Shown: in pieces, positions 1-60,361 of the stretch
How the letters are laid out: every line of letters starts with the position of its first letter
How positions within the stretch are numbered: the stretch's first letter is position 1
Origin: Spirulina sp. CS-785/01
Lineage (GTDB): Bacteria > Cyanobacteriota > Cyanobacteriia > Cyanobacteriales > Spirulinaceae
Assembly (NCBI RefSeq): GCF_028330525.1
Contig: NZ_JAQMSD010000124.1
Location: 1 to 60,361, forward strand
Direction of reading: 5' to 3'
DNA: 60,361 bases
Notes under the pieces: model-generated
Told to the model about the DNA's origin: nothing
What the model saw: the letters and a program-made list of their open reading frames with translations, nothing else
Databases searched by the model: none
Program-made: the position numbers and the translations under genes

Positions 1-574
1 CTAAAATGCGTAGCTAGTTTTAGGCTCTTTGTCTGGTCATTAAACATCCGTAGAGAGGTAAGGAAGTGTGGCTAGATTAACCAACTTGGGAAACCTTGAC
101 GAAGCTAACTTTACCCGATTTTTCGGAGATTTTGATGTTATATGATTTGGAAAAAATCAGTATTTTTGGGTTGGGCTACGGAACTTCTCCCTTTGGTGAA
201 CCGTCCCGTGACGGAACTTCTCCCTTTGGTGAACCGTCCCGTGGGCGAGTGGGTTTTGAGGACAGGAGGCTGTTTCCCTTCCTGTTGTCACAGACAAGGA
301 AACCTGTTATCCTAACCATTGCTGTCCCCGTACGCTGCCAAGCGATTGGAGACATTCGCCAGAGGTTAACCCTAGCCATCAGAAAAAATTTTCGGCTTTA
401 CTGGCTGAAAGTAAACACAAAAATCTAATGATGGTGTATGGTACGAAATAACCAAATATTCTTTTCTTTTTTAGAAGTGGGCTTCGACGGTCTTCACGAT
501 CTCAGTCCCTTCACCGCAGCCTTCTGACCTCAGCTATCAGGCAATTCACTGAACACGAGGTAATGTAAACGGAG
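1..574. other. Leader region without a convincing gene
   Basis: No reading frame here looks coding. The open frames at about 96-428 on the plus strand and 176-379 on the minus strand are both created by the 33-bp tandem repeat at 178-243 and show no recognisable protein pattern. I see no tRNA cloverleaf. The stretch 470-560 is GC-richer and could be leader sequence for the gene that starts near 581, but I cannot assign a promoter. Confidence 0.5.
178..243. repeat. Two perfect tandem copies of a 33-bp unit
   Basis: Positions 178-210 and 211-243 are identical 33-mers that begin ACGGAACTTC and end CCGTCCCGTG. The unit carries short inverted ends (ACGG and CCGT), so each copy can form a weak hairpin. 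Perfect identity points to recent slippage or amplification. Confidence 0.85.
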
Positions 575-580
575 GTGGAA

Positions 581-997
581 GTGCAGAAGAGGTGTGTCCG
601 AAATCGGAAACGGTCTAAACGGAGGGCAATTTATTGCCCGTATCATGGCTGTTATTTAGATAGTGTCAGCAAAAAGTATTCCCTTTATACTGAGTCGGCG
701 GGTCAATTGCGATCGCGCGGCATTAATCGGTTAGCAGCGTTACTGTTAGTGGCGACACGAACGGCAGTGCCTTTAGTGGGGGAATGGTTAGAGGCGTTTT
801 GGTGTCCAGAGTGTGAGGAAACACGCTGGTATCATGTTCATAAAGTGGGCGATCGCGAGTATAAGATTACGCCTGCCCCCCCAGAGTTATGGAAGCAAGC
901 GAGTGGGGTAACTGATCCCCATGGCAACCCGTCCGTGGGAGAATTTACCCGACGGGAGTCCCGGAATAAGGGGAAAAAGCAATTTGGTCGCAACTGA
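581..997 (+). CDS. Conserved hypothetical protein with a zinc-ribbon-like Cys pattern
   Basis: This protein of about 138 residues has a basic N-terminus. One cysteine/histidine cluster (CPYHGC) lies near residue 20 and a CPEC pair near residue 84, followed by a Trp/His-rich stretch. Four such ligands suggest one structural zinc site. The C-terminal 40 residues are polar and basic, which would suit nucleic-acid binding, but that is inference. GTG at 581 is preferred over the GTG at 575 because GGAGG at 571-575 then lies five bases upstream. I do not recognise the family by name. It stands alone ahead of the DUF29 cluster. Confidence 0.65.
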   Translation: MQKRCVRNRKRSKRRAIYCPYHGCYLDSVSKKYSLYTESAGQLRSRGINRLAALLLVATRTAVPLVGEWLEAFWCPECEETRWYHVHKVGDREYKITPAPPELWKQASGVTDPHGNPSVGEFTRRESRNKGKKQFGRN

Positions 998-1045
998 GTC
1001 GAAGAGGAGTTGGATGGGGTGTCCTGACGAGGACATGAGAAGACG

Positions 1046-1498
1046 ATGAACCAATCGCTCTATGAAAAAGATTTTTATACTTGGATTCAACAGCAGGCCA
1101 ATTTATTAAGTCAAAAGCAATTTAATCAGTTGGACTTAGTGCATTTGGTCGAGGAATTGGAGGATTTGGGGAAGCGTCACTACGACCAACTAGAATCTCG
1201 TTTAATGCAGTTGATCGCTCATCTCCTCAAATGGCAAGTGCAACACTGGAAACGAACGAACAGTTGGCGAGCCACGATTCGGGTGCAGCGAAAAGCAATT
1301 GCTAAACTCCTGCAACGAAATCCGGGACTGCGATCGCGTTTAGAGGAAGCAATGGAGGAAAGTTGGGATCAAGCGCGGGATTTAGCGATTGTCGAGACTG
1401 ATTTACCCGATGAGCAATTTCCTGAGCAGTGTCCGTTTTCCTTGGAGCAGGTGATGAGTGAGGATTTTTGGCCAGAGCCGGAAAATCGCTCAGAATGA
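1046..1498 (+). CDS. DUF29 family protein
   Basis: A 150-residue all-helical protein with the DUF29 layout. It has an N-terminal LYEKDFYTWIQQQA motif, an acidic helix (LVHLVEELEDLGKR), a central helix rich in Trp, His and Arg (LLKWQVQHWKRTNSWR), and a C-terminal FPEQCPFSLEQVMSEDFWPE tail. DUF29 proteins are greatly expanded in cyanobacteria and have no established biochemical role. The ATG at 1046 follows a purine-rich AGAAGACG stretch. It is the first of four intact DUF29 genes within 3.5 kb and the most diverged from the other three. Confidence 0.88.
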   Translation: MNQSLYEKDFYTWIQQQANLLSQKQFNQLDLVHLVEELEDLGKRHYDQLESRLMQLIAHLLKWQVQHWKRTNSWRATIRVQRKAIAKLLQRNPGLRSRLEEAMEESWDQARDLAIVETDLPDEQFPEQCPFSLEQVMSEDFWPEPENRSE

Positions 1499-1552
1499 TA
1501 CGACCTTCTCAAAGGTTGGGATGAACCCAAAAAGCAATGAACAGCAATCTAA

Positions 1553-1687
1553 AAAACGATTATTGATCCGAAAGCGGTGCGGGATGCGAGTCGAGAAACG
1601 GGGCTGCCCGAGACGGTGTTTCCTGAGTCTTGTCCCTTTGCGATCGCAGAAATTTTAGAACCCAGTTTTTTACCTGACTTACCATGA
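1553..1687 (+). pseudogene. DUF29 C-terminal remnant
   Basis: The frame ending at the TGA 1685-1687 encodes about 44 residues matching only the end of a DUF29 protein. It contains an AVRDASRETGLPETVFPE stretch and then the IAEILEPSFLPDLP tail. There is no start and no N-terminal domain, so it is a scar. Its stop codon overlaps the ATG of the following Rpn-type gene by four bases. The intact ancestor was therefore probably translationally coupled to that gene. Confidence 0.75.
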
Positions 1688-2625
1688 CTCAACCCGCAGA
1701 TATTGGGGGCAAGCGTCTCATCAGTCTAGCTCCAGAAAGTTGGGCGCAATGGCTCACCCAAATGCCCGATCTCACCTTCCGAGAAATGATTAACTCTGAC
1801 TTACAATGGGTGAGTCGAGAAAACGACATTCTCTTAAAAGTCAGCAGTCCTGATACCGGAGAGTTTTTACTCCTCAACGAACTCCAACTGCGCTATAACG
1901 GCAAAGTTCCCCGTCGGATGCGAGCTTATATCGCTTTGGTTGAGGAAAAATATCAACTCCCGGTTTACCCCGTCCTCGTGAATATTCTGCCCCATGCCAT
2001 CAACCCCAGAATTCCAACTCGTTATGAATCCAATTTTCAAGGCATCCAAGCCTATCAGGACTATCGAGTGATTAACCTGTGGGAAGTAGAGGTAGAGACA
2101 GTATTTGCACAAAATCTTCGTAGTTTATATCCCTTTGTCCCGGTTTTGAGAGGAGGGGGAGAAGAAACAGTCGTCCGAGAAGCGGTCAGGGAACTGAGAG
2201 AAGATGAACAGTTAAGAGACTTAGAGCCGTTGCTCTCCTTTTTTGCCTCCTTTGTGTTAGAACTACCAGTAGTACAAGAGATCATGAGGTGGGATATGGT
2301 GGTTTTAAGAGAGTCCCCTTGGTATCAACAGATTTTACAAGAGGGTTTACAAGAAGGTATGCAACAGGGATTGCAACAGGGATTGCAACAGGGATTGCAA
2401 CAGGGATTGCAACAGGGATTGCAACAGGGATTGCAACAGGGATTGCAACAGGGAGAAGTGCAATTAGTCTTGCGCCAATTAACTCGTCGCCTGGGAGCAT
2501 TAAACGAGGCTCAACAACAGCACATTCGGCGACTGTCTCTGGAACAACTGGAAGCCTTGGCTGAGGCTTTACTGGATTTCTCGACGGTCGAAGAATTAGA
2601 GACTTGGTTAGCGAATCACGCTTAG
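1684..2625 (+). CDS. Rpn-family PD-(D/E)XK nuclease with DUF4351 tail
   Basis: A 313-residue protein of the Rpn recombination-promoting nuclease / putative transposase type common in cyanobacteria. Residues 1-200 form the nuclease-like part. DILLKV near residue 48 and the E-x-Q motif in LNELQLRY near residue 65 fit a PD-(D/E)XK core. Residues about 225-257 are a low-complexity QQGL repeat. The last 55 residues are a DUF4351 domain ending LEALAEALLDFSTVEELETW. Family members in E. coli (RpnA-D) nick DNA and stimulate RecA-independent recombination. Whether this one is active is unknown. Its ATG overlaps the stop of the upstream DUF29 scar. Confidence 0.85.
   Translation: MTQPADIGGKRLISLAPESWAQWLTQMPDLTFREMINSDLQWVSRENDILLKVSSPDTGEFLLLNELQLRYNGKVPRRMRAYIALVEEKYQLPVYPVLVNILPHAINPRIPTRYESNFQGIQAYQDYRVINLWEVEVETVFAQNLRSLYPFVPVLRGGGEETVVREAVRELREDEQLRDLEPLLSFFASFVLELPVVQEIMRWDMVVLRESPWYQQILQEGLQEGMQQGLQQGLQQGLQQGLQQGLQQGLQQGLQQGEVQLVLRQLTRRLGALNEAQQQHIRRLSLEQLEALAEALLDFSTVEELETWLANHA
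2362..2454 (+). repeat. 12-bp minisatellite encoding QQGL repeats
   Basis: Seven perfect copies of CAACAGGGATTG, followed by CAACAGGGA, lie inside the Rpn-type gene. The 12-bp unit keeps the reading frame and codes for Gln-Gln-Gly-Leu. It sits exactly at the hinge between the nuclease-like part and the DUF4351 tail. Copy number could change by slippage without breaking the protein. Confidence 0.95.
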
Positions 2626-2684
2626 AAAGAGGAGTCGCGGTATGGGAACGTATTATGGACTTGGCCTAATTCAACAGTTTTCTG

Positions 2685-2903
2685 TTGAGTGTCCTGTATC
2701 AGGATGTTTACGGTGAAGGAAAACAAGAGGAAGCGGTTGCGTTGGTTATACGTCAACTCAGTCGCCGTTTTGGAGAACTGGATATGGGGTTGAGTGAACG
2801 AATTCGAGGGTTAACTGTCGCTCAGTTGGAAGATTTGGCGGAGGCGTTGTTGGATTTTACGACGGTGGCGGAGTTGCAGGCTTGGTTACGGGGGGTGGAG
2901 TAG
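2685..2903 (+). pseudogene. Orphan DUF4351 C-terminal fragment
   Basis: The frame codes for the final 70 residues or so of an Rpn-type protein. YQDVYGEGKQEE is followed by a DUF4351 domain ending LEDLAEALLDFTTVAELQAW. The nuclease domain is absent, and the only in-frame start is a TTG within the fragment. It is either a remnant of a second Rpn gene or the 3' product of a tandem duplication. Confidence 0.75.
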
Positions 2904-2959
2904 CGCGATCGCAGTTTTGAGCAATTCCCGAAATGGGGCGGAATGACAAGGGAGCAACA

Positions 2960-3424
2960 ATGGCCAAGCAATTACAACAGACCAATCAAAAACTCTACGA
3001 GACAGATTATAATCTTTGGGTTTTAGATACGGTAAAAAAGCTCAAAGAGAGAGACTTTGCTGCGCTTGATCTAGAAGAGTTGATTGATGAAATTTTAGAC
3101 TTGAGTCGGCGTAGTAAGAAGAAAGTTAAAAGCTTGTTAAGGAATTTATTTGAGCATTTACTGAAACTGAGTTACTGGGAAAGTGAGGTGGAGAGAAATC
3201 AGTTTCATTGGCAAGGGGAAATCCGAAATTTTCGGAAACAAATTCGAGATGAGTTAGAGGATAGTCCTAGTCTGAGAAATTATTTACAGGGCGTTTTCGA
3301 GGAATGTTATGAAGATGCCAAAGAAATCGTCAGTGATCGGTCGCAGCTTCCGTTAGATGCTTTTCCTGAAAAGGCGATCGCGTCTTTAGAGCAGGTTTTA
3401 GATGAAAACTGGCTTCCTGAGTAG
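2960..3424 (+). CDS. DUF29 family protein (tandem copy 1)
   Basis: A DUF29 protein of about 154 residues. It shows the signature KLYETDYNLWVLDTVKKL at the N-terminus, an LEELIDEILDLSRR helix, and an ALEQV/LDENWLPE-type tail. The start at ATG 2960 is favoured over ATG 2933 because AAGGGAG lies just upstream and because related proteins begin at this point. The 5' half, including about 50 bp of upstream sequence, is almost identical to the next gene. The 3' half is clearly diverged, so the pair is mosaic. A solo end of a MITE-like element lies 15 bp behind the stop codon. Confidence 0.88.
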   Translation: MAKQLQQTNQKLYETDYNLWVLDTVKKLKERDFAALDLEELIDEILDLSRRSKKKVKSLLRNLFEHLLKLSYWESEVERNQFHWQGEIRNFRKQIRDELEDSPSLRNYLQGVFEECYEDAKEIVSDRSQLPLDAFPEKAIASLEQVLDENWLPE

Positions 3425-3438
3425 AATGAAAAACTGTT

Positions 3439-3460
3439 GTAAGCATTCAGGTTGACTAGA
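3439..3460 (+). repeat. Solo terminal inverted repeat of a MITE-like element
   Basis: The 22 bases starting GTAAGCATTCAGGTTGAC match, in the forward orientation, the terminal sequence of the element at 32314-32532, whose right end is the near-exact reverse complement. No second end follows within the next 100 bp. This is therefore a truncated copy, or a scar left between two tandem DUF29 genes. Confidence 0.7.
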
Positions 3461-3556
3461 CGCTTCCTCTACCGTCCTCCTTAAAAAAGGGGAAGCCATA
3501 CGCGATCGCAGGTTTGAGCAATTCCCGAAATGGGGCGAAATGACAAGCGAGCAAAA

Positions 3557-4018
3557 ATGGCCAAGCAATTACAACAGACCAATCAAAAACTCTACGAGAC
3601 AGATTATAATCTTTGGGTTTTAGACACGGTAAAAAAGCTCAAGGAACAAGACTTTGCTGCGCTTGATCTAGAAGAGTTGATTGATGAGATTTTAGATTTG
3701 AGTCGGCGGGAAAAACGGAAGCTAGAAAGTTTACTAACCCGACTTTTTGAACATCTGCTCAAACTCCAATATTGGAACTCGGAACGAGAAAGAAATCAAG
3801 GCCATTGGCAAGGAGAGATTAGAAATTTTCGGATTCAAATCCAGCGAGAATTAAAAGCTAGTCCTAGCTTAAAGCGTCATCTTGTAGATATTTTCCATGA
3901 CTGTTATCAAGATGCTCGCAAAATTGTGGCAGATAAAACTCAGTTATCTCTTGAGACGTTTCCTGAAACTCCCCTTGCTGAGTTAGAAAAGGTATTAGAT
4001 GAAAACTGGCTACCTTGA
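3557..4018 (+). CDS. DUF29 family protein (tandem copy 2)
   Basis: A DUF29 protein of about 153 residues, with ATG 3557 chosen by analogy to copy 1 (an in-frame ATG also exists at 3530). From about 3502 to 3708 the DNA is nearly identical to 2905-3111. Beyond the LDLSRR codons the two genes part, and this copy becomes more like the third gene (REKRKLESLLTRLFEHLL). It ends LEKVLDENWLP. A breakpoint at a conserved helix boundary suggests gene conversion or unequal crossing-over within the array. Confidence 0.88.
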   Translation: MAKQLQQTNQKLYETDYNLWVLDTVKKLKEQDFAALDLEELIDEILDLSRREKRKLESLLTRLFEHLLKLQYWNSERERNQGHWQGEIRNFRIQIQRELKASPSLKRHLVDIFHDCYQDARKIVADKTQLSLETFPETPLAELEKVLDENWLP

Positions 4019-4058
4019 ATAGTTATATTTGGAGGTAGGGGATTTGGGAGAGCGAAAA

Positions 4059-4538
4059 ATGAGTAAGACATTACGGGAAGACTTAAAGCAATTATATGAA
4101 AAAGATTATCATCTTTGGGTTTTGGAAACCGTTAAATCTCTTAAACAAAGAGAGCTAAATTCTCTGGATTGGGAAAATTTAATTGATGAAGTTTTAGATT
4201 TGAGTAAACGAGAGAAGCGGACAATAGAAAGTTTATTGATCCGACTTTTTGAATATTTATTGATTTGCCAATATTGGCAACTCGAAAAAGAAAGGAATCG
4301 TGGGCATTGGGAAAGAGAAATCAATAATTTTAGGCTACAAATCCTCAGACAATTAGAAGACAGTCCCAGTTTGAAACCGCATCTTGAACAGCGATCGCAA
4401 CGCTGTTATCAAGATGGTCGTAAACTAGCTGCCAAGCATTCTCAACTCTCTTTAGAGACATTTCCGGAAAACGCGATCGCTCCCTTAGAAAAGGTGCTAG
4501 ATGAAAACTGGCTACCCAATGAAGAGTTAGAAGAATAA
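4059..4538 (+). CDS. DUF29 family protein (third tandem copy)
   Basis: A 159-residue DUF29 protein: LYEKDYHLWVLETVKSLK, LIDEVLDLSKREKR, a Trp/Arg helix (YWQLEKERNRGHW) and the LEKVLDENWLP tail, followed by a short extension NEELEE. ATG 4059 has a good GGGAG at 4046-4050. A longer in-frame TTG start at 4029 is less likely. The TAA stop is followed directly, in the same frame, by another complete DUF29 tail (4539-4649). The gene end therefore looks like a fused and then terminated chimera. Confidence 0.88.
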   Translation: MSKTLREDLKQLYEKDYHLWVLETVKSLKQRELNSLDWENLIDEVLDLSKREKRTIESLLIRLFEYLLICQYWQLEKERNRGHWEREINNFRLQILRQLEDSPSLKPHLEQRSQRCYQDGRKLAAKHSQLSLETFPENAIAPLEKVLDENWLPNEELEE

Positions 4539-4649
4539 GACGCAAGAGCGATCGCATCCCAAAAATCAGGATTACCGCTTTCGGCTTTTCCAGAATCTGC
4601 GATCGCCCCCTTAGAGACAGTATTAGACGAAACTTGGCTACCTGAGTAG
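4539..4649 (+). pseudogene. DUF29 C-terminal remnant in frame behind a DUF29 stop
   Basis: Immediately after the TAA at 4536-4538, the same frame encodes 36 residues: a DARAIASQKSGLPLSAFPE stretch and the LETVLDETWLPE tail. This is a second DUF29 terminus placed back to back with the first. It has no start and no N-terminal part. Stop readthrough would give a protein with two tails, but I see no readthrough signal. Confidence 0.78.
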
Positions 4650-4724
4650 AAGGAAAACCTAAAGGAGAGACGTGCGATCGCGATTGAGTAGTCAGTTGGT
4701 GGAAAAAGTCAGCTAAGTCCTCTT

Positions 4725-5576
4725 GTGAACACAGATAGTCTGTTTTACCGCCTTTTTCAGAACTTTCCCCCTCTGTTATTTGAACTGATAGGAGTCTCAG
4801 TTCCTCAGAGTGAAGGCTATCAGTTTAACTCCGTCGAGTTAAAACAAACCGCCTTTCGCTTAGATGGAGTCTTTGCGCCCCCAAAGCAGGCCGAAACATC
4901 GCCAATTTTCTTCGTAGAAGTGCAGTTTTCGGGGGAAAGAGAATTCTACAGTCGTTTATTTACAGAGATTTTCTTATATCTCCGTCAGTATAAACCCCGT
5001 CACCCTTGGCAAGCGGTGGTGATTTATCCCAGTCGGCAGGTTGATATTGGAGAAACCCAGCATTACCAAGAATTACTAGAGCAACGAACGAGTCGGATTT
5101 ATTTAGATGAATTAGCTAAGAATCCCGATAGTATTGGGTTGTCCTTGGTGCAGTTAGTGATGGATTCGCAAGAGGAAGCCATTCAGCGAGGGAAGGCATT
5201 AGTGTCACAAACAAAACAAGAGATTGAAGAGGGGCTAACGCGAAGACAAATCTTAGATTTAGTTGAGACTATCATAGTGTATAAGATACCCAATTTAAGT
5301 CCGGAGGAGATTCAAGAGATGTTGGGATTTACAGAGATAGACATCAAACAAACCCGGTTTTATCAAGAGGTTTACGCTGAGGGAGCGCAAGAAGGACGAC
5401 AAGAAGGAGAAGTCCAATTAGTCTTACGGTTGTTAAGCCGTCGTTTTGGCCAATTGGGGGCAAGGCAAGAGCAGCAAATTCGGCAACTTTCGCTAGAACA
5501 GTTGGAAGCGTTAGCGGAAGCGTTATTGGATTTTTCCAGTCTGGCTGAGTTAGAGGAGTGGTTGGAGCGGCAGTAA
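4725..5576 (+). CDS. Rpn-family (DUF2887) nuclease-like protein with DUF4351 tail
   Basis: A 283-residue protein starting at GTG. Residues 1-110 match the DUF2887/Rpn type: NTDSLFYRLFQNFPP at the start, an RLDGVFAPP aspartate near residue 47, and FFVEVQFSG (E-x-Q) near residue 66. Together these form a plausible PD-(D/E)XK active site. Residues 110-215 are helical. Then come an EGRQEGE linker and a DUF4351 domain ending LEALAEALLDFSSLAELEEW. It is a different subfamily from the Rpn-type gene at 1684. The last 260 bp are duplicated in tandem straight after the stop. Confidence 0.85.
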   Translation: MNTDSLFYRLFQNFPPLLFELIGVSVPQSEGYQFNSVELKQTAFRLDGVFAPPKQAETSPIFFVEVQFSGEREFYSRLFTEIFLYLRQYKPRHPWQAVVIYPSRQVDIGETQHYQELLEQRTSRIYLDELAKNPDSIGLSLVQLVMDSQEEAIQRGKALVSQTKQEIEEGLTRRQILDLVETIIVYKIPNLSPEEIQEMLGFTEIDIKQTRFYQEVYAEGAQEGRQEGEVQLVLRLLSRRFGQLGARQEQQIRQLSLEQLEALAEALLDFSSLAELEEWLERQ

Positions 5577-5848
5577 AGATGTTGGGATTTACAGAGATAG
5601 ACATCAAACAAACTCGGTTTTATCAAGAGGTTTACGCTGAGGGAGCGCAAGAGGGACGACAAGAAGGGCGACAAGAAGGAGAAGTTCAATTAGTCTTACG
5701 CTTGTTAAGCCGTCGTTTTGGCGAGTTGGGGGCAAGGCAAGAGCAGCAAATTCGGCAACTTTCGCTAGAACAGTTGGAAGCGTTAGCGGAAGCGTTATTG
5801 GATTTTTCCAGTCTGGCTGAGTTAGAGGAGTGGTTGGAGCAACAGTAA
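5317..5848 (+). repeat. Direct tandem duplication of 260 bp, second copy 12 bp longer
   Basis: Unit 1 is 5317-5576 and unit 2 is 5577-5848, abutting without a gap. Each starts AGATGTTGGGATTTACAGAG and ends at a TAA. They are nearly identical apart from a few substitutions and one added 12-bp CGACAAGAAGGG-type unit in copy 2, which codes for one extra Arg-Gln-Glu-Gly. The duplication copies precisely the linker and DUF4351 tail of the Rpn-type gene. Confidence 0.92.
5579..5848 (+). pseudogene. Duplicated Rpn linker + DUF4351 tail
   Basis: The second duplicate unit is open from ATG 5579 and would give an 89-residue protein: MLGFTEIDIKQTRFYQEVY, an EGRQEGRQEGE linker and a full DUF4351 domain. 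It has no nuclease domain and no ribosome binding site of its own. It could be translated by reinitiation because the preceding TAA lies three bases upstream. I treat it as a 3' gene fragment, although a free DUF4351 domain could still act as a partner of the full protein. Confidence 0.7.
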
Positions 5849-5876
5849 AAGCGATGGCTGTCAATATTGTTCTAGA

Positions 5877-6039
5877 CAATTAGCAGACAATCCCAGTTTC
5901 TTGAACAGCGATTTAATGCTGTTATCCAGAGGGTCACAAACTGGCTTCCAAGTATTCTCAACTCCGTCTTTATATACTTCCGGAATGTGCGATCGCACCA
6001 CTAGAGTAAGTGTTAGACGAAAGTTGGTTTCCTGAGTAG
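5877..6039 (+). pseudogene. Decayed DUF29 C-terminal remnant
   Basis: Nucleotides 5877-6039 align with the 3' end of the DUF29 gene at 4059 (shared pieces include CAGTTTCTTGAACAGCGAT and TATTCTCAACTC), but with frame breaks and internal stops. It ends with the usual tail codons for LDESWFPE and TAG at 6037-6039. It forms the start of a block that is repeated on the far side of the MNT gene. Confidence 0.72.
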
Positions 6040-6160
6040 AGTGGTTAATGAGGATTGCGTTTCCCGGTCTGATCTCATCTAAGGCTCTATCGAATCTATT
6101 AAATTAACCCGTTTAAACGGGTTTTAGCTCTGAGCCTTGGGTTTGAACCCAAGGCTCACT
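5987..6160 (+). repeat. Left direct repeat flanking the first MNT/HEPN module
   Basis: This 174-bp block matches 6651-6822 with a few substitutions and small gaps. It contains the end of a DUF29 scar, a spacer beginning AGGATTGCGTTTCCCGGTC, a perfect hairpin AACCCGTTTAAACGGGTT, and a second hairpin GAGCCTTGGG...CCCAAGGCTC. The two hairpins belong to a dispersed palindromic family also found at 33.3, 34.6 and 47.65 kb. Confidence 0.9.
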
Positions 6161-6184
6161 TATGAACGGATGAACGGAAACCCT

Positions 6185-6532
6185 ATGAACAGTTATCGTG
6201 CCACGGCTCAACAGCGAAAGCAGCAAGAAATTGCTCAGACTGACCAACGTTGGCGACAGGCCCAGCAAGTCGCCCAGCAAGGGGCTGCTTGGTTAAGAGA
6301 ACAGTATCATGTGCAAGAAGTAATTTTATTTGGTTCAGCCGTAGTGCGCGATCGCTTTCACCTCACTTCAGATATTGATCTGGCCGTCAGTGATTTACCC
6401 TCAGAAGTGTTTTTTACGGCGGTTGCTCAGTTACAAGATTTATCTCCAGCGTTTAAAGTGGATTTAGTCCGGTTAGACCACTGTCAAGCGTCCTTGCGGC
6501 AGGTGATTTTGACCGAAGGGAAACCTCTATGA
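6185..6532 (+). CDS. MNT-type nucleotidyltransferase (antitoxin-like)
   Basis: A 115-residue minimal nucleotidyltransferase. The GS motif is at residues 50-51 (VILFGSAVV) and the D-x-D pair at residues 63 and 65 (TSDIDLAVSD). These are the metal- and NTP-binding residues of the family. MNT proteins pair with HEPN proteins in toxin-antitoxin modules, where some AMPylate the HEPN partner. Its stop overlaps an ATG (ATGA) that opens a HEPN-like gene, but that gene is cut after 16 codons. ATG 6185 is chosen; ATG 6170 is also in frame. Longer starts run into the flanking repeat. Confidence 0.8.
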   Translation: MNSYRATAQQRKQQEIAQTDQRWRQAQQVAQQGAAWLREQYHVQEVILFGSAVVRDRFHLTSDIDLAVSDLPSEVFFTAVAQLQDLSPAFKVDLVRLDHCQASLRQVILTEGKPL

Positions 6533-6579
6533 ATGGTCGCTATTTAATCCTTGCTGGGCGAATTCGTCGAGAGATTTGA
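6529..6579 (+). pseudogene. HEPN gene stub
   Basis: An ATG overlapping the MNT stop opens a frame of 16 codons (MNGRYLILAGRIRREI) and then TGA. The position and opening fit the HEPN partner expected after an MNT gene. At the point of loss the sequence runs directly into a DUF29 C-terminal frame, so the rest of the gene has been replaced. Confidence 0.55.
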
Positions 6580-6703
6580 GCAATCTTATCAAGATGCGAG
6601 AGCGATCGCGTCCTAGAAATTAGGATTGCCGCTTTCTACTTTTCCAGAACGTGCGATCGCATCGCTAGATATTGTGTTAGACGAAAATTGGTTTCCTGAG
6701 TAG
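6572..6703 (+). pseudogene. DUF29 C-terminal remnant fused to the HEPN stub
   Basis: One frame over from the HEPN stub, the bases from 6572 encode RFEQSYQDARAIAS, a stop, and then KLGLPLSTFPE and the LDIVLDENWFPE tail with TAG at 6701-6703. It has one internal stop and no N-terminus. It is the fourth DUF29 tail without a body in this region. Confidence 0.75.
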
Positions 6704-6822
6704 AGTGTAATAAGGATTGCGTTTCCCGGTCTGATCTCATCTAAGGCTCTATCGAATGTATTAAATTAACCCGTTAAAACGGGTTTTAGCTCTGAGCCTT
6801 GGGTTCAAACCCAAGGCTCACT
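6651..6822 (+). repeat. Right direct repeat flanking the first MNT/HEPN module
   Basis: A 172-bp copy of 5987-6160: DUF29 tail end, the same 50-bp spacer, and the same two hairpins with small changes (AACCCGTTAAAACGGGTT). Together with the left copy it brackets the MNT gene and HEPN stub in direct orientation. Confidence 0.9.
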
Positions 6823-6877
6823 ATCATTTTTACATAACCAGTTCAGTAGAACCGCATAATTTCGCTTCATCGTTGAT

Positions 6878-6883
6878 TATAAT
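6878..6883 (+). promoter_or_regulatory. Possible -10 box for the glycan operon
   Basis: A perfect TATAAT stands 32 bp before the ATG of the ABC transporter, in an AT-rich gap of 92 bp after the repeat. No good -35 hexamer sits 17 bp upstream, so the assignment rests on the -10 sequence and its position at the start of a long co-directional run. Confidence 0.35.
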
Positions 6884-6914
6884 ATTAAAAACTTGTGAGG
6901 TTTTCTCCTAACTT

Positions 6915-8705
6915 ATGCGCGATATTCTGAAAAATTTATCTTATTTACTTGAGCGTCGTGAGAAGTTACAAGTTGTTGGCTTATTTGTCCTTTTATTGAT
7001 TGGTAGTCTCTTAGAAATGTTCGGAATAGGCTTTGTCCTCCCCTTCATTTCTTTGATTAGTCAACCTGACCTTTTAACAGAACAACCAATCCTTAATTTT
7101 CTGTATACCACGTTGGGTTCACCTGCCCCGACTAACTTTTTAATTATTATTTGTTTCATTTATCTAGCTATTTATCTTGTGAAAAACTTGTACGTTGCAG
7201 TAATGTATTATCTGCAATATAAGTTTATTTTTAACAAGCAAAAAAAGTTAGCAGACAAGTTACTTGATGGATATTTAGGGGCTTCCTATACTTTCCATCT
7301 TCAACGTAATACTGCTGTTTTAATTCGCAATCTTATCCAAGAGATAAATCAGCTTTTGATGCAAGTGCTAATCCCGTTAGTTCTGTTAGTGACCGAATTA
7401 ACAGTTCTTACAGGGTTGGTGATTTTGCTGGTAACATTAAAACCCATTGCCTCTCTAGTCGCTGCTACGGCACTAACTCTAGCTGCATTCAGTTTTTACC
7501 ACTTTTTTCAGCAAAAACTCTATCAAGCTGGACAAGCTCGACAATATAGCTCAGGGCAAGTGATTCAGCAAATTAGTCAAGGGTTAGGAGGGATTAAGGA
7601 AACGAAGACGCTCGGTAGAGAGCAATTTTTTCTAGAACGCCATAGTATTTATCGTGCTGAATTGGTCAAGTCGCAACAATTTTTACAGACAATTCAGCAA
7701 CTGCCAAGGCTATATTTTGAAACTTTGGCGGTGGTTGGTTTATTAGTGGTTGCGATTGTTGCTGCTTTACAGGACACCTCTGGAGAGATTTTACAGACGA
7801 TTTCTTTGTTTGCTGCTGCGGCGTTTCGATTAATGCCTTCTATCAATCGGGTTGTGAGTAGTCTGAACAAGATGCGTTTTGGGGGTCATGCTTTGGATGT
7901 CTTAGCTTATGAGTTTAGGGTTTTGGAGGAAGAGAAAAGTTTACTCACTGTTGAAGACGGTGTAATTCCTAGCCTTGAGAAGCGATTGAGTTTGGAGAAA
8001 GTGTGTTATCACTACCCTAATGCTGAGGAAGTGGTGCTGAGAGAGGTTTCTCTCGAAATCCCCAAAGGAACTTCAGTGGGGTTTGTGGGAAGTTCTGGGG
8101 CGGGGAAGACGACGCTAGTGGATATTATTTTGGGTTTATTAACTCCCACTACCGGACGAGTGTCAGTGGATGGGATGGATATTCAACAAGGGGTGAGAGG
8201 GTGGCAACGGCAAATTGGTTATATTCCTCAAAGTATTTATCTCTGTGATGATACGTTGCGGGGGAATATTGCGTTTGGGATTCCAGAGACGGAGATTGTT
8301 GAGGAACAAGTTTGGGCGGCGGTTCGCTCCGCTCAACTGTTGGAGTTGGTGGAACGGTTGCCGGAGGGTTTGGATACGGTGGTGGGAGAACGGGGGGTGA
8401 GGCTGTCTGGGGGGCAGCGTCAGCGTGTGGGGATTGCGCGGGCGTTGTATCATAATCCCCAGGTGTTGGTGATGGATGAGGCGACGGCTGCGTTGGATAA
8501 TGAGACGGAGGCAGGGGTGATGGAGGCGGTGGAGCAGTTGAGTGGGGAAAAAACGTTGATTATGATTGCTCATCGGTTGACGACGGTGAAGAATTGCGAT
8601 CGCCTTTATTTTATGGAGCGAGGTAAGATAGTGGATCAGGGGACGTATGAGGAGTTGCGCGATCGCAATGAAGCCTTTCAACGTATGGCTAAGGTCATCA
8701 CTTAA
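6915..8705 (+). CDS. ABC transporter, ATP-binding/permease fusion (PglK/MsbA-like flippase)
   Basis: A 596-residue half-transporter. Its N-terminal domain (residues 1-340) has about six membrane helices, and a C-terminal ATPase domain follows. Walker A (GSSGAGKTT) is near residue 392, the LSGGQ signature near 497 and Walker B with DEATAALD near 517. This layout is shared by PglK/WlaB, which flips lipid-linked oligosaccharides, and by MsbA. Standing first in a glycan locus, it most likely moves the lipid-linked glycan across the inner membrane. The locus lacks an obvious Wzx, which supports that role. The second half is noticeably G-richer than the first. Confidence 0.85.
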   Translation: MRDILKNLSYLLERREKLQVVGLFVLLLIGSLLEMFGIGFVLPFISLISQPDLLTEQPILNFLYTTLGSPAPTNFLIIICFIYLAIYLVKNLYVAVMYYLQYKFIFNKQKKLADKLLDGYLGASYTFHLQRNTAVLIRNLIQEINQLLMQVLIPLVLLVTELTVLTGLVILLVTLKPIASLVAATALTLAAFSFYHFFQQKLYQAGQARQYSSGQVIQQISQGLGGIKETKTLGREQFFLERHSIYRAELVKSQQFLQTIQQLPRLYFETLAVVGLLVVAIVAALQDTSGEILQTISLFAAAAFRLMPSINRVVSSLNKMRFGGHALDVLAYEFRVLEEEKSLLTVEDGVIPSLEKRLSLEKVCYHYPNAEEVVLREVSLEIPKGTSVGFVGSSGAGKTTLVDIILGLLTPTTGRVSVDGMDIQQGVRGWQRQIGYIPQSIYLCDDTLRGNIAFGIPETEIVEEQVWAAVRSAQLLELVERLPEGLDTVVGERGVRLSGGQRQRVGIARALYHNPQVLVMDEATAALDNETEAGVMEAVEQLSGEKTLIMIAHRLTTVKNCDRLYFMERGKIVDQGTYEELRDRNEAFQRMAKVIT

Positions 8706-8741
8706 AGCGTAATTTTATCAGTGAGGTTGACTGTATAATTC

Positions 8742-9758
8742 ATGGTGATTAGTGAAGAGAGTTCTCTTTTAATTACAGGGGGAACGGGGTCTTTTGGGAA
8801 ACAGTTTGTCGCTACTGTTTTAGAGCGTTTTCCAAAAATTAAACGGTTGGTGATTTATTCACGGGATGAATTAAAACAGTTTGAGATGTCTCAACTGTTC
8901 TCTGCTCAGGACTATCCGGGGTTACGTTATTTTATTGGGGATGTGCGGGACTCAGATCGCCTCCGACGGGCTTGTGAAAGAGTGGATATTGTGGTTCATG
9001 CGGCTGCGCTCAAGCAAGTGCCTACTGCCGAATATAACCCGATGGAATGTATCCGAACCAATGTATTAGGTGCAGAGAATGTTATTCAAGCGGCTTTAGA
9101 TATGCAGGTGAAACGAGTGGTAGCTCTCTCGACGGATAAGGCGGCAGCTCCGGTTAATCTTTATGGGGCAACTAAGTTATGTTCCGATAAGCTGTTTATT
9201 GCCGCCAATAATATTCGAGGGGGGAGAGATATTCAGTTTAGTGTGGTTCGCTATGGGAATGTGATGGGGTCACGGGGTTCAGTGATCCCGTTTTTTTTAA
9301 AGAAACGGGAGGAGGGTATTTTACCGATCACCGATCCCAGGATGACTCGTTTTAATATTACTTTGGAGGAAGGCGTTCAGCTTGTGCTGTGGGCATTGAA
9401 TCATGCTTGGGGAGGGGAAATTTTTGTTCCTCGTATTCCCTCCTATCGTATTACTGATGTGGCCGAAGCAATCGCCCCCCATTGCGAACATCGTCTAGTG
9501 GGAATTCGTCCGGGTGAGAAGATTCATGAAGAAATGATCACCAGTTCCGATTCTTTTACGACGGTGGATTGTGGGGACTATTATGCCATTCTGCCAGCAA
9601 GTAGTCAGTACTGTCTGGAGGAGTATTGTGAAGCGCGAGGGGCGAGTCCGGTTAAACCAGGGATGAGTTATAACTCCGGTGACAATGATCGGTTTTTGAC
9701 GGTGGAGGAGTTACGCCAACTGATTCGAGACCATGTAGATGCTACTTTCTCCCTATGA
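8742..9758 (+). CDS. pseB: UDP-N-acetylglucosamine 4,6-dehydratase (inverting)
   Basis: A 338-residue short-chain dehydrogenase of the PseB/FlaA1 class. The nucleotide-binding GGTGSFG lies at residues 13-19, the class-typical YSRDELKQFEM at 39-49, STDKA at 130-134 and YGATK at 141-145, giving the catalytic residues. It converts UDP-GlcNAc to the 4-keto-6-deoxy-L-altro sugar, the first step of pseudaminic acid synthesis. Its stop overlaps the ATG of a pseC start (ATGA), the normal coupling to pseC. Here that pseC copy is broken after 25 codons and the intact pseC lies 7.2 kb downstream. Confidence 0.92.
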   Translation: MVISEESSLLITGGTGSFGKQFVATVLERFPKIKRLVIYSRDELKQFEMSQLFSAQDYPGLRYFIGDVRDSDRLRRACERVDIVVHAAALKQVPTAEYNPMECIRTNVLGAENVIQAALDMQVKRVVALSTDKAAAPVNLYGATKLCSDKLFIAANNIRGGRDIQFSVVRYGNVMGSRGSVIPFFLKKREEGILPITDPRMTRFNITLEEGVQLVLWALNHAWGGEIFVPRIPSYRITDVAEAIAPHCEHRLVGIRPGEKIHEEMITSSDSFTTVDCGDYYAILPASSQYCLEEYCEARGASPVKPGMSYNSGDNDRFLTVEELRQLIRDHVDATFSL

Positions 9759-9829
9759 CTTCCTTTATTCCCTACGGTAAGCAAGATATTTCTGAAGCCG
9801 ATATTGCGGCGGTGGTTGAGGTTCTCAAG
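9735..9829 (+). repeat. Left direct repeat (pseB end + pseC start)
   Basis: These 95 bp cover the last 8 codons of pseB and the first 25 codons of pseC. They match 16898-16992 at 85 positions without gaps, always 7163 bp apart. The pair brackets the inserted glycan cassette. Confidence 0.93.
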
Positions 9830-9841
9830 AATGAAGAGTGA
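9755..9841 (+). pseudogene. pseC: Truncated 5' end of pseC
   Basis: From ATG 9755 the frame encodes MTSFIPYGKQDISEADIA and a few more residues nearly identical to the intact PseC. It then diverges at 9830 into four unrelated codons and stops at 9841. The break point is the left edge of the cassette: the ATG of the next gene is at 9831. Confidence 0.92.
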
Positions 9842-11906
9842 AGGCAAACAATCTAACTACGCAAGTGTTATTACTAAAATTGCTTTGTTGTTTACAACTT
9901 ACACGGTTGTTGTTGCATTGCTATTTTTGTATTTTCGTCAGGAAGACGCTGAAGTTTTTAGACAAGTTACTGGAGTTATTATCTACCCCTTAACGCTTTT
10001 TGGGTTGGTAGCCTTAAGTAGTCATTATTGGCAAAATCGCTGGGTGCTTCCGCTCTGTGTACTAGCATTCATGTCGTTACCTTTTGCTATTGCTCCCCTA
10101 GGGGTTTGGTCACTTCCACCTGTAGCTATTGCAGGAATTGGAGCAATAGCTTACTCTTGCTGGCGGATGAAAATTTTTAAATCAATTTGTGAATTAATCG
10201 GGATATTCTTTGCGGGTATAGCTCTAGCAGGCTTCTATTTTCTGGTTGTCAATGGGATGAACTATGCCCACCTATTTTCAGATATTGCTGCTTACGCAAA
10301 TATACTACATAGAGACACTCTTTTTCATTCGGCAATTATTAATATGATTGCCCGTTTTGGTATCCCTTCAACGGGATTAGATGGAGTTGTCCCCTTAACT
10401 TACCATGTGCTAATCCACCGATGGGTTGCGGCGAATTCATTAATGTTAGGGGGTGATACCCCAATATTATTGGCGATAACGCAGCAAGTCGCCTTACTTC
10501 CAGTATTGTTCTTTGTCATTATATTGACTGTTTATAATCTTTCTGATGGACATGCTTCTGTTTTAAACATCACTATGTTTGCCTTTGGGTTTATCTGGCT
10601 GGGGAGTGCAGGGTTTTCCAGTTACTTAGCTAGTGAATCTTATGCTTTTTCACTACCAATATTTATAGCTATGGTGCCTATAGGTATAACTTGGTTAGAG
10701 TTTTCTTTATCTCAAAGAATCACGAGAGTCATTAAACCCTGGGAATGGGCAATTATTATCCCCGCAATCGCGGCTTGTTGGCTAGCAAAAATGTCAACAG
10801 GTTTAATGTTGGTCATTTATTTATGCGCCTGTATTTTTATTCCTAAAGTTTTGAAATACCCAAAACGTTATCTATTTAAACTTATCCCAATAATGCTGCT
10901 GGGGGGTCTATCGCTTTACATCTTTAAACAAAATACTTTAAGTTTCCCCTTCCCTTTTCATTTTTTTTATTATCCAACTTTTTACAGACAAAGTTTTTTA
11001 GCACAAGTTCGTGTATTCTTTTGGTTGGTATTAGCTATTTGGTTAACAAGTAATTCGAAAAATAAATTATTTCAACATTCTCTAGTGTATGTATTGATTT
11101 TTACATTTGTATCTTCACAGGTTCCAGGTCTTTTGTTTGCACTTCTAAGTGGTGCTGCATATTTTATTATGCCTGTATTGGTGATGATCGCAGTAATTTG
11201 TGCAGCTCATGTTCTTGATCTTTTTTACACCCCTCAATTCCAATCAATAGTGGTCACTATTGATTGGAAAAAGCGAAAGCAACAAAAAATAAATTTACTT
11301 GAAAATCAATGGAAATATATAAAGCGTACAATTATTTACATCGTGTTAATAGCAATACTCATTACCAATCTAAGATCAGGATATTTATCCTTAATACGTA
11401 ATTCTTATGGACTTTTCTCAAGAATAGATAACTTTTATGTCCATCGAACAATTGACTCAAGAGTAATAGGAATTAGAGAGGGAACCAAAAACTTAATGAG
11501 TCCAAAAATTTATGATAAGAAAACAGTCATAAACCGAACTGAGTTGGGGAAGATCAAACAGTTAGTGCTTAACCTTGAGTTAAATTCTACTAATCAAAAT
11601 ACAGTATTGTATATTGCACCTAGTTATGAAGCTTTTTGGCAACCAGACGAGAATACTGGGTCTGTTTGCTGGGCTCAGCCCTTTGCAATTTCTGCTATGA
11701 CTGGATTGCCATTGTTAAATGGGGTTCGTAGTGGATTAGAAAATTGTACACCTACTTCCTATTATGGTATGGTGAACTATGGCAGTGAATCGCTAAACCA
11801 AGAATTATCCCAGCAAGAACTATGCACTAAAGCTAAGAAACTTGGATTTAGCCAAGTTTACAAAATATCTGAAAGTAGGCAGGAGTTGTATCGTTGCCAA
11901 TCTTAA
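9831..11906 (+). CDS. Large polytopic membrane protein, candidate GT-C type glycosyltransferase
   Basis: A 692-residue protein with about 12 hydrophobic helices over residues 15-515 and a soluble C-terminal part of about 170 residues. I do not recognise a specific family. The size, helix count and C-terminal soluble domain resemble GT-C enzymes such as ArnT and O-antigen glucosyl-modifying transferases, which use polyprenyl-phosphate sugars on the outer face of the membrane. A GtrB-like transferase and a small EamA/SMR protein in the same coupled run support that reading. ATG 9831 lies directly at the cassette boundary, and part of the upstream region is truncated pseC. Base composition is more AT-rich than pseB. 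Confidence 0.6.
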   Translation: MKSEGKQSNYASVITKIALLFTTYTVVVALLFLYFRQEDAEVFRQVTGVIIYPLTLFGLVALSSHYWQNRWVLPLCVLAFMSLPFAIAPLGVWSLPPVAIAGIGAIAYSCWRMKIFKSICELIGIFFAGIALAGFYFLVVNGMNYAHLFSDIAAYANILHRDTLFHSAIINMIARFGIPSTGLDGVVPLTYHVLIHRWVAANSLMLGGDTPILLAITQQVALLPVLFFVIILTVYNLSDGHASVLNITMFAFGFIWLGSAGFSSYLASESYAFSLPIFIAMVPIGITWLEFSLSQRITRVIKPWEWAIIIPAIAACWLAKMSTGLMLVIYLCACIFIPKVLKYPKRYLFKLIPIMLLGGLSLYIFKQNTLSFPFPFHFFYYPTFYRQSFLAQVRVFFWLVLAIWLTSNSKNKLFQHSLVYVLIFTFVSSQVPGLLFALLSGAAYFIMPVLVMIAVICAAHVLDLFYTPQFQSIVVTIDWKKRKQQKINLLENQWKYIKRTIIYIVLIAILITNLRSGYLSLIRNSYGLFSRIDNFYVHRTIDSRVIGIREGTKNLMSPKIYDKKTVINRTELGKIKQLVLNLELNSTNQNTVLYIAPSYEAFWQPDENTGSVCWAQPFAISAMTGLPLLNGVRSGLENCTPTSYYGMVNYGSESLNQELSQQELCTKAKKLGFSQVYKISESRQELYRCQS

Positions 11907-11916
11907 TTGAATAATT

Positions 11917-12849
11917 ATGCCTCATATTTCTGTTGTCATTCCCGTTTATAAAGCTGAGAACTGCTTACAAGTTCTTTGCAAACGTCTAGAAAGTTCTTTA
12001 GAGCTGATTAGCCAAGATTTTGAAATTATTTTGGTTGAGGACTGTAGTGGTGATCGCTCTTGGGATATTATTGTTAAATTAGCCAAGGCTGACCCAAGAG
12101 TTAAAGGAATTCAATTTAGTCGGAATTTTGGTCAACATTATGGGATAACTGCAGGGCTAGATCATTGTGATGGAGATTGGGTTGTGGTCATGGATTGCGA
12201 CCTACAAGACTCACCCGAAGAAATTCCTCAACTCTATGCGAAAGCCCAAGAAGGTTATGATATTGTATTAGCCCGAAGAGGTAAACGAAAAGATACTTTA
12301 CGCAAGCGTCTTACTTCGTGGCTCTTTTATAAGATATTTAACTATTTAGCCGGTTTACAATATGATGCTCAAGTAGGAAATTTTCGCATCATGTCTCGTG
12401 CTGTTGTGGAAAATTTTTGTCTAATGCGCGAACAACTTAGATTTTTTGGGGGATTAGTAGATTGGATGGGATTTCCTACAGCTAGTATCGATGTTGGTCA
12501 TGCAAAGCGTTTTGAAGGAAAAAGTGCTTACACTTTTACCAAACTGTGGAAACTAGCAACTGATACAATCATTGCTTACTCAGATAAACCCCTACGCTTA
12601 TCTATTAAGTTGGGATTTTTGATTTCTACTTTTTCATTTATTTATGGTGTTTATATTGCTGTTAGAGCTTTGTTATATGGCTCTTCTGTAACTGGCTGGA
12701 GTAGTTTGATTATATCATTGTATTTTTTAGGTGGAATTATTATTTTTATTTTGGGCATTATTGGTGTTTATTTGGGTAGACTCTTTGATGAAACAAAGAA
12801 AAGACCATTGTATTTAGTAAGGAACAAAACATTTACAAGAAAACTATGA
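11917..12849 (+). CDS. GtrB/ArnC-like polyprenyl-phosphate glycosyltransferase (GT2)
   Basis: A 310-residue GT2 enzyme. It has an N-terminal ISVVIPVYKAEN fold start, DCD at residues 93-95 in VVVMDCDLQDSPEEIP, and two C-terminal membrane helices between about 228 and 295. This is the pattern of dolichol-phosphate mannose synthase, GtrB and ArnC. These enzymes move a sugar from a nucleotide carrier to undecaprenyl phosphate on the cytoplasmic face. It follows the membrane protein by 10 bp and overlaps the next gene by four bases (ATGA). Confidence 0.88.
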   Translation: MPHISVVIPVYKAENCLQVLCKRLESSLELISQDFEIILVEDCSGDRSWDIIVKLAKADPRVKGIQFSRNFGQHYGITAGLDHCDGDWVVVMDCDLQDSPEEIPQLYAKAQEGYDIVLARRGKRKDTLRKRLTSWLFYKIFNYLAGLQYDAQVGNFRIMSRAVVENFCLMREQLRFFGGLVDWMGFPTASIDVGHAKRFEGKSAYTFTKLWKLATDTIIAYSDKPLRLSIKLGFLISTFSFIYGVYIAVRALLYGSSVTGWSSLIISLYFLGGIIIFILGIIGVYLGRLFDETKKRPLYLVRNKTFTRKL

Positions 12850-13427
12850 CATTTTTAACCAAGGCAGAGCTATCCAAAATACCTTTTAAATTTTTGGGTG
12901 AGAATGTAAGAATCAGCAATAACTGTTCAATATACAATCCTGAATTAACAGAAATTCACGACAACTCTAGAATAGATGACTTTTGTGTTATATCTGGAAA
13001 AGTTTTCATTGGTAAATATGTTCATATTGCAGTTTTTTGCAATGTTGCTGGTGGATCAGAAGGGATAATTTTTCATGACTTCTCTGGTTTGGCCTATGGA
13101 TGTCATGTTTTTACACAGAGTGATGATTACAGTGGTCAAACTCTTACAAATCCAACAGTTCCTAGTAAATATAAGTCAGAGATCAAAAAAAGTGTCACTT
13201 TGGGAAAGCACTGCATTGTTGGGACTGGAAGCTTGATATTTCCAGGGGCGAATTTAGGGGAAGGGACAGCAATAGGAGCAGCATCTGTCATAAGAAAATC
13301 AACAGAAGAATGGTCAATTTATCTAGGTAATCCCGCAAAAAAAGTTAAGGCACGTTCCCGAAATCTTCTGAAGCTAGAAGCGCAACTTATCCAAGAAAAT
13401 GCCAGTGTACAAGTAAATGAAGAATGA
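12846..13427 (+). CDS. Hexapeptide-repeat acetyltransferase (WbbJ/LacA-like)
   Basis: A 193-residue left-handed beta-helix acyltransferase. It shows repeated hexapeptide turns (VFIGKYVHIAVFC, VTLGKHCIVGTGSLIFPG, GEGTAIGAASVI), an open loop near residue 90 (HVFTQSDDYSG), and an LGNPAKKVK end typical of sugar O- or N-acetyltransferases. Next to a sugar 4-aminotransferase in the same cassette, N-acetylation of an amino sugar is the likely job. O-acetylation of the glycan is the alternative. It is coupled by ATGA overlaps on both sides. Confidence 0.82.
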   Translation: MTFLTKAELSKIPFKFLGENVRISNNCSIYNPELTEIHDNSRIDDFCVISGKVFIGKYVHIAVFCNVAGGSEGIIFHDFSGLAYGCHVFTQSDDYSGQTLTNPTVPSKYKSEIKKSVTLGKHCIVGTGSLIFPGANLGEGTAIGAASVIRKSTEEWSIYLGNPAKKVKARSRNLLKLEAQLIQENASVQVNEE

Positions 13428-13786
13428 GTTATCTTTATATTTTCTTCACAATACTATTTACGGTCTACGGACAAATTGTAATCAAATGGCAAGTCCAACT
13501 CGCGGGAGCATTTCCTCAAGAGAATATAGGAAAACTGCAATATCTAACCAAACTTTTGCTCAATCCTTGGGTAATCAGTGGCTTTGTTAGTGCATTTCTT
13601 GCTGCCCTTAGTTGGATGGCTGCTATGACAAAATTTGATCTCAGCTATGCCTACCCATTTATGAGTTTAGCTTTTGTTTTAGTGATGTTTTTTAGTGCTA
13701 TCTTCTTTGAAGAATCCATTACGCTCCCTAAATCTATCGGACTAGCCTTGATTGTTTTAGGTATTATTATTGGTAGCAAAAGATGA
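13424..13786 (+). CDS. Small EamA/SMR-like membrane protein, candidate lipid-sugar flippase subunit
   Basis: A 120-residue protein with four hydrophobic helices and a conserved-looking FDLSYAYPFMSLAFVLVM stretch near residues 73-90. The last helix ends IIGSKR. This matches half-size EamA/SMR proteins such as ArnE and ArnF, which flip undecaprenyl-phosphate aminoarabinose. Placed between the GtrB-like transferase and a methyltransferase with four-base overlaps, it probably moves the lipid-linked sugar outward. A generic small multidrug transporter is less likely from context. Confidence 0.72.
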   Translation: MSYLYIFFTILFTVYGQIVIKWQVQLAGAFPQENIGKLQYLTKLLLNPWVISGFVSAFLAALSWMAAMTKFDLSYAYPFMSLAFVLVMFFSAIFFEESITLPKSIGLALIVLGIIIGSKR

Positions 13787-14508
13787 AAATTTGTCCTCAA
13801 TGTCACCACCATTTTAACCAACCGAACTGGCATTGTCCTGCCTGTGGTTATACACCTCCATCCCTGGAGGGACATCTGAGCTTTGCTCCGCAACTTGCTG
13901 CTGCTAGTAAAGGATTTGATGCCTTAGCATTCCCAATACTTGCCAAGCTAGAGGCAAAGAATTTCTGGTTTCGATCCCGAAATCATCTTATAATTTATGC
14001 TATAAAACGCTACTTTCCTAGAGCTAAAAATTTTTTGGAAATTGGTTGTGGAACAGGTTTTGTTTTACAAGGAATAGAAAAAAACTTTCCTCACCTGAGT
14101 TGCTCAGGCAGCGAAATTTTTTCTAGTGGATTAGAGCTTGCTAGCCAACGCCTATCTAAAACAACTTTATTTCAAATGGATGCCCGGCAAATACCTTTTA
14201 TTGAGGAATTTGATATTATTGGTGCTTTTGACGTTCTCGAGCATATAGAGCAAGACTGGGATGTTTTAAGGCAGGTATATCAAGCCCTCCAAATGGGGGG
14301 AGGAATTATCCTTACTGTTCCTCAACATCCTTGGCTGTGGAGTCCAGTCGATGATTATGCTCACCATTTCCGTCGCTATCGTGCCAAGGAGCTTCAAACG
14401 AAAGTGGATAATGCAGGGTTTAGAATCATGAGAGGCTGTTTGAAAAGGGTAAGGGTTGTAGCAAATTATGCCAGCCGCCTGACCATGATACGGATCATAG
14501 CGATGTAG
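13783..14508 (+). pseudogene. SAM methyltransferase with zinc ribbon, truncated by an IS
   Basis: Residues 1-21 form a zinc ribbon with CPQC and CPAC pairs (Cys 4, 7, 18, 21). The SAM site EIGCGTG is at residues 86-92, and DVLEHIEQDWDVL follows as in class I sugar or lipid methyltransferases. The family sequence stops at about residue 216, where the IS5-family end begins at 14431. The last 25 codons of the open frame are IS sequence. The missing C-terminus is not found on the far side of the IS, so the gene was deleted as well as interrupted. Confidence 0.85.
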
Positions 14509-15340
14509 ATCAGCGCCTCAGAATTATCCGGCCGATACTCATAATCTTGAGAGAGACGGCGATACCAGTTCCACCAGCCAAAAGTGCGCTCAACCACCCA
14601 GCGCTTCTTGAGCAGGACGAAACCTTTGGTCTCCTGCGGGCGGAGCACCGCATGAACAATCCAACCCAGAGTATCCATGACCCAACTCAGGAAGGGGTGA
14701 CCGTCATAGCCGCCATCCACCCAAACCAGATAAAGGCGGCGAACCTGGTCGCGCATCTGATGTAATTTCGCCAGAACCCGTTTGCCGCCCTCGCGTTCTT
14801 GGACGCTCGCCGCCGTCACTAAGACACACATCACCAGACCGAGGGTATCGACGACGGTATGGCGCTTACGGCCTTTGGTCGCTTTATGAGCGTCGTAGCC
14901 AACCTCCTCATGCACCATCGTGCTGGTTGGCACACTTTGGGAATCGAGAATCACTTCGGACGGGCTAGCGGCTCGCCCCGCCATCACGCGATTCCAGTCC
15001 CGTAGACGGTCGTGTATGGCTTGCCAAGTCCCATCCTCACGCCAATTGCGGAAGTAGGTATAGACGGTTTGCCAAGCCGGAAAGTCACTCGGTAAGTCCC
15101 GCCATTTACAGCCCTGCACCACCAGATAGAAGATGCCGTTAAGCACAGCGTGCAGACAGACACTCCGGGGGCGACCGCCTGGTTTCGCCGCTGGCAAGAG
15201 TGGTTCAATCAGTTCGAACTCTTCGCGCCTTAGATTGCTGGTGTACTCTTTGCTCATGGCTCTCACGGGGCTGGTTGTTTCACTCTCAGCGTATCCCGTG
15301 TGAGCTTTTATACTTCCTCAGGACTTTTCAAACAGCCTCT
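14431..15340 (-). mobile_element. IS5-family insertion sequence, complete
   Basis: A 910-bp element with perfect 17-bp terminal inverted repeats AGAGGCTGTTTGAAAAG at 14431-14447, and its complement at 15324-15340. It encloses one intact transposase gene on the minus strand. The flanking bases (CATG before, TAGT after) do not show a matching target duplication. This fits deletion of adjacent DNA after insertion, or recombination between two copies. Confidence 0.9.
14466..15257 (-). CDS. IS5-family DDE transposase
   Basis: A 263-residue transposase starting at ATG 15257. Its N-terminal DUF4096-type region contains FELIEPLLP and GCKWRDLP. The catalytic triad is D105 (ILDSQSV), D181 (VWVDGGYDG) and E223 (VVERTFGWWNWYRR). 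DAHKATKGRKRH near residue 122 is typical of the IS1031/IS4811-like branch of IS5. It is full-length without frameshift, so the element could still be active. GTG 15266 is a longer alternative start. Confidence 0.93.
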   Translation of the reverse strand: MSKEYTSNLRREEFELIEPLLPAAKPGGRPRSVCLHAVLNGIFYLVVQGCKWRDLPSDFPAWQTVYTYFRNWREDGTWQAIHDRLRDWNRVMAGRAASPSEVILDSQSVPTSTMVHEEVGYDAHKATKGRKRHTVVDTLGLVMCVLVTAASVQEREGGKRVLAKLHQMRDQVRRLYLVWVDGGYDGHPFLSWVMDTLGWIVHAVLRPQETKGFVLLKKRWVVERTFGWWNWYRRLSQDYEYRPDNSEALIYIAMIRIMVRRLA

Positions 15341-15757
15341 TAGTGTGGTACAAATCACTGAATCCTGCTTCTGGCATGGATTCCAGCATTTTTACATCAC
15401 AATCAATTATTCAGAAACCCAAAACCCTTGCGCAGCAAGCATTTTGCTGGACTTTGGACAAACCTTAGAGGCTTGCGAAGCAAGCAAAATTGGTCAAACC
15501 CTTGCCATACCGTTGCTTCTGATGCATCAGAGTTGTGAGCTAAGGCTGTGATTGGGAGATATTCGGGAGTTTGAGAAACCAGGCTAAAGCCCCAAATCCC
15601 CGAATATCTCCAACCAGCTGTGTTCAAGCCGCCTGAAGACACTGTAAAACCGTTAAATCAGGTGGTGTAGCAACCAGCTTTTTGTCCAAAGTCCAAATTT
15701 TGGGCTTGAGTTTTGATTGGGGTTACACACCAAGTGCCGAAGAGCCAAAATAACCTA
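15341..15757. other. Gene-free interval with nested inverted repeats
   Basis: No frame here is convincing. The interval holds the 15-bp inverted repeat at 15448-15695. Nested inside it is a stem of GGGAGATATTCGGG against CCCCGAATATCTCC (about 15553-15612). It may be the relic of another insertion sequence or MITE beside the IS5 copy. The downstream aminotransferase starts at 15758. Confidence 0.5.
15448..15695. repeat. 248-bp MITE-like sequence with 15-bp terminal inverted repeats
   Basis: TGGACTTTGGACAAA at 15448-15462 is the exact reverse complement of TTTGTCCAAAGTCCA at 15681-15695. Inside is a second, shorter stem around 15553-15612. There is no coding capacity. The size and symmetry fit a non-autonomous element or a folded transcript. 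Confidence 0.65.
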
Positions 15758-16921
15758 ATGAACCAAATCCCTTTCAACAAACCCTACATGACAGGTAAAG
15801 AGCTTTGGTATATCAGCCAAGCTCACCATATCGGGCAACTCGCTGGGGACGGTAGCTATACTAAAAAATGCCATCAATGGCTAGAAGCTAAAACCAAATG
15901 CCATAAAGCCTTACTGACTCACTCCTGCACCGCTGCCTTAGAAATGTCGGCTATTTTAGCTGACTTAGAACCTGGAGATGAAGTGATTATGCCCAGCTAT
16001 ACCTTTGTTTCCACAGCAAATGCTTTTGTCCTTAGAGGAGCTGCTCCGGTATTTATTGATATTCGATCCGACACCCAGAACCTAGATGAAACCTTAGTTG
16101 AAGCGGCCATCACAAACCGGACTCGGGCCATTGTCCCTGTACATTATGCAGGAGTTAGTTGTCAGATGGATACTCTACAACAAATTGCAGCAAAACATCA
16201 ACTCTTATTAATTGAAGATGCAGCTCAAGGACTCATGGCATCCTACAAAGGGAAACCTCTGGGTAGTTTTGGTGACTTAAGTTGCTTTAGCTTCCATGAA
16301 ACCAAGAATATTATCGCTGGGGAGGGTGGGGCTTTAATAATCAATAATCCCCATTTTACAGAACAAGCGGAAATTATCCGAGAAAAAGGGACAAACCGTA
16401 GCCAGTTTTTCCGAGGGAAGGTCGATAAATATACTTGGATAGAACAAGGATCTAGTTATTTACCAGGAGAATTGATCGCAGCTTTTCTCTATGCTCAACT
16501 TGAAGAAGCTGAAAATATCATCTCCAGTCGTCTCAAAATTTGGCATTATTATCATCAACTGCTAGAACCTTTAGAACAAGCTGGCAAATTACGTCGTCCC
16601 GTTGTTCCTCTTGATTGTCAGCATAACGCTCATATGTATTACATTCTTTTATCAGATTTACCAACTCGGGCAAACTTGATCGAAAACTTAAAAAAGAATG
16701 GAATTAGTTCTGTATTTCACTATGTTCCTTTGCATAATTCTCCTGCTGGACAGCATTATGGTCGGTGTCATGGCAGTATGGAAAATACCATAAATGTTTC
16801 AGAATGCTTGTTGAGATTGCCGCTTTTTCCTACTTTGTCACTAGATCAAGTTGAACAGATTGTCAGTGTGATTAAAGGTGTTTTAAATCAAGCTAAAGTA
16901 GATGCTGATTTCTCAACATGA
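15758..16921 (+). CDS. dTDP-4-amino-4,6-dideoxygalactose transaminase-like aminotransferase (WecE/RffA type)
   Basis: A 387-residue DegT/DnrJ/EryC1 aminotransferase: IPFNKPYMTGKELWY at the start, D154 in IEDAAQG, and K183 in FHETKNIIAGEGG as the PLP lysine. The FHETKN motif and N-terminal block are those of WecE, which makes the 4-amino sugar leading to Fuc4NAc. The final eight codons (VDADFST and stop) are homologous to the end of pseB. The protein's tail was therefore acquired at the cassette junction. Its stop overlaps the ATG of pseC (ATGA), recreating the coupling normally provided by pseB. Confidence 0.88.
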   Translation: MNQIPFNKPYMTGKELWYISQAHHIGQLAGDGSYTKKCHQWLEAKTKCHKALLTHSCTAALEMSAILADLEPGDEVIMPSYTFVSTANAFVLRGAAPVFIDIRSDTQNLDETLVEAAITNRTRAIVPVHYAGVSCQMDTLQQIAAKHQLLLIEDAAQGLMASYKGKPLGSFGDLSCFSFHETKNIIAGEGGALIINNPHFTEQAEIIREKGTNRSQFFRGKVDKYTWIEQGSSYLPGELIAAFLYAQLEEAENIISSRLKIWHYYHQLLEPLEQAGKLRRPVVPLDCQHNAHMYYILLSDLPTRANLIENLKKNGISSVFHYVPLHNSPAGQHYGRCHGSMENTINVSECLLRLPLFPTLSLDQVEQIVSVIKGVLNQAKVDADFST

Positions 16922-16992
16922 CTTCTTTTATCCCCTACGGTAAGCAAGATATTTCCGAAGCCGATATTGCGGCGATGGTTGAGGTACTCAAG
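16898..16992 (+). repeat. Right direct repeat (pseB end + pseC start)
   Basis: The partner of 9735-9829. It supplies the last codons of the WecE-like gene and the first 25 codons of the intact pseC. The ten differences between the two copies mean the duplication is not brand-new, or that one copy came from a related strain. Confidence 0.93.
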
Positions 16993-18084
16993 TCCGATCG
17001 CATTACTCAAGGGCCAGCAATTGAACGTTTTGAGCAGGCGGTGGCTGACTATTGTGGGGTTCAATATGCGGTGGCGGTATCCAGTGCAACGGCGGCGTTA
17101 CATATTGCCTGTTTAGCTCTGGAATTGAAGGCTGGGGAGAGACTTTGGACTTCTCCTAATACGTTTGTGGCTTCGGCCAACTGCGGACGGTACTGTGGTG
17201 CAGAGGTGGATTTTGTTGATATTGATCCGAAAACCTATAACTTGAGTGTGGCGGCTCTAGAAAGCAAGCTCAAAACGGCTCAAGCTCAGGGTCAGTTACC
17301 CACTGTGGTTGTTCCGGTTCATTTGGCCGGACAGTCTTGTGAAATGGAGCGAATTGCTGAGTTGGCGCGACAGTATGGGTTTCGCGTGATTGAGGATGCG
17401 TCTCATGCGATCGGGGCGCGATATCAAGGGAAACCTGTGGGATGCTGTGAGTATTCTGATCTGGCGGTGTTTAGTTTCCATCCTGTGAAAATCATTACGA
17501 CAGGTGAAGGGGGGATGGTTTTAACGAATCAAGAGGAACTGTATCAGAAGTTAATTCGGTTAAGAACCCATGGCATTACACGGGAACAAGATTTAATGAC
17601 GGAAGCGAGTCATGGGGGATGGTACTATCAACAGTTGGAACTGGGTTTGAATTATCGCCTGACGGATATTCAGGCGGCTTTGGGAGCATCGCAAATGCAG
17701 CGACTGGATAAGTTTGTGGCTCGTCGTCGTGTGTTAGCACAACGGTATAACGAACTATTGCAATATTTACCCTTAACACTCCCTTGGCAATATCCTGATA
17801 CTAATTCGAGTTGGCATTTATATGTGATTCGTCTTCAGTTAGACAAAATTAATAAGAGCCATCAGCAAGTGTTTGCAGCGTTGCGAGACGCTCAAATTGG
17901 GGTCAACCTTCACTATATTCCTGTTCATACTCAGCCTTATTATCAAAAGTTGGGGTTTCAGTGGGGGGACTATCCAGAAGCAGAGCAATACTATCGGGAG
18001 GCGATTAGTATTCCTTTGTATTACGGGTTAACTGATATAGAGCAAGAAAGAGTGGTTGACTCAATACGGAATGCATTATTGTGA
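16918..18084 (+). CDS. pseC: UDP-4-amino-4,6-dideoxy-N-acetyl-beta-L-altrosamine transaminase
   Basis: A 388-residue PLP aminotransferase of the DegT family, matching PseC: MTSFIPYGKQDISEADI at the start, SSATAALH at 55-62, D160 in IEDASHAIGA, and K191 in FHPVKIITTGEGGM. It aminates the PseB product at C4, using glutamate. It is intact and coupled to the upstream aminotransferase by ATGA. The ancestral coupling to pseB is visible 7.2 kb upstream. Confidence 0.92.
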   Translation: MTSFIPYGKQDISEADIAAMVEVLKSDRITQGPAIERFEQAVADYCGVQYAVAVSSATAALHIACLALELKAGERLWTSPNTFVASANCGRYCGAEVDFVDIDPKTYNLSVAALESKLKTAQAQGQLPTVVVPVHLAGQSCEMERIAELARQYGFRVIEDASHAIGARYQGKPVGCCEYSDLAVFSFHPVKIITTGEGGMVLTNQEELYQKLIRLRTHGITREQDLMTEASHGGWYYQQLELGLNYRLTDIQAALGASQMQRLDKFVARRRVLAQRYNELLQYLPLTLPWQYPDTNSSWHLYVIRLQLDKINKSHQQVFAALRDAQIGVNLHYIPVHTQPYYQKLGFQWGDYPEAEQYYREAISIPLYYGLTDIEQERVVDSIRNALL

Positions 18085-18110
18085 GGATTAGACTCTAAAG
18101 AGTTGAAAGC

Positions 18111-18848
18111 ATGAAAACTGTTATTATTGACCAAGCACGAATGACTTCAACACGATTACCCGGTAAAGTGTTGAAAACCGTATTAGGAAAACCTTTACTA
18201 GAGTATCAGATAGAGCGATTACAGCGTGTAGAACTAGCAGATGCATTAGTTATCGCCACAACGACTAATACAACAGATGATCCTATTGTTGAATTATGCG
18301 ATCGCTTGGGCGTGAAGTATTATCGAGGTTCGGAAGCAGACGTTTTAGCGAGATATTACGAAGCGGCGCAAAAATATCAAGCTGATGTTGTTGTACGAGT
18401 AACATCTGACTGCCCACTGATTGATCCGAAAATCGTTGATCGGGTTATTCAGTTTTATTTGGATCAACGACCGCAATGTGACTATGCTTCTAATTGTCTC
18501 AAGCGAACATATCCTAGAGGGATGGATACAGAAGTTTTTTCCTTTGACAATCTATCTCAAGCATACTTAGAAGCAACAGCAAATCCTGATCGTGAACACG
18601 TCACTCCTTTTTTTCTACAAAATCCTGAGCGATTTTGCTTAATGCCAGTTATAGCTCAAGAAAACTACAGCTATCATCGCTGGACAGTGGATACAAAAGA
18701 AGACTTTAAACTGATTAAAAAAATATTAGAAGCCATTTATGAGCAAAAACAGCATTTCACAATGAATGATTGTATCGAGTTACTAAATAACAATCCTAGC
18801 TGGCAAGCAATTAATGCTCACATTGAACAAAAGCAATATGCAGTATAA
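18111..18848 (+). CDS. SpsF/PseF-like cytidylyltransferase
   Basis: A 245-residue nucleotidyltransferase. It has the family opening IDQARMTSTRLPGKVLK (residues 6-22), VRVTSDCPLIDP near 101-112, and YHRWTVDTKEDF near 184-195, as in SpsF and acylneuraminate cytidylyltransferases. In pse operons this SpsF-type protein usually takes the PseF role: it activates pseudaminic acid with CTP. It stands between pseC and pseG with short spacers. The symbol is withheld because SpsF and PseF are used inconsistently. Confidence 0.82.
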   Translation: MKTVIIDQARMTSTRLPGKVLKTVLGKPLLEYQIERLQRVELADALVIATTTNTTDDPIVELCDRLGVKYYRGSEADVLARYYEAAQKYQADVVVRVTSDCPLIDPKIVDRVIQFYLDQRPQCDYASNCLKRTYPRGMDTEVFSFDNLSQAYLEATANPDREHVTPFFLQNPERFCLMPVIAQENYSYHRWTVDTKEDFKLIKKILEAIYEQKQHFTMNDCIELLNNNPSWQAINAHIEQKQYAV

Positions 18849-18898
18849 AACTTGGAATTGAGTTCAATGTTGGGGTCTGAACCAATGACTTTTCCTCA

Positions 18899-19984
18899 AT
18901 GACATACAAACAGTTACCTAATCTGCTATTCCGAGTGGACGCATCGACAGCGATGGGAAGTGGTCACTTGATGCGCTGTTTGGCTCTTGCTCAGGCGTGG
19001 CAAGCATTAGCCGGAAAAGCGATTTTTGCAGTTGCCACGGATATCGGCACATTACAAACTCGGTTGGATATTGAGGGCATTGCAGTTTACTCGTTATCAG
19101 TTTGTTCCGGGAGTGTAGAAGATAGCCAAGCTGTTATTTCCTTAGCCCAACAGTTGGGAGTCTCTTATGTGGTCGTAGATGGTTATCAATTTGGGGGAGA
19201 CTATCAACAACAGCTTAAAGCGGCAGGGTTGAAGGTGCTATTTATTGATGATTATGGACACGCAGACTACTATTGTGCTGATTGGGTCTTGAATCAAAAT
19301 CTCTCGGCTCACGAGGGTCTATATCCCCATCGAGAAGCAACGACTCAGTTGTTATTGGGAACAGGCTATGCTCTATTAAGACGAGAATTTTGGCAATGGC
19401 AAGGATGGCAACAAGAATGTCCCCCAGTGGCTCGCAAGATTTTGGTGAGTTTAGGGGGCGGCGATCCAGAAAATGTTACGCTCAAGGTGATGCAAGCGTT
19501 GTCTGCTGTGCAGGTGGAGGGGTTGGAGGTGGTGGTTGTGGTGGGAGGAAGTAACCCCCATTACTCGCAGTTGGCAGATGTGGCCAAACAATCTTGCTTT
19601 CCCATGATGCTTAAACGAAACGTGACCAATATGCCAGAGTTGATGGCTTGGGCAGATGTGGCTGTTGCGGCGGGGGGATCAACCAATTGGGAACTGGCGT
19701 TTATGGGGTTGCCGAGTATTATTCTGACAGTGGCTGAGAATCAAAGCGCGATCGCGCAACAATTAGGAAAAATGGGAATAACGATCAGTTTAGGATGGTA
19801 TCACCAGCAGACGGTGCATCAACTGACGAATACAGTGGCTGAGTTGCTACCAGCTTTAGAGCAGCGTCAACAGATGAGTATAAGAGGAAGAAAGTTGGTA
19901 GATGGATTAGGGAGTCAAAGAGTGGTTGAGGTAATAACAGGTCACGCCAATCACTCAAAATCTTTAAATGATATAAAGTTGTAA
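18899..19984 (+). CDS. pseG: UDP-2,4-diacetamido-2,4,6-trideoxy-beta-L-altropyranose hydrolase
   Basis: A 361-residue PseG-type GT-B-fold hydrolase. It contains RVDASTAMGSGHLMRCLAL near residues 12-30 (the conserved glycine-rich start with the catalytic-type histidine), GGGDPENVT near 185, and AAGGSTNWELAFMGLPSI near 257. It releases the free sugar from UDP before condensation by PseI. The 3' 196 bp (19750-19945) recur at 20839-21034, past a second MNT/HEPN module. The last 13 residues here differ from that copy, so the present C-terminus may be a replacement. Confidence 0.9.
   Translation: MTYKQLPNLLFRVDASTAMGSGHLMRCLALAQAWQALAGKAIFAVATDIGTLQTRLDIEGIAVYSLSVCSGSVEDSQAVISLAQQLGVSYVVVDGYQFGGDYQQQLKAAGLKVLFIDDYGHADYYCADWVLNQNLSAHEGLYPHREATTQLLLGTGYALLRREFWQWQGWQQECPPVARKILVSLGGGDPENVTLKVMQALSAVQVEGLEVVVVVGGSNPHYSQLADVAKQSCFPMMLKRNVTNMPELMAWADVAVAAGGSTNWELAFMGLPSIILTVAENQSAIAQQLGKMGITISLGWYHQQTVHQLTNTVAELLPALEQRQQMSIRGRKLVDGLGSQRVVEVITGHANHSKSLNDIKL
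19750..19945 (+). repeat. Left direct repeat (pseG 3' end)
   Basis: These 196 bp encode the last part of PseG and match 20839-21034 without gaps (offset 1089 bp). They bracket the second MNT/HEPN module. The copies differ at scattered positions, mostly third codon positions, so both were probably under coding constraint at some time. Confidence 0.92.
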
Positions 19985-19991
19985 AGCGTAA

Positions 19992-20063
19992 AGACAAGAG
20001 AGCAAATATGATGAACAATTACAAAATCCACCAAAGCAATTATATGAACAAGATTATAATCTA
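19992..20063 (+). pseudogene. DUF29 N-terminal remnant fused in frame to the MNT gene
   Basis: In the frame of the following MNT gene, codons from 20010 read DEQLQNPPKQLYEQDYNL, the beginning of a DUF29 protein. The expected next residues WVLDT are replaced by the MNT start (MVTFENLL). No ATG opens this fragment in the same frame. It shows that the MNT/HEPN module joins a DUF29 gene at the LYxxDYNLW motif. Confidence 0.78.
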
Positions 20064-20357
20064 ATGGTCACCTTTGAGAATTTACTCCAACAACGGGACA
20101 AAATTCTAACTGTTGCTCAACGTCATGGAGCATTTAATGTTCGTGTTTTCGGTTCTGTAGTTCGAGAAGAAGCCAGCGATCAGAGCGATGTAGATTTTCT
20201 GGTTGATTATGATCGCTCCCATCGCTCATCTTGGTTTCCCATGGGACTAATTGAAGATTTGGAAGGGTTGCTTGGAGTTCGGGTAGATGTCGTCACGGAG
20301 ACAAGCCTAAAATCTCGTCTGCGAGACCGGATTCTACAAGAAGCAAAACCTTTATGA
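20064..20357 (+). CDS. MntA-type nucleotidyltransferase antitoxin
   Basis: A 97-residue minimal nucleotidyltransferase with GS at residues 30-31 (VRVFGSVVRE) and D42-x-D44 (QSDVDFLVDY), ending RDRILQEAKPL. It is the antitoxin half of an MNT/HEPN pair. In studied examples MntA AMPylates the HEPN RNase and blocks it. ATGA overlap couples it to the downstream HEPN gene. The start ATG follows in frame from a DUF29 fragment and has no clear ribosome binding site, so expression is uncertain. Confidence 0.87.
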   Translation: MVTFENLLQQRDKILTVAQRHGAFNVRVFGSVVREEASDQSDVDFLVDYDRSHRSSWFPMGLIEDLEGLLGVRVDVVTETSLKSRLRDRILQEAKPL

Positions 20358-20697
20358 GACGGGATTCAGAACGACTACAGGATATTTTTGAGGCAATCAA
20401 GCGCATTCAAGATCGCGCTAACCTTGATCAAATTGAGGATGATGAGATGCTTCAAGTCTTCAAGTTTGGGTGCTATATCACTTACAAATTATTGGTGAAG
20501 CTGCCTGCACCCTCTCCTCCGAATTAACGCAAAACTATTCTCAGATTCCTTGGTCAAAAATTATCGGTTTACGTAATCGCGTTGTGCATGAGTATTTTGC
20601 TATTGATCTTGATATCGTTATTGATATTGTTATCTACGATTTACCTGATTTAAGGGAGCAAATCCAAGGAATTCTTAATGATTTCAGTGACAGTTAG
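20354..20697 (+). pseudogene. HEPN (DUF86) toxin gene, frameshifted by an 8-bp duplication
   Basis: ATG 20354 starts MRRDSERLQDIFEAIKRIQ. The frame is lost at a perfect tandem 8-mer, CTTCAAGT at 20450-20457 and again at 20458-20465. Removing one copy restores MLQVWVLYHLQIIGEAA and a single frame through to TAG 20697. The second part keeps the HEPN RNase motif R-x4-H (LRNRVVHEYF). The toxin is therefore inactivated by a simple slippage-type event that could revert. Confidence 0.9.
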
Positions 20698-20776
20698 TAT
20701 CGGAGGAAAACACCTGATTACTCTAGGTTAGCAAGAAAAGACCGTGCTACCATAATTCATAAATTCATATAGTTAC

Positions 20777-20794
20777 GAATCACTATAGTGATTC
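20777..20794. promoter_or_regulatory. Perfect 18-bp palindrome
   Basis: GAATCACTATAGTGATTC is a perfect dyad in the AT-rich gap between the HEPN remnant and the second pseG fragment. The length suits a dimeric repressor site. It is also possible that it marks an element end. No regulator gene is adjacent. Confidence 0.5.
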
Positions 20795-20838
20795 TATCTA
20801 AACATACGTCGTGTCGTAAAATTGCTATGGTTTCGCCA

Positions 20839-21076
20839 GATCGCGCAAAAATTAGGCAAAATGGGAGTAACGATTAGTTTAGGATGGTATAACCAGCAGA
20901 CGGTTCATCAACTGGCAAGTACAGTGGCTGAGTTGCTGCCAGCTTTAGAGCAGCTTCAACAGATGAGTGTAAAAGGGAGAAAGTTGGTTGATGGATTCGG
21001 GAGTCAAAGAGTGATGGAAGTAATAACAGGTCACTCAAGAGAGTTAAATGTAGCTCAGTCAGCCGTTGAATTTTAG
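20839..21076 (+). pseudogene. pseG: Second pseG 3' fragment
   Basis: This frame codes for the final 79 residues or so of PseG (GRKLVDGFGSQRVMEVITGH and neighbours) and ends in TAG just upstream of pseH. Its position directly before pseH, with a coherent C-terminus, suggests that this is the original pseG end and that 19985-20838 was inserted. The 196-bp direct repeat covers 20839-21034. Confidence 0.9.
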
Positions 21077-21086
21077 TAAATTCGAG

Positions 21087-21575
21087 ATGTCGTCAAAGCC
21101 CCAAAAAGTGTATTTGCGCCCAGCTAATTGTAACGACTGCCAACTCTTATGGGAATGGGTAAATGATTCTAAAGTAAGAAGTGCATCTTTTTCATCAAAT
21201 ATAATTTCTTGGGAAAATCATAAAAAATGGTTTCATGAAAAGTTACAAAGCTCAAATTCTCATATTTTTATTGCTTTTGATAGTGACGATCAACCTATAG
21301 GCCAAGTGCGCTTTGAAATTCAAAACCAAGCTCATGCGGAGATAAGCATTAGTATTGTAAATTCTCAAAGAGGTTTAGGTTATGGTTGCTTAATTGTCAA
21401 CCAAGGACTGCAAGAAGTTGTCAACCAAACATCAGTTAAAGTAGTTACAGCTTGGATTAAAGTTGAAAATCTGGCATCGCAAAAACTCTTTGAGAAAGCA
21501 AATTTTAAGAAAATAGAAAAAAAACAATATCAAGGTTGCTTGGCTTTCAAATACCAAAAGTTAATAAAATCATGA
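21087..21575 (+). CDS. pseH: GNAT acetyltransferase, PseH type
   Basis: A 162-residue GNAT enzyme. VYLRPANCNDCQLLWEWVN opens the protein as in PseH-like N-acetyltransferases. The acetyl-CoA loop appears as QRGLGYG near residue 99, and NLASQKLFEKANFK near 132 is the usual GNAT C-terminal strand. It would acetylate the 4-amino group of the PseC product. Its stop overlaps the ATG of pseI (ATGA). The assignment rests on fold plus position. Confidence 0.85.
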   Translation: MSSKPQKVYLRPANCNDCQLLWEWVNDSKVRSASFSSNIISWENHKKWFHEKLQSSNSHIFIAFDSDDQPIGQVRFEIQNQAHAEISISIVNSQRGLGYGCLIVNQGLQEVVNQTSVKVVTAWIKVENLASQKLFEKANFKKIEKKQYQGCLAFKYQKLIKS

Positions 21576-22624
21576 AAGAAATCACCATCCAAAATCGCAC
21601 CATCGGGGCTAATCATCCGCCCTTCATTGTTGCTGAAATGTCAGGCAACCACAACCAATCCTTAGACCGTGCCTTAGAAATTGTGGAAGCTGCTGCAAAA
21701 AGTGGGGCGCACGCCCTGAAACTGCAAACCTACACAGCAGACACCATGACTTTAGAAGTCCAAGAAGGAGAATTTTACATCGACGATCCCAATAATCTTT
21801 GGTGTGGAAAATCTCTGCATGATCTGTACCAAAAAGCGTACACCCCTTGGGAATGGCACGAACCCATCTTTCAACGCTGTCAGGAATTAGGGTTAATTGC
21901 CTTCAGCACTCCCTTCGACGCAACCGCCGTTGACTTCCTCGAATCCCTTAACGTTCCCTGCTACAAAATTGCCTCCTTTGAAAACGCCGACCTTCCCCTC
22001 ATCCGCAAAGTAGCGGAAACCGGAAAACCGATCATTATTTCCACCGGAATGGCCACCCTAGCGGAACTCGATGAAACTGTTCGCACCGTCAGAGAAGCAG
22101 GTTGTGAAGACCTTGTTCTCCTCAAATGCACCAGCACCTATCCCGCCACTCCGGATAACACAAATATTGTCACCATTCCCCATATGCGGGAACTCTTTGA
22201 TGTCCAAGTGGGTCTCTCGGATCATACAATGGGCATCGGGGTTGCCGTGGCCAGCGTCGCACTGGGAGCAACAGTCATTGAAAAACATTTCACCCTCTCC
22301 CGTGCCGATGGTGGCGTTGACGCGACTTTCTCAATGGAACCAGAAGAAATGGCACAATTGGTGATAAACTCAGAGCGAGCGTGGCAAAGTTTAGGTCATA
22401 TCCAGTACGGCCCGACTGAAGCCGAACAAAGCTCAATGATTTTCCGCCGTAGTTTATATGTCTCTCAGGATATGAAAGCAGGGGATGTGTTTACTACTGA
22501 AAATTTGCGATCGGTTCGTCCGGGGTTAGGTTTAGCTCCTAAATATTATGAGATCGTTTTGGGCAAACAAGTTAATCAATATGTTAAAAAAGGTAGACCT
22601 GTAACATGGGAAATGCTTGGATAA
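21572..22624 (+). CDS. pseI: Pseudaminic acid synthase
   Basis: A 350-residue member of the NeuB/PseI family. FIVAEMSGNHNQSLDRALEI near residues 15-34 is the PseI form (SGNHN). An ALKLQTYTADTMT motif follows, then STPFDATAVDFL and STGMATLAELD, and a C-terminal antifreeze-like (SAF) domain of about 60 residues. It condenses the altrose derivative with phosphoenolpyruvate to give pseudaminic acid. With pseB, C, G, H and the cytidylyltransferase, it completes the route to CMP-pseudaminate. ATG 21572 overlaps the pseH stop. Confidence 0.93.
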   Translation: MKEITIQNRTIGANHPPFIVAEMSGNHNQSLDRALEIVEAAAKSGAHALKLQTYTADTMTLEVQEGEFYIDDPNNLWCGKSLHDLYQKAYTPWEWHEPIFQRCQELGLIAFSTPFDATAVDFLESLNVPCYKIASFENADLPLIRKVAETGKPIIISTGMATLAELDETVRTVREAGCEDLVLLKCTSTYPATPDNTNIVTIPHMRELFDVQVGLSDHTMGIGVAVASVALGATVIEKHFTLSRADGGVDATFSMEPEEMAQLVINSERAWQSLGHIQYGPTEAEQSSMIFRRSLYVSQDMKAGDVFTTENLRSVRPGLGLAPKYYEIVLGKQVNQYVKKGRPVTWEMLG

Positions 22625-24147
22625 AAAAACAATACCATTACGACTACGACATCCGGTATACAATGCTTAAAGAGATGAATATAATATTTAATGGCTTTAG
22701 TTATCCTCTTCTTTCAGAGGTCATAAAAAATATTTATAATTCCTTAAATTTTTCTTACTTCCATTTTATTCGAGCTTATGATTTTAACCTTACAACAAAG
22801 AAAAATTGTGTAATAGAGTATCAAGACTGGCACAATGCTATTCTAGGTAAATACAATGTAGATTGGAACAACATTCCTCCGCTAGATGAAGAATTAATTG
22901 ATAGAATGGTCTCTTGTGAATCAATTGTTTTGGAAATGATGAATCGCTTTGAAAGTGGTGGTTTTCAGTTAAGTTATCAAGAACGAAAAAATATATATTT
23001 TAAGCATCTAAGATATTGGAATTGGATATTAGATAGTAAGAAAATAGATTTATTTTTTTCATTTAACGTTCCCCATGAAGGTTATGATTTTGTTATTTAC
23101 TCTCTCTGTAAGTTAAAGAAAATTCAGACTTTGTATTTTTACCCTCTTCCTATAGATGAAACATTGATTCTGGTAGAAGATATAGAAAAACCTGCGGATC
23201 AACTAGAACAAAAATATAAGCTAGCTCTCGAATCAATACAAGAAGATTCTCATTTAGAATCAGAACAGAAACTGCAAATGTCGCCTCCCTTTGAACAGTA
23301 TTATAAAAAACAAATTTCCTTAAACATTGATCCCATACCTTTTTATATGGAAAAGCAACCAAAAACTAGACAATTACTAGCTTTTTTTAAAAAAATCTTA
23401 CACAAAAAAGAAATTTTACACAAAAAAGAAATTGTTTTAGAAAAAATATTGACTTTTTCTTATTGGAAGAAAAAACTATATTGGCTTCAATTAAAAGTTT
23501 TTCAAGAGACAAGACTACTCGATTTTTACGATAAACATACCTTTGAACCAGATTTATCTCAGCAATATATTTATTTGCCCCTCCATTTCCAGCCAGAAGC
23601 CACAACTTCTCCGCTAGGTGGAGCTTTTGTTAATCAGCTACTAATTGTACAGTTACTAGCTTATGCTCTACCCGACAATGTTTATATTTATGTTAAAGAG
23701 CACCCTAAGCAAAAGATTTGTGGACGAGATGTCAACTTTTACAAAAATTTACTCAATATACCAAAAGTTAAATTGATACCTAGGCAATATAACTCTTTTC
23801 GTTTATTAGATAATTGTGTTGCTGTAGCAACTGCAACAGGTACAGCAGGATGGGAAGCTCTATTCCGTCAAAGACCTGTATTAATGTTTGGACACTATTT
23901 TTATCAGTATGCTCCTGGTGTTTTTCAGATTAGAAGTTTGAATGACTGTATTATGGCTATTGATAAAATATTCAAGCAAAAAGAAAGTCCAAATCCTATA
24001 GAAGTCAAAGCCTTTTTAAAAGCCGTGGAAAAAGTTGCTATTACCGGTTATACTAGCCTTCCATATCAGAAAGTTGCCCGCATTTCAGAAAAAGAAAACG
24101 TCAAGAATCTTTCGGATTCTGTTATTAAATATGTGACTAATTATTAA
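22606..24147 (+). CDS. Capsule-polysaccharide-type glycosyltransferase, unassigned
   Basis: A 513-residue soluble protein without a signal peptide. The C-terminal half has the look of KpsC/KpsS-type capsule proteins or CMP-sugar glycosyltransferases: YLPLHFQPEATTSPLGG near residue 325, VYIYVKEHPKQ near 360, and ATATGTAGWEALFRQRPVLMFG near 410. It begins within pseI (19-base overlap) if ATG 22606 is used, and ATG 22663 or 22675 are alternatives. Directly after pseI, it is a good candidate for a pseudaminate or related sugar transferase. It is strongly AT-rich compared with pseI. Confidence 0.6.
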   Translation: MGNAWIKKQYHYDYDIRYTMLKEMNIIFNGFSYPLLSEVIKNIYNSLNFSYFHFIRAYDFNLTTKKNCVIEYQDWHNAILGKYNVDWNNIPPLDEELIDRMVSCESIVLEMMNRFESGGFQLSYQERKNIYFKHLRYWNWILDSKKIDLFFSFNVPHEGYDFVIYSLCKLKKIQTLYFYPLPIDETLILVEDIEKPADQLEQKYKLALESIQEDSHLESEQKLQMSPPFEQYYKKQISLNIDPIPFYMEKQPKTRQLLAFFKKILHKKEILHKKEIVLEKILTFSYWKKKLYWLQLKVFQETRLLDFYDKHTFEPDLSQQYIYLPLHFQPEATTSPLGGAFVNQLLIVQLLAYALPDNVYIYVKEHPKQKICGRDVNFYKNLLNIPKVKLIPRQYNSFRLLDNCVAVATATGTAGWEALFRQRPVLMFGHYFYQYAPGVFQIRSLNDCIMAIDKIFKQKESPNPIEVKAFLKAVEKVAITGYTSLPYQKVARISEKENVKNLSDSVIKYVTNY

Positions 24148-24204
24148 CCAATTTAAGCAGCTAGATATATCATCCAAACCAAAAGTTAAGCCAACTAAGT
24201 TTAC

Positions 24205-25764
24205 ATGAAAGTAGGATTTATTAGTATTTTTTCGTATCGTCCCTTTGTCAAACATTTAACCTATCTTGCAAAAATTCTGTCAGAAGCAGGACATGAAACA
24301 TCGTTTTTAGTATGCGACTCTTCAGTTGACAAGTGTTACAGTCAATTTCTCAAAGGACATAGTAAATTAAGAGAATGCCCTGTTTGTATATTGGGTGGGT
24401 TTCGCTCATTCCCGTTAGAAAACATTTATTCTATTAACCCTAATGTCAAAGTAGATTTAGATGAAAAAATTTTACAGGATATAGCTTCCTCAAGTTCTTA
24501 TACTATTCATAGGGTTGAAACAAAGGAAGACTGCCAAAATACTAAAGTTCTAGAAACTCAAAAGGCTTTATATCAGCCCATAGAAATTGTTTATGGTAAT
24601 GTTATAGAATGGGCTATTAAAAACAAGCTGGATAGCATTATTTGTTTTAATGGGAGGATGGATCTTACAAAAGCAGCAATCTATGCTTGTGAAAATATTG
24701 GAGTTCCTTACATAACAGTAGAACGCCCTTGGTTTGCCAATGGCTTACATCTTACTCCTAACGGAAACTGCTTATCTTTGAAAGAGTTTAATCGGTTTAA
24801 TTTTGAATATCGCAATAAGCCTTTAACATTAAAGCAAGCTCAGTATGCTGCTCACTTAATGTCGATTCGGTTTTTACATAAGAATCAGTTAGATTGGAGA
24901 ATCTTCCAATTTGAAAATTCTACATCCTCTAAAAATTTAATAGCATCTAGCGGGCAATGTCCTAGAGTTATTATCTTACCTAGCAGTAGTTGTGAGTTCA
25001 TTGGTCATCCTGATTGGAAATCAGATTGGGATCACTTTACAGATGCTCTTGATGAATTAATTGCGGTTTTAGGGATTACTTACAAGCAATGTATTTTAAG
25101 AGGACACCCGATTTGGTCAGAAAATATTGGTTGTCGTACCGGAGAAAAATCCCAAAAGCATTATTATGAATGGGCTAATGCAAGGGGTGTACGTTATATT
25201 AATAGTAAGGAAAAAGTGAATACTTACTTATTAATGAAGGAAGCAGATATTATTATTGTTGCTAACAGTAGCTCTGGTGTTGAAGCAGGAATTCTTGGTA
25301 AGAAGGTTATATCATTAGGGAAGTCTAGATATCAAAATGCTGGCTTTGTTACTTCAATAAAATCTCGTAATGACTGGTTCAAATTAGAAAATTTAGAAAA
25401 TCACGATCCTTTATCTGTCATACGTCTTACTCTGAGATATGTTTATATGCATTCTTGTCGCATCACGCAATATGTAAACTATATTCGCTTCATATCTTCA
25501 GGTAACTATGAATACTATGGAGGAGCAGATCCAGAGCAACTTCTTAGTATTTTTAGAATAGGTCAGCTAAAGGCTGATGATCCACTATTTGCACAGGATA
25601 CTAATGATGAGGATAAAATTATAAGTGATTTATTTAATCAGAATTGGCAAAAATTTTCTCAATGGGAATTTAATCATACAAGCAGTCCAACAAGTATAGA
25701 TAGAAAGATGGGACTCCGTTGGGTCGATTCCGTTAGAAACTTATTTCCTAGGGGAGATAGGTAA
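24205..25764 (+). CDS. Capsule-polysaccharide-type glycosyltransferase, unassigned
   Basis: A 519-residue protein with two Rossmann-like halves. The N-terminus KVGFISIFSYRPFVKHLTYLAKIL is GT-B-like with HLTYLA in the position of the glycine/histidine loop. The C-terminal half contains ILRGHPIW near residue 298 and ANSSSGVEAGILGKKVISLG near 353, as in capsule biosynthesis transferases. I cannot name the sugar. It shares its general design with the preceding gene, so the two may add consecutive residues. AT-rich, with no coupling to its neighbours. Confidence 0.58.
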   Translation: MKVGFISIFSYRPFVKHLTYLAKILSEAGHETSFLVCDSSVDKCYSQFLKGHSKLRECPVCILGGFRSFPLENIYSINPNVKVDLDEKILQDIASSSSYTIHRVETKEDCQNTKVLETQKALYQPIEIVYGNVIEWAIKNKLDSIICFNGRMDLTKAAIYACENIGVPYITVERPWFANGLHLTPNGNCLSLKEFNRFNFEYRNKPLTLKQAQYAAHLMSIRFLHKNQLDWRIFQFENSTSSKNLIASSGQCPRVIILPSSSCEFIGHPDWKSDWDHFTDALDELIAVLGITYKQCILRGHPIWSENIGCRTGEKSQKHYYEWANARGVRYINSKEKVNTYLLMKEADIIIVANSSSGVEAGILGKKVISLGKSRYQNAGFVTSIKSRNDWFKLENLENHDPLSVIRLTLRYVYMHSCRITQYVNYIRFISSGNYEYYGGADPEQLLSIFRIGQLKADDPLFAQDTNDEDKIISDLFNQNWQKFSQWEFNHTSSPTSIDRKMGLRWVDSVRNLFPRGDR

Positions 25765-25803
25765 TATTTGACCAAGCGTATATAAACTTATACTAAAACT
25801 CAT

Positions 25804-27042
25804 ATGAAAAACAGTATAGATAAATTAACTACCATAGCTACCCCTTCACTTTTCCATAAAAGGGCTTGCTACATATTTTTTTTAATAGCATTTATTCAGC
25901 TCTTCTATCTCACATTTTTTTCAGTACCTAATCCTTACTATCTAATTACTTGGTTAATTGTTACAACTATAGGCTGGACATTACTATTTTTATCACGCCC
26001 ATCATCGGTCACTAATAAGTGGCCAACCATGAAGCATCCAATTCTATTTCAGTCACTCTTCTATATCACTTTTTTGTTTACATTGCTTTTTAGCAGGATG
26101 GACTATATTCTTTCAACATCTTTATATGGCTTGGATGTTACAAGGGTATCGGATGCTGTAGGGGGAGGTGGCTGGTATAGCTATATCAACATCTTTTTTT
26201 ATCCGATGTCATTGATTGCTATGTTTTATCGGAGCAATAGAAATATATTTATATCAAATATGTTTTTAGTCTTCTTAATTTGTACTATTGATATTATATC
26301 AATTGGAACAAGAGGAATACAATTTTTTGTTATTACAACTTTTTTTTTACTTCTTGGAAAAAAAGACCGGCTCAAGATATTTATCTTTTTAATTATATTA
26401 GGAGTAATTTTTCTGATTGCTTTTGAGTGGACTACAAGAGTAAGATCTGGTACGTCGAGTGGGTTTGTTGACTATTGGGTATTTAAAGTTACCGAATCTT
26501 GGGTTAACAGGTCGATAATTGTCAATGAAAGCTTTGTCGATTTCATTCATCAAAATGCTCCTGTAGCACTACCTCTTTTATATTTCATTGCATATATTTC
26601 TCATTCAGTTCCGGAATTGTGTCGCTTTTTGTCGGAAGCTACTGAATACACAATTACTCCACATTTCTTATACTTAAAGCGTCATTACAATATTGTGACA
26701 TGGGGAGATACTGAATCTGTTTCAGCTACAATTAGCCAGATGAATACATTTGGTGATAGTGGATTTGGTCTTTATCAAACACTTTATGCTGCCTTTCTAA
26801 TTGATTTAGGTCTCTTTCTACTTATTGCAATTCTTGCATCAATGGCTATTCTTAGAATTTTTCAAGTGAAAAGTTTATTTATTTTTCCAGTATATTTATA
26901 CTTTACTATCGTATTTACTTTTTCAAATATTACAAATTATTTTTTTACTGGTTTAGGGCCTTGGCGTTTTTTGATATTTGTGATGTTTTGGATATTATTT
27001 TTCCATTTTAGATTTAAAAGAAGATCAAGGCTAAAATACTAA
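25804..27042 (+). CDS. O-antigen polymerase-like membrane protein (Wzy candidate)
   Basis: A 412-residue polytopic protein with about 10-12 hydrophobic helices and one larger periplasmic loop around residues 225-315. Low sequence conservation, a helix-rich profile and a location in the most AT-rich part of the locus are typical of Wzy polymerases. The sequence has the RSGTSSG-type loop and GDSGFG (near 318), as seen in oligosaccharide repeat unit polymerases of the Wzy/EpsG class. The polymerase role is inference from topology and context. Confidence 0.6.
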   Translation: MKNSIDKLTTIATPSLFHKRACYIFFLIAFIQLFYLTFFSVPNPYYLITWLIVTTIGWTLLFLSRPSSVTNKWPTMKHPILFQSLFYITFLFTLLFSRMDYILSTSLYGLDVTRVSDAVGGGGWYSYINIFFYPMSLIAMFYRSNRNIFISNMFLVFLICTIDIISIGTRGIQFFVITTFFLLLGKKDRLKIFIFLIILGVIFLIAFEWTTRVRSGTSSGFVDYWVFKVTESWVNRSIIVNESFVDFIHQNAPVALPLLYFIAYISHSVPELCRFLSEATEYTITPHFLYLKRHYNIVTWGDTESVSATISQMNTFGDSGFGLYQTLYAAFLIDLGLFLLIAILASMAILRIFQVKSLFIFPVYLYFTIVFTFSNITNYFFTGLGPWRFLIFVMFWILFFHFRFKRRSRLKY

Positions 27043-27250
27043 AACTGGCTTAAATCTCTCAAAATAATTTAGTGAAGACTATTAAGACTATAGCGATCTT
27101 AGATAGGACATGAACACTTTGACTTTCAATTGTTGCTATCGGTGAGATACGGCGATTTAGCGTTCATAACCTATTTGGGACGGCTATATATAGAAATAGA
27201 CTTAATGAATACTTGTAAATCAAAAGTTATATAACGTCTAAGTAATAAAA

Positions 27251-28006
27251 ATGGGTAACAAATTACCATTAGTTTCGATTATAACCCCAACATTTAATTG
27301 TTCTCAGTTCGTAAAACAAACCATAAAATCGGTTCAAAATCAAACCCACCAAAACTGGGAAATGATTATTGTTGATGATTGTTCTCAAGACAATACAGCG
27401 AATATTCTAAAAGCAATAGCAGACAATGATGAAAGAATACATTTTATCCAGTTGACTACGAATGTTGGACCAGCAAAGGCTCGTAATGTTGCTATACAAG
27501 CAGCAAGAGGTCGCTTTATTGCTTTCCTAGATAGTGATGATTTATGGTTACCTAATAAGCTAGAAAAGCAAATTCATTTTATGCAATCAAAAGGTATGGC
27601 TTTTTCATACACACAATATCGGCGTTTTTCAGGTTCTTCTCTAGGGCATCTCGTTAGTATACCCAATTCGCTAAATTATCGACAACTTTTAAAAAATACT
27701 GCAATTGCAACATCAACAGTAGTGATCAATCGAGACTTCACTGGAGAAGTCAAAACACAAAATCAAGGATATGATGATTTTATACTATGGCTTAGTATTC
27801 TCAAACAGGGTTTTACGGCATTCGCACTGCAAGAAGATTTAATGCGTTATCGAGTTAGTTCTAACTCTGTATCTAGTAACCGTTTGAGATCAATAAGGTG
27901 GGTTTGGAATATTTATCGTAATGTGGAAAAATTAAATTTATTAGATTCTACATGGTGCTTTACTAACTATGCTTTAAATGCTTCTTGGAAATGGAAAACC
28001 TTTTAA
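27251..28006 (+). CDS. Family 2 glycosyltransferase
   Basis: A 251-residue GT-A enzyme: VSIITPTFNCSQFVKQTIKS at residues 7-26, VDDCSQDNT near 43, and AFLDSDDLWLPNKLEKQ near 92 providing the DxD-like metal site. No membrane helices. It is close to WfaP/WaaE-type transferases that add a sugar during repeat-unit assembly. It stands after a 208-bp gap that shows no clear gene or terminator. Confidence 0.86.
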   Translation: MGNKLPLVSIITPTFNCSQFVKQTIKSVQNQTHQNWEMIIVDDCSQDNTANILKAIADNDERIHFIQLTTNVGPAKARNVAIQAARGRFIAFLDSDDLWLPNKLEKQIHFMQSKGMAFSYTQYRRFSGSSLGHLVSIPNSLNYRQLLKNTAIATSTVVINRDFTGEVKTQNQGYDDFILWLSILKQGFTAFALQEDLMRYRVSSNSVSSNRLRSIRWVWNIYRNVEKLNLLDSTWCFTNYALNASWKWKTF

Positions 28007-28038
28007 CTTAGGTATTGTTATAGTCAATTCTGGTTAAA

Positions 28039-28986
28039 ATGAATCAAATATTAGTTACAGGAATTACAGGTTTTATTGGCACTCATTTATTATCTTGCTT
28101 AATTCAGCAAAATTACTCTCTGAACATAACAACTCGCAACATTCACCCTGAAACTTCCCCGAAAATCACAACAGTAAAAATAGCTGATATAAATGAAGTA
28201 ACCAATTGGGATGAAGCTTTAACCAATATAGATACTGTCATCCACCTAGCCGCCCGCGCTCACCTCCTCCAAGACAACGCAACCAACCCAGAAGCCGAAT
28301 TCCACAAAACTAACACCGCCGCCACCGCTAACCTCGTCCAACAATCCATTGCAGCCGGAGTCAAACACTTCATCTTCATCAGTTCCATTGGCGCAATGGC
28401 CACCCTCAGCCCATACCCCTTAACCGAATCGTCTCCTTGCACTCCAGACACCCCCTATGGACGCAGTAAACTACAAGCCGAACAAGCCCTAAAAGAACTT
28501 TGTGCCAATAGCTCCATGACCTGGACAATCCTCCGCCCTCCCCTAATCTATGGCCCCCGTAACCCCGGTAATATGGCACGTCTCCTCAAACTGGTCAACA
28601 CAGGACTGCCCTTACCCCTTGGAGCAATCAACAACCGCCGCAGCTTACTTTACGTGGGCAACCTAGTCGATGCCATCATCACTTGTCTCTCTCACCCCAA
28701 CGCCAAAAATCAAACCTTCTTAATCAGTGACGGAGAAGACTTATCCACCCCTGACTTAATCCGTCAAATTGGCCAAGCTATGGGAAAAACCCCCTTATTA
28801 CTTCCCATCCCCCCAACCCTACTTACCTCACTCGCTAAACCCCTCGGAAAACAAGAAACAGTGAATCGGTTAATCGGCTCTCTTCCTATCAATAGCCAGA
28901 AAATCAGAACAACCCTGAATTGGACACCTCCCGTTACAGTGAGTCAAGGCTTGCAAGATACTGTAAATTGGTACTTAAATCAGTAA
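28039..28986 (+). CDS. NAD-dependent sugar epimerase/dehydratase (UDP-QuiNAc/GalNAc type)
   Basis: A 315-residue extended SDR. The NAD site GITGFIG is at residues 7-13, a SSIGA serine near 117, and YGRSK near 140 gives the catalytic Tyr and Lys. The motif set and length fit UDP-glucose 4-epimerase-like enzymes of the WbpV/WbmH type, which sit directly before WecA/WbpL-like initiating transferases, as here. From about 28250 the codons become much more C-rich than in the genes upstream. This is the right border of the AT-rich glycan block. Confidence 0.83.
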   Translation: MNQILVTGITGFIGTHLLSCLIQQNYSLNITTRNIHPETSPKITTVKIADINEVTNWDEALTNIDTVIHLAARAHLLQDNATNPEAEFHKTNTAATANLVQQSIAAGVKHFIFISSIGAMATLSPYPLTESSPCTPDTPYGRSKLQAEQALKELCANSSMTWTILRPPLIYGPRNPGNMARLLKLVNTGLPLPLGAINNRRSLLYVGNLVDAIITCLSHPNAKNQTFLISDGEDLSTPDLIRQIGQAMGKTPLLLPIPPTLLTSLAKPLGKQETVNRLIGSLPINSQKIRTTLNWTPPVTVSQGLQDTVNWYLNQ

Positions 28987-28995
28987 ACCAAGCAA

Positions 28996-29148
28996 AAGCC
29001 TGTCCAAAGCGAACAAATCTTACGACTACAAGAAGATAAAGCCTATTCCCACGAAGCCGCCACACGCGACTTTGGCTATCACCCGCGATCGCTAGAAATT
29101 GGACTACAACAAGAAATCGAAATTATGCGCTCTGAAGGAATCATCTAA
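28996..29148 (+). pseudogene. C-terminal remnant of another sugar epimerase
   Basis: The frame ending TAA 29146-29148 encodes SEQILRLQEDKAYSHEAA, DFGYHPRSLEIGLQQEI and a short end. This is the tail of WbpV-like epimerases, in which a phrase like LNEDKAF...DFGY...SFEEG is standard. No N-terminal part is present. It probably marks the old 3' end of the ancestral epimerase gene, displaced when the present one arrived. Confidence 0.75.
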
Positions 29149-29152
29149 GACA

Positions 29153-30145
29153 ATGAACGTAGGGTTAATGGCACTGATCACCTTGAGTTTTGGACTAGCG
29201 ATCGCGCTAACCGGTTGGATACAACATCGCTTTAAAACCCAACTCCTCGACCTCCCCAACGATCGCAGTTCCCACAGCCAACCCACCCCCAGAGGCGGCG
29301 GCCTCGGCTTCCTCATCGCCTTCACCCTCACCAGCACCGCCCATTGGGGCATCAGCCAATACACCACCCCCCCCAACCTCACCCCTCACCCCGGCTACAC
29401 CAGCCTAGTCCTCCTCCCCCTCGCCATCGTCGGTTTCATCGACGATCGCAGCAACGTCCCCGCCCCCATCCGCTACCTCATCCAACTCAGTGCCGCCGGA
29501 ATCGCCATCATTTCCTTCGGCCTCCCTCCCATCCCAGCACTCGCCACCCCCCTCACCCTCCTCCTCACCCTCATCGGCTTCACCGCCCTGATCAACTTCT
29601 ACAACTTCATGGACGGCATCGACGGCCTCGTCGCCAGCGTCACCGCCCTCCAACTCACCTTCCTCGCCCTCTACCTCCAACAACCCCTCTGGTGGCTACT
29701 CATCGCCGCCCTCCTAGGCTTCCTCTACTGGAACTGGTCGCCCGCTAAAATCTTCATGGGAGACGTAGGCAGCACCGTCTTAGGCGCGAGTATAGCGATC
29801 GCACTCCTCAACAGCCCCCAACCATCCCAACTCTGGACTGCCCTCCCCATCCTCCTCCCCCTCATCGGCGATGCCATCTACACCCTCACCCGCCGCCTCC
29901 TCCGCCGAGAAAACATCTTTCAAGCCCACCGCACCCACCTCTACCAACGCCTGCAACAAGCCGGTTGGAGTCATGGACAAGTCACCCTCACCTACCTCCT
30001 CCTCACAGGCATCATTGCCCTCCTCCTCCCCACCCTCGGACTCCTAGGCAGTGGCTTGAGTCTGGGGCTAACCCTAAGCGCGATCGCGCTAGGCGAACTC
30101 TACCTCCACACCCAAAATCGCCCCACCCCCTCCTCCTCATCCTGA
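29153..30145 (+). CDS. WecA/WbpL-like undecaprenyl-phosphate sugar-1-phosphate transferase
   Basis: A 330-residue MraY/WecA-family enzyme with about 10 membrane helices. It shows the family motifs RSSHSQPTPRGGGLGFL (residues 37-53), FIDDRS near 97, NFMDGIDGLV near 148, FMGDVGSTVLG near 202, and HRTHLYQRL near 260. It transfers a HexNAc phosphate to undecaprenyl phosphate and so starts the lipid-linked glycan. The preferred start is ATG 29153, right after the epimerase remnant. The gene is extremely C-rich on the plus strand, quite unlike the AT-rich genes before 28 kb. Confidence 0.9.
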   Translation: MNVGLMALITLSFGLAIALTGWIQHRFKTQLLDLPNDRSSHSQPTPRGGGLGFLIAFTLTSTAHWGISQYTTPPNLTPHPGYTSLVLLPLAIVGFIDDRSNVPAPIRYLIQLSAAGIAIISFGLPPIPALATPLTLLLTLIGFTALINFYNFMDGIDGLVASVTALQLTFLALYLQQPLWWLLIAALLGFLYWNWSPAKIFMGDVGSTVLGASIAIALLNSPQPSQLWTALPILLPLIGDAIYTLTRRLLRRENIFQAHRTHLYQRLQQAGWSHGQVTLTYLLLTGIIALLLPTLGLLGSGLSLGLTLSAIALGELYLHTQNRPTPSSSS

Positions 30146-30161
30146 CTATCAACCAGAAACG

Positions 30162-30220
30162 GAGTTGGTTACAATAGAAAACTGGACAAGTCTCAGATTA
30201 GGCATTCGCTTTGTCCTAAC
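30162..30220 (+). pseudogene. Uma2 C-terminal remnant
   Basis: Bases 30174-30220 match 31413-31459 with one difference. They encode IENWTSLRLGIRFVLT, the conserved segment near the end of the Uma2 protein at 30966. The copy is cut on both sides. It is followed by two HIP1 octamers in inverted arrangement (30221-30229 and 30245-30253). Confidence 0.8.
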
Positions 30221-30303
30221 AGCGATCGCTTCGCACAGACGGAGGCGATCGCTAACAAAATCTTTCCTCGGTCAGAAGAACCATTCATCATTTTGGGTTG
30301 AAC

Positions 30304-30879
30304 ATGACTGTATTAATTCTCCAAACTCATCCAGCCCTAGACATGACAGAAGAACAGTTTTTTCAATTCTGTCAAATTAACCCGAACTATCGCATTGAAC
30401 GAAATGCCCAAGGAGAATTATTAGTGATGTCCCCTACAGGAAGCGAAACAGGACATCATAACGCTAAATTAACGCAACAATTGGGAAACTGGTCTGATGA
30501 AGACGGGACAGGAATTGATTTTGATTCTTCTGCGGGATTTAAACTTCCCAATGGGGCAGAGCGATCGCCCGATGCGTCTTGGGTCAAATTAGAGAAATGG
30601 CAAGCCATACCACCCCAACAACAGCAGAGATTTGCCCCTTTATGTCCTGATTTTGTCGTGGAATTGCGATCGCCGAGTGATAAGATTCAACCGTTACAAG
30701 AAAAAATGGAAGAGTATATACAAAATGGTGCATCTTTAGGTTGGTTAATTGATCGCAAAAATCGCCGAGTTTATATCTATCGTCCCCAAACCCCAGTAGA
30801 ATGCGTGCAATCTCCTGAAACGCTCCAAGGAGACCCCCTTTTATCTGGGTTTGTTTTGCAACTGGCAAAAATTTGGTAG
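30304..30879 (+). CDS. Uma2 family endonuclease-like protein
   Basis: A 191-residue Uma2 (DUF820) protein with a PD-(D/E)XK-type core: GELLVMSPTGSETG near residues 37-50, SPDASWV near 88, and DFVVELRSPSDKI near 117. Uma2 is a large cyanobacterial family assigned to the restriction-endonuclease fold, and the biological role is unknown. ATG 30304 is preferred over upstream TTG 30298. It is the first of seven Uma2 genes in this patch. Confidence 0.9.
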   Translation: MTVLILQTHPALDMTEEQFFQFCQINPNYRIERNAQGELLVMSPTGSETGHHNAKLTQQLGNWSDEDGTGIDFDSSAGFKLPNGAERSPDASWVKLEKWQAIPPQQQQRFAPLCPDFVVELRSPSDKIQPLQEKMEEYIQNGASLGWLIDRKNRRVYIYRPQTPVECVQSPETLQGDPLLSGFVLQLAKIW

Positions 30880-30965
30880 TCAAAACCAAAAAACGCTCAA
30901 ATCGATACGCCCTTTGAGCTTGTTACAATCGACGTGAACCCGGCCAATTCACCCACGACCGAATC

Positions 30966-31604
30966 ATGAACATTTCTCTGGAAAGCGAAATTATTTATCC
31001 CGATAGTGATGGCCAACCAATAGCAGATAATACCCAGCAATTTTACTGGATTGTTCTGATTAAAGAAAACTTAGAGCGATTATTTGCCCCTGATCCTCAA
31101 GTGTTTGTCGCCGGAGACTTACTCTGGTATCCCATCGAAGGTCATCCAGAAATTCGGGTAGCCCCCGATGTAATGGTGGTATTTGGCAGACCAAAAGGCG
31201 ATCGCGGCTCGTATCGACAGTGGGAAGAAGACCAAATAGCCCCACAAGTGGTATTTGAAATACTCTCCCCTGGAAACCGTCTCAAGGAAATGACCAAAAA
31301 ACTGCAATTTTATGACCGCTACGGAGTCGAAGAATATTATATTTATCATCCAGAACGCAATGACTTACATGGTCTCTATCGCACAGCAGAAGGGTTGACA
31401 GTCATTGAAGACATAGAAAACTGGACAAGTCTCAGATTAGGCATTCGTTTTGTCCTAACGGCTGAAACCCTAGAAATTTATCGTCCGGATGGTGAAAAGT
31501 TTCTTACTTCCCTAGAATTAGAACAACAAGCTCAACAAGAACACCAACGGGCTGAACGTCTAGCGGCTCAATTGCGGGCTTTAGGCATTGAACCGGAGTC
31601 ATAA
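30966..31604 (+). CDS. Uma2 family endonuclease-like protein
   Basis: A 212-residue Uma2 protein. VAPDVMVVFG near residue 65 and VVFEILSPGN near 93 form the acid pair, then KEMTKKLQFYDRYGVEEYYIY. A short coiled-coil-like tail follows (EQQAQQEHQRAERLAAQLRA). It is a close paralogue of the gene at 36728, differing mainly in tail length. A scrap of a third member lies at 30162. Confidence 0.9.
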   Translation: MNISLESEIIYPDSDGQPIADNTQQFYWIVLIKENLERLFAPDPQVFVAGDLLWYPIEGHPEIRVAPDVMVVFGRPKGDRGSYRQWEEDQIAPQVVFEILSPGNRLKEMTKKLQFYDRYGVEEYYIYHPERNDLHGLYRTAEGLTVIEDIENWTSLRLGIRFVLTAETLEIYRPDGEKFLTSLELEQQAQQEHQRAERLAAQLRALGIEPES

Positions 31605-31762
31605 ATCATCTTAATAGTCTTTTTCAGAGTAATAATGTAAGTCAAAAGAAATCAAAAGTAGTAACGAGAATCACACTTCTCCTAACCCGTTTCCTACCTA
31701 GCCTTTTCACCACAGCCTTGTAATTGAATCCAATCGCAAAAAATACAAGAGACAACCCAGCC

Positions 31763-32311
31763 ATGACAGCCACCGCCTTACTCTCACAATACCCCCCAAT
31801 AACCTCCCTAGAAGACTGGCTAGAAAATCCTCCAGAACGCACGGAATGGGTTAATGGAGAATTGTTTGAGAAAAATGGCATAACTCTAAAACATAGCAAA
31901 GCTCAAAGCCGTTTGAGTCGCCAGTGGGCGAATTATATAGAATCAAGCAATCAAGGCGGTGAAGTTTATACTGAAGTTCCCTGTCGCACCGAAAAACAGG
32001 GACGTTCCCCCGATGTCGCTTATTTAACCCCAGAATTAGTCGCAGAATACGGAGACGCTAAAGCCCTTCCCCGCAGTTTCCCCCTCACAGCAGAAATCAT
32101 TTCCCCTACAGATTTTGCTGAAGATGCGATCGCGAAAGCTGAAGAATATTTACAATCTGGGGCTGAAGAAGTTTGGCTAGTTTTTCCAGAAAATCGTTGG
32201 ATTATTGTTGTGACTCAAGAGCATAGACAAATTTTTACATCGGGAGACACAGTAAGTACCCAAAAAGTCATCACTGGATTTACGATTGCTGTGGATGACT
32301 TATTAAGTTAA
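31763..32311 (+). CDS. Uma2 family endonuclease-like protein
   Basis: A 182-residue Uma2 protein: TSLEDWLENPPERTEWVNGE at residues 13-32, RSPDVAYLTPELV near 82, AEIISPTDF near 110, and KAEEYLQSGAEEVWLV. ATG 31763 is chosen. An upstream in-frame ATG at 31724 would add 13 residues. The gene ends only two bases before the MITE-like element at 32314. Confidence 0.9.
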   Translation: MTATALLSQYPPITSLEDWLENPPERTEWVNGELFEKNGITLKHSKAQSRLSRQWANYIESSNQGGEVYTEVPCRTEKQGRSPDVAYLTPELVAEYGDAKALPRSFPLTAEIISPTDFAEDAIAKAEEYLQSGAEEVWLVFPENRWIIVVTQEHRQIFTSGDTVSTQKVITGFTIAVDDLLS

Positions 32312-32313
32312 TT

Positions 32314-32532
32314 GTAAGCATTCAGGTGATCCCCCCTAGCCCCCTTGAAAAGGGGGGAAAAGAGCGAAAGTCCCCGTTAATAAAAAAGCGAAGCATCCTC
32401 TATCCTCCCCCTTTTTAAGGCTTGTCCTGTTTCTCCTTGCGGAGACACTTCGTGAACGCGTAGCGTCCCGTAAGGGGTAGCTTGCCGAAGGGGGGATAAG
32501 AGGGGGATCATCTAGTCAACCTGAATACTTAC
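32314..32532. mobile_element. 219-bp MITE-like inverted-repeat element
   Basis: The ends are inverted copies: GTAAGCATTCAGGT at 32314 and, read on the minus strand from 32532, GTAAGTATTCAGGTTGAC. Next inside come matching C-rich and G-rich runs (GATCCCCCCTAGCCCCC against GGGGGGATAAGAGGGGGATC). The left end lacks about nine bases found in the right end. The core includes a common cyanobacterial GCGGAGAC...GTAGCGTCCCG repeat. No coding capacity. A solo end of the same family lies at 3439-3460. Confidence 0.78.
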
Positions 32533-32716
32533 GAAAGAAGATATTGTTTTAGGTTTTCAAGCTCCTGAAATGCGCCAATATACAGGCTATGGTGTTGCTT
32601 AATTCTATAAGCGCGATCGCACCAAAAACCGCATCCTAGAAAACGCGATTCTCCTCCGGAGACGCTGCGCGATCGCCCCACAATAAACTCAAAACCAGTC
32701 GAATTCCCAGAACCCC
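32533..32716. other. Spacer with a short orphan coding tail and HIP1 sites
   Basis: Just after the MITE-like element, one frame reads EDIVLGFQAPEMRQYTGYG and stops at about 32601. It looks like the severed end of a protein, possibly a gene interrupted by the element, but I cannot name it. The rest holds two HIP1 octamers and the leader of the next Uma2 gene. Confidence 0.4.
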
Positions 32717-33286
32717 ATGGTCACAACCCCTCAAACCAACCCCAAAATCACCCTAGACCAGTTTCTACAACTACCCGAAACCAAACCCTACCGAGAATAT
32801 CTGTACGGGCAAATCCAAGCCAAACCCATGCCGCAAGGACAACACAGTGTTTTACAAGCACGGTTAGGGGCAAAAATTAACGAACAAGTTTTACCCAGTA
32901 AACTGGCTTATGCCCTGCCAGAATTACGCTGCACCTTTGGCGGACTGTCCATTGTTCCAGACCTGTCCATAGTAACTTGGCCACGAATCCCTCGAAACGA
33001 ACAAGGGAAAATTGCTAATCGCTTTGCAACCTACCCCGATTGGGTTATTGAGATTCTCTCCCCCGAACAATCCGCCAATAAAGTCATCAAAAAAATAAAA
33101 TTCTGCCTAGAACAAGGCACAGAATTAGGCTGGTTACTCGATCCCGACGATGAATCCGTCATGATCTTAACACCCAACCAATTTCCCGACATTCAATCCA
33201 ACACAGAACCGTTAACCGTCATAGAAGACTTACAAAATCATCTACAACTATCCGCCCAAGAAATATTTAGCTGGTTGACGTTTTGA
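32717..33286 (+). CDS. Uma2 family endonuclease-like protein
   Basis: A 189-residue Uma2 protein of a subfamily shared with the genes at 36121 and 46250: TLDQFLQLPETKPYREYLYG near the start, LRCTFGGLSIVPDLSIVTW near 75, DWVIEILSPEQSANKVIKKI near 109, and LGWLLDPDDESV near 135. The PD and E-I-L-S pair form the presumed active site. The three members are full-length. Confidence 0.9.
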   Translation: MVTTPQTNPKITLDQFLQLPETKPYREYLYGQIQAKPMPQGQHSVLQARLGAKINEQVLPSKLAYALPELRCTFGGLSIVPDLSIVTWPRIPRNEQGKIANRFATYPDWVIEILSPEQSANKVIKKIKFCLEQGTELGWLLDPDDESVMILTPNQFPDIQSNTEPLTVIEDLQNHLQLSAQEIFSWLTF

Positions 33287-33295
33287 ACCTTGGCG

Positions 33296-33470
33296 TTAAA
33301 CCCAAAGCTAAACAAGAACCTTGGATTGAAATCCAAGGCTAAGAGCAAAAACCCGTTGAAACGGGTTAAGGCATCAAAAGAACAAAGAGAAATCCCCCAA
33401 AATTATCAACTCAGTCGGCTTGAGCCGACTTCGGCTATGAGCCTTGGGTTTTAACCCAAGGTTCACTACA
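33296..33470. repeat. Palindromic repeat cluster
   Basis: It contains CCTTGGATTGAAATCCAAGG, AACCCGTTGAAACGGGTT, CAGTCGGCTTGAGCCGACT and GAGCCTTGGGTTTTAACCC in sequence, each a stem-loop. The same modular set occurs at 34596-34760, and shorter versions occur at 6100-6160, 6768-6822 and 47647-47700. Each block sits between genes. Confidence 0.85.
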
Positions 33471-33503
33471 ATAAATTCAAAACGCTCTCTCGGCTTAACC
33501 CCT

Positions 33504-34118
33504 ATGCGTTCCACCCTCCCTCAACCCCTCACCTTTGAGGAATTTATCCAATGGAAACCAGAAGAGGGACAGTATGAACTCCATAATCGCCTCATCATCG
33601 AAATGCCGCAACCATCAGGGCAACATGAAGAAATTACCAGCTTTCTAGCCGAGCGACTCACCGCAGAATATCTTAGGTTAAACTTACCCTACCGTATTCC
33701 CAAAACGGTCATGGTCAAGCCCCCCGACAAAGACTCCGCCTACTCCCCCGACGTTTTACTCCTAAATCGCCCTAACCTCAACAATGAACCCTTGTGGCCA
33801 TCCGCAGCCACCGTCACCCAAAACACCTCCATCCCACTCATCATTGAAGTCGTTAGCACCAACTGGCGAGTCGATGATTTAACCAAAGTAAAAGATTATG
33901 AAGAAATCGGCATCCCGGAATATTGGATCGTCGATTATTTAGGATTAGGGGGAAGGCGATTCATTGGCAATCCCAAACAACCGACAATCTCCATTTATGA
34001 ACTCATTGACGAAGAATACCAAGTTCGCCAGTTTAGAGGTCAAGACCCCATTATCTCCCCAACCTTCCCAGACTTAACCCTCACCGTCGCACAAATTTTC
34101 CAAGGCACTGAGCAGTAA
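33504..34118 (+). CDS. Uma2 family endonuclease-like protein
   Basis: A 204-residue Uma2 protein: FEEFIQWKPEEGQYELHNRL near the start, YSPDVLLLNRPNL near 75, PLIIEVVSTNWRVDD near 106, and YEEIGIPEYWIVDYLGLGG near 130. ATG 33504 is taken, because longer starts reach into the palindromic repeat. It is distinct from the other Uma2 genes here and has a C-terminal TLTVAQIF end. Confidence 0.9.
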   Translation: MRSTLPQPLTFEEFIQWKPEEGQYELHNRLIIEMPQPSGQHEEITSFLAERLTAEYLRLNLPYRIPKTVMVKPPDKDSAYSPDVLLLNRPNLNNEPLWPSAATVTQNTSIPLIIEVVSTNWRVDDLTKVKDYEEIGIPEYWIVDYLGLGGRRFIGNPKQPTISIYELIDEEYQVRQFRGQDPIISPTFPDLTLTVAQIFQGTEQ

Positions 34119-34158
34119 ACTCAACTTCCTGTTCCTGTTCCCACTCAGAAACTCAACC

Positions 34159-34590
34159 ATGACTTCCTCCCTCTACGACCAAGACTACAACCACTGGATA
34201 CAAGACACCATCCAACAACTGCGGAGACGCAACTTTGAGCGCGTGGACTGGGATAATTTAATTGAAGAATTAGAAACGATGGGGAAAAATGACAAACGCG
34301 CTCTCATCAGTCTTTTAACCCGACTTCTAGAACATTTACTCAAACTCGCCTATTGGGAAGCCGAAAAACCGAGAACGGCCAATCACTGGGCTTCAGAAAT
34401 TGTCAACTTTCGCGCCCAAATTCAAACCCGTCTAGAAGACAGCCCCAGTCTCCGTCCTCAATTACCCGCATTCTACGAGAAAGCCTATCCTACTGCGGTC
34501 AAATCTGTCTCACAACTGTTCACACTGCCCTCTGATGCTCAGATTAGCCTCAACCAAGCCCTAGATGACGACTGGTTTCCCCCTCACTAG
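34159..34590 (+). CDS. DUF29 family protein
   Basis: A 143-residue DUF29 protein: LYDQDYNHWIQDTIQQLRRR, LIEELETMGKNDKRAL, a Trp-rich central helix (LAYWEAEKPRTANHW) and the LNQALDDDWFPP tail. All parts are present. It lies alone between Uma2 genes and is followed by a palindromic repeat block. Confidence 0.9.
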   Translation: MTSSLYDQDYNHWIQDTIQQLRRRNFERVDWDNLIEELETMGKNDKRALISLLTRLLEHLLKLAYWEAEKPRTANHWASEIVNFRAQIQTRLEDSPSLRPQLPAFYEKAYPTAVKSVSQLFTLPSDAQISLNQALDDDWFPPH

Positions 34591-34595
34591 ACCCT

Positions 34596-34760
34596 TGGAT
34601 TGCCAATAAAACCTTGGATTGAAATCCAAGGCTAAGAGTAAAAACCCGTTGAAACGGGTTAAGGCATAAACAGAACAAAGAAAAATCCCACAAAATCATC
34701 AACCCAGTCGGCTTGAGCCGACTTTAGCTCTGAGCCTTGGGTTAAAACCCAAGGCTCACT
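34596..34760. repeat. Palindromic repeat cluster (second copy)
   Basis: The same order of hairpins as at 33296-33470: CCTTGGATTGAAATCCAAGG, AACCCGTTGAAACGGGTT, CAGTCGGCTTGAGCCGACT, then GAGCCTTGGGTTAAAACCC. The two blocks agree almost throughout, including the unstructured link between hairpins, so the whole unit moves or is copied as one piece. Confidence 0.85.
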
Positions 34761-34855
34761 ATCGGTTTAACCCTTGGTATCCAAGCACCTATGAGCCAAA
34801 ACGTTCCACCCTTGGTACAAAAACTGCTTTTTTTTATTTGCCTAAAATGGTAGAA

Positions 34856-34874
34856 AGGTAGAAAAAATCTACCT
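34856..34874. promoter_or_regulatory. Inverted repeat upstream of vapB, candidate autoregulatory operator
   Basis: AGGTAGA at 34856-34862 and TCTACCT at 34868-34874 form a perfect 7-bp dyad with a 5-bp spacer, ending 10 bp before the vapB ATG. VapB proteins normally bind such a dyad to repress their own operon. Confidence 0.6.
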
Positions 34875-34884
34875 AAAATAAACT

Positions 34885-35124
34885 ATGAGCATGAACATCA
34901 AAGACCCCAAAGTCCATGCAATGGCCAAAGAATTAGCCAAACTCACTGGTCGCAGCATGACCGAAGCCGTGAAACTCGCTGTAGAACAAGCCCTCACAGA
35001 AGCCAAAGCCCAACAAAAGCAAGCCCAGTCTCCCCCCCTTGGACAGCGATTAAATGCGATCGCGCTACGCTGTGCTGCCCTACCCAATCTTGATCTCCGG
35101 AGTCGGGAAGAAATTCTCGGTTAA
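34885..35124 (+). CDS. vapB: VapB-type antitoxin (Rv0623/PSK family)
   Basis: A 79-residue protein whose first 45 residues (MNIKDPKVHAMAKELAKLTG, then RSMTEAVKLAVEQAL) are the ribbon-helix-helix/PSK-type DNA-binding part. The remainder would wrap the toxin. It ends DLRSREEILG, the typical tail of VapB antitoxins of this group. It lies 8 bp before vapC. Confidence 0.9.
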   Translation: MSMNIKDPKVHAMAKELAKLTGRSMTEAVKLAVEQALTEAKAQQKQAQSPPLGQRLNAIALRCAALPNLDLRSREEILG

Positions 35125-35132
35125 CTACTACG

Positions 35133-35519
35133 ATGGTCATCGACACCTCCGCAATTTTGGCAATTTTAGGGGATGAACCGGAGCGAGAAGCGTTGATTCA
35201 GAAAATTGAGTCCGCGAAGGTTCGCTTAATTGCTGCTCCCACCTTGTTAGAAGGCGAGATTCTACTCCACGCTCGCAAAGGCCCCCTCGGTCGGGCTGAA
35301 TTAGAATTATTTATTTATGAAGCGGAATTCACCGTAGTCCCCTTTGATAAAGCCCAAGTCCATTTTGCCTTCCTCGCTTGGGAACAGTACGGCCAAGGCC
35401 AACATCCAGCTAATCTCAATTGGGGGGACTGTATGGCCTACGCGCTGGCAAAATCAAGGAGTGAACCCTTACTGTTTCAAAAAGCAGGGTTTACGCAAAC
35501 GGATATTCAAGGGTGGTGA
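35133..35519 (+). CDS. vapC: VapC-type PIN-domain RNase toxin
   Basis: A 128-residue PIN-domain protein: D4 in MVIDTSAILAIL, E41 in LLEGEILLHAR region, and D101 in NWGDCMAYALAKS give the acidic metal site. It ends KAGFTQTDI. Toxins of this family cut tRNA or rRNA. Reading frame and active site are intact, so unlike the two MNT/HEPN modules nearby this pair looks functional. Confidence 0.92.
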   Translation: MVIDTSAILAILGDEPEREALIQKIESAKVRLIAAPTLLEGEILLHARKGPLGRAELELFIYEAEFTVVPFDKAQVHFAFLAWEQYGQGQHPANLNWGDCMAYALAKSRSEPLLFQKAGFTQTDIQGW

Positions 35520-35543
35520 GAAAAGAAAGAAACCAAGGGAGCA

Positions 35544-35609
35544 AGAAACTAGGTTTCTTGATAACGTCTTGAGATTTAACCGAAAATTAGGGATAGAAAC
35601 CCGGTTTCT
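35544..35609. repeat. Two short palindromes downstream of vapC
   Basis: AGAAACTAGGTTTCT (35544-35558) and AGAAACCCGGTTTCT (35595-35609) are related 15-bp dyads 51 bp apart in the 158-bp gap after vapC. They look like a minor dispersed repeat. Confidence 0.65.
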
Positions 35610-35677
35610 CAGGACTCAACAGGACGCTCCACAAACGCGCTAAAATACCCTTAACCCAACGAAACAACAATCAGGCC

Positions 35678-36109
35678 ATGGAAGAATTGCTCGCACTGAA
35701 AGAGCGACTGTTGTGTGGGGATATTTCCGGCGCATTAGTCATTGTCGAAGAATTAGAAGAAATGAGCCGGGATGACAAGATTAACAATATTCGCAGTTAT
35801 GCCATTATCCTGCTGTTACATTTAATCAAACAACAGGCAGAAAATCGCACCACTCGCTCTTGGGAGGTTTCTATCCGTAACTCGGCTTTAGAGATTAACA
35901 ATAAAAATAAACGCCGTAAAGCGGGAGGGTATTATCTCAAGGGGGAAGAATTGCAAGAGACTTTAGCCGAAGCCTATCCCCAAGCTCTGAACCTTGCTTC
36001 TCTAGAAGTTGCAGAAGGACTTTACGATACAGATACGTTAGAACAAATGGTGAATCAAGACGCGATTTTAGAACAAGCCTTCTCTTGGATTGCCCCTACC
36101 CGTGACTAA
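35678..36109 (+). CDS. DUF29 family protein, divergent subgroup
   Basis: A 143-residue protein with the DUF29 helix order but different wording. MEELLALKERLLCGDISGAL replaces the LYxxDYxxW start, then LVIVEELEEMSRDDKI, a basic central helix (WEVSIRNSALEINNKNKRRK) and a C-terminal ILEQAFSWIAP. It resembles the cyanobacterial DUF29 subgroup that lacks the Tyr/Asp opening. It sits between vapC and a Uma2 gene. Confidence 0.78.
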   Translation: MEELLALKERLLCGDISGALVIVEELEEMSRDDKINNIRSYAIILLLHLIKQQAENRTTRSWEVSIRNSALEINNKNKRRKAGGYYLKGEELQETLAEAYPQALNLASLEVAEGLYDTDTLEQMVNQDAILEQAFSWIAPTRD

Positions 36110-36120
36110 ACACCTGAACC

Positions 36121-36684
36121 ATGACAACAACCACTGTAAAACCCATCTCCCTAGAAGAATTCCTGCAACGCCCGGAAACCAAACCTGCTAGTGAATTTAT
36201 TGCAGGGGAAATTATTCAAAAACCCATGCCTAAAGGAAGACATAGCCGTTTACAAGGAAAACTGAGTAGTGAGATTAATCTTGTCACCGAAGCGGCCAAA
36301 ATTGCCTACGCTTTTCCCGAACTGCGATGTAGTTTTGGCGATCGCTCTATTGTCCCAGATATCGCAGTCTTCCGGTGGCAACAGATTCCTTTTCTCCCCA
36401 ATGGTGAAGTGCCAGATCGCTTTGAACTGCCTCCTGATTGGATCATCGAAATCCTTTCTCCCGAACAGAAACCCAATAAAGTGATTGGCAATATTTTATA
36501 TTGTCTCGATCGCGGCAGTCAGTTGGGCTGGTTTCTCGATCCCGATGACCAAAGTATTTTGGTATTCTGGCCTAATGGCACACCTTCCCTCCGACAAGAC
36601 GATGATTCTCTCCCTCTCCTCGAAGGCATCGAATTAGACCTCACCGTGAATCAAGTTTTTGGTTGGCTGAAAATGGGACTCTAG
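36121..36684 (+). CDS. Uma2 family endonuclease-like protein
   Basis: A 187-residue Uma2 protein: SLEEFLQRPETKPASEFIAG near the start, CSFGDRSIVPDIAVFRW near 75, DWIIEILSPEQKPNKVIGNI near 108, and LGWFLDPDDQSI near 135. It is a paralogue of the genes at 32717 and 46250. It starts 11 bp after a DUF29 stop, so the two may be cotranscribed. Confidence 0.9.
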   Translation: MTTTTVKPISLEEFLQRPETKPASEFIAGEIIQKPMPKGRHSRLQGKLSSEINLVTEAAKIAYAFPELRCSFGDRSIVPDIAVFRWQQIPFLPNGEVPDRFELPPDWIIEILSPEQKPNKVIGNILYCLDRGSQLGWFLDPDDQSILVFWPNGTPSLRQDDDSLPLLEGIELDLTVNQVFGWLKMGL

Positions 36685-36727
36685 GGGAGTTACACTATAG
36701 ACTAAATCCGAGACAATCCAAACGCCT

Positions 36728-37420
36728 ATGACGTTATCACCCTCAAGCGATCGCAAAATTATTTATCCCGATAGTGATGGCCAACCAATGGCAGATAATA
36801 CCCTACAATTTCGCTGGATTGTTCTCATCAAAGAAAATTTAGAGTTATTATTTGCTGACGATCCCCAAGTGTTTGTCGCGGGAGATTTACTCTGGTATCC
36901 CGTCGAAAGCCATCCCGAAATTCGCGTAGCCCCCGATGCTATGGTTATCTTTGGTCGGCCTAAAGGAGAACGGGGGTCATATCAACAATGGCAAGAAGAT
37001 AATATTGCGCCCCACGTGGTCTTTGAGATTCTCTCCCCTGGCAACCGACTCAAGGAGATGACCAAAAAGCTACAATTTTATGACCATTATGGCGTAGAAG
37101 AGTATTATATTTACGATCCAGACCGAAATGATTTACACGGTTTACAGCGTTCCGAGGGGTCTTTAACAGTGATAGAAGAAATCAATCATTGGACTAGCCC
37201 CAGATTAGGCATTCGTTTTGTCCTAACGCCCGAAACATTAGAAATTTATCGCCCCGATGGACGGAAGTTTTTGAGCTTTTTGGAGTTAGAGCAACGGGCA
37301 GAGCAGGAATTCCAACGGGCAGAACGGGAAACACAACGGGCTGAACGGGAATATCAGAGAGCCGAACGCTTAGCGACTCAACTCAGAGCGTTAGGGATTG
37401 ATCCGGATACAATTAACTAA
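36728..37420 (+). CDS. Uma2 family endonuclease-like protein
   Basis: A 230-residue Uma2 protein, a close paralogue of the gene at 30966 (VAPDAMVIFGRPKGERGSY, VVFEILSPGNRLKEMTKKL). Its C-terminal coiled coil is longer because an AEREYQRAE-type heptad is repeated three times. Variable tail length beside a constant nuclease core parallels the variable linkers in the Rpn-type genes. Confidence 0.9.
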   Translation: MTLSPSSDRKIIYPDSDGQPMADNTLQFRWIVLIKENLELLFADDPQVFVAGDLLWYPVESHPEIRVAPDAMVIFGRPKGERGSYQQWQEDNIAPHVVFEILSPGNRLKEMTKKLQFYDHYGVEEYYIYDPDRNDLHGLQRSEGSLTVIEEINHWTSPRLGIRFVLTPETLEIYRPDGRKFLSFLELEQRAEQEFQRAERETQRAEREYQRAERLATQLRALGIDPDTIN

Positions 37421-37514
37421 AATATTTTTTTGTTCTCCTTAGCTCTACAAAATCTCCGACTTACTGTAATCTAGTGCTGTACTCATCAATCAACCAATAG
37501 TCTTATTAGCATTA

Positions 37515-38852
37515 ATGCTCAAAAACAAAATACAACAACAAGTTCTAGATCGTTATAACTTTCTAGGTGTGGGAAATACTTTGTTAGCGATTGCCCCGTA
37601 TCTTTGTTTAGCTTCTTATATTTGTTTTATTGTAGGAGATATATTTAAAGCGAATTTCAAAAAACTGACCCGACAGCAAATTATTTTAGCATCTTACTTT
37701 ATCTTTCTTTCAATTATTCTTCTTGCGAGGACTAAATCGCCTTGGGGCTGGGGTTTACATTCCATTGATCACCCTTTCTTGTATCCCGTCACAGTAATTG
37801 ATTATATTGTTTTTTTACTGTGTTTATATATTTTAATGCTTAAACCTTTTAGTAAAAAAGGTATCAAAAAAATAGCTTTATCATTATCTTTATCTACCTT
37901 TCCTCTCTTTGGTCTGGCGATAATGGAACGTTTTTTATTAAAAGCACAAGGATTTTCTTTTCTTTTTCCCCATGAACAATTACCCATTATAAAATTCTAC
38001 ATTATTGGAGGCTCTCCTAGCAGAACACAAGCAGGACTGGGAAATTCTAATATGTTGGGATACTATTGTGTTATTCTCATTATATTAAGTTTAGGACTAA
38101 TACTATTTGAATTATTTGAACAATGGAAAAAAGATTATGTAACAATATCAAAATTTACAATTTTGCAAATCACTATACTAACCAGTTCTATTATTTTAGA
38201 CTTAGTGATGATAAAATGGTCTGGTTCTAAAAATGCTGTTATCTGTTTAGTGATTATTTTAGGGATATTTGGTTTACTGATCGGATCAAAATTGTTTTTA
38301 TTTTTAACAACACTACTGATCGCTCTAATTAGTGATGCAATCTTAAATTTGAGTCCGATGGGAACATTTTTCAATGATTTAATCTTTTCCAGTCGTCCTC
38401 TTCAAAATAATATTTCTCCACGAATTTGGATGTTTGGATGTGCCATTGATTTAATTAAAGAAAAACCTCTGAAAGGATGGGGGATTGGGATCATGGCGGT
38501 TGAATGTGAAGAGCGATTTAGATTTATGAATCATGCTCACAACATTTTTTTGCAATTGGCATCGGATTTAGGGATTCCTTTCACGATTCTATTTTGTGGT
38601 GTCATTATCTACATCATGTTTCAAGCTTTCCGCAATCTTCAAGTTAATTATCGTAATGACAACTCAAAATACCTTTTATTAGGCTTCTTTTTAGCGTTTT
38701 GTGCCATGATGTTGATGAGCTTGTTATCGCTTGTGATTATTCATTCGTACCGATTAATTATTATTAGTTGCTTTTGTTTAGCGATTCCCTATGCTGGACT
38801 GGAGGAGAAGTCACAAGAGAGTTCTCCTATTGAGGAGACTTCTCTCTCATGA
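37515..38852 (+). CDS. O-antigen ligase/polymerase-like membrane protein
   Basis: A 445-residue protein with 11-12 hydrophobic helices. A long loop between residues 275 and 345 contains RPLQNNISPRIWMFGCAIDL, GWGIGIM and MNHAHNIFLQLASDLGI, the usual Wzy_C/WaaL signature (R, then H-N). It would polymerise or ligate lipid-linked glycan on the outer face of the inner membrane. It stands alone, 7 kb past the main glycan locus, and is AT-rich like that locus. Confidence 0.82.
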   Translation: MLKNKIQQQVLDRYNFLGVGNTLLAIAPYLCLASYICFIVGDIFKANFKKLTRQQIILASYFIFLSIILLARTKSPWGWGLHSIDHPFLYPVTVIDYIVFLLCLYILMLKPFSKKGIKKIALSLSLSTFPLFGLAIMERFLLKAQGFSFLFPHEQLPIIKFYIIGGSPSRTQAGLGNSNMLGYYCVILIILSLGLILFELFEQWKKDYVTISKFTILQITILTSSIILDLVMIKWSGSKNAVICLVIILGIFGLLIGSKLFLFLTTLLIALISDAILNLSPMGTFFNDLIFSSRPLQNNISPRIWMFGCAIDLIKEKPLKGWGIGIMAVECEERFRFMNHAHNIFLQLASDLGIPFTILFCGVIIYIMFQAFRNLQVNYRNDNSKYLLLGFFLAFCAMMLMSLLSLVIIHSYRLIIISCFCLAIPYAGLEEKSQESSPIEETSLS

Positions 38853-38875
38853 TCTACAAAGGTATAGAAGGTCTT

Positions 38876-39376
38876 CTACCACCCCCAAGTCCCTGTCCCT
38901 CCCTTAAACGGCCCCACAATCTTACTGGTGATCCAACCGCCGTAAAAATCACCCTCCTGTGCTTGGACTTGCTCCTCATCGACATAACACGCATCCATTA
39001 ACGCAGGATACACCGCAATATAACCGTCAATGGGGTCGAAACGGGAATCTGAGGGGTTTTGGTAACACCAAGCGGCATTCGGTAACTCCTGCTCGCCAAT
39101 GGCCACTGTGTAATACTGGGCGACTCCCTTCCACTCACAATAGGTGCGACGGGACGTAGGACGCAAATACTCCATTTTCACATCCTCCGGGGGAAGGTAA
39201 TACACCGGGGGATGACTGGTTTCTAAGACTCGGTAGGTGTTCTCACTCTCCGCTAGTATCTCCCCGTTACAGACAATGCGAATCTTTTCTGAGGAGGGTT
39301 CTACCCTCGGAGGACGGGGGTAGTCCCAGACCGATTCTTGGCCGGGTTGCGGTTTAATGGGTTTGGGTCGAAACAT
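38876..39376 (-). CDS. DUF427 domain protein
   Basis: A 166-residue protein matching DUF427: IRIVCNGEILAESENTYRVL near residue 33, PVYYLPPEDVKMEYLRPTSR near 57, TYCEWKGVAQYY near 78, and GYIAVYPALMDACYVD near 118. The family occurs in many bacteria as a stand-alone domain of unknown activity. Full-length, starting at ATG 39376, facing the preceding gene. Confidence 0.92.
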   Translation of the reverse strand: MFRPKPIKPQPGQESVWDYPRPPRVEPSSEKIRIVCNGEILAESENTYRVLETSHPPVYYLPPEDVKMEYLRPTSRRTYCEWKGVAQYYTVAIGEQELPNAAWCYQNPSDSRFDPIDGYIAVYPALMDACYVDEEQVQAQEGDFYGGWITSKIVGPFKGGTGTWGW

Positions 39377-39723
39377 AAGTTATGGCAGTAAACAGTAAAC
39401 AGTAACCAGTAAGATCAGCCTTTAATGATGGGGGTTTCCAGCGCTGGCTTGGCTCAAAGGTATCCCTATAATCCTATAATCGCTCACCGCGATCGCAGTA
39501 ACCATTCCATTATGAATGATCTCAGAAATGAAAAAACGGTAACAAAAATCACTTTATCTCCCCCCTAAGCTCCGTGCAACCCCCCTAGGACTAGCCTAAG
39601 AATTGAAAAAAAAATCTAATTCTTATACACTAGAACAGTTAATCCCTCTATATCGAAAAACCTTATCGCCAAACCTTATCGCACCGTTGTCTAAATTTTG
39701 TCTAACTTTCTAGTTAAAAAATC
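39377..39723. other. Divergent intergenic region upstream of the betaine importer
   Basis: This 347-bp gap carries an AGTAAAC-type heptamer array (about 39385-39412), one HIP1 site, an A-rich run, and a direct 13-bp repeat right before proV. No open frame is convincing. It must hold the promoters for both the DUF427 gene and the osmoprotectant operon. Confidence 0.55.
39658..39683 (+). promoter_or_regulatory. Tandem AAACCTTATCGC direct repeat before proV
   Basis: AAACCTTATCGC occurs at 39658-39669 and 39671-39682, a 13-bp period, about 40 bp before the ATG of proV. Spacing slightly over one helical turn fits a regulator that binds side by side. The control of proU-type operons by salt makes this a plausible site, but nothing in the window names the regulator. 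Confidence 0.45.
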
Positions 39724-40968
39724 ATGGCTGATTCTAACGCTAAAATCCGCATTGAAAATCTAGTTAAAATATACGGTAAAAATCCTTACCCTGCTTTAAA
39801 ACTATTCCGAGAAGGAGGAACTAGGGATTCAATTTTAAAAGAAACCGGGAAAGTTTTAGGAATTGCTGATGTCTCTTTTTCTGTGAATCAAGGGGAACTG
39901 TTTGTGGTGATGGGACTCTCTGGGTCTGGGAAGTCCACCCTTGTTCGTTGTATTAATCGCCTCATTGCTCCTACCAGTGGCAATATTTATGTGGATGGGG
40001 AAGATGTAGCCCATGTGAGTAAAGAACGAATGCGGGACATTCGTCGCACTAAAATGGCCATGGTGTTTCAAAAGTTTGGACTGTTTCCCCATAAAAGTGT
40101 GTTGGAAAATGTGGCTTATGGGTTGAAAGTGCAAGGGATGGGACAAGCAGAGCGCGACAAAAAAGCCCAAGACACCCTAGAAGTGGTGGGGTTGGCCGAG
40201 TGGAGTAATTATTTGCCCTCCTCCCTCAGTGGGGGGATGCAGCAACGGGTGGGGTTAGCGCGGGCCCTGGCCACCGATGCGGAGATTCTGCTAATGGATG
40301 AAGCGTTTGGGGCATTGGACCCTCTCATTCGTCGGGGGATGCAGGATGAGTTGATGCGCTTACAAGCGGAGTTGCATAAAACCATTGTTTTTATTAGCCA
40401 CGATATTCAGGAAGCTCTGAAAATTGGAGACCGTGTGGCCATTATGAAAGACGGCTACATTGTGCAAATTGGCACACCTGAAGAACTGATCACCCAACCC
40501 GCCGATGACTATATCCAAGCATTTACCCAAGATGTCAACCGAGCCCAAGTGCTAAAAACGGGTACAATTGTCCGGCAAACGGTTACAGTTATTTTAGGCG
40601 AGGACTCCGTAAATGCGGCCTTAGACCAAATGCAGCAACACGAACTGCGACAAATGTATGTCGTGAACCGCCAAGGCCGGCCCGTGGGGTTAGTGCGACG
40701 GAGTGACCTCGAACAAGCAGTTCAAGAAGGACAAAACGATATTTCCGCCGTGATGGAACGGGACTTCCCCCAAGTGAGTGGCTCAACCAGCTTAGAAGAA
40801 ATTTTCCATCTCTACGAAAAACGCCGTTCTCTGGCCGTTATTGACCAAGAGGGTAAATTTAAAGGGGTGGTGGAACAGTCCGATGTCTTAGCTAGTATTG
40901 GGCGACTGACGGCGAAAAGTAAGGAAGAAACCGCCGCCGTCCAAGACTATGTGGCCGCCACGGTCTAA
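39724..40968 (+). CDS. proV: Glycine betaine/proline ABC transporter ATPase
   Basis: A 414-residue ATPase of the ProV/OpuAA class. Walker A GLSGSGKST is at residues 64-72, the LSGGMQQR signature near 168, and Walker B LLMDEAFGALDPL near 190. The last 130 residues form two CBS modules, which in OpuA sense ionic strength. Starting motifs ENLVKIYG and IADVSFSV are typical. It energises uptake of osmoprotectants with the permease and binding protein that follow. Confidence 0.93.
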   Translation: MADSNAKIRIENLVKIYGKNPYPALKLFREGGTRDSILKETGKVLGIADVSFSVNQGELFVVMGLSGSGKSTLVRCINRLIAPTSGNIYVDGEDVAHVSKERMRDIRRTKMAMVFQKFGLFPHKSVLENVAYGLKVQGMGQAERDKKAQDTLEVVGLAEWSNYLPSSLSGGMQQRVGLARALATDAEILLMDEAFGALDPLIRRGMQDELMRLQAELHKTIVFISHDIQEALKIGDRVAIMKDGYIVQIGTPEELITQPADDYIQAFTQDVNRAQVLKTGTIVRQTVTVILGEDSVNAALDQMQQHELRQMYVVNRQGRPVGLVRRSDLEQAVQEGQNDISAVMERDFPQVSGSTSLEEIFHLYEKRRSLAVIDQEGKFKGVVEQSDVLASIGRLTAKSKEETAAVQDYVAATV

Positions 40969-41017
40969 CCCCCCCTTGACCTGCATTTAGGCGTAATTGA
41001 AGGAGATTATACAACTC

Positions 41018-41989
41018 GTGATAGATATTCTGACCCATTTCCCAAATCTATGGGGCGAATTGCCCGTTTTTCTAGACCCCTTCCAACTGTTCACCATTCC
41101 CCTGCAAGAGTGGATTGAGGGAATTGTGGATTTTATTGTGGATAACTTTCGCTTTATTTTCCAAGGGATTAGTGTTCCGGTTCGCTTTATCCTCAGTAGT
41201 ATTGAATCCTTTTTTATCTGGGTGCCGCCCACCATTATGTTGATTGCCATTGGCTTGCTGGCGTGGCAAATTGCCGGGGGCGCGATCGCCATATACAGCC
41301 TCATCGCCATGACCCTCATTGGCTACTTTAACGCCTGGGAAGAAACCATGACCACCCTCTCCCTCGTCTTAACCGCCGTGGTCCTCTGTGCCATCATCGG
41401 CATTCCCTTGGGCATTGCTGCGGCCAGGAGCGATCGCTTTGAATCAACCATTCGTCCCATCCTCGACGCAATGCAAACCCTACCGGCCTTCGTCTATCTA
41501 GTTCCCGTTGTCATGCTCTTCGGGACAGGAGAAGTCCCTGGCGTAATCGTCACCTTTGTCTTTGCCGTCCCCCCTCTCATTCGCTTAACCAACATCGGCA
41601 TTCGCCAAGTCTCCCAAGAAGTCGTCGAAGCCGCCCTCGCCTTTGGCTCAACCCCTAACCAAGTCCTCTGGGAAGCCCAAATCCCCCTCGCCATGCCCAC
41701 AATTTTAGCCGGGGTCAACCAATCCATTATGCTCGCCCTCTCCATGGTAGTAATTGCCTCTATGATTGCCGTAGAAGGCTTAGGGCAAATGGTATTCCGG
41801 GGCATTGGTCGCCTTGACATTGGCCTGGCCTCCGTAGGAGGGATTAGTATTGTCCTCATGGCTGTTATGCTTGACCGTATCACCCAAGCCGTCGGCAAAC
41901 CCACCCAAAACCTATCGTGGAAAGACCGCGGCCCGGTTCGACTCTTTCGGTCTTTGACCCAAAACCAAAAACCAGCCTCCTCCACTTAA
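41018..41989 (+). CDS. proW: Glycine betaine/proline ABC transporter permease
   Basis: A 323-residue permease with about seven helices and the EAA loop (EAALAFGSTPNQVLWEAQIP near residue 205). It has the ProW-like N-terminal amphipathic region and a GIPLGIAAARSDRFE motif near 130. GTG 41018 is chosen because AAGGAGA lies at 41000-41006. A TTG at 40997 would place the start inside that ribosome binding site. Second gene of the operon. Confidence 0.9.
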   Translation: MIDILTHFPNLWGELPVFLDPFQLFTIPLQEWIEGIVDFIVDNFRFIFQGISVPVRFILSSIESFFIWVPPTIMLIAIGLLAWQIAGGAIAIYSLIAMTLIGYFNAWEETMTTLSLVLTAVVLCAIIGIPLGIAAARSDRFESTIRPILDAMQTLPAFVYLVPVVMLFGTGEVPGVIVTFVFAVPPLIRLTNIGIRQVSQEVVEAALAFGSTPNQVLWEAQIPLAMPTILAGVNQSIMLALSMVVIASMIAVEGLGQMVFRGIGRLDIGLASVGGISIVLMAVMLDRITQAVGKPTQNLSWKDRGPVRLFRSLTQNQKPASST

Positions 41990-42112
41990 TTCAACTTAAA
42001 TCCACTTAATCAACGCTCTAAACCCCTCTGGAGAGTTTGCCAGACGGATGAGCTTGCGATACAGTCATTAACCAATCATTAACCTATAATTAACTTAAAA
42101 CTCAACTCAACA

Positions 42113-43198
42113 ATGATCGGATTCAACACCAAAACCTTAACCCTAACCGCATTACTGGCAGGAACAATGCTCGGCCTAGGAGCTTGTCAACAACAAGGAA
42201 CAACCCCTTCAGACACCGCAGGAGGGGATGACACTGAGGCCAGTACCGAATTGCCAGGAGAAGGGCAAACGGTTCAGAGTGCCCACAGTACCCTATTAGA
42301 AGAGAAATTCCAAACCCTGATTGTAGATACCGCCATGGAAGAATTAGGGTATGAAGTAGAAGACCCCCAAGAAATCGAATACGCCACCATGCACGTGGCC
42401 ATTGCCAATAATGACATTCAATACAGTCCCGTCCATTGGGAAAAACTGCACTCAGACTTCTACGAAGAAAGTGGCGGCGACGAAGAATTAGAAAGGGTAG
42501 GACTGGTTGTACCTAACCTCCTCCAAGGATATCTCATCGACAAAGCCACCGCCGACGAATACGACATTACCACCTTGGATCAACTCCAAGACCCTGAAAT
42601 CGCTGCCCTCTTTGACTCCGATGGCAACGGGCAAGCCAATTTAACAGGCTGTAATCCCGGTTGGGGGTGTGAGTTGGTCATTGAACACCATTTAGATGTT
42701 TATGACCTCTCAGAGACCGTAGAACACGACCAGGGACAGTATTCGGCGTTAGTTGCGGACACCATCACCCGCTATGAACAAGGCGAACCGATTCTTTATT
42801 ACACTTGGACTCCGCTTTGGGTGTCCAATGTCTTAAAACCTGGGGAAGATGTGGTTTGGCTGGAAGTGCCTGAAACTAACTTACCGGAGGAACAAGGGGA
42901 AATGAGTGCAGAAGACACCACCTACGAAGGCAAAAACTTAGGTTTTGCGGTGGATCAAATGCGCGTGGTGGCCAATCAAGAGTTTATTGACGAAAATCCG
43001 GCAGCCGAACGGCTTTTTGAAGAAGTCCAGATTCCCCGTGAGGATATCAGCGCCCAAAACCAACTGATGCAGGATGGGGAAGACTCGGTAGAAGATATCG
43101 AGCGTCATGTTGAGGAATGGATTTCAGAAAACCAAGAGGAGTTTGATTCTTGGATTGAAGCGGCGAAAGAAGCGGCGGCTCAAGCTAGTGCTGAGTAG
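42113..43198 (+). CDS. proX: Glycine betaine/proline-binding lipoprotein
   Basis: A 361-residue substrate-binding protein. The signal peptide ends with the lipobox LGAC (Cys25), so it is a lipoprotein. The mature part has the two-lobed OpuAC layout, with aromatic residues (NPGWGCELV, YYTWTPLWVS) suited to cation-pi binding of the trimethylammonium group. The protein is strongly acidic (EEQGEMSAED, EEWISENQEEFDSW), as in halotolerant species. It completes proVWX. Confidence 0.92.
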   Translation: MIGFNTKTLTLTALLAGTMLGLGACQQQGTTPSDTAGGDDTEASTELPGEGQTVQSAHSTLLEEKFQTLIVDTAMEELGYEVEDPQEIEYATMHVAIANNDIQYSPVHWEKLHSDFYEESGGDEELERVGLVVPNLLQGYLIDKATADEYDITTLDQLQDPEIAALFDSDGNGQANLTGCNPGWGCELVIEHHLDVYDLSETVEHDQGQYSALVADTITRYEQGEPILYYTWTPLWVSNVLKPGEDVVWLEVPETNLPEEQGEMSAEDTTYEGKNLGFAVDQMRVVANQEFIDENPAAERLFEEVQIPREDISAQNQLMQDGEDSVEDIERHVEEWISENQEEFDSWIEAAKEAAAQASAE

Positions 43199-43532
43199 TT
43201 GTTAGTGGTTGTTGGTTGGTGGTTGTTCTTTGTGAACAAGGGAACGGGGAATAGGGAATAGGGAATAGGGAATAGGGAATAGGGAACAGGGAATAGTTGG
43301 TTCTTGTTCTCCCCCAGAGGGAGGAGAGAGATTAGAGGAGAGAGGATAGAGAAAAAATTACAGACTACTCACTTCTCACTTCTCACTTTTCTCTCCTCAC
43401 TTCTTCCCCATCCTCCCCATCTCCCCCATCCTCCCCATCTCCCCATCTCCCGACTTCTAACTTCCCTACCCCTTTGCTCCCCTATTTGCGGTATGATCGA
43501 ACCACCCCTGAGATTAACCCGTTCACGCTCTC
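43199..43532. other. Gene-free interval dominated by short tandem repeats
   Basis: Besides the GGGAATA array, this 334-bp gap contains a TTGGTGG-type stretch, TCTCACTTC repeats and a pyrimidine run built of CCCCATCTCC units. A small open frame inside (43304-43570) is made entirely of this repetitive DNA, and I do not accept it as a gene. Confidence 0.65.
43247..43295 (+). repeat. Heptamer array (GGGAATA)7
   Basis: Seven 7-bp units in a row, six GGGAATA and one GGGAACA (43282-43288). Heptamer arrays of this type (STRR sequences) are a known feature of cyanobacterial genomes. Confidence 0.95.
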
Positions 43533-44654
43533 ATGGACATTCAATCCCATCAATTCATTGCCTTTTTTGAACCTGAACAGGCAACCCAACTCTGTACCTT
43601 AGCCAGCATTGAAACCTTTTCGGAAGGTCAGATCATTTTTCACGAGGGGGAAGTTCCTGATTTTCTCTACCTTGTGTTAGAGGGGTTGGTGCTATTCCGC
43701 AAGGAAACCGTTAATAATCATTATCAAATTGTGGCCCAAGCGCAACCCAATGATTTTTTTGGGGAGTTTGGGATTTTAGATGGACAACCGCGCAGCGCAG
43801 AAGCGGTGGTGAAGGATGGTGCGACGTTGGCCAAGATTCCTCGCAATGGCCTGATGGAGATTCTCAATGATACGGATAGTGGGGTGGTTCTCAAGTTGTT
43901 TCGCTATGTGATTCAACGGTTACGAGTGACTACGGAGCAGTATGTGAAGCAGGTGGCCCATAAGGAGAAAATGGTGCTGATGGGGGAAATGGTGAATACG
44001 ATTATTCATGATCTGAAAAGTCCCCTCAGTAGTATTCATTTGTCCAGTGGGATGTTAAGTGAGTTGCATCAGGATGAGGAGTCGTTGGAATGGTGTGATC
44101 TGATTCAAACTCAAGCGACGCGCATGATGATGATGGCTGAGGAGTTGTTGGAGTTTTCCCGTGGGGGAGCAAGTTTGAGACGACAACCTCTGAATTTGTT
44201 TGAGTCTCTGAAACAGTTTCGCAAGTTGAATGATATTTATTTGCATCAAGAGAATATTGAGTTTACGTTAAGTTGTCCCCAAGGGGTTTATGTGTATGCG
44301 GATGAAAATAAGTTGATGCGGGTGTTTCAGAATTTAGTGGGAAATGCGGTGGAGTCTTTAAAGACCAAAATGCCTCAATCCTTGGGTAAGGTGCAATTTA
44401 GTGTGCAGGAAAAGTCCCATTGGGTGGAGATTACCATTCAGGATAATGGCCCGGGGATTCCGGAGTCTATTCGGGAGAATTTTTTTGAACCGTTTGTAAC
44501 GTATGGGAAGGAACGGGGGACGGGGTTAGGAACTGCGATCGCAAAATCAATTATAGATGCTCACGAAGGCCGCATCTGGTTTGAAACCAGTCACGAACTT
44601 GGCACAACTTTTTTTATTGATCTCCCTGTCTTAAAACCCGAAAATAAGCGATAA
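43533..44654 (+). CDS. Cyclic-nucleotide-binding domain histidine kinase
   Basis: A 373-residue soluble kinase. Residues 10-125 are a CNB/Crp-like cup (GQIIFHEGEVPDFLYLVLEG, then FFGEFGILDGQPRSAEAVV). H159 in IIHDLKSPLSS is the phosphate acceptor. The ATPase domain has the N box (NLVGNAVESL near 268), the DNGPGIP G1 box near 307 and GTGLGTAIAKSI. No membrane helices, so it senses a cytoplasmic ligand or protein. The PRSAEA motif is where cyclic nucleotides bind in this fold. No response regulator is adjacent. Confidence 0.92.
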   Translation: MDIQSHQFIAFFEPEQATQLCTLASIETFSEGQIIFHEGEVPDFLYLVLEGLVLFRKETVNNHYQIVAQAQPNDFFGEFGILDGQPRSAEAVVKDGATLAKIPRNGLMEILNDTDSGVVLKLFRYVIQRLRVTTEQYVKQVAHKEKMVLMGEMVNTIIHDLKSPLSSIHLSSGMLSELHQDEESLEWCDLIQTQATRMMMMAEELLEFSRGGASLRRQPLNLFESLKQFRKLNDIYLHQENIEFTLSCPQGVYVYADENKLMRVFQNLVGNAVESLKTKMPQSLGKVQFSVQEKSHWVEITIQDNGPGIPESIRENFFEPFVTYGKERGTGLGTAIAKSIIDAHEGRIWFETSHELGTTFFIDLPVLKPENKR

Positions 44655-44666
44655 CCGGGAGTTTTT

Positions 44667-46241
44667 ATGTCTCCGACGCAACCCAGTTTAACGACACAAA
44701 TTTTAAGCCAAAAGGCCCCCCAGAGTTTACAAGGGTTACGCAAAGCAGACCAACAATGGACGGCTTTAAAAAATGGGCAATTCACTGCACAGAATCAGTC
44801 AATTGTCAAGAAAAGTTTAGAAAAAGTAACAGACTGGGACAGTCAGGTGGTCATCTGCGGGGGGACCTTGGGAATTTTACTGGCGACGGCCTTACAAAAA
44901 CGGGGGATTTCGGTTATTTTGGTGGAACGGGGGACGCTACGGGGACGGGAGCAAGAGTGGAATATTTCTCGTCAAGAGTTAACCCGTTTTGTGGAATTAG
45001 GATTATTAACTGAAGCGGAGTTAGAAACTGTAATTACGTCGGAGTATAATCCCGCTAGGGTGGCGTTTCATGGAGGGTGCGAGGTTTGGGTGGAAGATGT
45101 TTTAAATACAGGGGTTTATCCGGTTACATTACTGGAAGTTTTAAAGCAAAATTTTCTTAATTTAGGGGGAAACGTTCTCGAAAATCATGCCTTTGTGGGG
45201 GCGACGGTTCACCCCAATGGGGTAACGGTAGAAACGACTGAAACGCCTATTAAGAGCCGCTTACTGGTGGATGCGATGGGGCATTTCTCTCCCTTGGTTC
45301 GGGAAGTGCGACAGGGAGAAAAACCGGAGGGGGTTTGTTTAGTGGTGGGGAGTTGTGCGGAGGGATATCCCCGCAATGAAACGGGGGATTTAATTGTGAC
45401 GTTTACGCCCATTGAACACCAATGTCAGTATTTTTGGGAGGCGTTTCCGGCCAAGGATGGCCGCAGTACTTATTTATTTACTTATCTGGATGCTCATCCG
45501 GACCGTTTTAGTTTAGAGTTTTTCATGGATGAGTATTTTCGACTGTTACCAGAGTATCAACAGGTGGAGTTAGAGCAACTGCATTTCCACCGCTTTTTAT
45601 TTGGTTTTTTTCCAGCTTATAAAAAGAGTCCGTTACAGTTTCCTTGGCCGCGGATTTTACCTGTGGGGGATAGTAGTGGGAGTCAATCTCCGGTGAGTTT
45701 TGGGGGGTTTGGTGCGATGGTGCGGCATTTACCCCGTTTAACTGAGGGTATCACGGAAGCTCTAGAGAGTGATTGTTTGGGGTCTCAGGGATTAAATTTA
45801 TTACAACCCTATCAGCCGAATATTTCCACAACTTGGCTGTTTCAGCGCACGATGAGTGTAGGATTAGAGCAGGATATTGATCCTCAGCAAATTAATGAGT
45901 TGCTCAGTGGGGTGTTTCGGGTGATGGATGAGTTGGGGGATGAGGTGTTGCGGCCTTTTTTACAGGATGTGGTACAGTTTTCTGGACTCTCTAAAACGCT
46001 CCCTCTGGTGAATCCTAAGTTGGTTTTACCGATTATTCCCCAGGTGGGAATTCCTCTGTTAGCGGATTGGCTGAAACATTATGTCACTTTAGGATTGTAT
46101 AGCAGTCTCTATCCGGTGGGGAGGGGGTTGGAGGGATGGATCAACCGTTTATCTCCGCAGCAGCAATATTATCTGCATCGTTGGCTCGATGCGTGGGAAT
46201 ATGGGTCTGGGAAGGATTATGATATGCCTAGGGAGGATTAG
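44667..46241 (+). CDS. cruP: FAD-dependent oxidoreductase, CruP-type lycopene cyclase paralogue
   Basis: A 524-residue flavoprotein. The Rossmann dinucleotide site is VVICGGTLGILLATALQKRG at residues 61-80. A second conserved block, RILPVGDSSGSQSPVSFGGF, lies near 330 and is the FAD-binding GD motif of the CruA/CruP family. Length and the C-terminal all-helical segment fit CruP, present in oxygenic phototrophs and linked to carotenoid epoxide or oxidative-stress control. CruA, the true lycopene cyclase, is somewhat longer. I favour CruP, with moderate confidence. Confidence 0.68.
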   Translation: MSPTQPSLTTQILSQKAPQSLQGLRKADQQWTALKNGQFTAQNQSIVKKSLEKVTDWDSQVVICGGTLGILLATALQKRGISVILVERGTLRGREQEWNISRQELTRFVELGLLTEAELETVITSEYNPARVAFHGGCEVWVEDVLNTGVYPVTLLEVLKQNFLNLGGNVLENHAFVGATVHPNGVTVETTETPIKSRLLVDAMGHFSPLVREVRQGEKPEGVCLVVGSCAEGYPRNETGDLIVTFTPIEHQCQYFWEAFPAKDGRSTYLFTYLDAHPDRFSLEFFMDEYFRLLPEYQQVELEQLHFHRFLFGFFPAYKKSPLQFPWPRILPVGDSSGSQSPVSFGGFGAMVRHLPRLTEGITEALESDCLGSQGLNLLQPYQPNISTTWLFQRTMSVGLEQDIDPQQINELLSGVFRVMDELGDEVLRPFLQDVVQFSGLSKTLPLVNPKLVLPIIPQVGIPLLADWLKHYVTLGLYSSLYPVGRGLEGWINRLSPQQQYYLHRWLDAWEYGSGKDYDMPRED

Positions 46242-46249
46242 GATTGCCA

Positions 46250-46843
46250 ATGGTACAACCGCAGGATCGTTCGCAAAATGAAGGTTTAAGTAACCCGCGA
46301 TCGTTTACCCTTGACGATTTTTTGCACCTCCCACGGACTAAACCGGCTCAAGAATATATTAACGGACAGATTATTCAGAAACCAATGGCACAGGGAGACC
46401 ATAGTATTATTCAGGGAGAGTTAACGACTGCGTTAAATGCAGTGTTAAAGCAGCAACGGATTGCACGGGCCTTTCCGGAGTTATGTTGTACGTTTGCGGG
46501 ACGCAGGTTAGTGCCGGATGTGTCGGTTTATACTTGGGAGCGGATTCCTCGCAAGGAGAATGGGGAGGTTGCGCTAAATTTTGCGATCGCACCCGATTGG
46601 ATCATTGAAATTCTCTCTCCAGAGCAAAGTTATACGAAGGTGACACAAAAAATCCTCTCTTGTTTCAAGGAGGAAACCCAGTTGGGGTGGTTAATTCATC
46701 CCCAAGAGAAATCGGTGTTTGTCTATTTCCCGGATGCTCCGGTGGGGGTGTTTGATACGTCGGAGGTGGTGTTACCTGTCCCCGGTTTTGCGCAAGATTT
46801 CCGCTTAACGGTGGGGAATTTGTTTCATTGGTTGGTGGAATAG
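46250..46843 (+). CDS. Uma2 family endonuclease-like protein
   Basis: A 197-residue Uma2 protein (TLDDFLHLPRTKPAQEYING, LCCTFAGRRLVPDVSVYTW, DWIIEILSPEQSYTKVTQKI, LGWLIHPQEKSV). It is a paralogue of 32717 and 36121 but located 10 kb away from that cluster. Its TAG stop shares its last base with the first unit of a 9-bp repeat array. ATG 46250 is used. TTG 46244 is in frame two codons upstream. Confidence 0.9.
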   Translation: MVQPQDRSQNEGLSNPRSFTLDDFLHLPRTKPAQEYINGQIIQKPMAQGDHSIIQGELTTALNAVLKQQRIARAFPELCCTFAGRRLVPDVSVYTWERIPRKENGEVALNFAIAPDWIIEILSPEQSYTKVTQKILSCFKEETQLGWLIHPQEKSVFVYFPDAPVGVFDTSEVVLPVPGFAQDFRLTVGNLFHWLVE

Positions 46844-46887
46844 ATGGGGAAGATGGGGAAGGTGGGGAAGATGGGGAAGATGGGGGA
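46843..46887 (+). repeat. 9-bp tandem repeat (GATGGGGAA)5
   Basis: Five units: GATGGGGAA, GATGGGGAA, GGTGGGGAA, GATGGGGAA and GATGGGGGA, beginning exactly in the stop codon of the Uma2 gene. Further downstream a pyrimidine run (CTATCTCCCC units) could pair with it as a long imperfect stem. Confidence 0.92.
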
Positions 46888-47011
46888 GAGGGAGGTTTAA
46901 ACTGTTCTAGGTTCAATGCTTCTCTATCTCCCCTATCTCCTCTATCCTCTCTATCTCCACTGTCAAGCAAGATTAACAAAATTTAATATTAGAAGCGTTT
47001 TGAGAGAACAA

Positions 47012-47587
47012 CTATTCAAATTTAACTCGTTTATAGAGGTCTGAGAGTTTAATCTGAAGGTTCACAACATTTAATTCTGCAATGGCCTCCTCTCCTATTA
47101 ATTCTGTTAATAACCATTGACGCTCCCCTACTCTACTGTACAGTTCAACTCGATAGGCAGTTTGATCAATTAATAAATATTCCTGTAACTGAGGAATGGA
47201 ACGATAAAGCGTAAATTTTTGGCTTTTATCAAATCCTGCTGTTGAAGTAGATAAAACTTCGGCTATTAAACAGGGGTTAGTGACTGCAATTTGTTGAGCA
47301 TTGGTGAATTCTGGTTCTCCTTGAATGACCATTACATCGGGGTAAACATAACTCTGGAATTCAGCAATCCATAACCGCATATCACTGACAAAAATTTCAT
47401 AATTTTGCTCTCCTGTTTCTAAGGGGAGTGAACGACTTAAATTTAAGGTTAACCGATTATGATTGGCTGACGCTCCCGCCATTGTAATGATTGTCCCGTT
47501 AATGAATTCGCTTTTTTCAACGGCTTTTTCTTCTTGTTTAAGATAGTCTTCAACTGTGCTAGAGGATTGATGAATCAGAGCAACCAT
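47012..47587 (-). CDS. Uma2 family endonuclease-like protein
   Basis: A 191-residue Uma2 protein of the most common cyanobacterial type: TVEDYLKQEEKAVEKSEFIN, VYPDVMVIQGEPEF near 82, LIAEVLSTSTAGFDKSQKFT near 107, and LQEYLLIDQTAYRVELYSR. PD, E-V-L-S and K form the presumed site. It is the only minus-strand Uma2 gene here. Confidence 0.9.
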   Translation of the reverse strand: MVALIHQSSSTVEDYLKQEEKAVEKSEFINGTIITMAGASANHNRLTLNLSRSLPLETGEQNYEIFVSDMRLWIAEFQSYVYPDVMVIQGEPEFTNAQQIAVTNPCLIAEVLSTSTAGFDKSQKFTLYRSIPQLQEYLLIDQTAYRVELYSRVGERQWLLTELIGEEAIAELNVVNLQIKLSDLYKRVKFE

Positions 47588-47646
47588 AGTTTGTTTTTGT
47601 AATGCTTGCTCTTATTATATCGTCTATTATATCGTCAATTTAATCA

Positions 47647-47700
47647 TGCCTTGGGTTAAAACCCAAGGCTAAGAGCTTAAACCTCTTAAAAACGGGTTGA
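47647..47700. repeat. Palindromic repeat, short version
   Basis: CCTTGGGTTAAAACCCAAGG is followed by a decayed AACCTCTTAAAAACGGGTT hairpin, in the order seen in the longer blocks at 33.3 and 34.6 kb. It lies between two minus-strand genes. Confidence 0.8.
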
Positions 47701-47780
47701 GAGACTCAGGATATCATTAAACATTATCAGGGTTGAAATAAGCTCACCAACGAAATTACTATGAATGGTTTAGGAACGGT

Positions 47781-48317
47781 TTAGGAACTTGTACGAGCCG
47801 TTAACTGTTCTCGTAAAGTTTCGATGCGTTCACGGTTTACCCCTAAATCCGATTCGCCTAAACGAGAGGCTGAACGGACTTCGATTTGGTTTTCATCGTC
47901 ATTCCACCAGAATTCTACATCATCTACATATCCCATCCAACGACTGATAAATTCGGCATAAAGATAGGTGTCGGTTGCGGCTACAATATTAGTTCGCTCT
48001 TGGTTTTCAATGATTTGTTTTAACTGGTCTAAGGTTTCCTCTCCACTGCCTTGAACTTGAAGGGGTGCGATAGAATGGGTGGGATCATCACTCTGACTAT
48101 TCACACAGTTAGGACTACTGGGACAAGGTGCAAGTTGCCCTGACTCGACCCCTAGGTTTTGCGGTGTAGTGCCTGATAAAATGGTATAATTGCCGGGGAA
48201 GGCAAGGCGACTGATCAGCCAGCCAATGGCAACAACAATAAAGGCAATGAGAAAAATACGACTGGCGGATAAGCGTTTTTTGCCCTGGGTTTTCTGTTCT
48301 GGATTGGGATTACTCAT
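47781..48317 (-). CDS. DUF1499 family membrane-anchored protein
   Basis: A 178-residue protein with one N-terminal membrane helix (residues 22-42) and a DUF1499 domain: APCPSSPNCVNSQSDDPTHS near 64-83, then TDTYLYAEFISRWMGYVDDVEFW. The CPSSPNCV motif is diagnostic. The function is not established. ATG 48317 is preferred and overlaps the end of the upstream coiled-coil gene by eight bases, so the two are probably cotranscribed. Confidence 0.9.
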   Translation of the reverse strand: MSNPNPEQKTQGKKRLSASRIFLIAFIVVAIGWLISRLAFPGNYTILSGTTPQNLGVESGQLAPCPSSPNCVNSQSDDPTHSIAPLQVQGSGEETLDQLKQIIENQERTNIVAATDTYLYAEFISRWMGYVDDVEFWWNDDENQIEVRSASRLGESDLGVNRERIETLREQLTARTSS

Positions 48318-49164
48318 CAATGAATTGGCTTTTAGCACTCCTAAAATATTTTACATAAAACTCGGCAAAATAATTGACGGCTTTTTCAGCGTGGAATAAT
48401 TCAAAGTTTTTCTCGGCGACGGTTTTGGATTGGGTTTTATGATATAAGACAACGGAGAGGGGAGAGTCTTGGAAATGGGTGGTATTGGCTCGCACCAGTA
48501 ACATGAGAATATAATTGTTTTTTTGGTGTCGGAAATAAAGGGGGAAAACGACTTGATCGATTTGGGGATTCAGCCCATAGGCATTGAGTCCACTTTTTGT
48601 ACAATATTCCCCATCGGGTTGTAGTTCGGCCTTGTGCGCTTTGGCAATAACGGGAATTTGTTTTGCTTCTAACCGCCGACCGATATCTAAGACTAATTTG
48701 GTATAATTTTCGAGGTTTTGGTGTTTATGAAGGGAGAGAACGGCGACGTTTTTCAGTTGTTCTTGATAAAGTGTGTGTAAGAATTGGTGGTCTTCGGTCA
48801 GTTGTTCAAATTCGTCTTGTTTCTTTTGAAGAACCTCGTTTTCTCCCTTCAGTTGTTGGTTGAGGTTTCGTAGGTGTAAGACTTTATTTTCTAAGAAACG
48901 GACTCTTTGTCGTAAGTGGGGAGCTTCGAGTTCGTCTAACCAGCGATCGCGCATTTCCTTCATCCGTTCCAGTCGTCGGGTGAGGGTGTTAATTTTCTGT
49001 TGCCATGGGGGACTCTCATCCTGTGCGGCCAAGGAACGGGTTTGAGAGAGTGTTGCTTGTAAAATCTTGATTTCCATCTCCAGATTTTGCAAACGCTGGG
49101 GAAGTTCCTTGTTATTGACCATATCAGGGTTTTGGGTCTGAGGGACATCGTGTGCAACAATCAT
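48310..49164 (-). CDS. Coiled-coil protein of unknown function
   Basis: A 284-residue protein. Residues 20-140 are predicted coiled coil with heptads rich in Leu, Glu and Gln (LPQRLQNLEMEIKILQATL, VRFLENKVLHLRNLNQQLKG). Residues 150-284 form a compact alpha/beta-looking domain with VFPLYFRHQKNNYILMLLVR. I do not recognise the family. It shares an eight-base overlap with the DUF1499 gene. Confidence 0.7.
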   Translation of the reverse strand: MIVAHDVPQTQNPDMVNNKELPQRLQNLEMEIKILQATLSQTRSLAAQDESPPWQQKINTLTRRLERMKEMRDRWLDELEAPHLRQRVRFLENKVLHLRNLNQQLKGENEVLQKKQDEFEQLTEDHQFLHTLYQEQLKNVAVLSLHKHQNLENYTKLVLDIGRRLEAKQIPVIAKAHKAELQPDGEYCTKSGLNAYGLNPQIDQVVFPLYFRHQKNNYILMLLVRANTTHFQDSPLSVVLYHKTQSKTVAEKNFELFHAEKAVNYFAEFYVKYFRSAKSQFIDE

Positions 49165-49279
49165 AATGATTTAAAGGTCTTACTTGCTTTTCCTCTCACT
49201 CCTCTCTACAGGAAAGTTCTCCGTAATTTCCCATAAAACCTGAAAATTAAGTCCAGAAATTGGGGGGAGGGAGAGGAAG

Positions 49280-50479
49280 TTATCCCTGTAAAACCGCCTC
49301 ATATCGCTTTCCTGCTTGTTCCCAAGTAAAGTGGGACTCAATCATCTGACGCGCATTGTGGGATAAATGGGCCCGGAGGTCAGAATTTTCTAACAAGCGG
49401 GAAATGGCGGTAATATACTCCTCGACGGTGTTGGCGCGTAGGGCAACGTCGGGGGAGGTGAGTCCTTCTAACCCGCGATCGCTGGCCACCACCGGAGTCC
49501 CTGCGGCCATCGCTTCCAGGGTTTTATTTTTAATGCCAAACCCCGTCCGCATGGGAACAACACAAACCGTTGCTTGGTGGAGATAGTCCACCATAGAGGG
49601 GACCTTCCCCGTTACCGTGACTCCTTCGATCTGGTCTAATTCTTGCACCTCCGGGACCGGTCTTGCACCCACCAAATCTAACGTGACATCGGGGTGAAAA
49701 TTGCGGAGTTTCGGGAAGACTTGCAAGGTGAAAAAGCGCACCGAATCAATATTGGCCACATTATCCATGGCCCCAATAAAGACTAACTTTTGGCCACCGG
49801 GGTCTTGCGATCGCGCGGGAAACATCCCCAGATCAACCCCATTGGGAATCACCGTAATGGCCGCATCCGGACGGAGATCATGGAGAGAGTCTTGATCTTC
49901 GGGAGTCGTGGCCACCAAATGGGAAAACTTGCCACAATACTGCTGTTCGTAGCGTTTCAGGAGCGGGAGATTCAGGCGATCGCGCAAAGGTTTTTCTGCG
50001 GTTTGCGTCGCTAACTGCTGCTGACAAGTCGCATACACCGAACTATGAATATTGACCACCGTTCGCATCCGTTGTTTCCACTCCGGACGCACAAAAATCT
50101 CATTCACACTATGTTCACAAGTCATTACATCATAGGCCCCAGTGGCCACCGCATCATCAACCCATTGCTGCATCTGCGGGGAATAAACCGACAACACACT
50201 AGGGGGAATCCCCTCCCGCCAAAACGCCGTAAACCGCTTAATTTTGCCCAAAAACCCCCCAGTCGCTTGGGGAGGACTCAGACGAGGGAACACTTGTAAC
50301 TCCTCCACCAACTCCCGCAACTCCTCAATTTCCCCCTCACTGACATCCGGGACTTTTTGCGTTATCACAGTAAGAGAATGGCGAGACCGCAAATACTCCA
50401 ACAGGTTAAACGTCCTCACCTGCGTCCCCCCCCGCGTAGGAGGATAGGGAAAAGTCGCCGAAAGCATTAAAATTTTCAT
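49280..50479 (-). CDS. Family 4 glycosyltransferase
   Basis: A 399-residue GT-B enzyme: MKILMLSATFPYPPTRGGTQ at the start, a central VIPNGVDLGMFP near 214, KLVFIGAMDNVANIDSVRFF near 231, and the C-terminal GFGIKNKTLEAMAAGTPVVA with the E-x7-E-like acid pair near 315. The wording GAMDNVANIDSVRFF is typical of the sugar transferase group with PEP-CTERM/XrtA-type members. It lies back to back with the GT2 gene, 35 bp away. Confidence 0.9.
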   Translation of the reverse strand: MKILMLSATFPYPPTRGGTQVRTFNLLEYLRSRHSLTVITQKVPDVSEGEIEELRELVEELQVFPRLSPPQATGGFLGKIKRFTAFWREGIPPSVLSVYSPQMQQWVDDAVATGAYDVMTCEHSVNEIFVRPEWKQRMRTVVNIHSSVYATCQQQLATQTAEKPLRDRLNLPLLKRYEQQYCGKFSHLVATTPEDQDSLHDLRPDAAITVIPNGVDLGMFPARSQDPGGQKLVFIGAMDNVANIDSVRFFTLQVFPKLRNFHPDVTLDLVGARPVPEVQELDQIEGVTVTGKVPSMVDYLHQATVCVVPMRTGFGIKNKTLEAMAAGTPVVASDRGLEGLTSPDVALRANTVEEYITAISRLLENSDLRAHLSHNARQMIESHFTWEQAGKRYEAVLQG

Positions 50480-50514
50480 AGATAGCGTTTATATCGTTTT
50501 AATCCTAATTTACC

Positions 50515-51501
50515 GTGCCAAAAGTTAGTGTTTGTATTCCCACCTATAACCGTCAAGACTTACTCCCCTTGGCCATGGATAGCGTCATTTGCCAAACCTA
50601 CCCCGACTGGGAGTTAATTATCTGTGACGACGGTTCAACGGATCAAACCCCCGACATCCTGGCCCAGTATAAGGATGACCGCATTCGTTATATTCGTCAC
50701 CCCCAGAATATCGGCAAAAGTAATAATATGCGATCGGGGTTTGATGCCGCAACTGGAGATTACTTTATCAAGTTTGACGATGATGACCGTTTAACCCCAG
50801 AATTCCTCGCCAAAACCGTCGCCATTTTAGAGAATAATCCCCAAGTAGATTTTGTGGGGACAGACCATTGGTTAATTAACATTTATAACGAACGGGACAA
50901 AGAAGCCACAACCCTCAATTCTCGCTACTGGGGACGAGAAAACCGTCCTGAAGGAATTATCGACAACTTATTAGAAGTCGTCTTCGTTAAACAGGTTTTT
51001 CAAATTGGTGCAACCTTATTTCGTCGTCAAGCCTTAATTGACATTAATTATATGCGGCCAAACCTACAAAACTGCGAAGATAATGACCTCTTAGTTCGCT
51101 TGGCCTTAGACCAGAAAACCGGGTATTATTTACCCGAATATCTCATGGAATATCGCGTCCACGGAGGTCAAGAAGGGAACGACAGAGCCATTCGTTATTT
51201 AGAAGATAAAGCCAGTTATTTAGACTATTTTAACTTTGATTCAGAAAAACTGGAAAACATCCGTAAATCCCGATTAGGTGCAGTCCAACTCAACCTAGGA
51301 TTACGTTTCATTGAAACCGGACAAGACGAAAAAGGCCGCCATTACTTAAACGCAGCACAAAATACCATTGGGACAACGAAAAAAAGCCAATTGGGATTAA
51401 TTTTATCGTATCTTCCCTTAAAATTACGTCAATGGCTATTTAAAACCGCGAGAAACATCCAGTCTCCCGACTATTCCCAACAAATGAGGCAAGCAAAATA
51501 G
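50515..51501 (+). CDS. Family 2 glycosyltransferase
   Basis: A 328-residue GT-A enzyme starting at GTG: VSVCIPTYNRQDLLPLAMDS, ICDDGSTDQTPDIL near 44, and YFIKFDDDDRLTPEF near 84 with the DxD-type site. YRVHGGQEGNDRAIRY lies near 220. No membrane segments. With the divergent GT4 it forms a small glycan pair away from the main locus. Confidence 0.9.
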   Translation: MPKVSVCIPTYNRQDLLPLAMDSVICQTYPDWELIICDDGSTDQTPDILAQYKDDRIRYIRHPQNIGKSNNMRSGFDAATGDYFIKFDDDDRLTPEFLAKTVAILENNPQVDFVGTDHWLINIYNERDKEATTLNSRYWGRENRPEGIIDNLLEVVFVKQVFQIGATLFRRQALIDINYMRPNLQNCEDNDLLVRLALDQKTGYYLPEYLMEYRVHGGQEGNDRAIRYLEDKASYLDYFNFDSEKLENIRKSRLGAVQLNLGLRFIETGQDEKGRHYLNAAQNTIGTTKKSQLGLILSYLPLKLRQWLFKTARNIQSPDYSQQMRQAK

Positions 51502-51620
51502 CGGCAACAATAGTATATCACTGGTCAGTGGACTTCCCCAGGGACAGAAATCTTGCGAACCTAACACCCAGAAACTGTTACAGTATCTAGTGGTGATTCC
51601 TCTATTCATAAACCGATACA

Positions 51621-52307
51621 ATGCAAGCCATAGACGATAAAACCATTGTCAGAGACTACTTTAATGCCACCGGGTTCGACCGTTGGCGGAATATTTACGG
51701 AGATGGTGAAGTTAACAAAGTCCAACGGGATATCCGGGTAGGCCACCAACAAACCATTGATAAAGTCATGGGGTGGTTAGAGGCCGACGGAAACTTGGCC
51801 CAGTTATCCATCTGTGATGCAGGGTGTGGAGTGGGGAGTTTAAGTCTTCCTCTGGCCAAAGCAGGGGCCACCGTCTATGCGTCGGATATCTCAGAAAAGA
51901 TGGTAGAGGAGGCCAAACAACAGGCCGAACAAACCCTAGACGATACCAGTCATCTCACCTTTGACGTGAAAGACTTAGAGGAGTTGACGGGAGAGTATCA
52001 TACAGTGATCTGTCTGGATGTGTTAATTCACTATCCCGATGAGGAGATGGAGAAAATGATCTCCCATTTAGCCAGTTTAGCCAACTCCCGCATCATTCTC
52101 AGTTTTGCCCCGAAAACCCCCTGTTACACTTTACTCAAGAAGGTTGGGGAGTTTTTCCCCGGACCGAGTAAAACCACTCGTGCTTATTTACACAAAGAAT
52201 CCGAGGTGCGGGAAATTTTAGAGAAAAATGGGTTTACATTGCAACGGGATGAAATGACGAAAACGCGCTTTTATTTCTCTCGTTTACTTGAAGCAACCCG
52301 CAGTTAA
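51621..52307 (+). CDS. chlM: Magnesium protoporphyrin IX methyltransferase
   Basis: A 228-residue SAM methyltransferase: VRDYFNATGFDRWRNIYGDG near residues 10-29 is the ChlM/BchM hallmark. DAGCGVGSLSLPLA near 65 is the SAM loop, and DVLIHYPDEEMEKM near 132 follows. It methylates the C13 propionate of Mg-protoporphyrin IX in chlorophyll synthesis. Stand-alone gene with its own 119-bp leader. Confidence 0.95.
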   Translation: MQAIDDKTIVRDYFNATGFDRWRNIYGDGEVNKVQRDIRVGHQQTIDKVMGWLEADGNLAQLSICDAGCGVGSLSLPLAKAGATVYASDISEKMVEEAKQQAEQTLDDTSHLTFDVKDLEELTGEYHTVICLDVLIHYPDEEMEKMISHLASLANSRIILSFAPKTPCYTLLKKVGEFFPGPSKTTRAYLHKESEVREILEKNGFTLQRDEMTKTRFYFSRLLEATRS

Positions 52308-52338
52308 GGGGAGAGAGGGTTCATAGCAGACAGTCACC

Positions 52339-52415
52339 GTTAAGTACAGTTAAGTACAGTTAAGTAGTTAAGTTAAGTCACCCGGTTGCTCAGGGTCTGA
52401 GGTCGGGTGACTTAA
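52339..52415 (+). terminator. Short repeats and 12-bp hairpin between chlM and glyQ
   Basis: GTTAAGTACA occurs twice in tandem (52339-52358) and then in part. TTAAGTCACCCG (52373-52384) pairs perfectly with CGGGTGACTTAA (52404-52415) across a 19-base loop. No long T run follows, so it may be a weak terminator for chlM or a leader structure for glyQ. Confidence 0.5.
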
Positions 52416-52507
52416 TCTAATTGCAGAGTCTCTAATCTTGCCCAGTTTTCGCCTATCCCTCGAAAGGTAATAATAGAGGGGGAAACCTTATTTGAATTTA
52501 GATTATC

Positions 52508-53401
52508 GTGTCCATTAGCTTTCAAGAGATTGTTGCACAACTGAACGACTTCTGGGGAAAACGGGGGTGTTTAATCGCGCAACCCTACGATACGGAGAAG
52601 GGTGCAGGAACAATGAGTCATCATACATTCCTTCGCGCGATCGGGCCAGAACCTTGGTCTGTGGCCTATATTGAACCCTGTCGTCGTCCCACAGATGGCC
52701 GGTATGGGGAAAATCCCAACCGTTATCAACATTATTATCAGTACCAAGTCCTGATTAAACCCTCTCCAGACAATATTCAGGAGATTTATCTAGACTCCCT
52801 GAAAGCGTTGGGGATACACCCAGAAGACCACGATATTCGCTTTGTAGAGGATAACTGGGAGTCTCCTACCCTCGGTGCGTGGGGTGTAGGTTGGGAAGTC
52901 TGGTTAGATGGGATGGAGATCACCCAATTTACCTATTTTCAGCAATGTGGGGGGATTGATTGTCGTCCGGTGTCTATTGAGATTACCTATGGACTGGAAC
53001 GACTGGCCATGTATTTGCAAGATGTGGAGGCCATTGCCAAAATTCAGTGGAATGAGCAGTTAAATTACGGGGATATCTATTTACAAGCAGAAATTGAGCA
53101 ATGTAGTTACAATTTTGAGGCTTCTGACCCGGATTTACTGTTTAATTTGTTTACTTTGTACGAACAGGAAGCAACCCAGTTAATTGAACGGGGGTTAGTT
53201 TTCCCTAGTCATGATTATGTGTTGAAATGCTCCCACACCTTTAATTTACTGGATGCACGGGGGGTCATTTCGGTGACGGAACGCACCCGGTATATCGGGA
53301 GAATTCGCAATTTAGCGCGACAGGTGGCCCATCTCTATCTCCAACAACGGGAAAATTTGGGATATCCGTTGTTGAGGGGGGAGGTGAGAGTTGAGAGTTG
53401 A
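52508..53401 (+). CDS. glyQ: Glycyl-tRNA synthetase alpha subunit
   Basis: A 297-residue protein nearly identical in layout to bacterial Gly[21 protein letters not shown] at the start, motif [19 protein letters not shown] near 43, [20 protein letters not shown] near 65, and [11 protein letters not shown] near 161. It is the catalytic subunit of the alpha2-beta2 enzyme. glyS is not beside it, as is common in cyanobacteria. The GTG start is at 52508. The final codons (VRVES) are made of a TGAGAGT heptamer array that contains the stop. Confidence 0.96.
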
Positions 53402-53446
53402 GAGTTGAGAGATGGGGGAGATGGGGGAGTTGGGGGAGTTGGGGGA
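53385..53446 (+). repeat. Two adjoining short tandem arrays across the glyQ stop
   Basis: TGAGAGT repeats three times plus six bases at 53385-53411 and includes the glyQ TGA stop. Then 9-bp units GATGGGGGA (twice) and GTTGGGGGA (twice) run 53411-53446. The 9-mer is the same family as the array at 46843. Confidence 0.92.
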
Positions 53447-53465
53447 GTATTAACACTATTTTTGC

Positions 53466-54131
53466 TTAATTTCTTGCCGATGCTTCCTTTGCTTTTGTCT
53501 CCCAGAGGGGTAAGTCTTCGGGGTAGTCGATGTCATTTAAGACGGGGAGGGTTGCGTAATCGCAACCTTCCGTTTTAGCTTTCTCTAAGGTAGTCGCAAA
53601 TACGGTAGATGTCCCCCACGCAACCCCGGTAAATAACCCCGGAATCATGCGACGTAACCCAATTAAATAATATCCCCCGTCCTCTGCTTCTCCTAGGACG
53701 AGATCAACGGTTTTTAATTGCTCAAAGGCTTGATTGAGGAGGTCTGCGCTAAGATCAGGGCAGTCTATCCCCATAATAACTACTCGTTCTATCCCTTGTG
53801 CAAAGGCTTGAGCAAAGGCGGTCTCTAATTTTTGGCCTAAATCTCCTTCTGTCTGGGGAGTATAACACCAATTTGCCCCCAACCAATCCTCCATTAATCC
53901 TTTATTCCCCCCCGCAAATTGGATTTCTACTTGGAGAGAGGGTTGAGTAAGCAACGGTGTTACCTGTCGCAAACTATGTTCCGTCATCTCCTGTTGTAAC
54001 TGTGCTGCACCGTCTTTCCCCAATGCGGGAATTAACCGGGTTTTTGTTTTCCCTGCTTCGGGATAACGGGTAAAGATAATTAGTTTGGTTGTTGGTTGTT
54101 GGTTGGTTGTTGTTTGTTGTTTGTGGTTCAT
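53466..54131 (-). CDS. DUF2064/TIGR04282-type glycosyltransferase-like protein
   Basis: A 221-residue nucleotide-diphospho-sugar transferase fold protein: IIFTRYPEAGKTKTRLIPAL near residues 18-37, VIMGIDCPDLSADLLNQAF near 118, and LGEAEDGGYYLIGLR near 146. This is the family often found in arsenosugar and other small gene clusters. The first 16 residues (MNHKQQTTTNQQPTT) are coded by TTGGTTG-type heptamers and are not part of the fold. ATG 54131 overlaps the kinase stop. Confidence 0.88.
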   Translation of the reverse strand: MNHKQQTTTNQQPTTKLIIFTRYPEAGKTKTRLIPALGKDGAAQLQQEMTEHSLRQVTPLLTQPSLQVEIQFAGGNKGLMEDWLGANWCYTPQTEGDLGQKLETAFAQAFAQGIERVVIMGIDCPDLSADLLNQAFEQLKTVDLVLGEAEDGGYYLIGLRRMIPGLFTGVAWGTSTVFATTLEKAKTEGCDYATLPVLNDIDYPEDLPLWETKAKEASARN

Positions 54132-54133
54132 CA

Positions 54134-54153
54134 CCCATTACCCATTACCCATT
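54134..54153 (-). repeat. CCCATTA heptamer array over a gene junction
   Basis: Nearly three copies of CCCATTA span the last codons of the histidine kinase (its GMGNG end) and border the start of the DUF2064 gene. The adjoining 54080-54125 is a second, TTGGTTG-like array that codes for the N-terminus of the DUF2064 protein. Confidence 0.88.
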
Positions 54154-55646
54154 CCATTATTAATCGGTAAAAGTACCTCAAAACAAGTCCCGACTCCCAC
54201 CTCACTGGACACTTTAATCTCTCCCTGATGTAAGTCCACCGCACGTTTTACAATAGATAAACCTAACCCCGTACCTGAAATTTCTCCCACATTTTTGGAC
54301 CGGTGGAAACATTCAAATAAACGTTCCTGATCTTCTACGGGAATTCCTATTCCGTGATCTTGTACCGTAAATTGAACCAACTCCCCTTCTTGACTCACTT
54401 TTAAGTCAATTTCTCCTTGCTCTGGCGAATATTTTATGGCATTAGACAATAAATTTGTCAAGATATGTCTTAATAATTTATCATCGAGGTTGATGGGTTG
54501 AAGCTCATTTAAAAATTGTAACTTAATGTGATACTTGTCTCCGGCAATTAATTGCACTTCCTCTACCAACTCTCGACAAAAATAAGATAAATCTAATTTA
54601 ACTGGATTAAACTCTAATTTTCCCGCTTCTGCACGGCCAATGACCAAGACATCTTCTAATAAATTGGTCATGTGTTCGGTACAGTGTTTAATCCGTTTTA
54701 AATGCTTGTCTCGCTTTTCTGGAGTCCATTGATTCGCAAAATTTTCTAGTAATTCAACGGACATGGAAATACTAGATAATGGATTGCGAAATTCATGGGA
54801 AGTCATGGATATAAAGCGGGATTTTAGCTCATTTAACTCTTTTTCCTTGGCTAATGCTTTATTCATTTCTGCTTCTGCGGCTTTTTTCTGGGTAATATCT
54901 CGACCTAAATAGACAAATACGGGTTGTCGAGAGTTGGCAATTTGAATTAAAGAATAGGAAAATTCAATGATTAAAGATTCTCCGTTTTTGGTGTGACAAG
55001 ATAATTCAATATTTTGGAATCCTTGCTGATACTGGGAAAGGTCAATGTTTGGGGAATAAAGAGAGAATAAAAATTCTTGATCTTGAATAATTTTACCAAT
55101 AAATTGCTCTAATAATTCGGCTTCTGAATATTTAAATAATTGTTGGGTGGTTTGATTGATGGTTTTTATTGTTCCAGATGGGGTTGTTACGAGTAACGCA
55201 TCTCCCATGGAGGTGAGAATTTGTTTAATATAATTTTCAGATTTCGATAAATGACTTAATAATAATTCTACTTCATTGGCACGCTGGACTAAAGATTGAC
55301 CAAGCTCCATTTCTTGGGTAACATCTGTGAATAAAATCAACAGATGTTGAGGATCAATTCGCTCAAAGGATAAATCAAAATAAATGGTTTTTTTATTTCC
55401 TAAAGTGCGCGTTACTCCTTTGAGTTCAAATTGTTCTCGTTTACCGCTTATAATATCCTGAACAATGCCATCAATTCCCACTAATTCGGGGAAAAATAAA
55501 CTGGCATTATCTCCGGTTTTAAGGTTTTCCTGATCGTCGGTAAATTGTTGGATTTTTGCCGATTTTTTGACGACGGTTAACTGTTCATTCACTACTAGAT
55601 ATTCTAGGGAATTGGGAATAAAGATTTGGGAAAATTGCATCACCAT
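54138..55646 (-). CDS. PAS-domain sensor histidine kinase
   Basis: A 502-residue soluble kinase. Residues 15-130 and 140-260 are PAS-like (ILTSMGDALLVTTPSGTIKT, FVYLGRDITQKKAAEAEMNK). A short coiled coil follows, then H284 in MTSHEFRNPLSSISM. The ATPase domain shows NLLSNAIKYSPEQGE near 405, DHGIGIPVEDQERLFECF near 445, and SGTGLGLSIVKRAV. No membrane helices. It is fourth in a minus-strand run with a GTPase and an OmpA-type protein. Its final residues are coded by a heptamer repeat. Confidence 0.92.
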   Translation of the reverse strand: MVMQFSQIFIPNSLEYLVVNEQLTVVKKSAKIQQFTDDQENLKTGDNASLFFPELVGIDGIVQDIISGKREQFELKGVTRTLGNKKTIYFDLSFERIDPQHLLILFTDVTQEMELGQSLVQRANEVELLLSHLSKSENYIKQILTSMGDALLVTTPSGTIKTINQTTQQLFKYSEAELLEQFIGKIIQDQEFLFSLYSPNIDLSQYQQGFQNIELSCHTKNGESLIIEFSYSLIQIANSRQPVFVYLGRDITQKKAAEAEMNKALAKEKELNELKSRFISMTSHEFRNPLSSISMSVELLENFANQWTPEKRDKHLKRIKHCTEHMTNLLEDVLVIGRAEAGKLEFNPVKLDLSYFCRELVEEVQLIAGDKYHIKLQFLNELQPINLDDKLLRHILTNLLSNAIKYSPEQGEIDLKVSQEGELVQFTVQDHGIGIPVEDQERLFECFHRSKNVGEISGTGLGLSIVKRAVDLHQGEIKVSSEVGVGTCFEVLLPINNGMGNG

Positions 55647-55690
55647 GATTGCTTCCCCCTAGAAGCGGTTTTCCAGTTTAATTATATTAA

Positions 55691-56215
55691 TTAATGATGC
55701 CAAATTTGATAGGCTAATTGTTCAAAGATGGGATCGACATTTTTTCCGGTTTTAGCGGAGGTAGAGAATGTTCCCACTAGAGCAGGATGAGAGAGTTGGA
55801 AGTGAGTTTGCAGATATGCCATTTCCTCACTATCGAGTAAATCTGCTTTATTAAATGCGACGGCCACGGCCCCTTGGGGGTTAATCTCTGTAAACTTGTG
55901 AATCTGCTCCTCTAGATGCTCTAGAGTCTCCTGACGAGTCACATCCCCTACGACTAAAACCCCATTGGCCCCCTGTAGGTAGGAGGGTGCGATCGCTTTA
56001 AATTTTGTTTGTCCTTCGATATCCCAGATCATTAACTTCATCTCTTGGGATTGCTGTTGAGCATCTTGTAACTCCAGCATCTTGCGAGAAATTTTCACTC
56101 CGACGGTTGAGAGATAGCGATCGCTAAATTGTCGCTCCACAAAACGACGGATCAAACTGGTTTTCCCCACTCCAAAATCACCCACCATACAAATTTTCTT
56201 AGAAATAACCGCCAT
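55691..56215 (-). CDS. Ras/Rab-like small GTPase
   Basis: A 174-residue GTPase with all G boxes: GDFGVGKTS (12-20), T37 in the LSTVGVKI switch, DIEGQ (65-69), NKAD (122-125) and SAK (153-155). The G3 box has DxxG followed by Gln, the hydrolysis residue of Ras proteins. It has no lipidation signal. Its stop is 9 bp from the ATG side of the OmpA-type gene's end, so the genes are cotranscribed. Bacterial GTPases of this kind often act with roadblock-fold regulators, and the upstream gene appears to carry one. Confidence 0.92.
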   Translation of the reverse strand: MAVISKKICMVGDFGVGKTSLIRRFVERQFSDRYLSTVGVKISRKMLELQDAQQQSQEMKLMIWDIEGQTKFKAIAPSYLQGANGVLVVGDVTRQETLEHLEEQIHKFTEINPQGAVAVAFNKADLLDSEEMAYLQTHFQLSHPALVGTFSTSAKTGKNVDPIFEQLAYQIWHH

Positions 56216-56224
56216 TACAATACT

Positions 56225-58456
56225 TTACTCGTCAGTTCCTTGTATTACCTCAAACCGCACCACACGACTTAACCAAAACGGACTCTCCGCAGGAATCGTA
56301 GGGGGAGATTGCGTCATCCCCTCCCCTTGCAGACGATCGCGGGAAATACCTTCTTGCTCGATCGCCCGTTGTACTGCTTGCGCACGACGCACGGCTAAGT
56401 TCTCATTGTACTCCTCTTCCCCACTGCGATCCGTGTGTCCGATCACCTGTAAACCCACTTGGGGATTTTCCTGCAAAAATTCCACTAGGGGTAAAATCTT
56501 ATTCTCTCGCTCTTGGGCCGCAATATCGGCGGAATTCGTATCAAAATAAATCCGGGCCTCGGTAGGAAACTCCTGATTATTCAGGGTAAATAACACCGAC
56601 TGCACCCCCGGAATTTGTTCAAACCCTTGGGCAATTTGCCGAGCGAGGGGTTGAGCCATTACCTTCCCCTCTACAATAACCCGATTTTCCCTTGGTTCGT
56701 AGTTAGCCGTAATCTCCACCCCTGTCATCTCATTAAACACCTGCTGCAACCGTTCCATTTCTGCAAGAATCGCTCCCCGATTGGGGGGAACTTGCACCGC
56801 CAACAGTTGGTTATTAAACTCCAGGGTAGGATGGGTCTCTTGGGCAATCTCTGCTGCTTGTTCCTTTAACTGAGCATTGGGCACTTTTCCCGTTAATTCT
56901 AGCTTTCCCCCCTGCACCTCCGCTTGAAAATCATAGACGGCCAATTCCGGGGTTTGCTCCAATGCGGCCAACACCTCCTCCTCTTGACGGTGGGCCACCT
57001 GCTGACGATGCCACACCATGCCCACAGGGAGTAAAATGAGCAAGGAGACCACTCCCCCCAAGACGAATAACCCTGTGGGGAAATGGGGACGTTTTTGGGG
57101 GACTGTAACCGGATGCTCTAATAACTCCCGTAATAACTCCTCAATGGCCGGGGGGAGGGTGCTGGGGTCCCCCTGATAGTCTTGGATGACCCGATCATCG
57201 TTATAGTTTAGCGTAATGGCGCTGAGGGTATCTTCTAGTTGGTCATAGAAACGGGTGGGGGGGTCTCCCTGAGTCACGGCGGCAATATAACAATAACCGG
57301 CCACCTCCATGACAATTTGGAAGTTTTCGTAGTCAATTTCCGTTAATTCCGAGGTATTTTCCGGTTGGATGGTGCATTCACTGGCGAAACTACGCATGGC
57401 CGTGAGCATCCCGGCCAGCATATCCCCTTCTAGGGCCGAATTCCCCGACTGTTGTACCTCGGCCATGACGAGGCCGGAATTTTTATGAATGAGAAACACC
57501 GCTTGCACCGTGAAGGGGAGCGACTCTTGGAGGATTAATTCGGCTTCGGATACCCCTTGCCATTGGGATTTTAACTTGCGATAAATCCCTTGCAAACTAA
57601 AGGCACTCTCCACTTGTTGATTAATGCGGGTGACGGTTTCCCCCATATATTTAGAAATAGTATGGCCAATGACGGGATAGAGGGCATCCACCATGGCATC
57701 CTTTTCTAAGCGCACCTGCTCGCTAATGGCCCGGCCCATGGCGGGGCCTAATGCTTGGCCCACTTCTTGGGGAGCGTTGCCCGTTTGCTGGGAGAGGGCT
57801 AGGGTGAGGGCTTCGGCCAGGGCCCGACTCATGGCGATTTTATCCTGTTTTGTGCCTTGCGCGATCGCAACATCCATAATCTGCCCCAACATTTCCCCCA
57901 CCGCTTGGGGAGACTGGCGAATTTTATGTTGGAGCAACATTAAAAACATCGGTTCTAGCACTTGGGCCAACCGTTGGGGGTTGTGGAGTTCAGCTTCGAG
58001 GTGGTGCAGTTTGTCGGCCACCTCTTGACTAACGGTAGTGGCATCCGCATCCAGTAAATCTAGAAGTAATTCCCGCAACTTTTCCCCCGTTTCTGGGCTT
58101 TCTGAGCGAGGGGCAGAGCCTTGGGGGGGAATTGTCGTTTTAGGGGGCGGAGGGGGCTTACTGGGACGCTCTGCCCCCTTGGAGGATTTCGAGGAGGTGG
58201 TCTGCCCTGGCTTTTTCGGGGGAGGAGGTGGCGGTAGAGGACGACGGGGGGGCGACGGGTTAGCGGCGTTTTCTTGGGGGGGAGGAGACGGTGGGGGGGA
58301 CTCCTCCACAATATTTAGATCATCTAACAGATCGACTAAGCCCTCAAGGGAGTCAAGACCTTGAGGGCTAGACGGGGTAGGGTTAGACTGCACCTCCGCT
58401 TGGGACAGATCAGGACGAGGTACAGAATTTTGAGAAGAAATGGGCATAATTGCCAT
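56225..58456 (-). CDS. OmpA-anchored membrane protein with roadblock-like cytoplasmic region
   Basis: A 743-residue protein built in modules. Residues 1-120 are Pro-rich and disordered. Residues 120-300 are helical (IGHTISKYMGETVTRINQQV, then GVSEAELILQESLPF). Residues 300-400 begin AVFLIHKNSGLVMAEVQ and look like a roadblock/longin sensor. A single membrane helix is at about 460-482. Next come two BON-like repeats (LTGKVPNAQLKEQAAEIAQE and VEGKVMAQPLARQIAQGFEQ). The last 110 residues are an OmpA domain with VIGHTDRSGEEEYNENLAVR for peptidoglycan binding. It links the cell wall to the cytoplasm. ATG 58456 is chosen; ATG 58447 is possible. Confidence 0.82.
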   Translation of the reverse strand: MAIMPISSQNSVPRPDLSQAEVQSNPTPSSPQGLDSLEGLVDLLDDLNIVEESPPPSPPPQENAANPSPPRRPLPPPPPPKKPGQTTSSKSSKGAERPSKPPPPPKTTIPPQGSAPRSESPETGEKLRELLLDLLDADATTVSQEVADKLHHLEAELHNPQRLAQVLEPMFLMLLQHKIRQSPQAVGEMLGQIMDVAIAQGTKQDKIAMSRALAEALTLALSQQTGNAPQEVGQALGPAMGRAISEQVRLEKDAMVDALYPVIGHTISKYMGETVTRINQQVESAFSLQGIYRKLKSQWQGVSEAELILQESLPFTVQAVFLIHKNSGLVMAEVQQSGNSALEGDMLAGMLTAMRSFASECTIQPENTSELTEIDYENFQIVMEVAGYCYIAAVTQGDPPTRFYDQLEDTLSAITLNYNDDRVIQDYQGDPSTLPPAIEELLRELLEHPVTVPQKRPHFPTGLFVLGGVVSLLILLPVGMVWHRQQVAHRQEEEVLAALEQTPELAVYDFQAEVQGGKLELTGKVPNAQLKEQAAEIAQETHPTLEFNNQLLAVQVPPNRGAILAEMERLQQVFNEMTGVEITANYEPRENRVIVEGKVMAQPLARQIAQGFEQIPGVQSVLFTLNNQEFPTEARIYFDTNSADIAAQERENKILPLVEFLQENPQVGLQVIGHTDRSGEEEYNENLAVRRAQAVQRAIEQEGISRDRLQGEGMTQSPPTIPAESPFWLSRVVRFEVIQGTDE

Positions 58457-58572
58457 CCGTTGAACCAATCCGTTGGCAGATGTAATTAGCGAAAACTCCG
58501 GAATCTAGACGAACCCAGGACGGTGAGTTGGTCTGGGTGAAAATCCGTTTACTCATCACCCTGATGTTCGGC

Positions 58573-59286
58573 CTACTCTTTCATTATGCCGGATGCTGAA
58601 TTGGATTCTGGGGAGTCGGAGTCATCCTCCTCGTCTTGGTTTTCCTCTTCATTGTCTGGCAGTAAGAATTCGGCCTGTAGGCGACTTTCCATGGCTTCCC
58701 GGAGATCAGGGACAAATTCGGTTCCCTTGACCTTAATACAGAGTTCAAAGAGAACTTCCGCGAGATCAGCCCGAGAGACCTTACTTTCCCTGAGATTGCT
58801 AAAACACTTCTCAAGTTCCTCAAAGATTCTAGTTTTTAGGGTTTGGGTCTCGGTTTGAAAGGTTTCTTGGGTTTCGGTGAGTTCCTCCCGCAATGCGTGG
58901 GTTTTGTTGTTGAGGTTTTTATTAAATGTGTCGAGGGTGGTGGAGTATTTTTGCTGGAATTGTTCTATGCGTTGCCAGAGTTTGGTGTTTTCCTCGTGGG
59001 TGGTGAGGCTGAGGTATTTGAGTTTTTTCTCTAATGCGTCGGCCATGCCTTGTACTTCCCCGTTGAGGGAGCGTTCTAGGGTGGTGAGGGAATGTTCCAT
59101 GGCATCGAGGCGATCGCGCACTTCCTGCTGAAGTTGCTCGAAGTTAGTCCCCAAGGTTTCTAACTCGTTTTCGGCCTCCTCAAAGCGTTCTTCATAGGTT
59201 CGGAGTTGAGTCCCGAAAAGAATTTCCCGGATTTGCTCAACGTTGCCTAGACGTTCGCGCATTTCTTTGCGGTTCAGTTCAGCCAT
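58573..59286 (-). CDS. Coiled-coil protein of unknown function
   Basis: A 237-residue, highly charged coiled-coil protein: MAELNRKEMRERLGNVEQIR at the start, long heptads to residue 170, then a compact part (SKVSRADLAEVLFELCIKVK) and an acidic tail rich in Glu, Asp and Ser. No membrane segments. First gene of the minus-strand run before the OmpA-type protein, so probably a cytoplasmic partner of that complex. Confidence 0.75.
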   Translation of the reverse strand: MAELNRKEMRERLGNVEQIREILFGTQLRTYEERFEEAENELETLGTNFEQLQQEVRDRLDAMEHSLTTLERSLNGEVQGMADALEKKLKYLSLTTHEENTKLWQRIEQFQQKYSTTLDTFNKNLNNKTHALREELTETQETFQTETQTLKTRIFEELEKCFSNLRESKVSRADLAEVLFELCIKVKGTEFVPDLREAMESRLQAEFLLPDNEEENQDEEDDSDSPESNSASGIMKE

Positions 59287-59476
59287 AATTTTGCTTATCT
59301 CCTGGTGTCGGTAGCCATGCGGTCAACTAAGCGCAGTTCTGCGTTTGATGTTAATAGGTTATCTTACATTGAGTTTGCTTTTGGAGACCCAGGTGCATCT
59401 AGAGACTGATCTCTGAGGGGGTGGGGGGAAACTCTCCTGTAAGATAGGACAGGTTGGTGTTTACAGTCCCAATATT

Positions 59477-60082
59477 ATGAAGGTTTTGCCATTGCTACAA
59501 ATCCACAGTCTTTCTCGTTTCTTTTCTCACCTCTGGCCGAGAATCCGACAGGGAGTTTTAATACTCTTGGTCAGTTTACTCTGTTTTACCGGATTAGCGG
59601 CGGATGCGTCAGCCGGAATCAACGATGACCGCTATGATGGCAATATTTTCGTGTTATACGCCGGAAATGGGTCATTAGTCCCGGCCAGTGTGACTTTAAA
59701 ACAGACTTTAAAGCAAGGTCGGCCTACGGTGTTGGTGTTTTACATTGACGATAGCAGCGATTGTAAACAGTTTGCTACGGTAGTGTCTAGGGTGCAGGAG
59801 TTTTATGGCCGGGCCGCGTCTATCATTCCGGTGGATGTGGATTCGATCCCTGTTAAGGACAGTTATGACCCCACCGAACCGGGGTATTATTACGAGGGAG
59901 TCGTCCCCCAGACTGTCATTTTCGACCAAGAGGGGAAAGTTCGCTACAACGGGAAAGGACAAGTCCCCTATGAAGCCCTAGATGATGTCCTCCGGGAAGT
60001 GTTTGATCTCTTACCTCGGTCTAAGTCTAAGCAATTAAAACGCCGTTCCTATAATGAATTTAATAGTGAATTAGAGGAATAG
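59477..60082 (+). CDS. Thylakoid-associated thioredoxin-fold protein (PSI accumulation factor type)
   Basis: A 201-residue protein with one hydrophobic segment (residues 24-46) that ends ADASAG and may be a signal anchor. A thioredoxin-like domain follows: GRPTVLVFYIDDSSDCKQF near 76-94 has the strand and helix position of the active site but only one Cys (Cys92) instead of CxxC. VVPQTVIFDQEGKVRYNGKG near 142 is the cis-Pro loop. It matches cyanobacterial and plastid proteins needed for photosystem I accumulation. Redox activity is unlikely without the second Cys. Confidence 0.78.
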   Translation: MKVLPLLQIHSLSRFFSHLWPRIRQGVLILLVSLLCFTGLAADASAGINDDRYDGNIFVLYAGNGSLVPASVTLKQTLKQGRPTVLVFYIDDSSDCKQFATVVSRVQEFYGRAASIIPVDVDSIPVKDSYDPTEPGYYYEGVVPQTVIFDQEGKVRYNGKGQVPYEALDDVLREVFDLLPRSKSKQLKRRSYNEFNSELEE

Positions 60083-60116
60083 AAAAGCTGTTGTTTTAAT
60101 GATTCAATCCGGTTAG

Positions 60117-60139
60117 GGGCGCAAGGTTTGCGCCCTTTT
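60117..60139 (+). terminator. Rho-independent terminator
   Basis: GGGCGCAA (60117-60124) pairs with TTGCGCCC (60128-60135) over a three-base loop and is followed by TTTT. It lies 35 bp behind the stop of the thioredoxin-fold gene. Confidence 0.88.
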
Positions 60140-60178
60140 ATACCAGGAATATTATGATCATCAAACATTAAATAGTAT

Positions 60179-60290
60179 TAATGCGTTGGTAGGAAGCCCT
60201 AAGCGAGCTTATTGCAACCCTGACCAAAAATACTGGGTTTCAAGCCCCGTCATGCCAACGAAGTGGAGGACGGCTTTTTATTGCCATATT
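60179..60290 (+). other. Possible IS200/IS605-type right-end remnant
   Basis: One frame reads ALVGSPKRAYCNPDQKYW and on, without a start, and the DNA includes a CCGTC...GACGG stem followed by a T run at about 60247-60279. The combination of a short coding tail and a terminal hairpin recalls the 3' end of tnpB elements, but no tnpB gene lies upstream. This is a weak call. Confidence 0.25.
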
Positions 60291-60361
60291 GAATTTAATC
60301 TGCTATAGTTTTGATACCAGCATACTTAGTGTTAAATGTTTGTCTTAGAGTACAAGGTTAA

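Follow-up and report, generated by a model that had tools for sequence, protein, structure and literature searches.

How might a protein held in the cell wall be connected to a Ras-like GTPase and to a soluble histidine kinase encoded in the same run of genes? The question is raised by a locus in the window, i.e. the whole stretch of 60,361 nucleotides analysed here (Spirulina sp. CS-785/01, contig NZ_JAQMSD010000124.1, forward-strand positions 1-60,361). A sequence-only reading had reported a minus-strand run of four genes, and all four ORFs were found in place on that strand, on which all features of the set described below also lie: a coiled-coil protein as the first gene of the set (58573..59286; 237 aa), a one-helix OmpA protein (56225..58456; 743 aa from the ATG at 58456, the length given before), a Ras-like GTPase (55691..56215; 174 aa) and a soluble PAS histidine kinase (54138..55646; 502 aa). 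The GTPase gene follows the OmpA gene after 9 bp, as had been claimed. The ORF of the OmpA protein opens at TTG 58468 (56225-58468; 747 aa), and its residues are counted from this codon. The coiled-coil ORF gave weak Pfam matches to coiled-coil families, and hydropathy revealed no transmembrane segment in the kinase, the GTPase or the coiled coil. A fifth gene in the span described earlier, TIGR04282/DUF2064 (53466-54134), adjoins the set in 6/80 related loci (L035-L040; five titled Spirulina or Spirulinaceae, one ‘Cyanobacteria bacterium SBLK’) and was rejected as a core part because it is present in only these six. Promoter-like matches numbered 11 vs 8.1 in shuffled sequences and terminator-like matches 11 vs 8.9; neither was used as evidence.

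Most parts of the wall-anchored protein could be confirmed. Its Pro-rich front covers approximately residues 55-126 (58091..58306), as read from the translation, and its transmembrane helix at residues 467-485 (57014..57070), with a hydropathy of 2.6 over 19 residues, is the sole segment above 1.6. The first of the two BON-like repeats claimed is a BON domain over the Pfam cut-off (residues 496-545; 56834..56983; E 4e-9). The second, at approximately residues 575-631 (56576..56746), was placed from the homologue L071 and gave no Pfam match in the window sequence itself; among six homologues, L071 passes the cut-off (34 bits), three fall below it and two are without a match, and the hhalign alignment of this domain to the first BON domain was weak. 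The protein ends, as proposed, in an OmpA-like peptidoglycan-binding domain (residues 641-720; 56309..56548; Pfam OmpA E 4e-14), in which GHTD and NENLAVRRAQAV align with Omp38 (3td3), the RA..V positions included. We take the OmpA-family Asp and Arg at the GHTD and NENLAVRRAQAV positions to be the residues that hold diaminopimelate.

A roadblock-like region had been placed at residues 300-400, with fold prediction as its test. The prediction came out as a longin/roadblock-type fold, although nearer to longin and at residues 320-455 (57104..57511; AlphaFold2, Foldseek and VIA-align). Residues 296-460 modelled alone in AlphaFold2 reached a pLDDT of 77.7 and a longer model of the protein 63.1. 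The domain alone matched Sec22b with a Z of 14.8 and an rmsd of 2.4 Å over 126 aligned residues (VIA-align), while the longer model matched longin structures at up to Z 14.2 and roadblock structures at up to Z 10.4. For the domain alone, the best 50 VIA-align matches were titled longin proteins or complexes containing longin-type chains, among these AP, COPI, TRAPP, CPLANE and KICSTOR, and no roadblock structure was found in these 50. The predicted elements (E25-33 E39-44 H53-72 E81-85 E88-95 E98-105 H110-127 H145-156) follow the longin topology b-b-a-b-b-b-a-a over a span of approximately 130 residues. On these models, residues 320-455 are predicted to adopt a longin fold, the roadblock fold being the more distant of the two. 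The longin fold is used by eukaryotes for the control of Rab GTPases. Conservation within the domain is highest, for stretches of ten residues, at 352-361 (AGMLTAMRSF in the window); by element, strand b1 equals the helix that contains this stretch (0.79 and 0.77).

An alternative explanation is that the longin-like fold is a remote resemblance of the PAS/GAF/profilin type with no GTPase role, and that the genes are adjacent for other reasons. The searches at the level of sequence, which revealed no link to longin or roadblock families, are consistent with this: Pfam returned a single, unconvincing family for the roadblock-like region of the window protein (E 0.034), no roadblock or longin family was among the 25 listed of 99 families weakly matched by 61 sequences, and a 72-row profile gave nothing meaningful against solved chains (best E 0.24). 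Within the window's genome, Pfam Longin (PF13774) gave only an unrelated match elsewhere (E 1.45) and Robl_LC7 (PF03259) 0 matches at E<=1, and a canonical MglB-type roadblock partner was rejected; as a control, Robl_LC7 matched in 9/14 genomes, over the cut-off in three. Longins have also been counted in a wide PAS/GAF superfamily by a review (PMC4917890, seen in part). However, the best 50 structural matches are all titled as longin proteins or longin-containing complexes, and the domain and its GTPase are kept together in both cyanobacteria and alphaproteobacteria, so that we consider a mere resemblance very unlikely.

The GTPase itself is complete, as reported, with all of G1-G5 (GDFGVGKTS, STVGVK, WDIEGQ, NKAD and TSAKTG), a Pfam Ras match (E 2.5e-31), Rabs as its best-matching solved structures and, at 174 aa, a size below the 240 aa bound for small GTPases. 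The parallel drawn with MglA had to be corrected. MglA is described as lacking the Asp of G3 (PMC4316618, in part), whereas the WDIEGQ of the window GTPase keeps both Asp and Gln; the retained Asp makes it, judged by sequence, a Rup-type and not an MglA-type GTPase, and the MglA assignment was rejected. Rup GTPases have been described as the prokaryotic proteins nearest to Ras/Rab/Ran/Rho. The G3 Gln is kept in 10 of 88 relatives, which represent 86 distinct matches, and missing in the other 78, where it is replaced by H (45), S (20), E (7), R (3), N, G or C (1 each).

Is the association of these genes a peculiarity of one strain? A gene order special to Spirulina sp. CS-785/01 was rejected by its conservation across 80 related loci, and all four genes occur together in 55 of them; the arrangement is thus not due to chance. 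The gene immediately before longin-OmpA is a coiled-coil homologue in 70/80 loci and likewise in Mesorhizobium/Rhizobium (L116 and L117), where the phmmer E-values were 1.1e-9 and 6e-12, computed against few ORFs per locus. The Rup gene stands behind the longin gene on the same strand within 1.5 kb in 70/80 loci, often at a spacing of 2 bp. Of 291 genomes from the phylum, 33 encode Rup, 33 longin and 32 both, and for 34/38 Rups a same-strand longin was located no more than 6 kb upstream; 4/38 Rups were without a longin nearby and 5/39 longins without a Rup (four of the five examined: L125-L127, L130). Of 72,556 plasmid records, longin was matched in four and Rup in exactly those four. One scan for relatives on viral contigs found none. 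The sample covered Cyanobacteria and, through plasmids, alphaproteobacteria; Chloroflexi, Bacteroidetes, gammaproteobacteria and Sorangium, which are included among the Rup hosts named in 2014 (PMC4316618, in part), lie outside it.

Downstream of the GTPase, the sequence-only reading's soluble PAS kinase was borne out, with PAS_9, HisKA and HATPase_c behind a PAS-like N-terminus. The stretch after the N-terminal domain (residues 112-130; 55257..55313) carries Gln117 and Gln121, each present in 63/64 aligned outputs, and the Gln121 position is also found in Mesorhizobium, Rhizobium and four free-standing domains. Overall, the output varies, while the PAS-like N-terminus, with a conserved Gln at its end, is usually kept: this common module precedes a kinase or a cyclase depending on the locus, a class III cyclase in the second copy of the set in the window's genome and likewise a cyclase in Mesorhizobium, where the four-gene order is identical, and a GGDEF domain occurs in 1/62 outputs scanned. 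In 4/5 divergent loci Rup is followed by a free-standing domain of similar kind, recognised by alignment and missed by the module profile. A recognised module was absent in 10/70 loci with an adjacent Rup, two of which end just there.

The conserved Gln also suggests that the control could run the other way, the output protein regulating the GTPase by supplying this residue in trans as a GAP residue, as proposed by Wuichet & Søgaard-Andersen (PMC4316618, in part), with the longin domain as a membrane tether only. This would fit the retention of the Gln121 position across kinase, cyclase and free-standing forms, the loss of the GTPase's own G3 Gln in most relatives (78/88) and the three loci examined (L124, L128 and L129), out of four in which Rup has no nearby longin, where Rup and output module remain together. 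However, the window GTPase and 10/88 relatives have a G3 Gln of their own, and since the window keeps the partner Gln beside it, the latter is not simply a replacement; the longin domain, moreover, is itself well conserved, beyond its anchor. We judge this explanation to be distinctly unlikely.

We instead favour, as fairly probable, a reading of the Group 1 Rup set in which a longin platform anchored in the wall serves as the dock, and perhaps the regulator, of a Rab-like switch acting through the PAS/Gln module. The longin-OmpA protein would be a type II membrane protein whose periplasmic OmpA end holds peptidoglycan and whose longin domain lies just inside the membrane. From their linkage, the longin domain is the likely binding partner of the Rup GTPase encoded directly behind it; it would dock the GTPase at the membrane and perhaps set its nucleotide state through a putative GEF or GAP activity, by analogy with MglB on MglA and with TRAPP, Mon1-Ccz1 and Fuzzy-Inturned on Rabs. 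The GTPase may then act on the PAS-like module with the conserved Gln in the next gene, which would drive the histidine kinase here and the class III cyclase in the genome's second copy. Through its wall contact the OmpA part may sense load or, as the sequence-only reading proposed, envelope stress. Alternatively, the contact could only mark a place: the wall-bound protein would then be no stress sensor but a spatial landmark (pole, septum or curvature) for placing the GTPase, much as in the polarity of MglA/MglB. Many named hosts of related loci belong to what we take to be filamentous genera, which counts for such a landmark. Front-rear polarity in Myxococcus, which is set by a roadblock protein and a Ras-like GTPase (PMC9481161, in part), points the same way, but the kinase and cyclase outputs suggest general signalling, and we regard the landmark as rather unlikely.

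If the longin platform is real, its implications extend beyond this locus. Because the same longin-Rup pair occurs in alphaproteobacteria, the partnership of longins and Rabs in eukaryotes might have its counterpart or source in bacteria, and not solely in archaea. A longin partner would also fill a gap left by the 2014 survey, in the available part of which no Rup is coupled to MglB (PMC4316618), and would put the GTPase switch on the wall anchor itself. It touches on the proposal that roadblock/longin regulators arose in archaea (PMC10933270, in part), and with it the use of longin platforms on Rab-like switches by bacteria becomes testable. We still hold it to be quite doubtful that genuine longin-domain regulators, anchored in the cell wall, act on Rab-like GTPases in bacteria.

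The composition of the locus, thought to be undescribed, is in print: Wuichet & Søgaard-Andersen catalogued it in 2014 as the ‘Group 1 Rup’ neighbourhood, a group defined by tree topology, taxonomy and neighbourhood (PMC4316618, in part). Both have a coiled coil, an unknown domain with a helix and OmpA, a Rup and an output with an invariant N-terminal Gln, whose counterpart here is Gln117 or Gln121. They differ in that the G3 Gln, reported missing in Group 1, is present in the window, and that the typical Group 1 outputs are histidine kinases or c-di-GMP, whereas a class III cyclase takes this place in the second copy of the window's genome. In the same source, as far as its available text goes, the OmpA protein carries a ‘domain of unknown function’ to which no fold is assigned, and an MglB gene lies beside no Rup; what is new here is the longin fold predicted for that domain from structural models. 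Among the literature matches listed, PMC4316618 included, none mentions a longin domain for this family in the parts available; PMC4316618 is the one that deals with Rup systems as such, while Rup is mentioned in passing in PMC4915359, PMC4736243 and PMC13015309. A 2016 review has ‘Longin/Roadblock’, as one class, present in Bacteria and also names Lokiarchaeum as the first prokaryote in which longin domains were discovered (PMC4917890, in part). Asgard archaea are another prokaryotic case of small GTPases combined with longin or roadblock domains (PMC10933270 and PMC4917890, in part), but some of these domains are fused to the GTPase, and the available text mentions no OmpA anchor or two-component output. 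The actinobacterial conservon (CvnA-D) also unites a GTPase, a roadblock-type partner and a histidine kinase in one operon; its GTPase is, however, of MglA type and its kinase a membrane protein, whereas here it is the longin protein that crosses the membrane and the kinase that is soluble. In the MglA-MglB systems of Myxococcus and Thermus, a Ras-like GTPase is similarly coupled to a partner of the roadblock/longin superfamily, yet MglB is a free roadblock protein, and the longin-like partner here forms one protein with a wall anchor. Finally, TRAPP, Mon1-Ccz1 and Fuzzy-Inturned differ from the window protein by its wall anchoring and show no detectable sequence similarity to it, but they share with it a longin fold, here a predicted one, beside a Rab-like GTPase, and entries for eukaryotic longin Rab platforms occur among the fold matches of the window domain.

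The coiled coil, OmpA protein, Ras-like GTPase and histidine kinase genes reported by the sequence-only reading were confirmed as a row on the minus strand (59286 to 54138), which encodes, in this order, a coiled coil of 237 aa, an OmpA protein of 743 aa (747 aa from the TTG start used for residue numbers here), a GTPase of 174 aa starting 9 bp behind the OmpA protein gene, and a kinase of 502 aa with no transmembrane segment by hydropathy. From its Pro-rich front, the OmpA protein runs through helical and globular parts to a single transmembrane helix at residue 467, followed by a BON domain, a second, BON-like part and an OmpA end, which aligns with Omp38 at the positions that hold peptidoglycan. 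Its OmpA domain is also matched by a C-terminal stretch of PDB 7f4v chain aB (photosystem I PsaB). One scan of genome contigs gave 289 relatives, and 80 loci were kept. A fifth gene (TIGR04282/DUF2064; 53466-54134), 3 bp behind the kinase, is linked to the four-gene set in six of these 80 loci (L035-L040).

The globular part had no useful sequence match. Its structure was modelled with AlphaFold2. A first model of residues 130-446, built with 60 homologues left from the 80 loci after redundancy and length filters, had a mean pLDDT of 63.1; the helical half scored low, and nine of the final 13 ten-residue blocks reached 74-90. Foldseek matched it best to longin domains (Ykt6, Vamp7), and also to AP sigma, TRAPP and Rag/Ragulator proteins. 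In VIA-align, which only re-ranks Foldseek matches, Sec22b reached Z 14.2 (2.3 Å, 118 residues aligned) and roadblock proteins, including MglB of the MglA complex, Z 10.2-10.4; the roadblock-like region proposed earlier was nearly right, but longins are nearer. Residues 296-460 alone, with 71 homologues, gave a better model (pLDDT 77.7, pTM 0.72), with Ykt6 at 7e-5 and Sec22b at a target TM-score of 0.78 in Foldseek, and Sec22b at Z 14.8 in VIA-align (rmsd 2.4 Å, 126/127 residues). By title, the 50 VIA-align matches listed are longin SNAREs, one archaeal longin, or entries for TRAPP, AP, COPI, CPLANE, Lst4 and KICSTOR-GATOR, in which the chains matched are of the longin type. The predicted order of two strands, helix, three strands and two helices is the longin topology, and we consider the domain a predicted longin fold.

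The linkage of this longin-OmpA protein to the GTPase, of the Rab/Ras-like class Rup, is conserved. In 70 of the 80 loci a coiled coil lies immediately upstream of the longin gene (three of the other ten sit close to where the stored sequence stops), and in 70 a Rup follows the longin gene on the same strand within 1.5 kb (two of the other ten likewise); all four genes occur together in 55. A recognised output module (the PAS-like N-terminus of the enzyme encoded after Rup) was counted in 60/80, a partly circular figure because the profile was built from those same loci. An earlier count had found the GTPase in the 1.5-kb flank of 28 of 30 loci, the window's own included; in L015, one of the two misses, it lies further along, past an inserted kinase. 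That stretch (L131, 134-10141) holds a single Rup flanked by three module-bearing ORFs (507, 698 and 851 aa), of which one separates Rup from the longin gene. The copy titled Candidatus Gracilibacteria (L108) is of cyanobacterial type (54% identity), and its contig is perhaps mis-binned.

Across 291 genomes drawn evenly from the window's phylum, with cut-offs chosen in the present analysis (Rup E<=1e-25, longin E<=1e-5), Rup was found in 33 genomes, longin in 33 and both in 32 (hypergeometric 2e-40, ignoring relatedness of genomes), and 34 of 38 Rups had a same-strand longin within the 6 kb upstream. The exceptions are a genome with Rup but no longin (G149), another with longin but no Rup (G232), Rups located away from a longin in G123, G097 and G086, and five longins (of 39) that have no Rup nearby, including L125, L126, L127 and L130. 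L125 (3212-6820), L126 (4553-8194) and L130 (4417-8028) are long longin-OmpA paralogues of 1202-1213 aa with no Rup in the 11-kb stretch. Of 72,556 plasmid records, four carry the longin domain, and these are also the four that carry Rup: one from Nostoc, two from Rhizobium and one from Mesorhizobium. Mesorhizobium WSM1497 carries a coiled coil, OmpA protein, 'Rab family GTPase' and class III cyclase in this order, shared by the ORFs of Rhizobium 007, and the rhizobial longin domains are 28-29% identical to the window's.

What follows Rup is exchanged between loci. In the window kinase, a PAS-like domain precedes a segment containing Gln117 and Gln121; each of these glutamines is found in 63 of the 64 proteins aligned. 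A second copy of the set in the same genome (another contig, L115, 2264-8626) encodes a longin-OmpA protein of 1263 aa, a Rup and an output of 674 aa, in which the window kinase's N-terminus is joined to PAS, GAF and, at the end, a class III adenylate/guanylate cyclase in place of a kinase. Among 66 outputs (first downstream ORF of at least 200 aa within 700 bp, omitting 16 loci judged redundant), Pfam on 62 gave HisKA in 38, HATPase_c in 36, class III cyclase in nine and GGDEF in one. The output-module profile also matched seven loci not used to build it (L115 4.5e-48, L116 6e-4, L117 2e-4, L118 4.8e-62, L124 1.3e-32, L128 1.4e-51, L129 3.2e-33; E-values for a small set of downstream ORFs) and had no match in L119-L123 and L132. 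L119-L123 form a divergent cyanobacterial group whose longin-OmpA proteins are shorter (589-604 aa). Behind Rup, four of these five loci (L119, L120, L122, L123) have a free-standing domain of ~130 residues, which the profile missed and which was identified by aligning it with the N-terminus of the Mesorhizobium output; Gln121 is present in 15 of the 16 sequences so aligned, the sixteenth (L129) being cut before that position, and Gln117 in 11, with Ser in the four free-standing domains. As the module stays with Rups that lack a nearby longin (all three examined of four: L124, L128, L129), the PAS/Gln module appears to be what the GTPase talks to.

The most likely route leads from a wall anchor and longin platform to the GTPase, the PAS/Gln module and the kinase. 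The anchor, helix and longin platform would keep the GTPase at the inner membrane, and the GTPase would act on the module and thereby on the kinase. By analogy with roadblock/longin complexes, the GTPase-facing side of the longin domain would be the helix bearing residues 352-361, the domain's most conserved run of ten; per whole element, strand b1 is equally conserved (0.79 versus 0.77 for this helix, domain mean 0.61). The analysis shows the gene content and order, the predicted fold, the joint occurrence of longin and Rup and the exchange of outputs. We infer this membrane topology and direction; the platform may bind the GTPase and might act as its GEF or GAP, and the OmpA part could conceivably act as a sensor.

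The sequence-only reading took this composition to be undescribed. It belongs to a kind catalogued in 2014 by Wuichet & Søgaard-Andersen (PMC4316618) and is therefore already known, as a prediction. That paper reports no Rup gene coupled to MglB, gives one Nostoc punctiforme Rup gene as transcribed and states that no Rup member had by then been characterised by experiment; among the literature matches listed, three other papers mention Rup in passing and none studies it. Since a 2016 review lists a lumped 'Longin/Roadblock' class as present in Bacteria (PMC4917890), our claim is narrowed to a longin-type domain in a Rup partner; what is new and of interest is this predicted domain. The same 2014 text likens the Rup neighbourhood, as a proposal, to the actinobacterial conservon signalling system. 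It also describes Group 1 Rup as lacking the G3 Gln (PMC4316618), whereas the window GTPase has Gln there; over 88 matches (86 distinct), this position is His in 45, Ser in 20, Gln in 10, Glu in seven, Arg in three, and Asn, Gly and Cys in one each. Because the window's output retains its partner Gln despite the GTPase's own G3 Gln, the partner Gln is not merely a stand-in.
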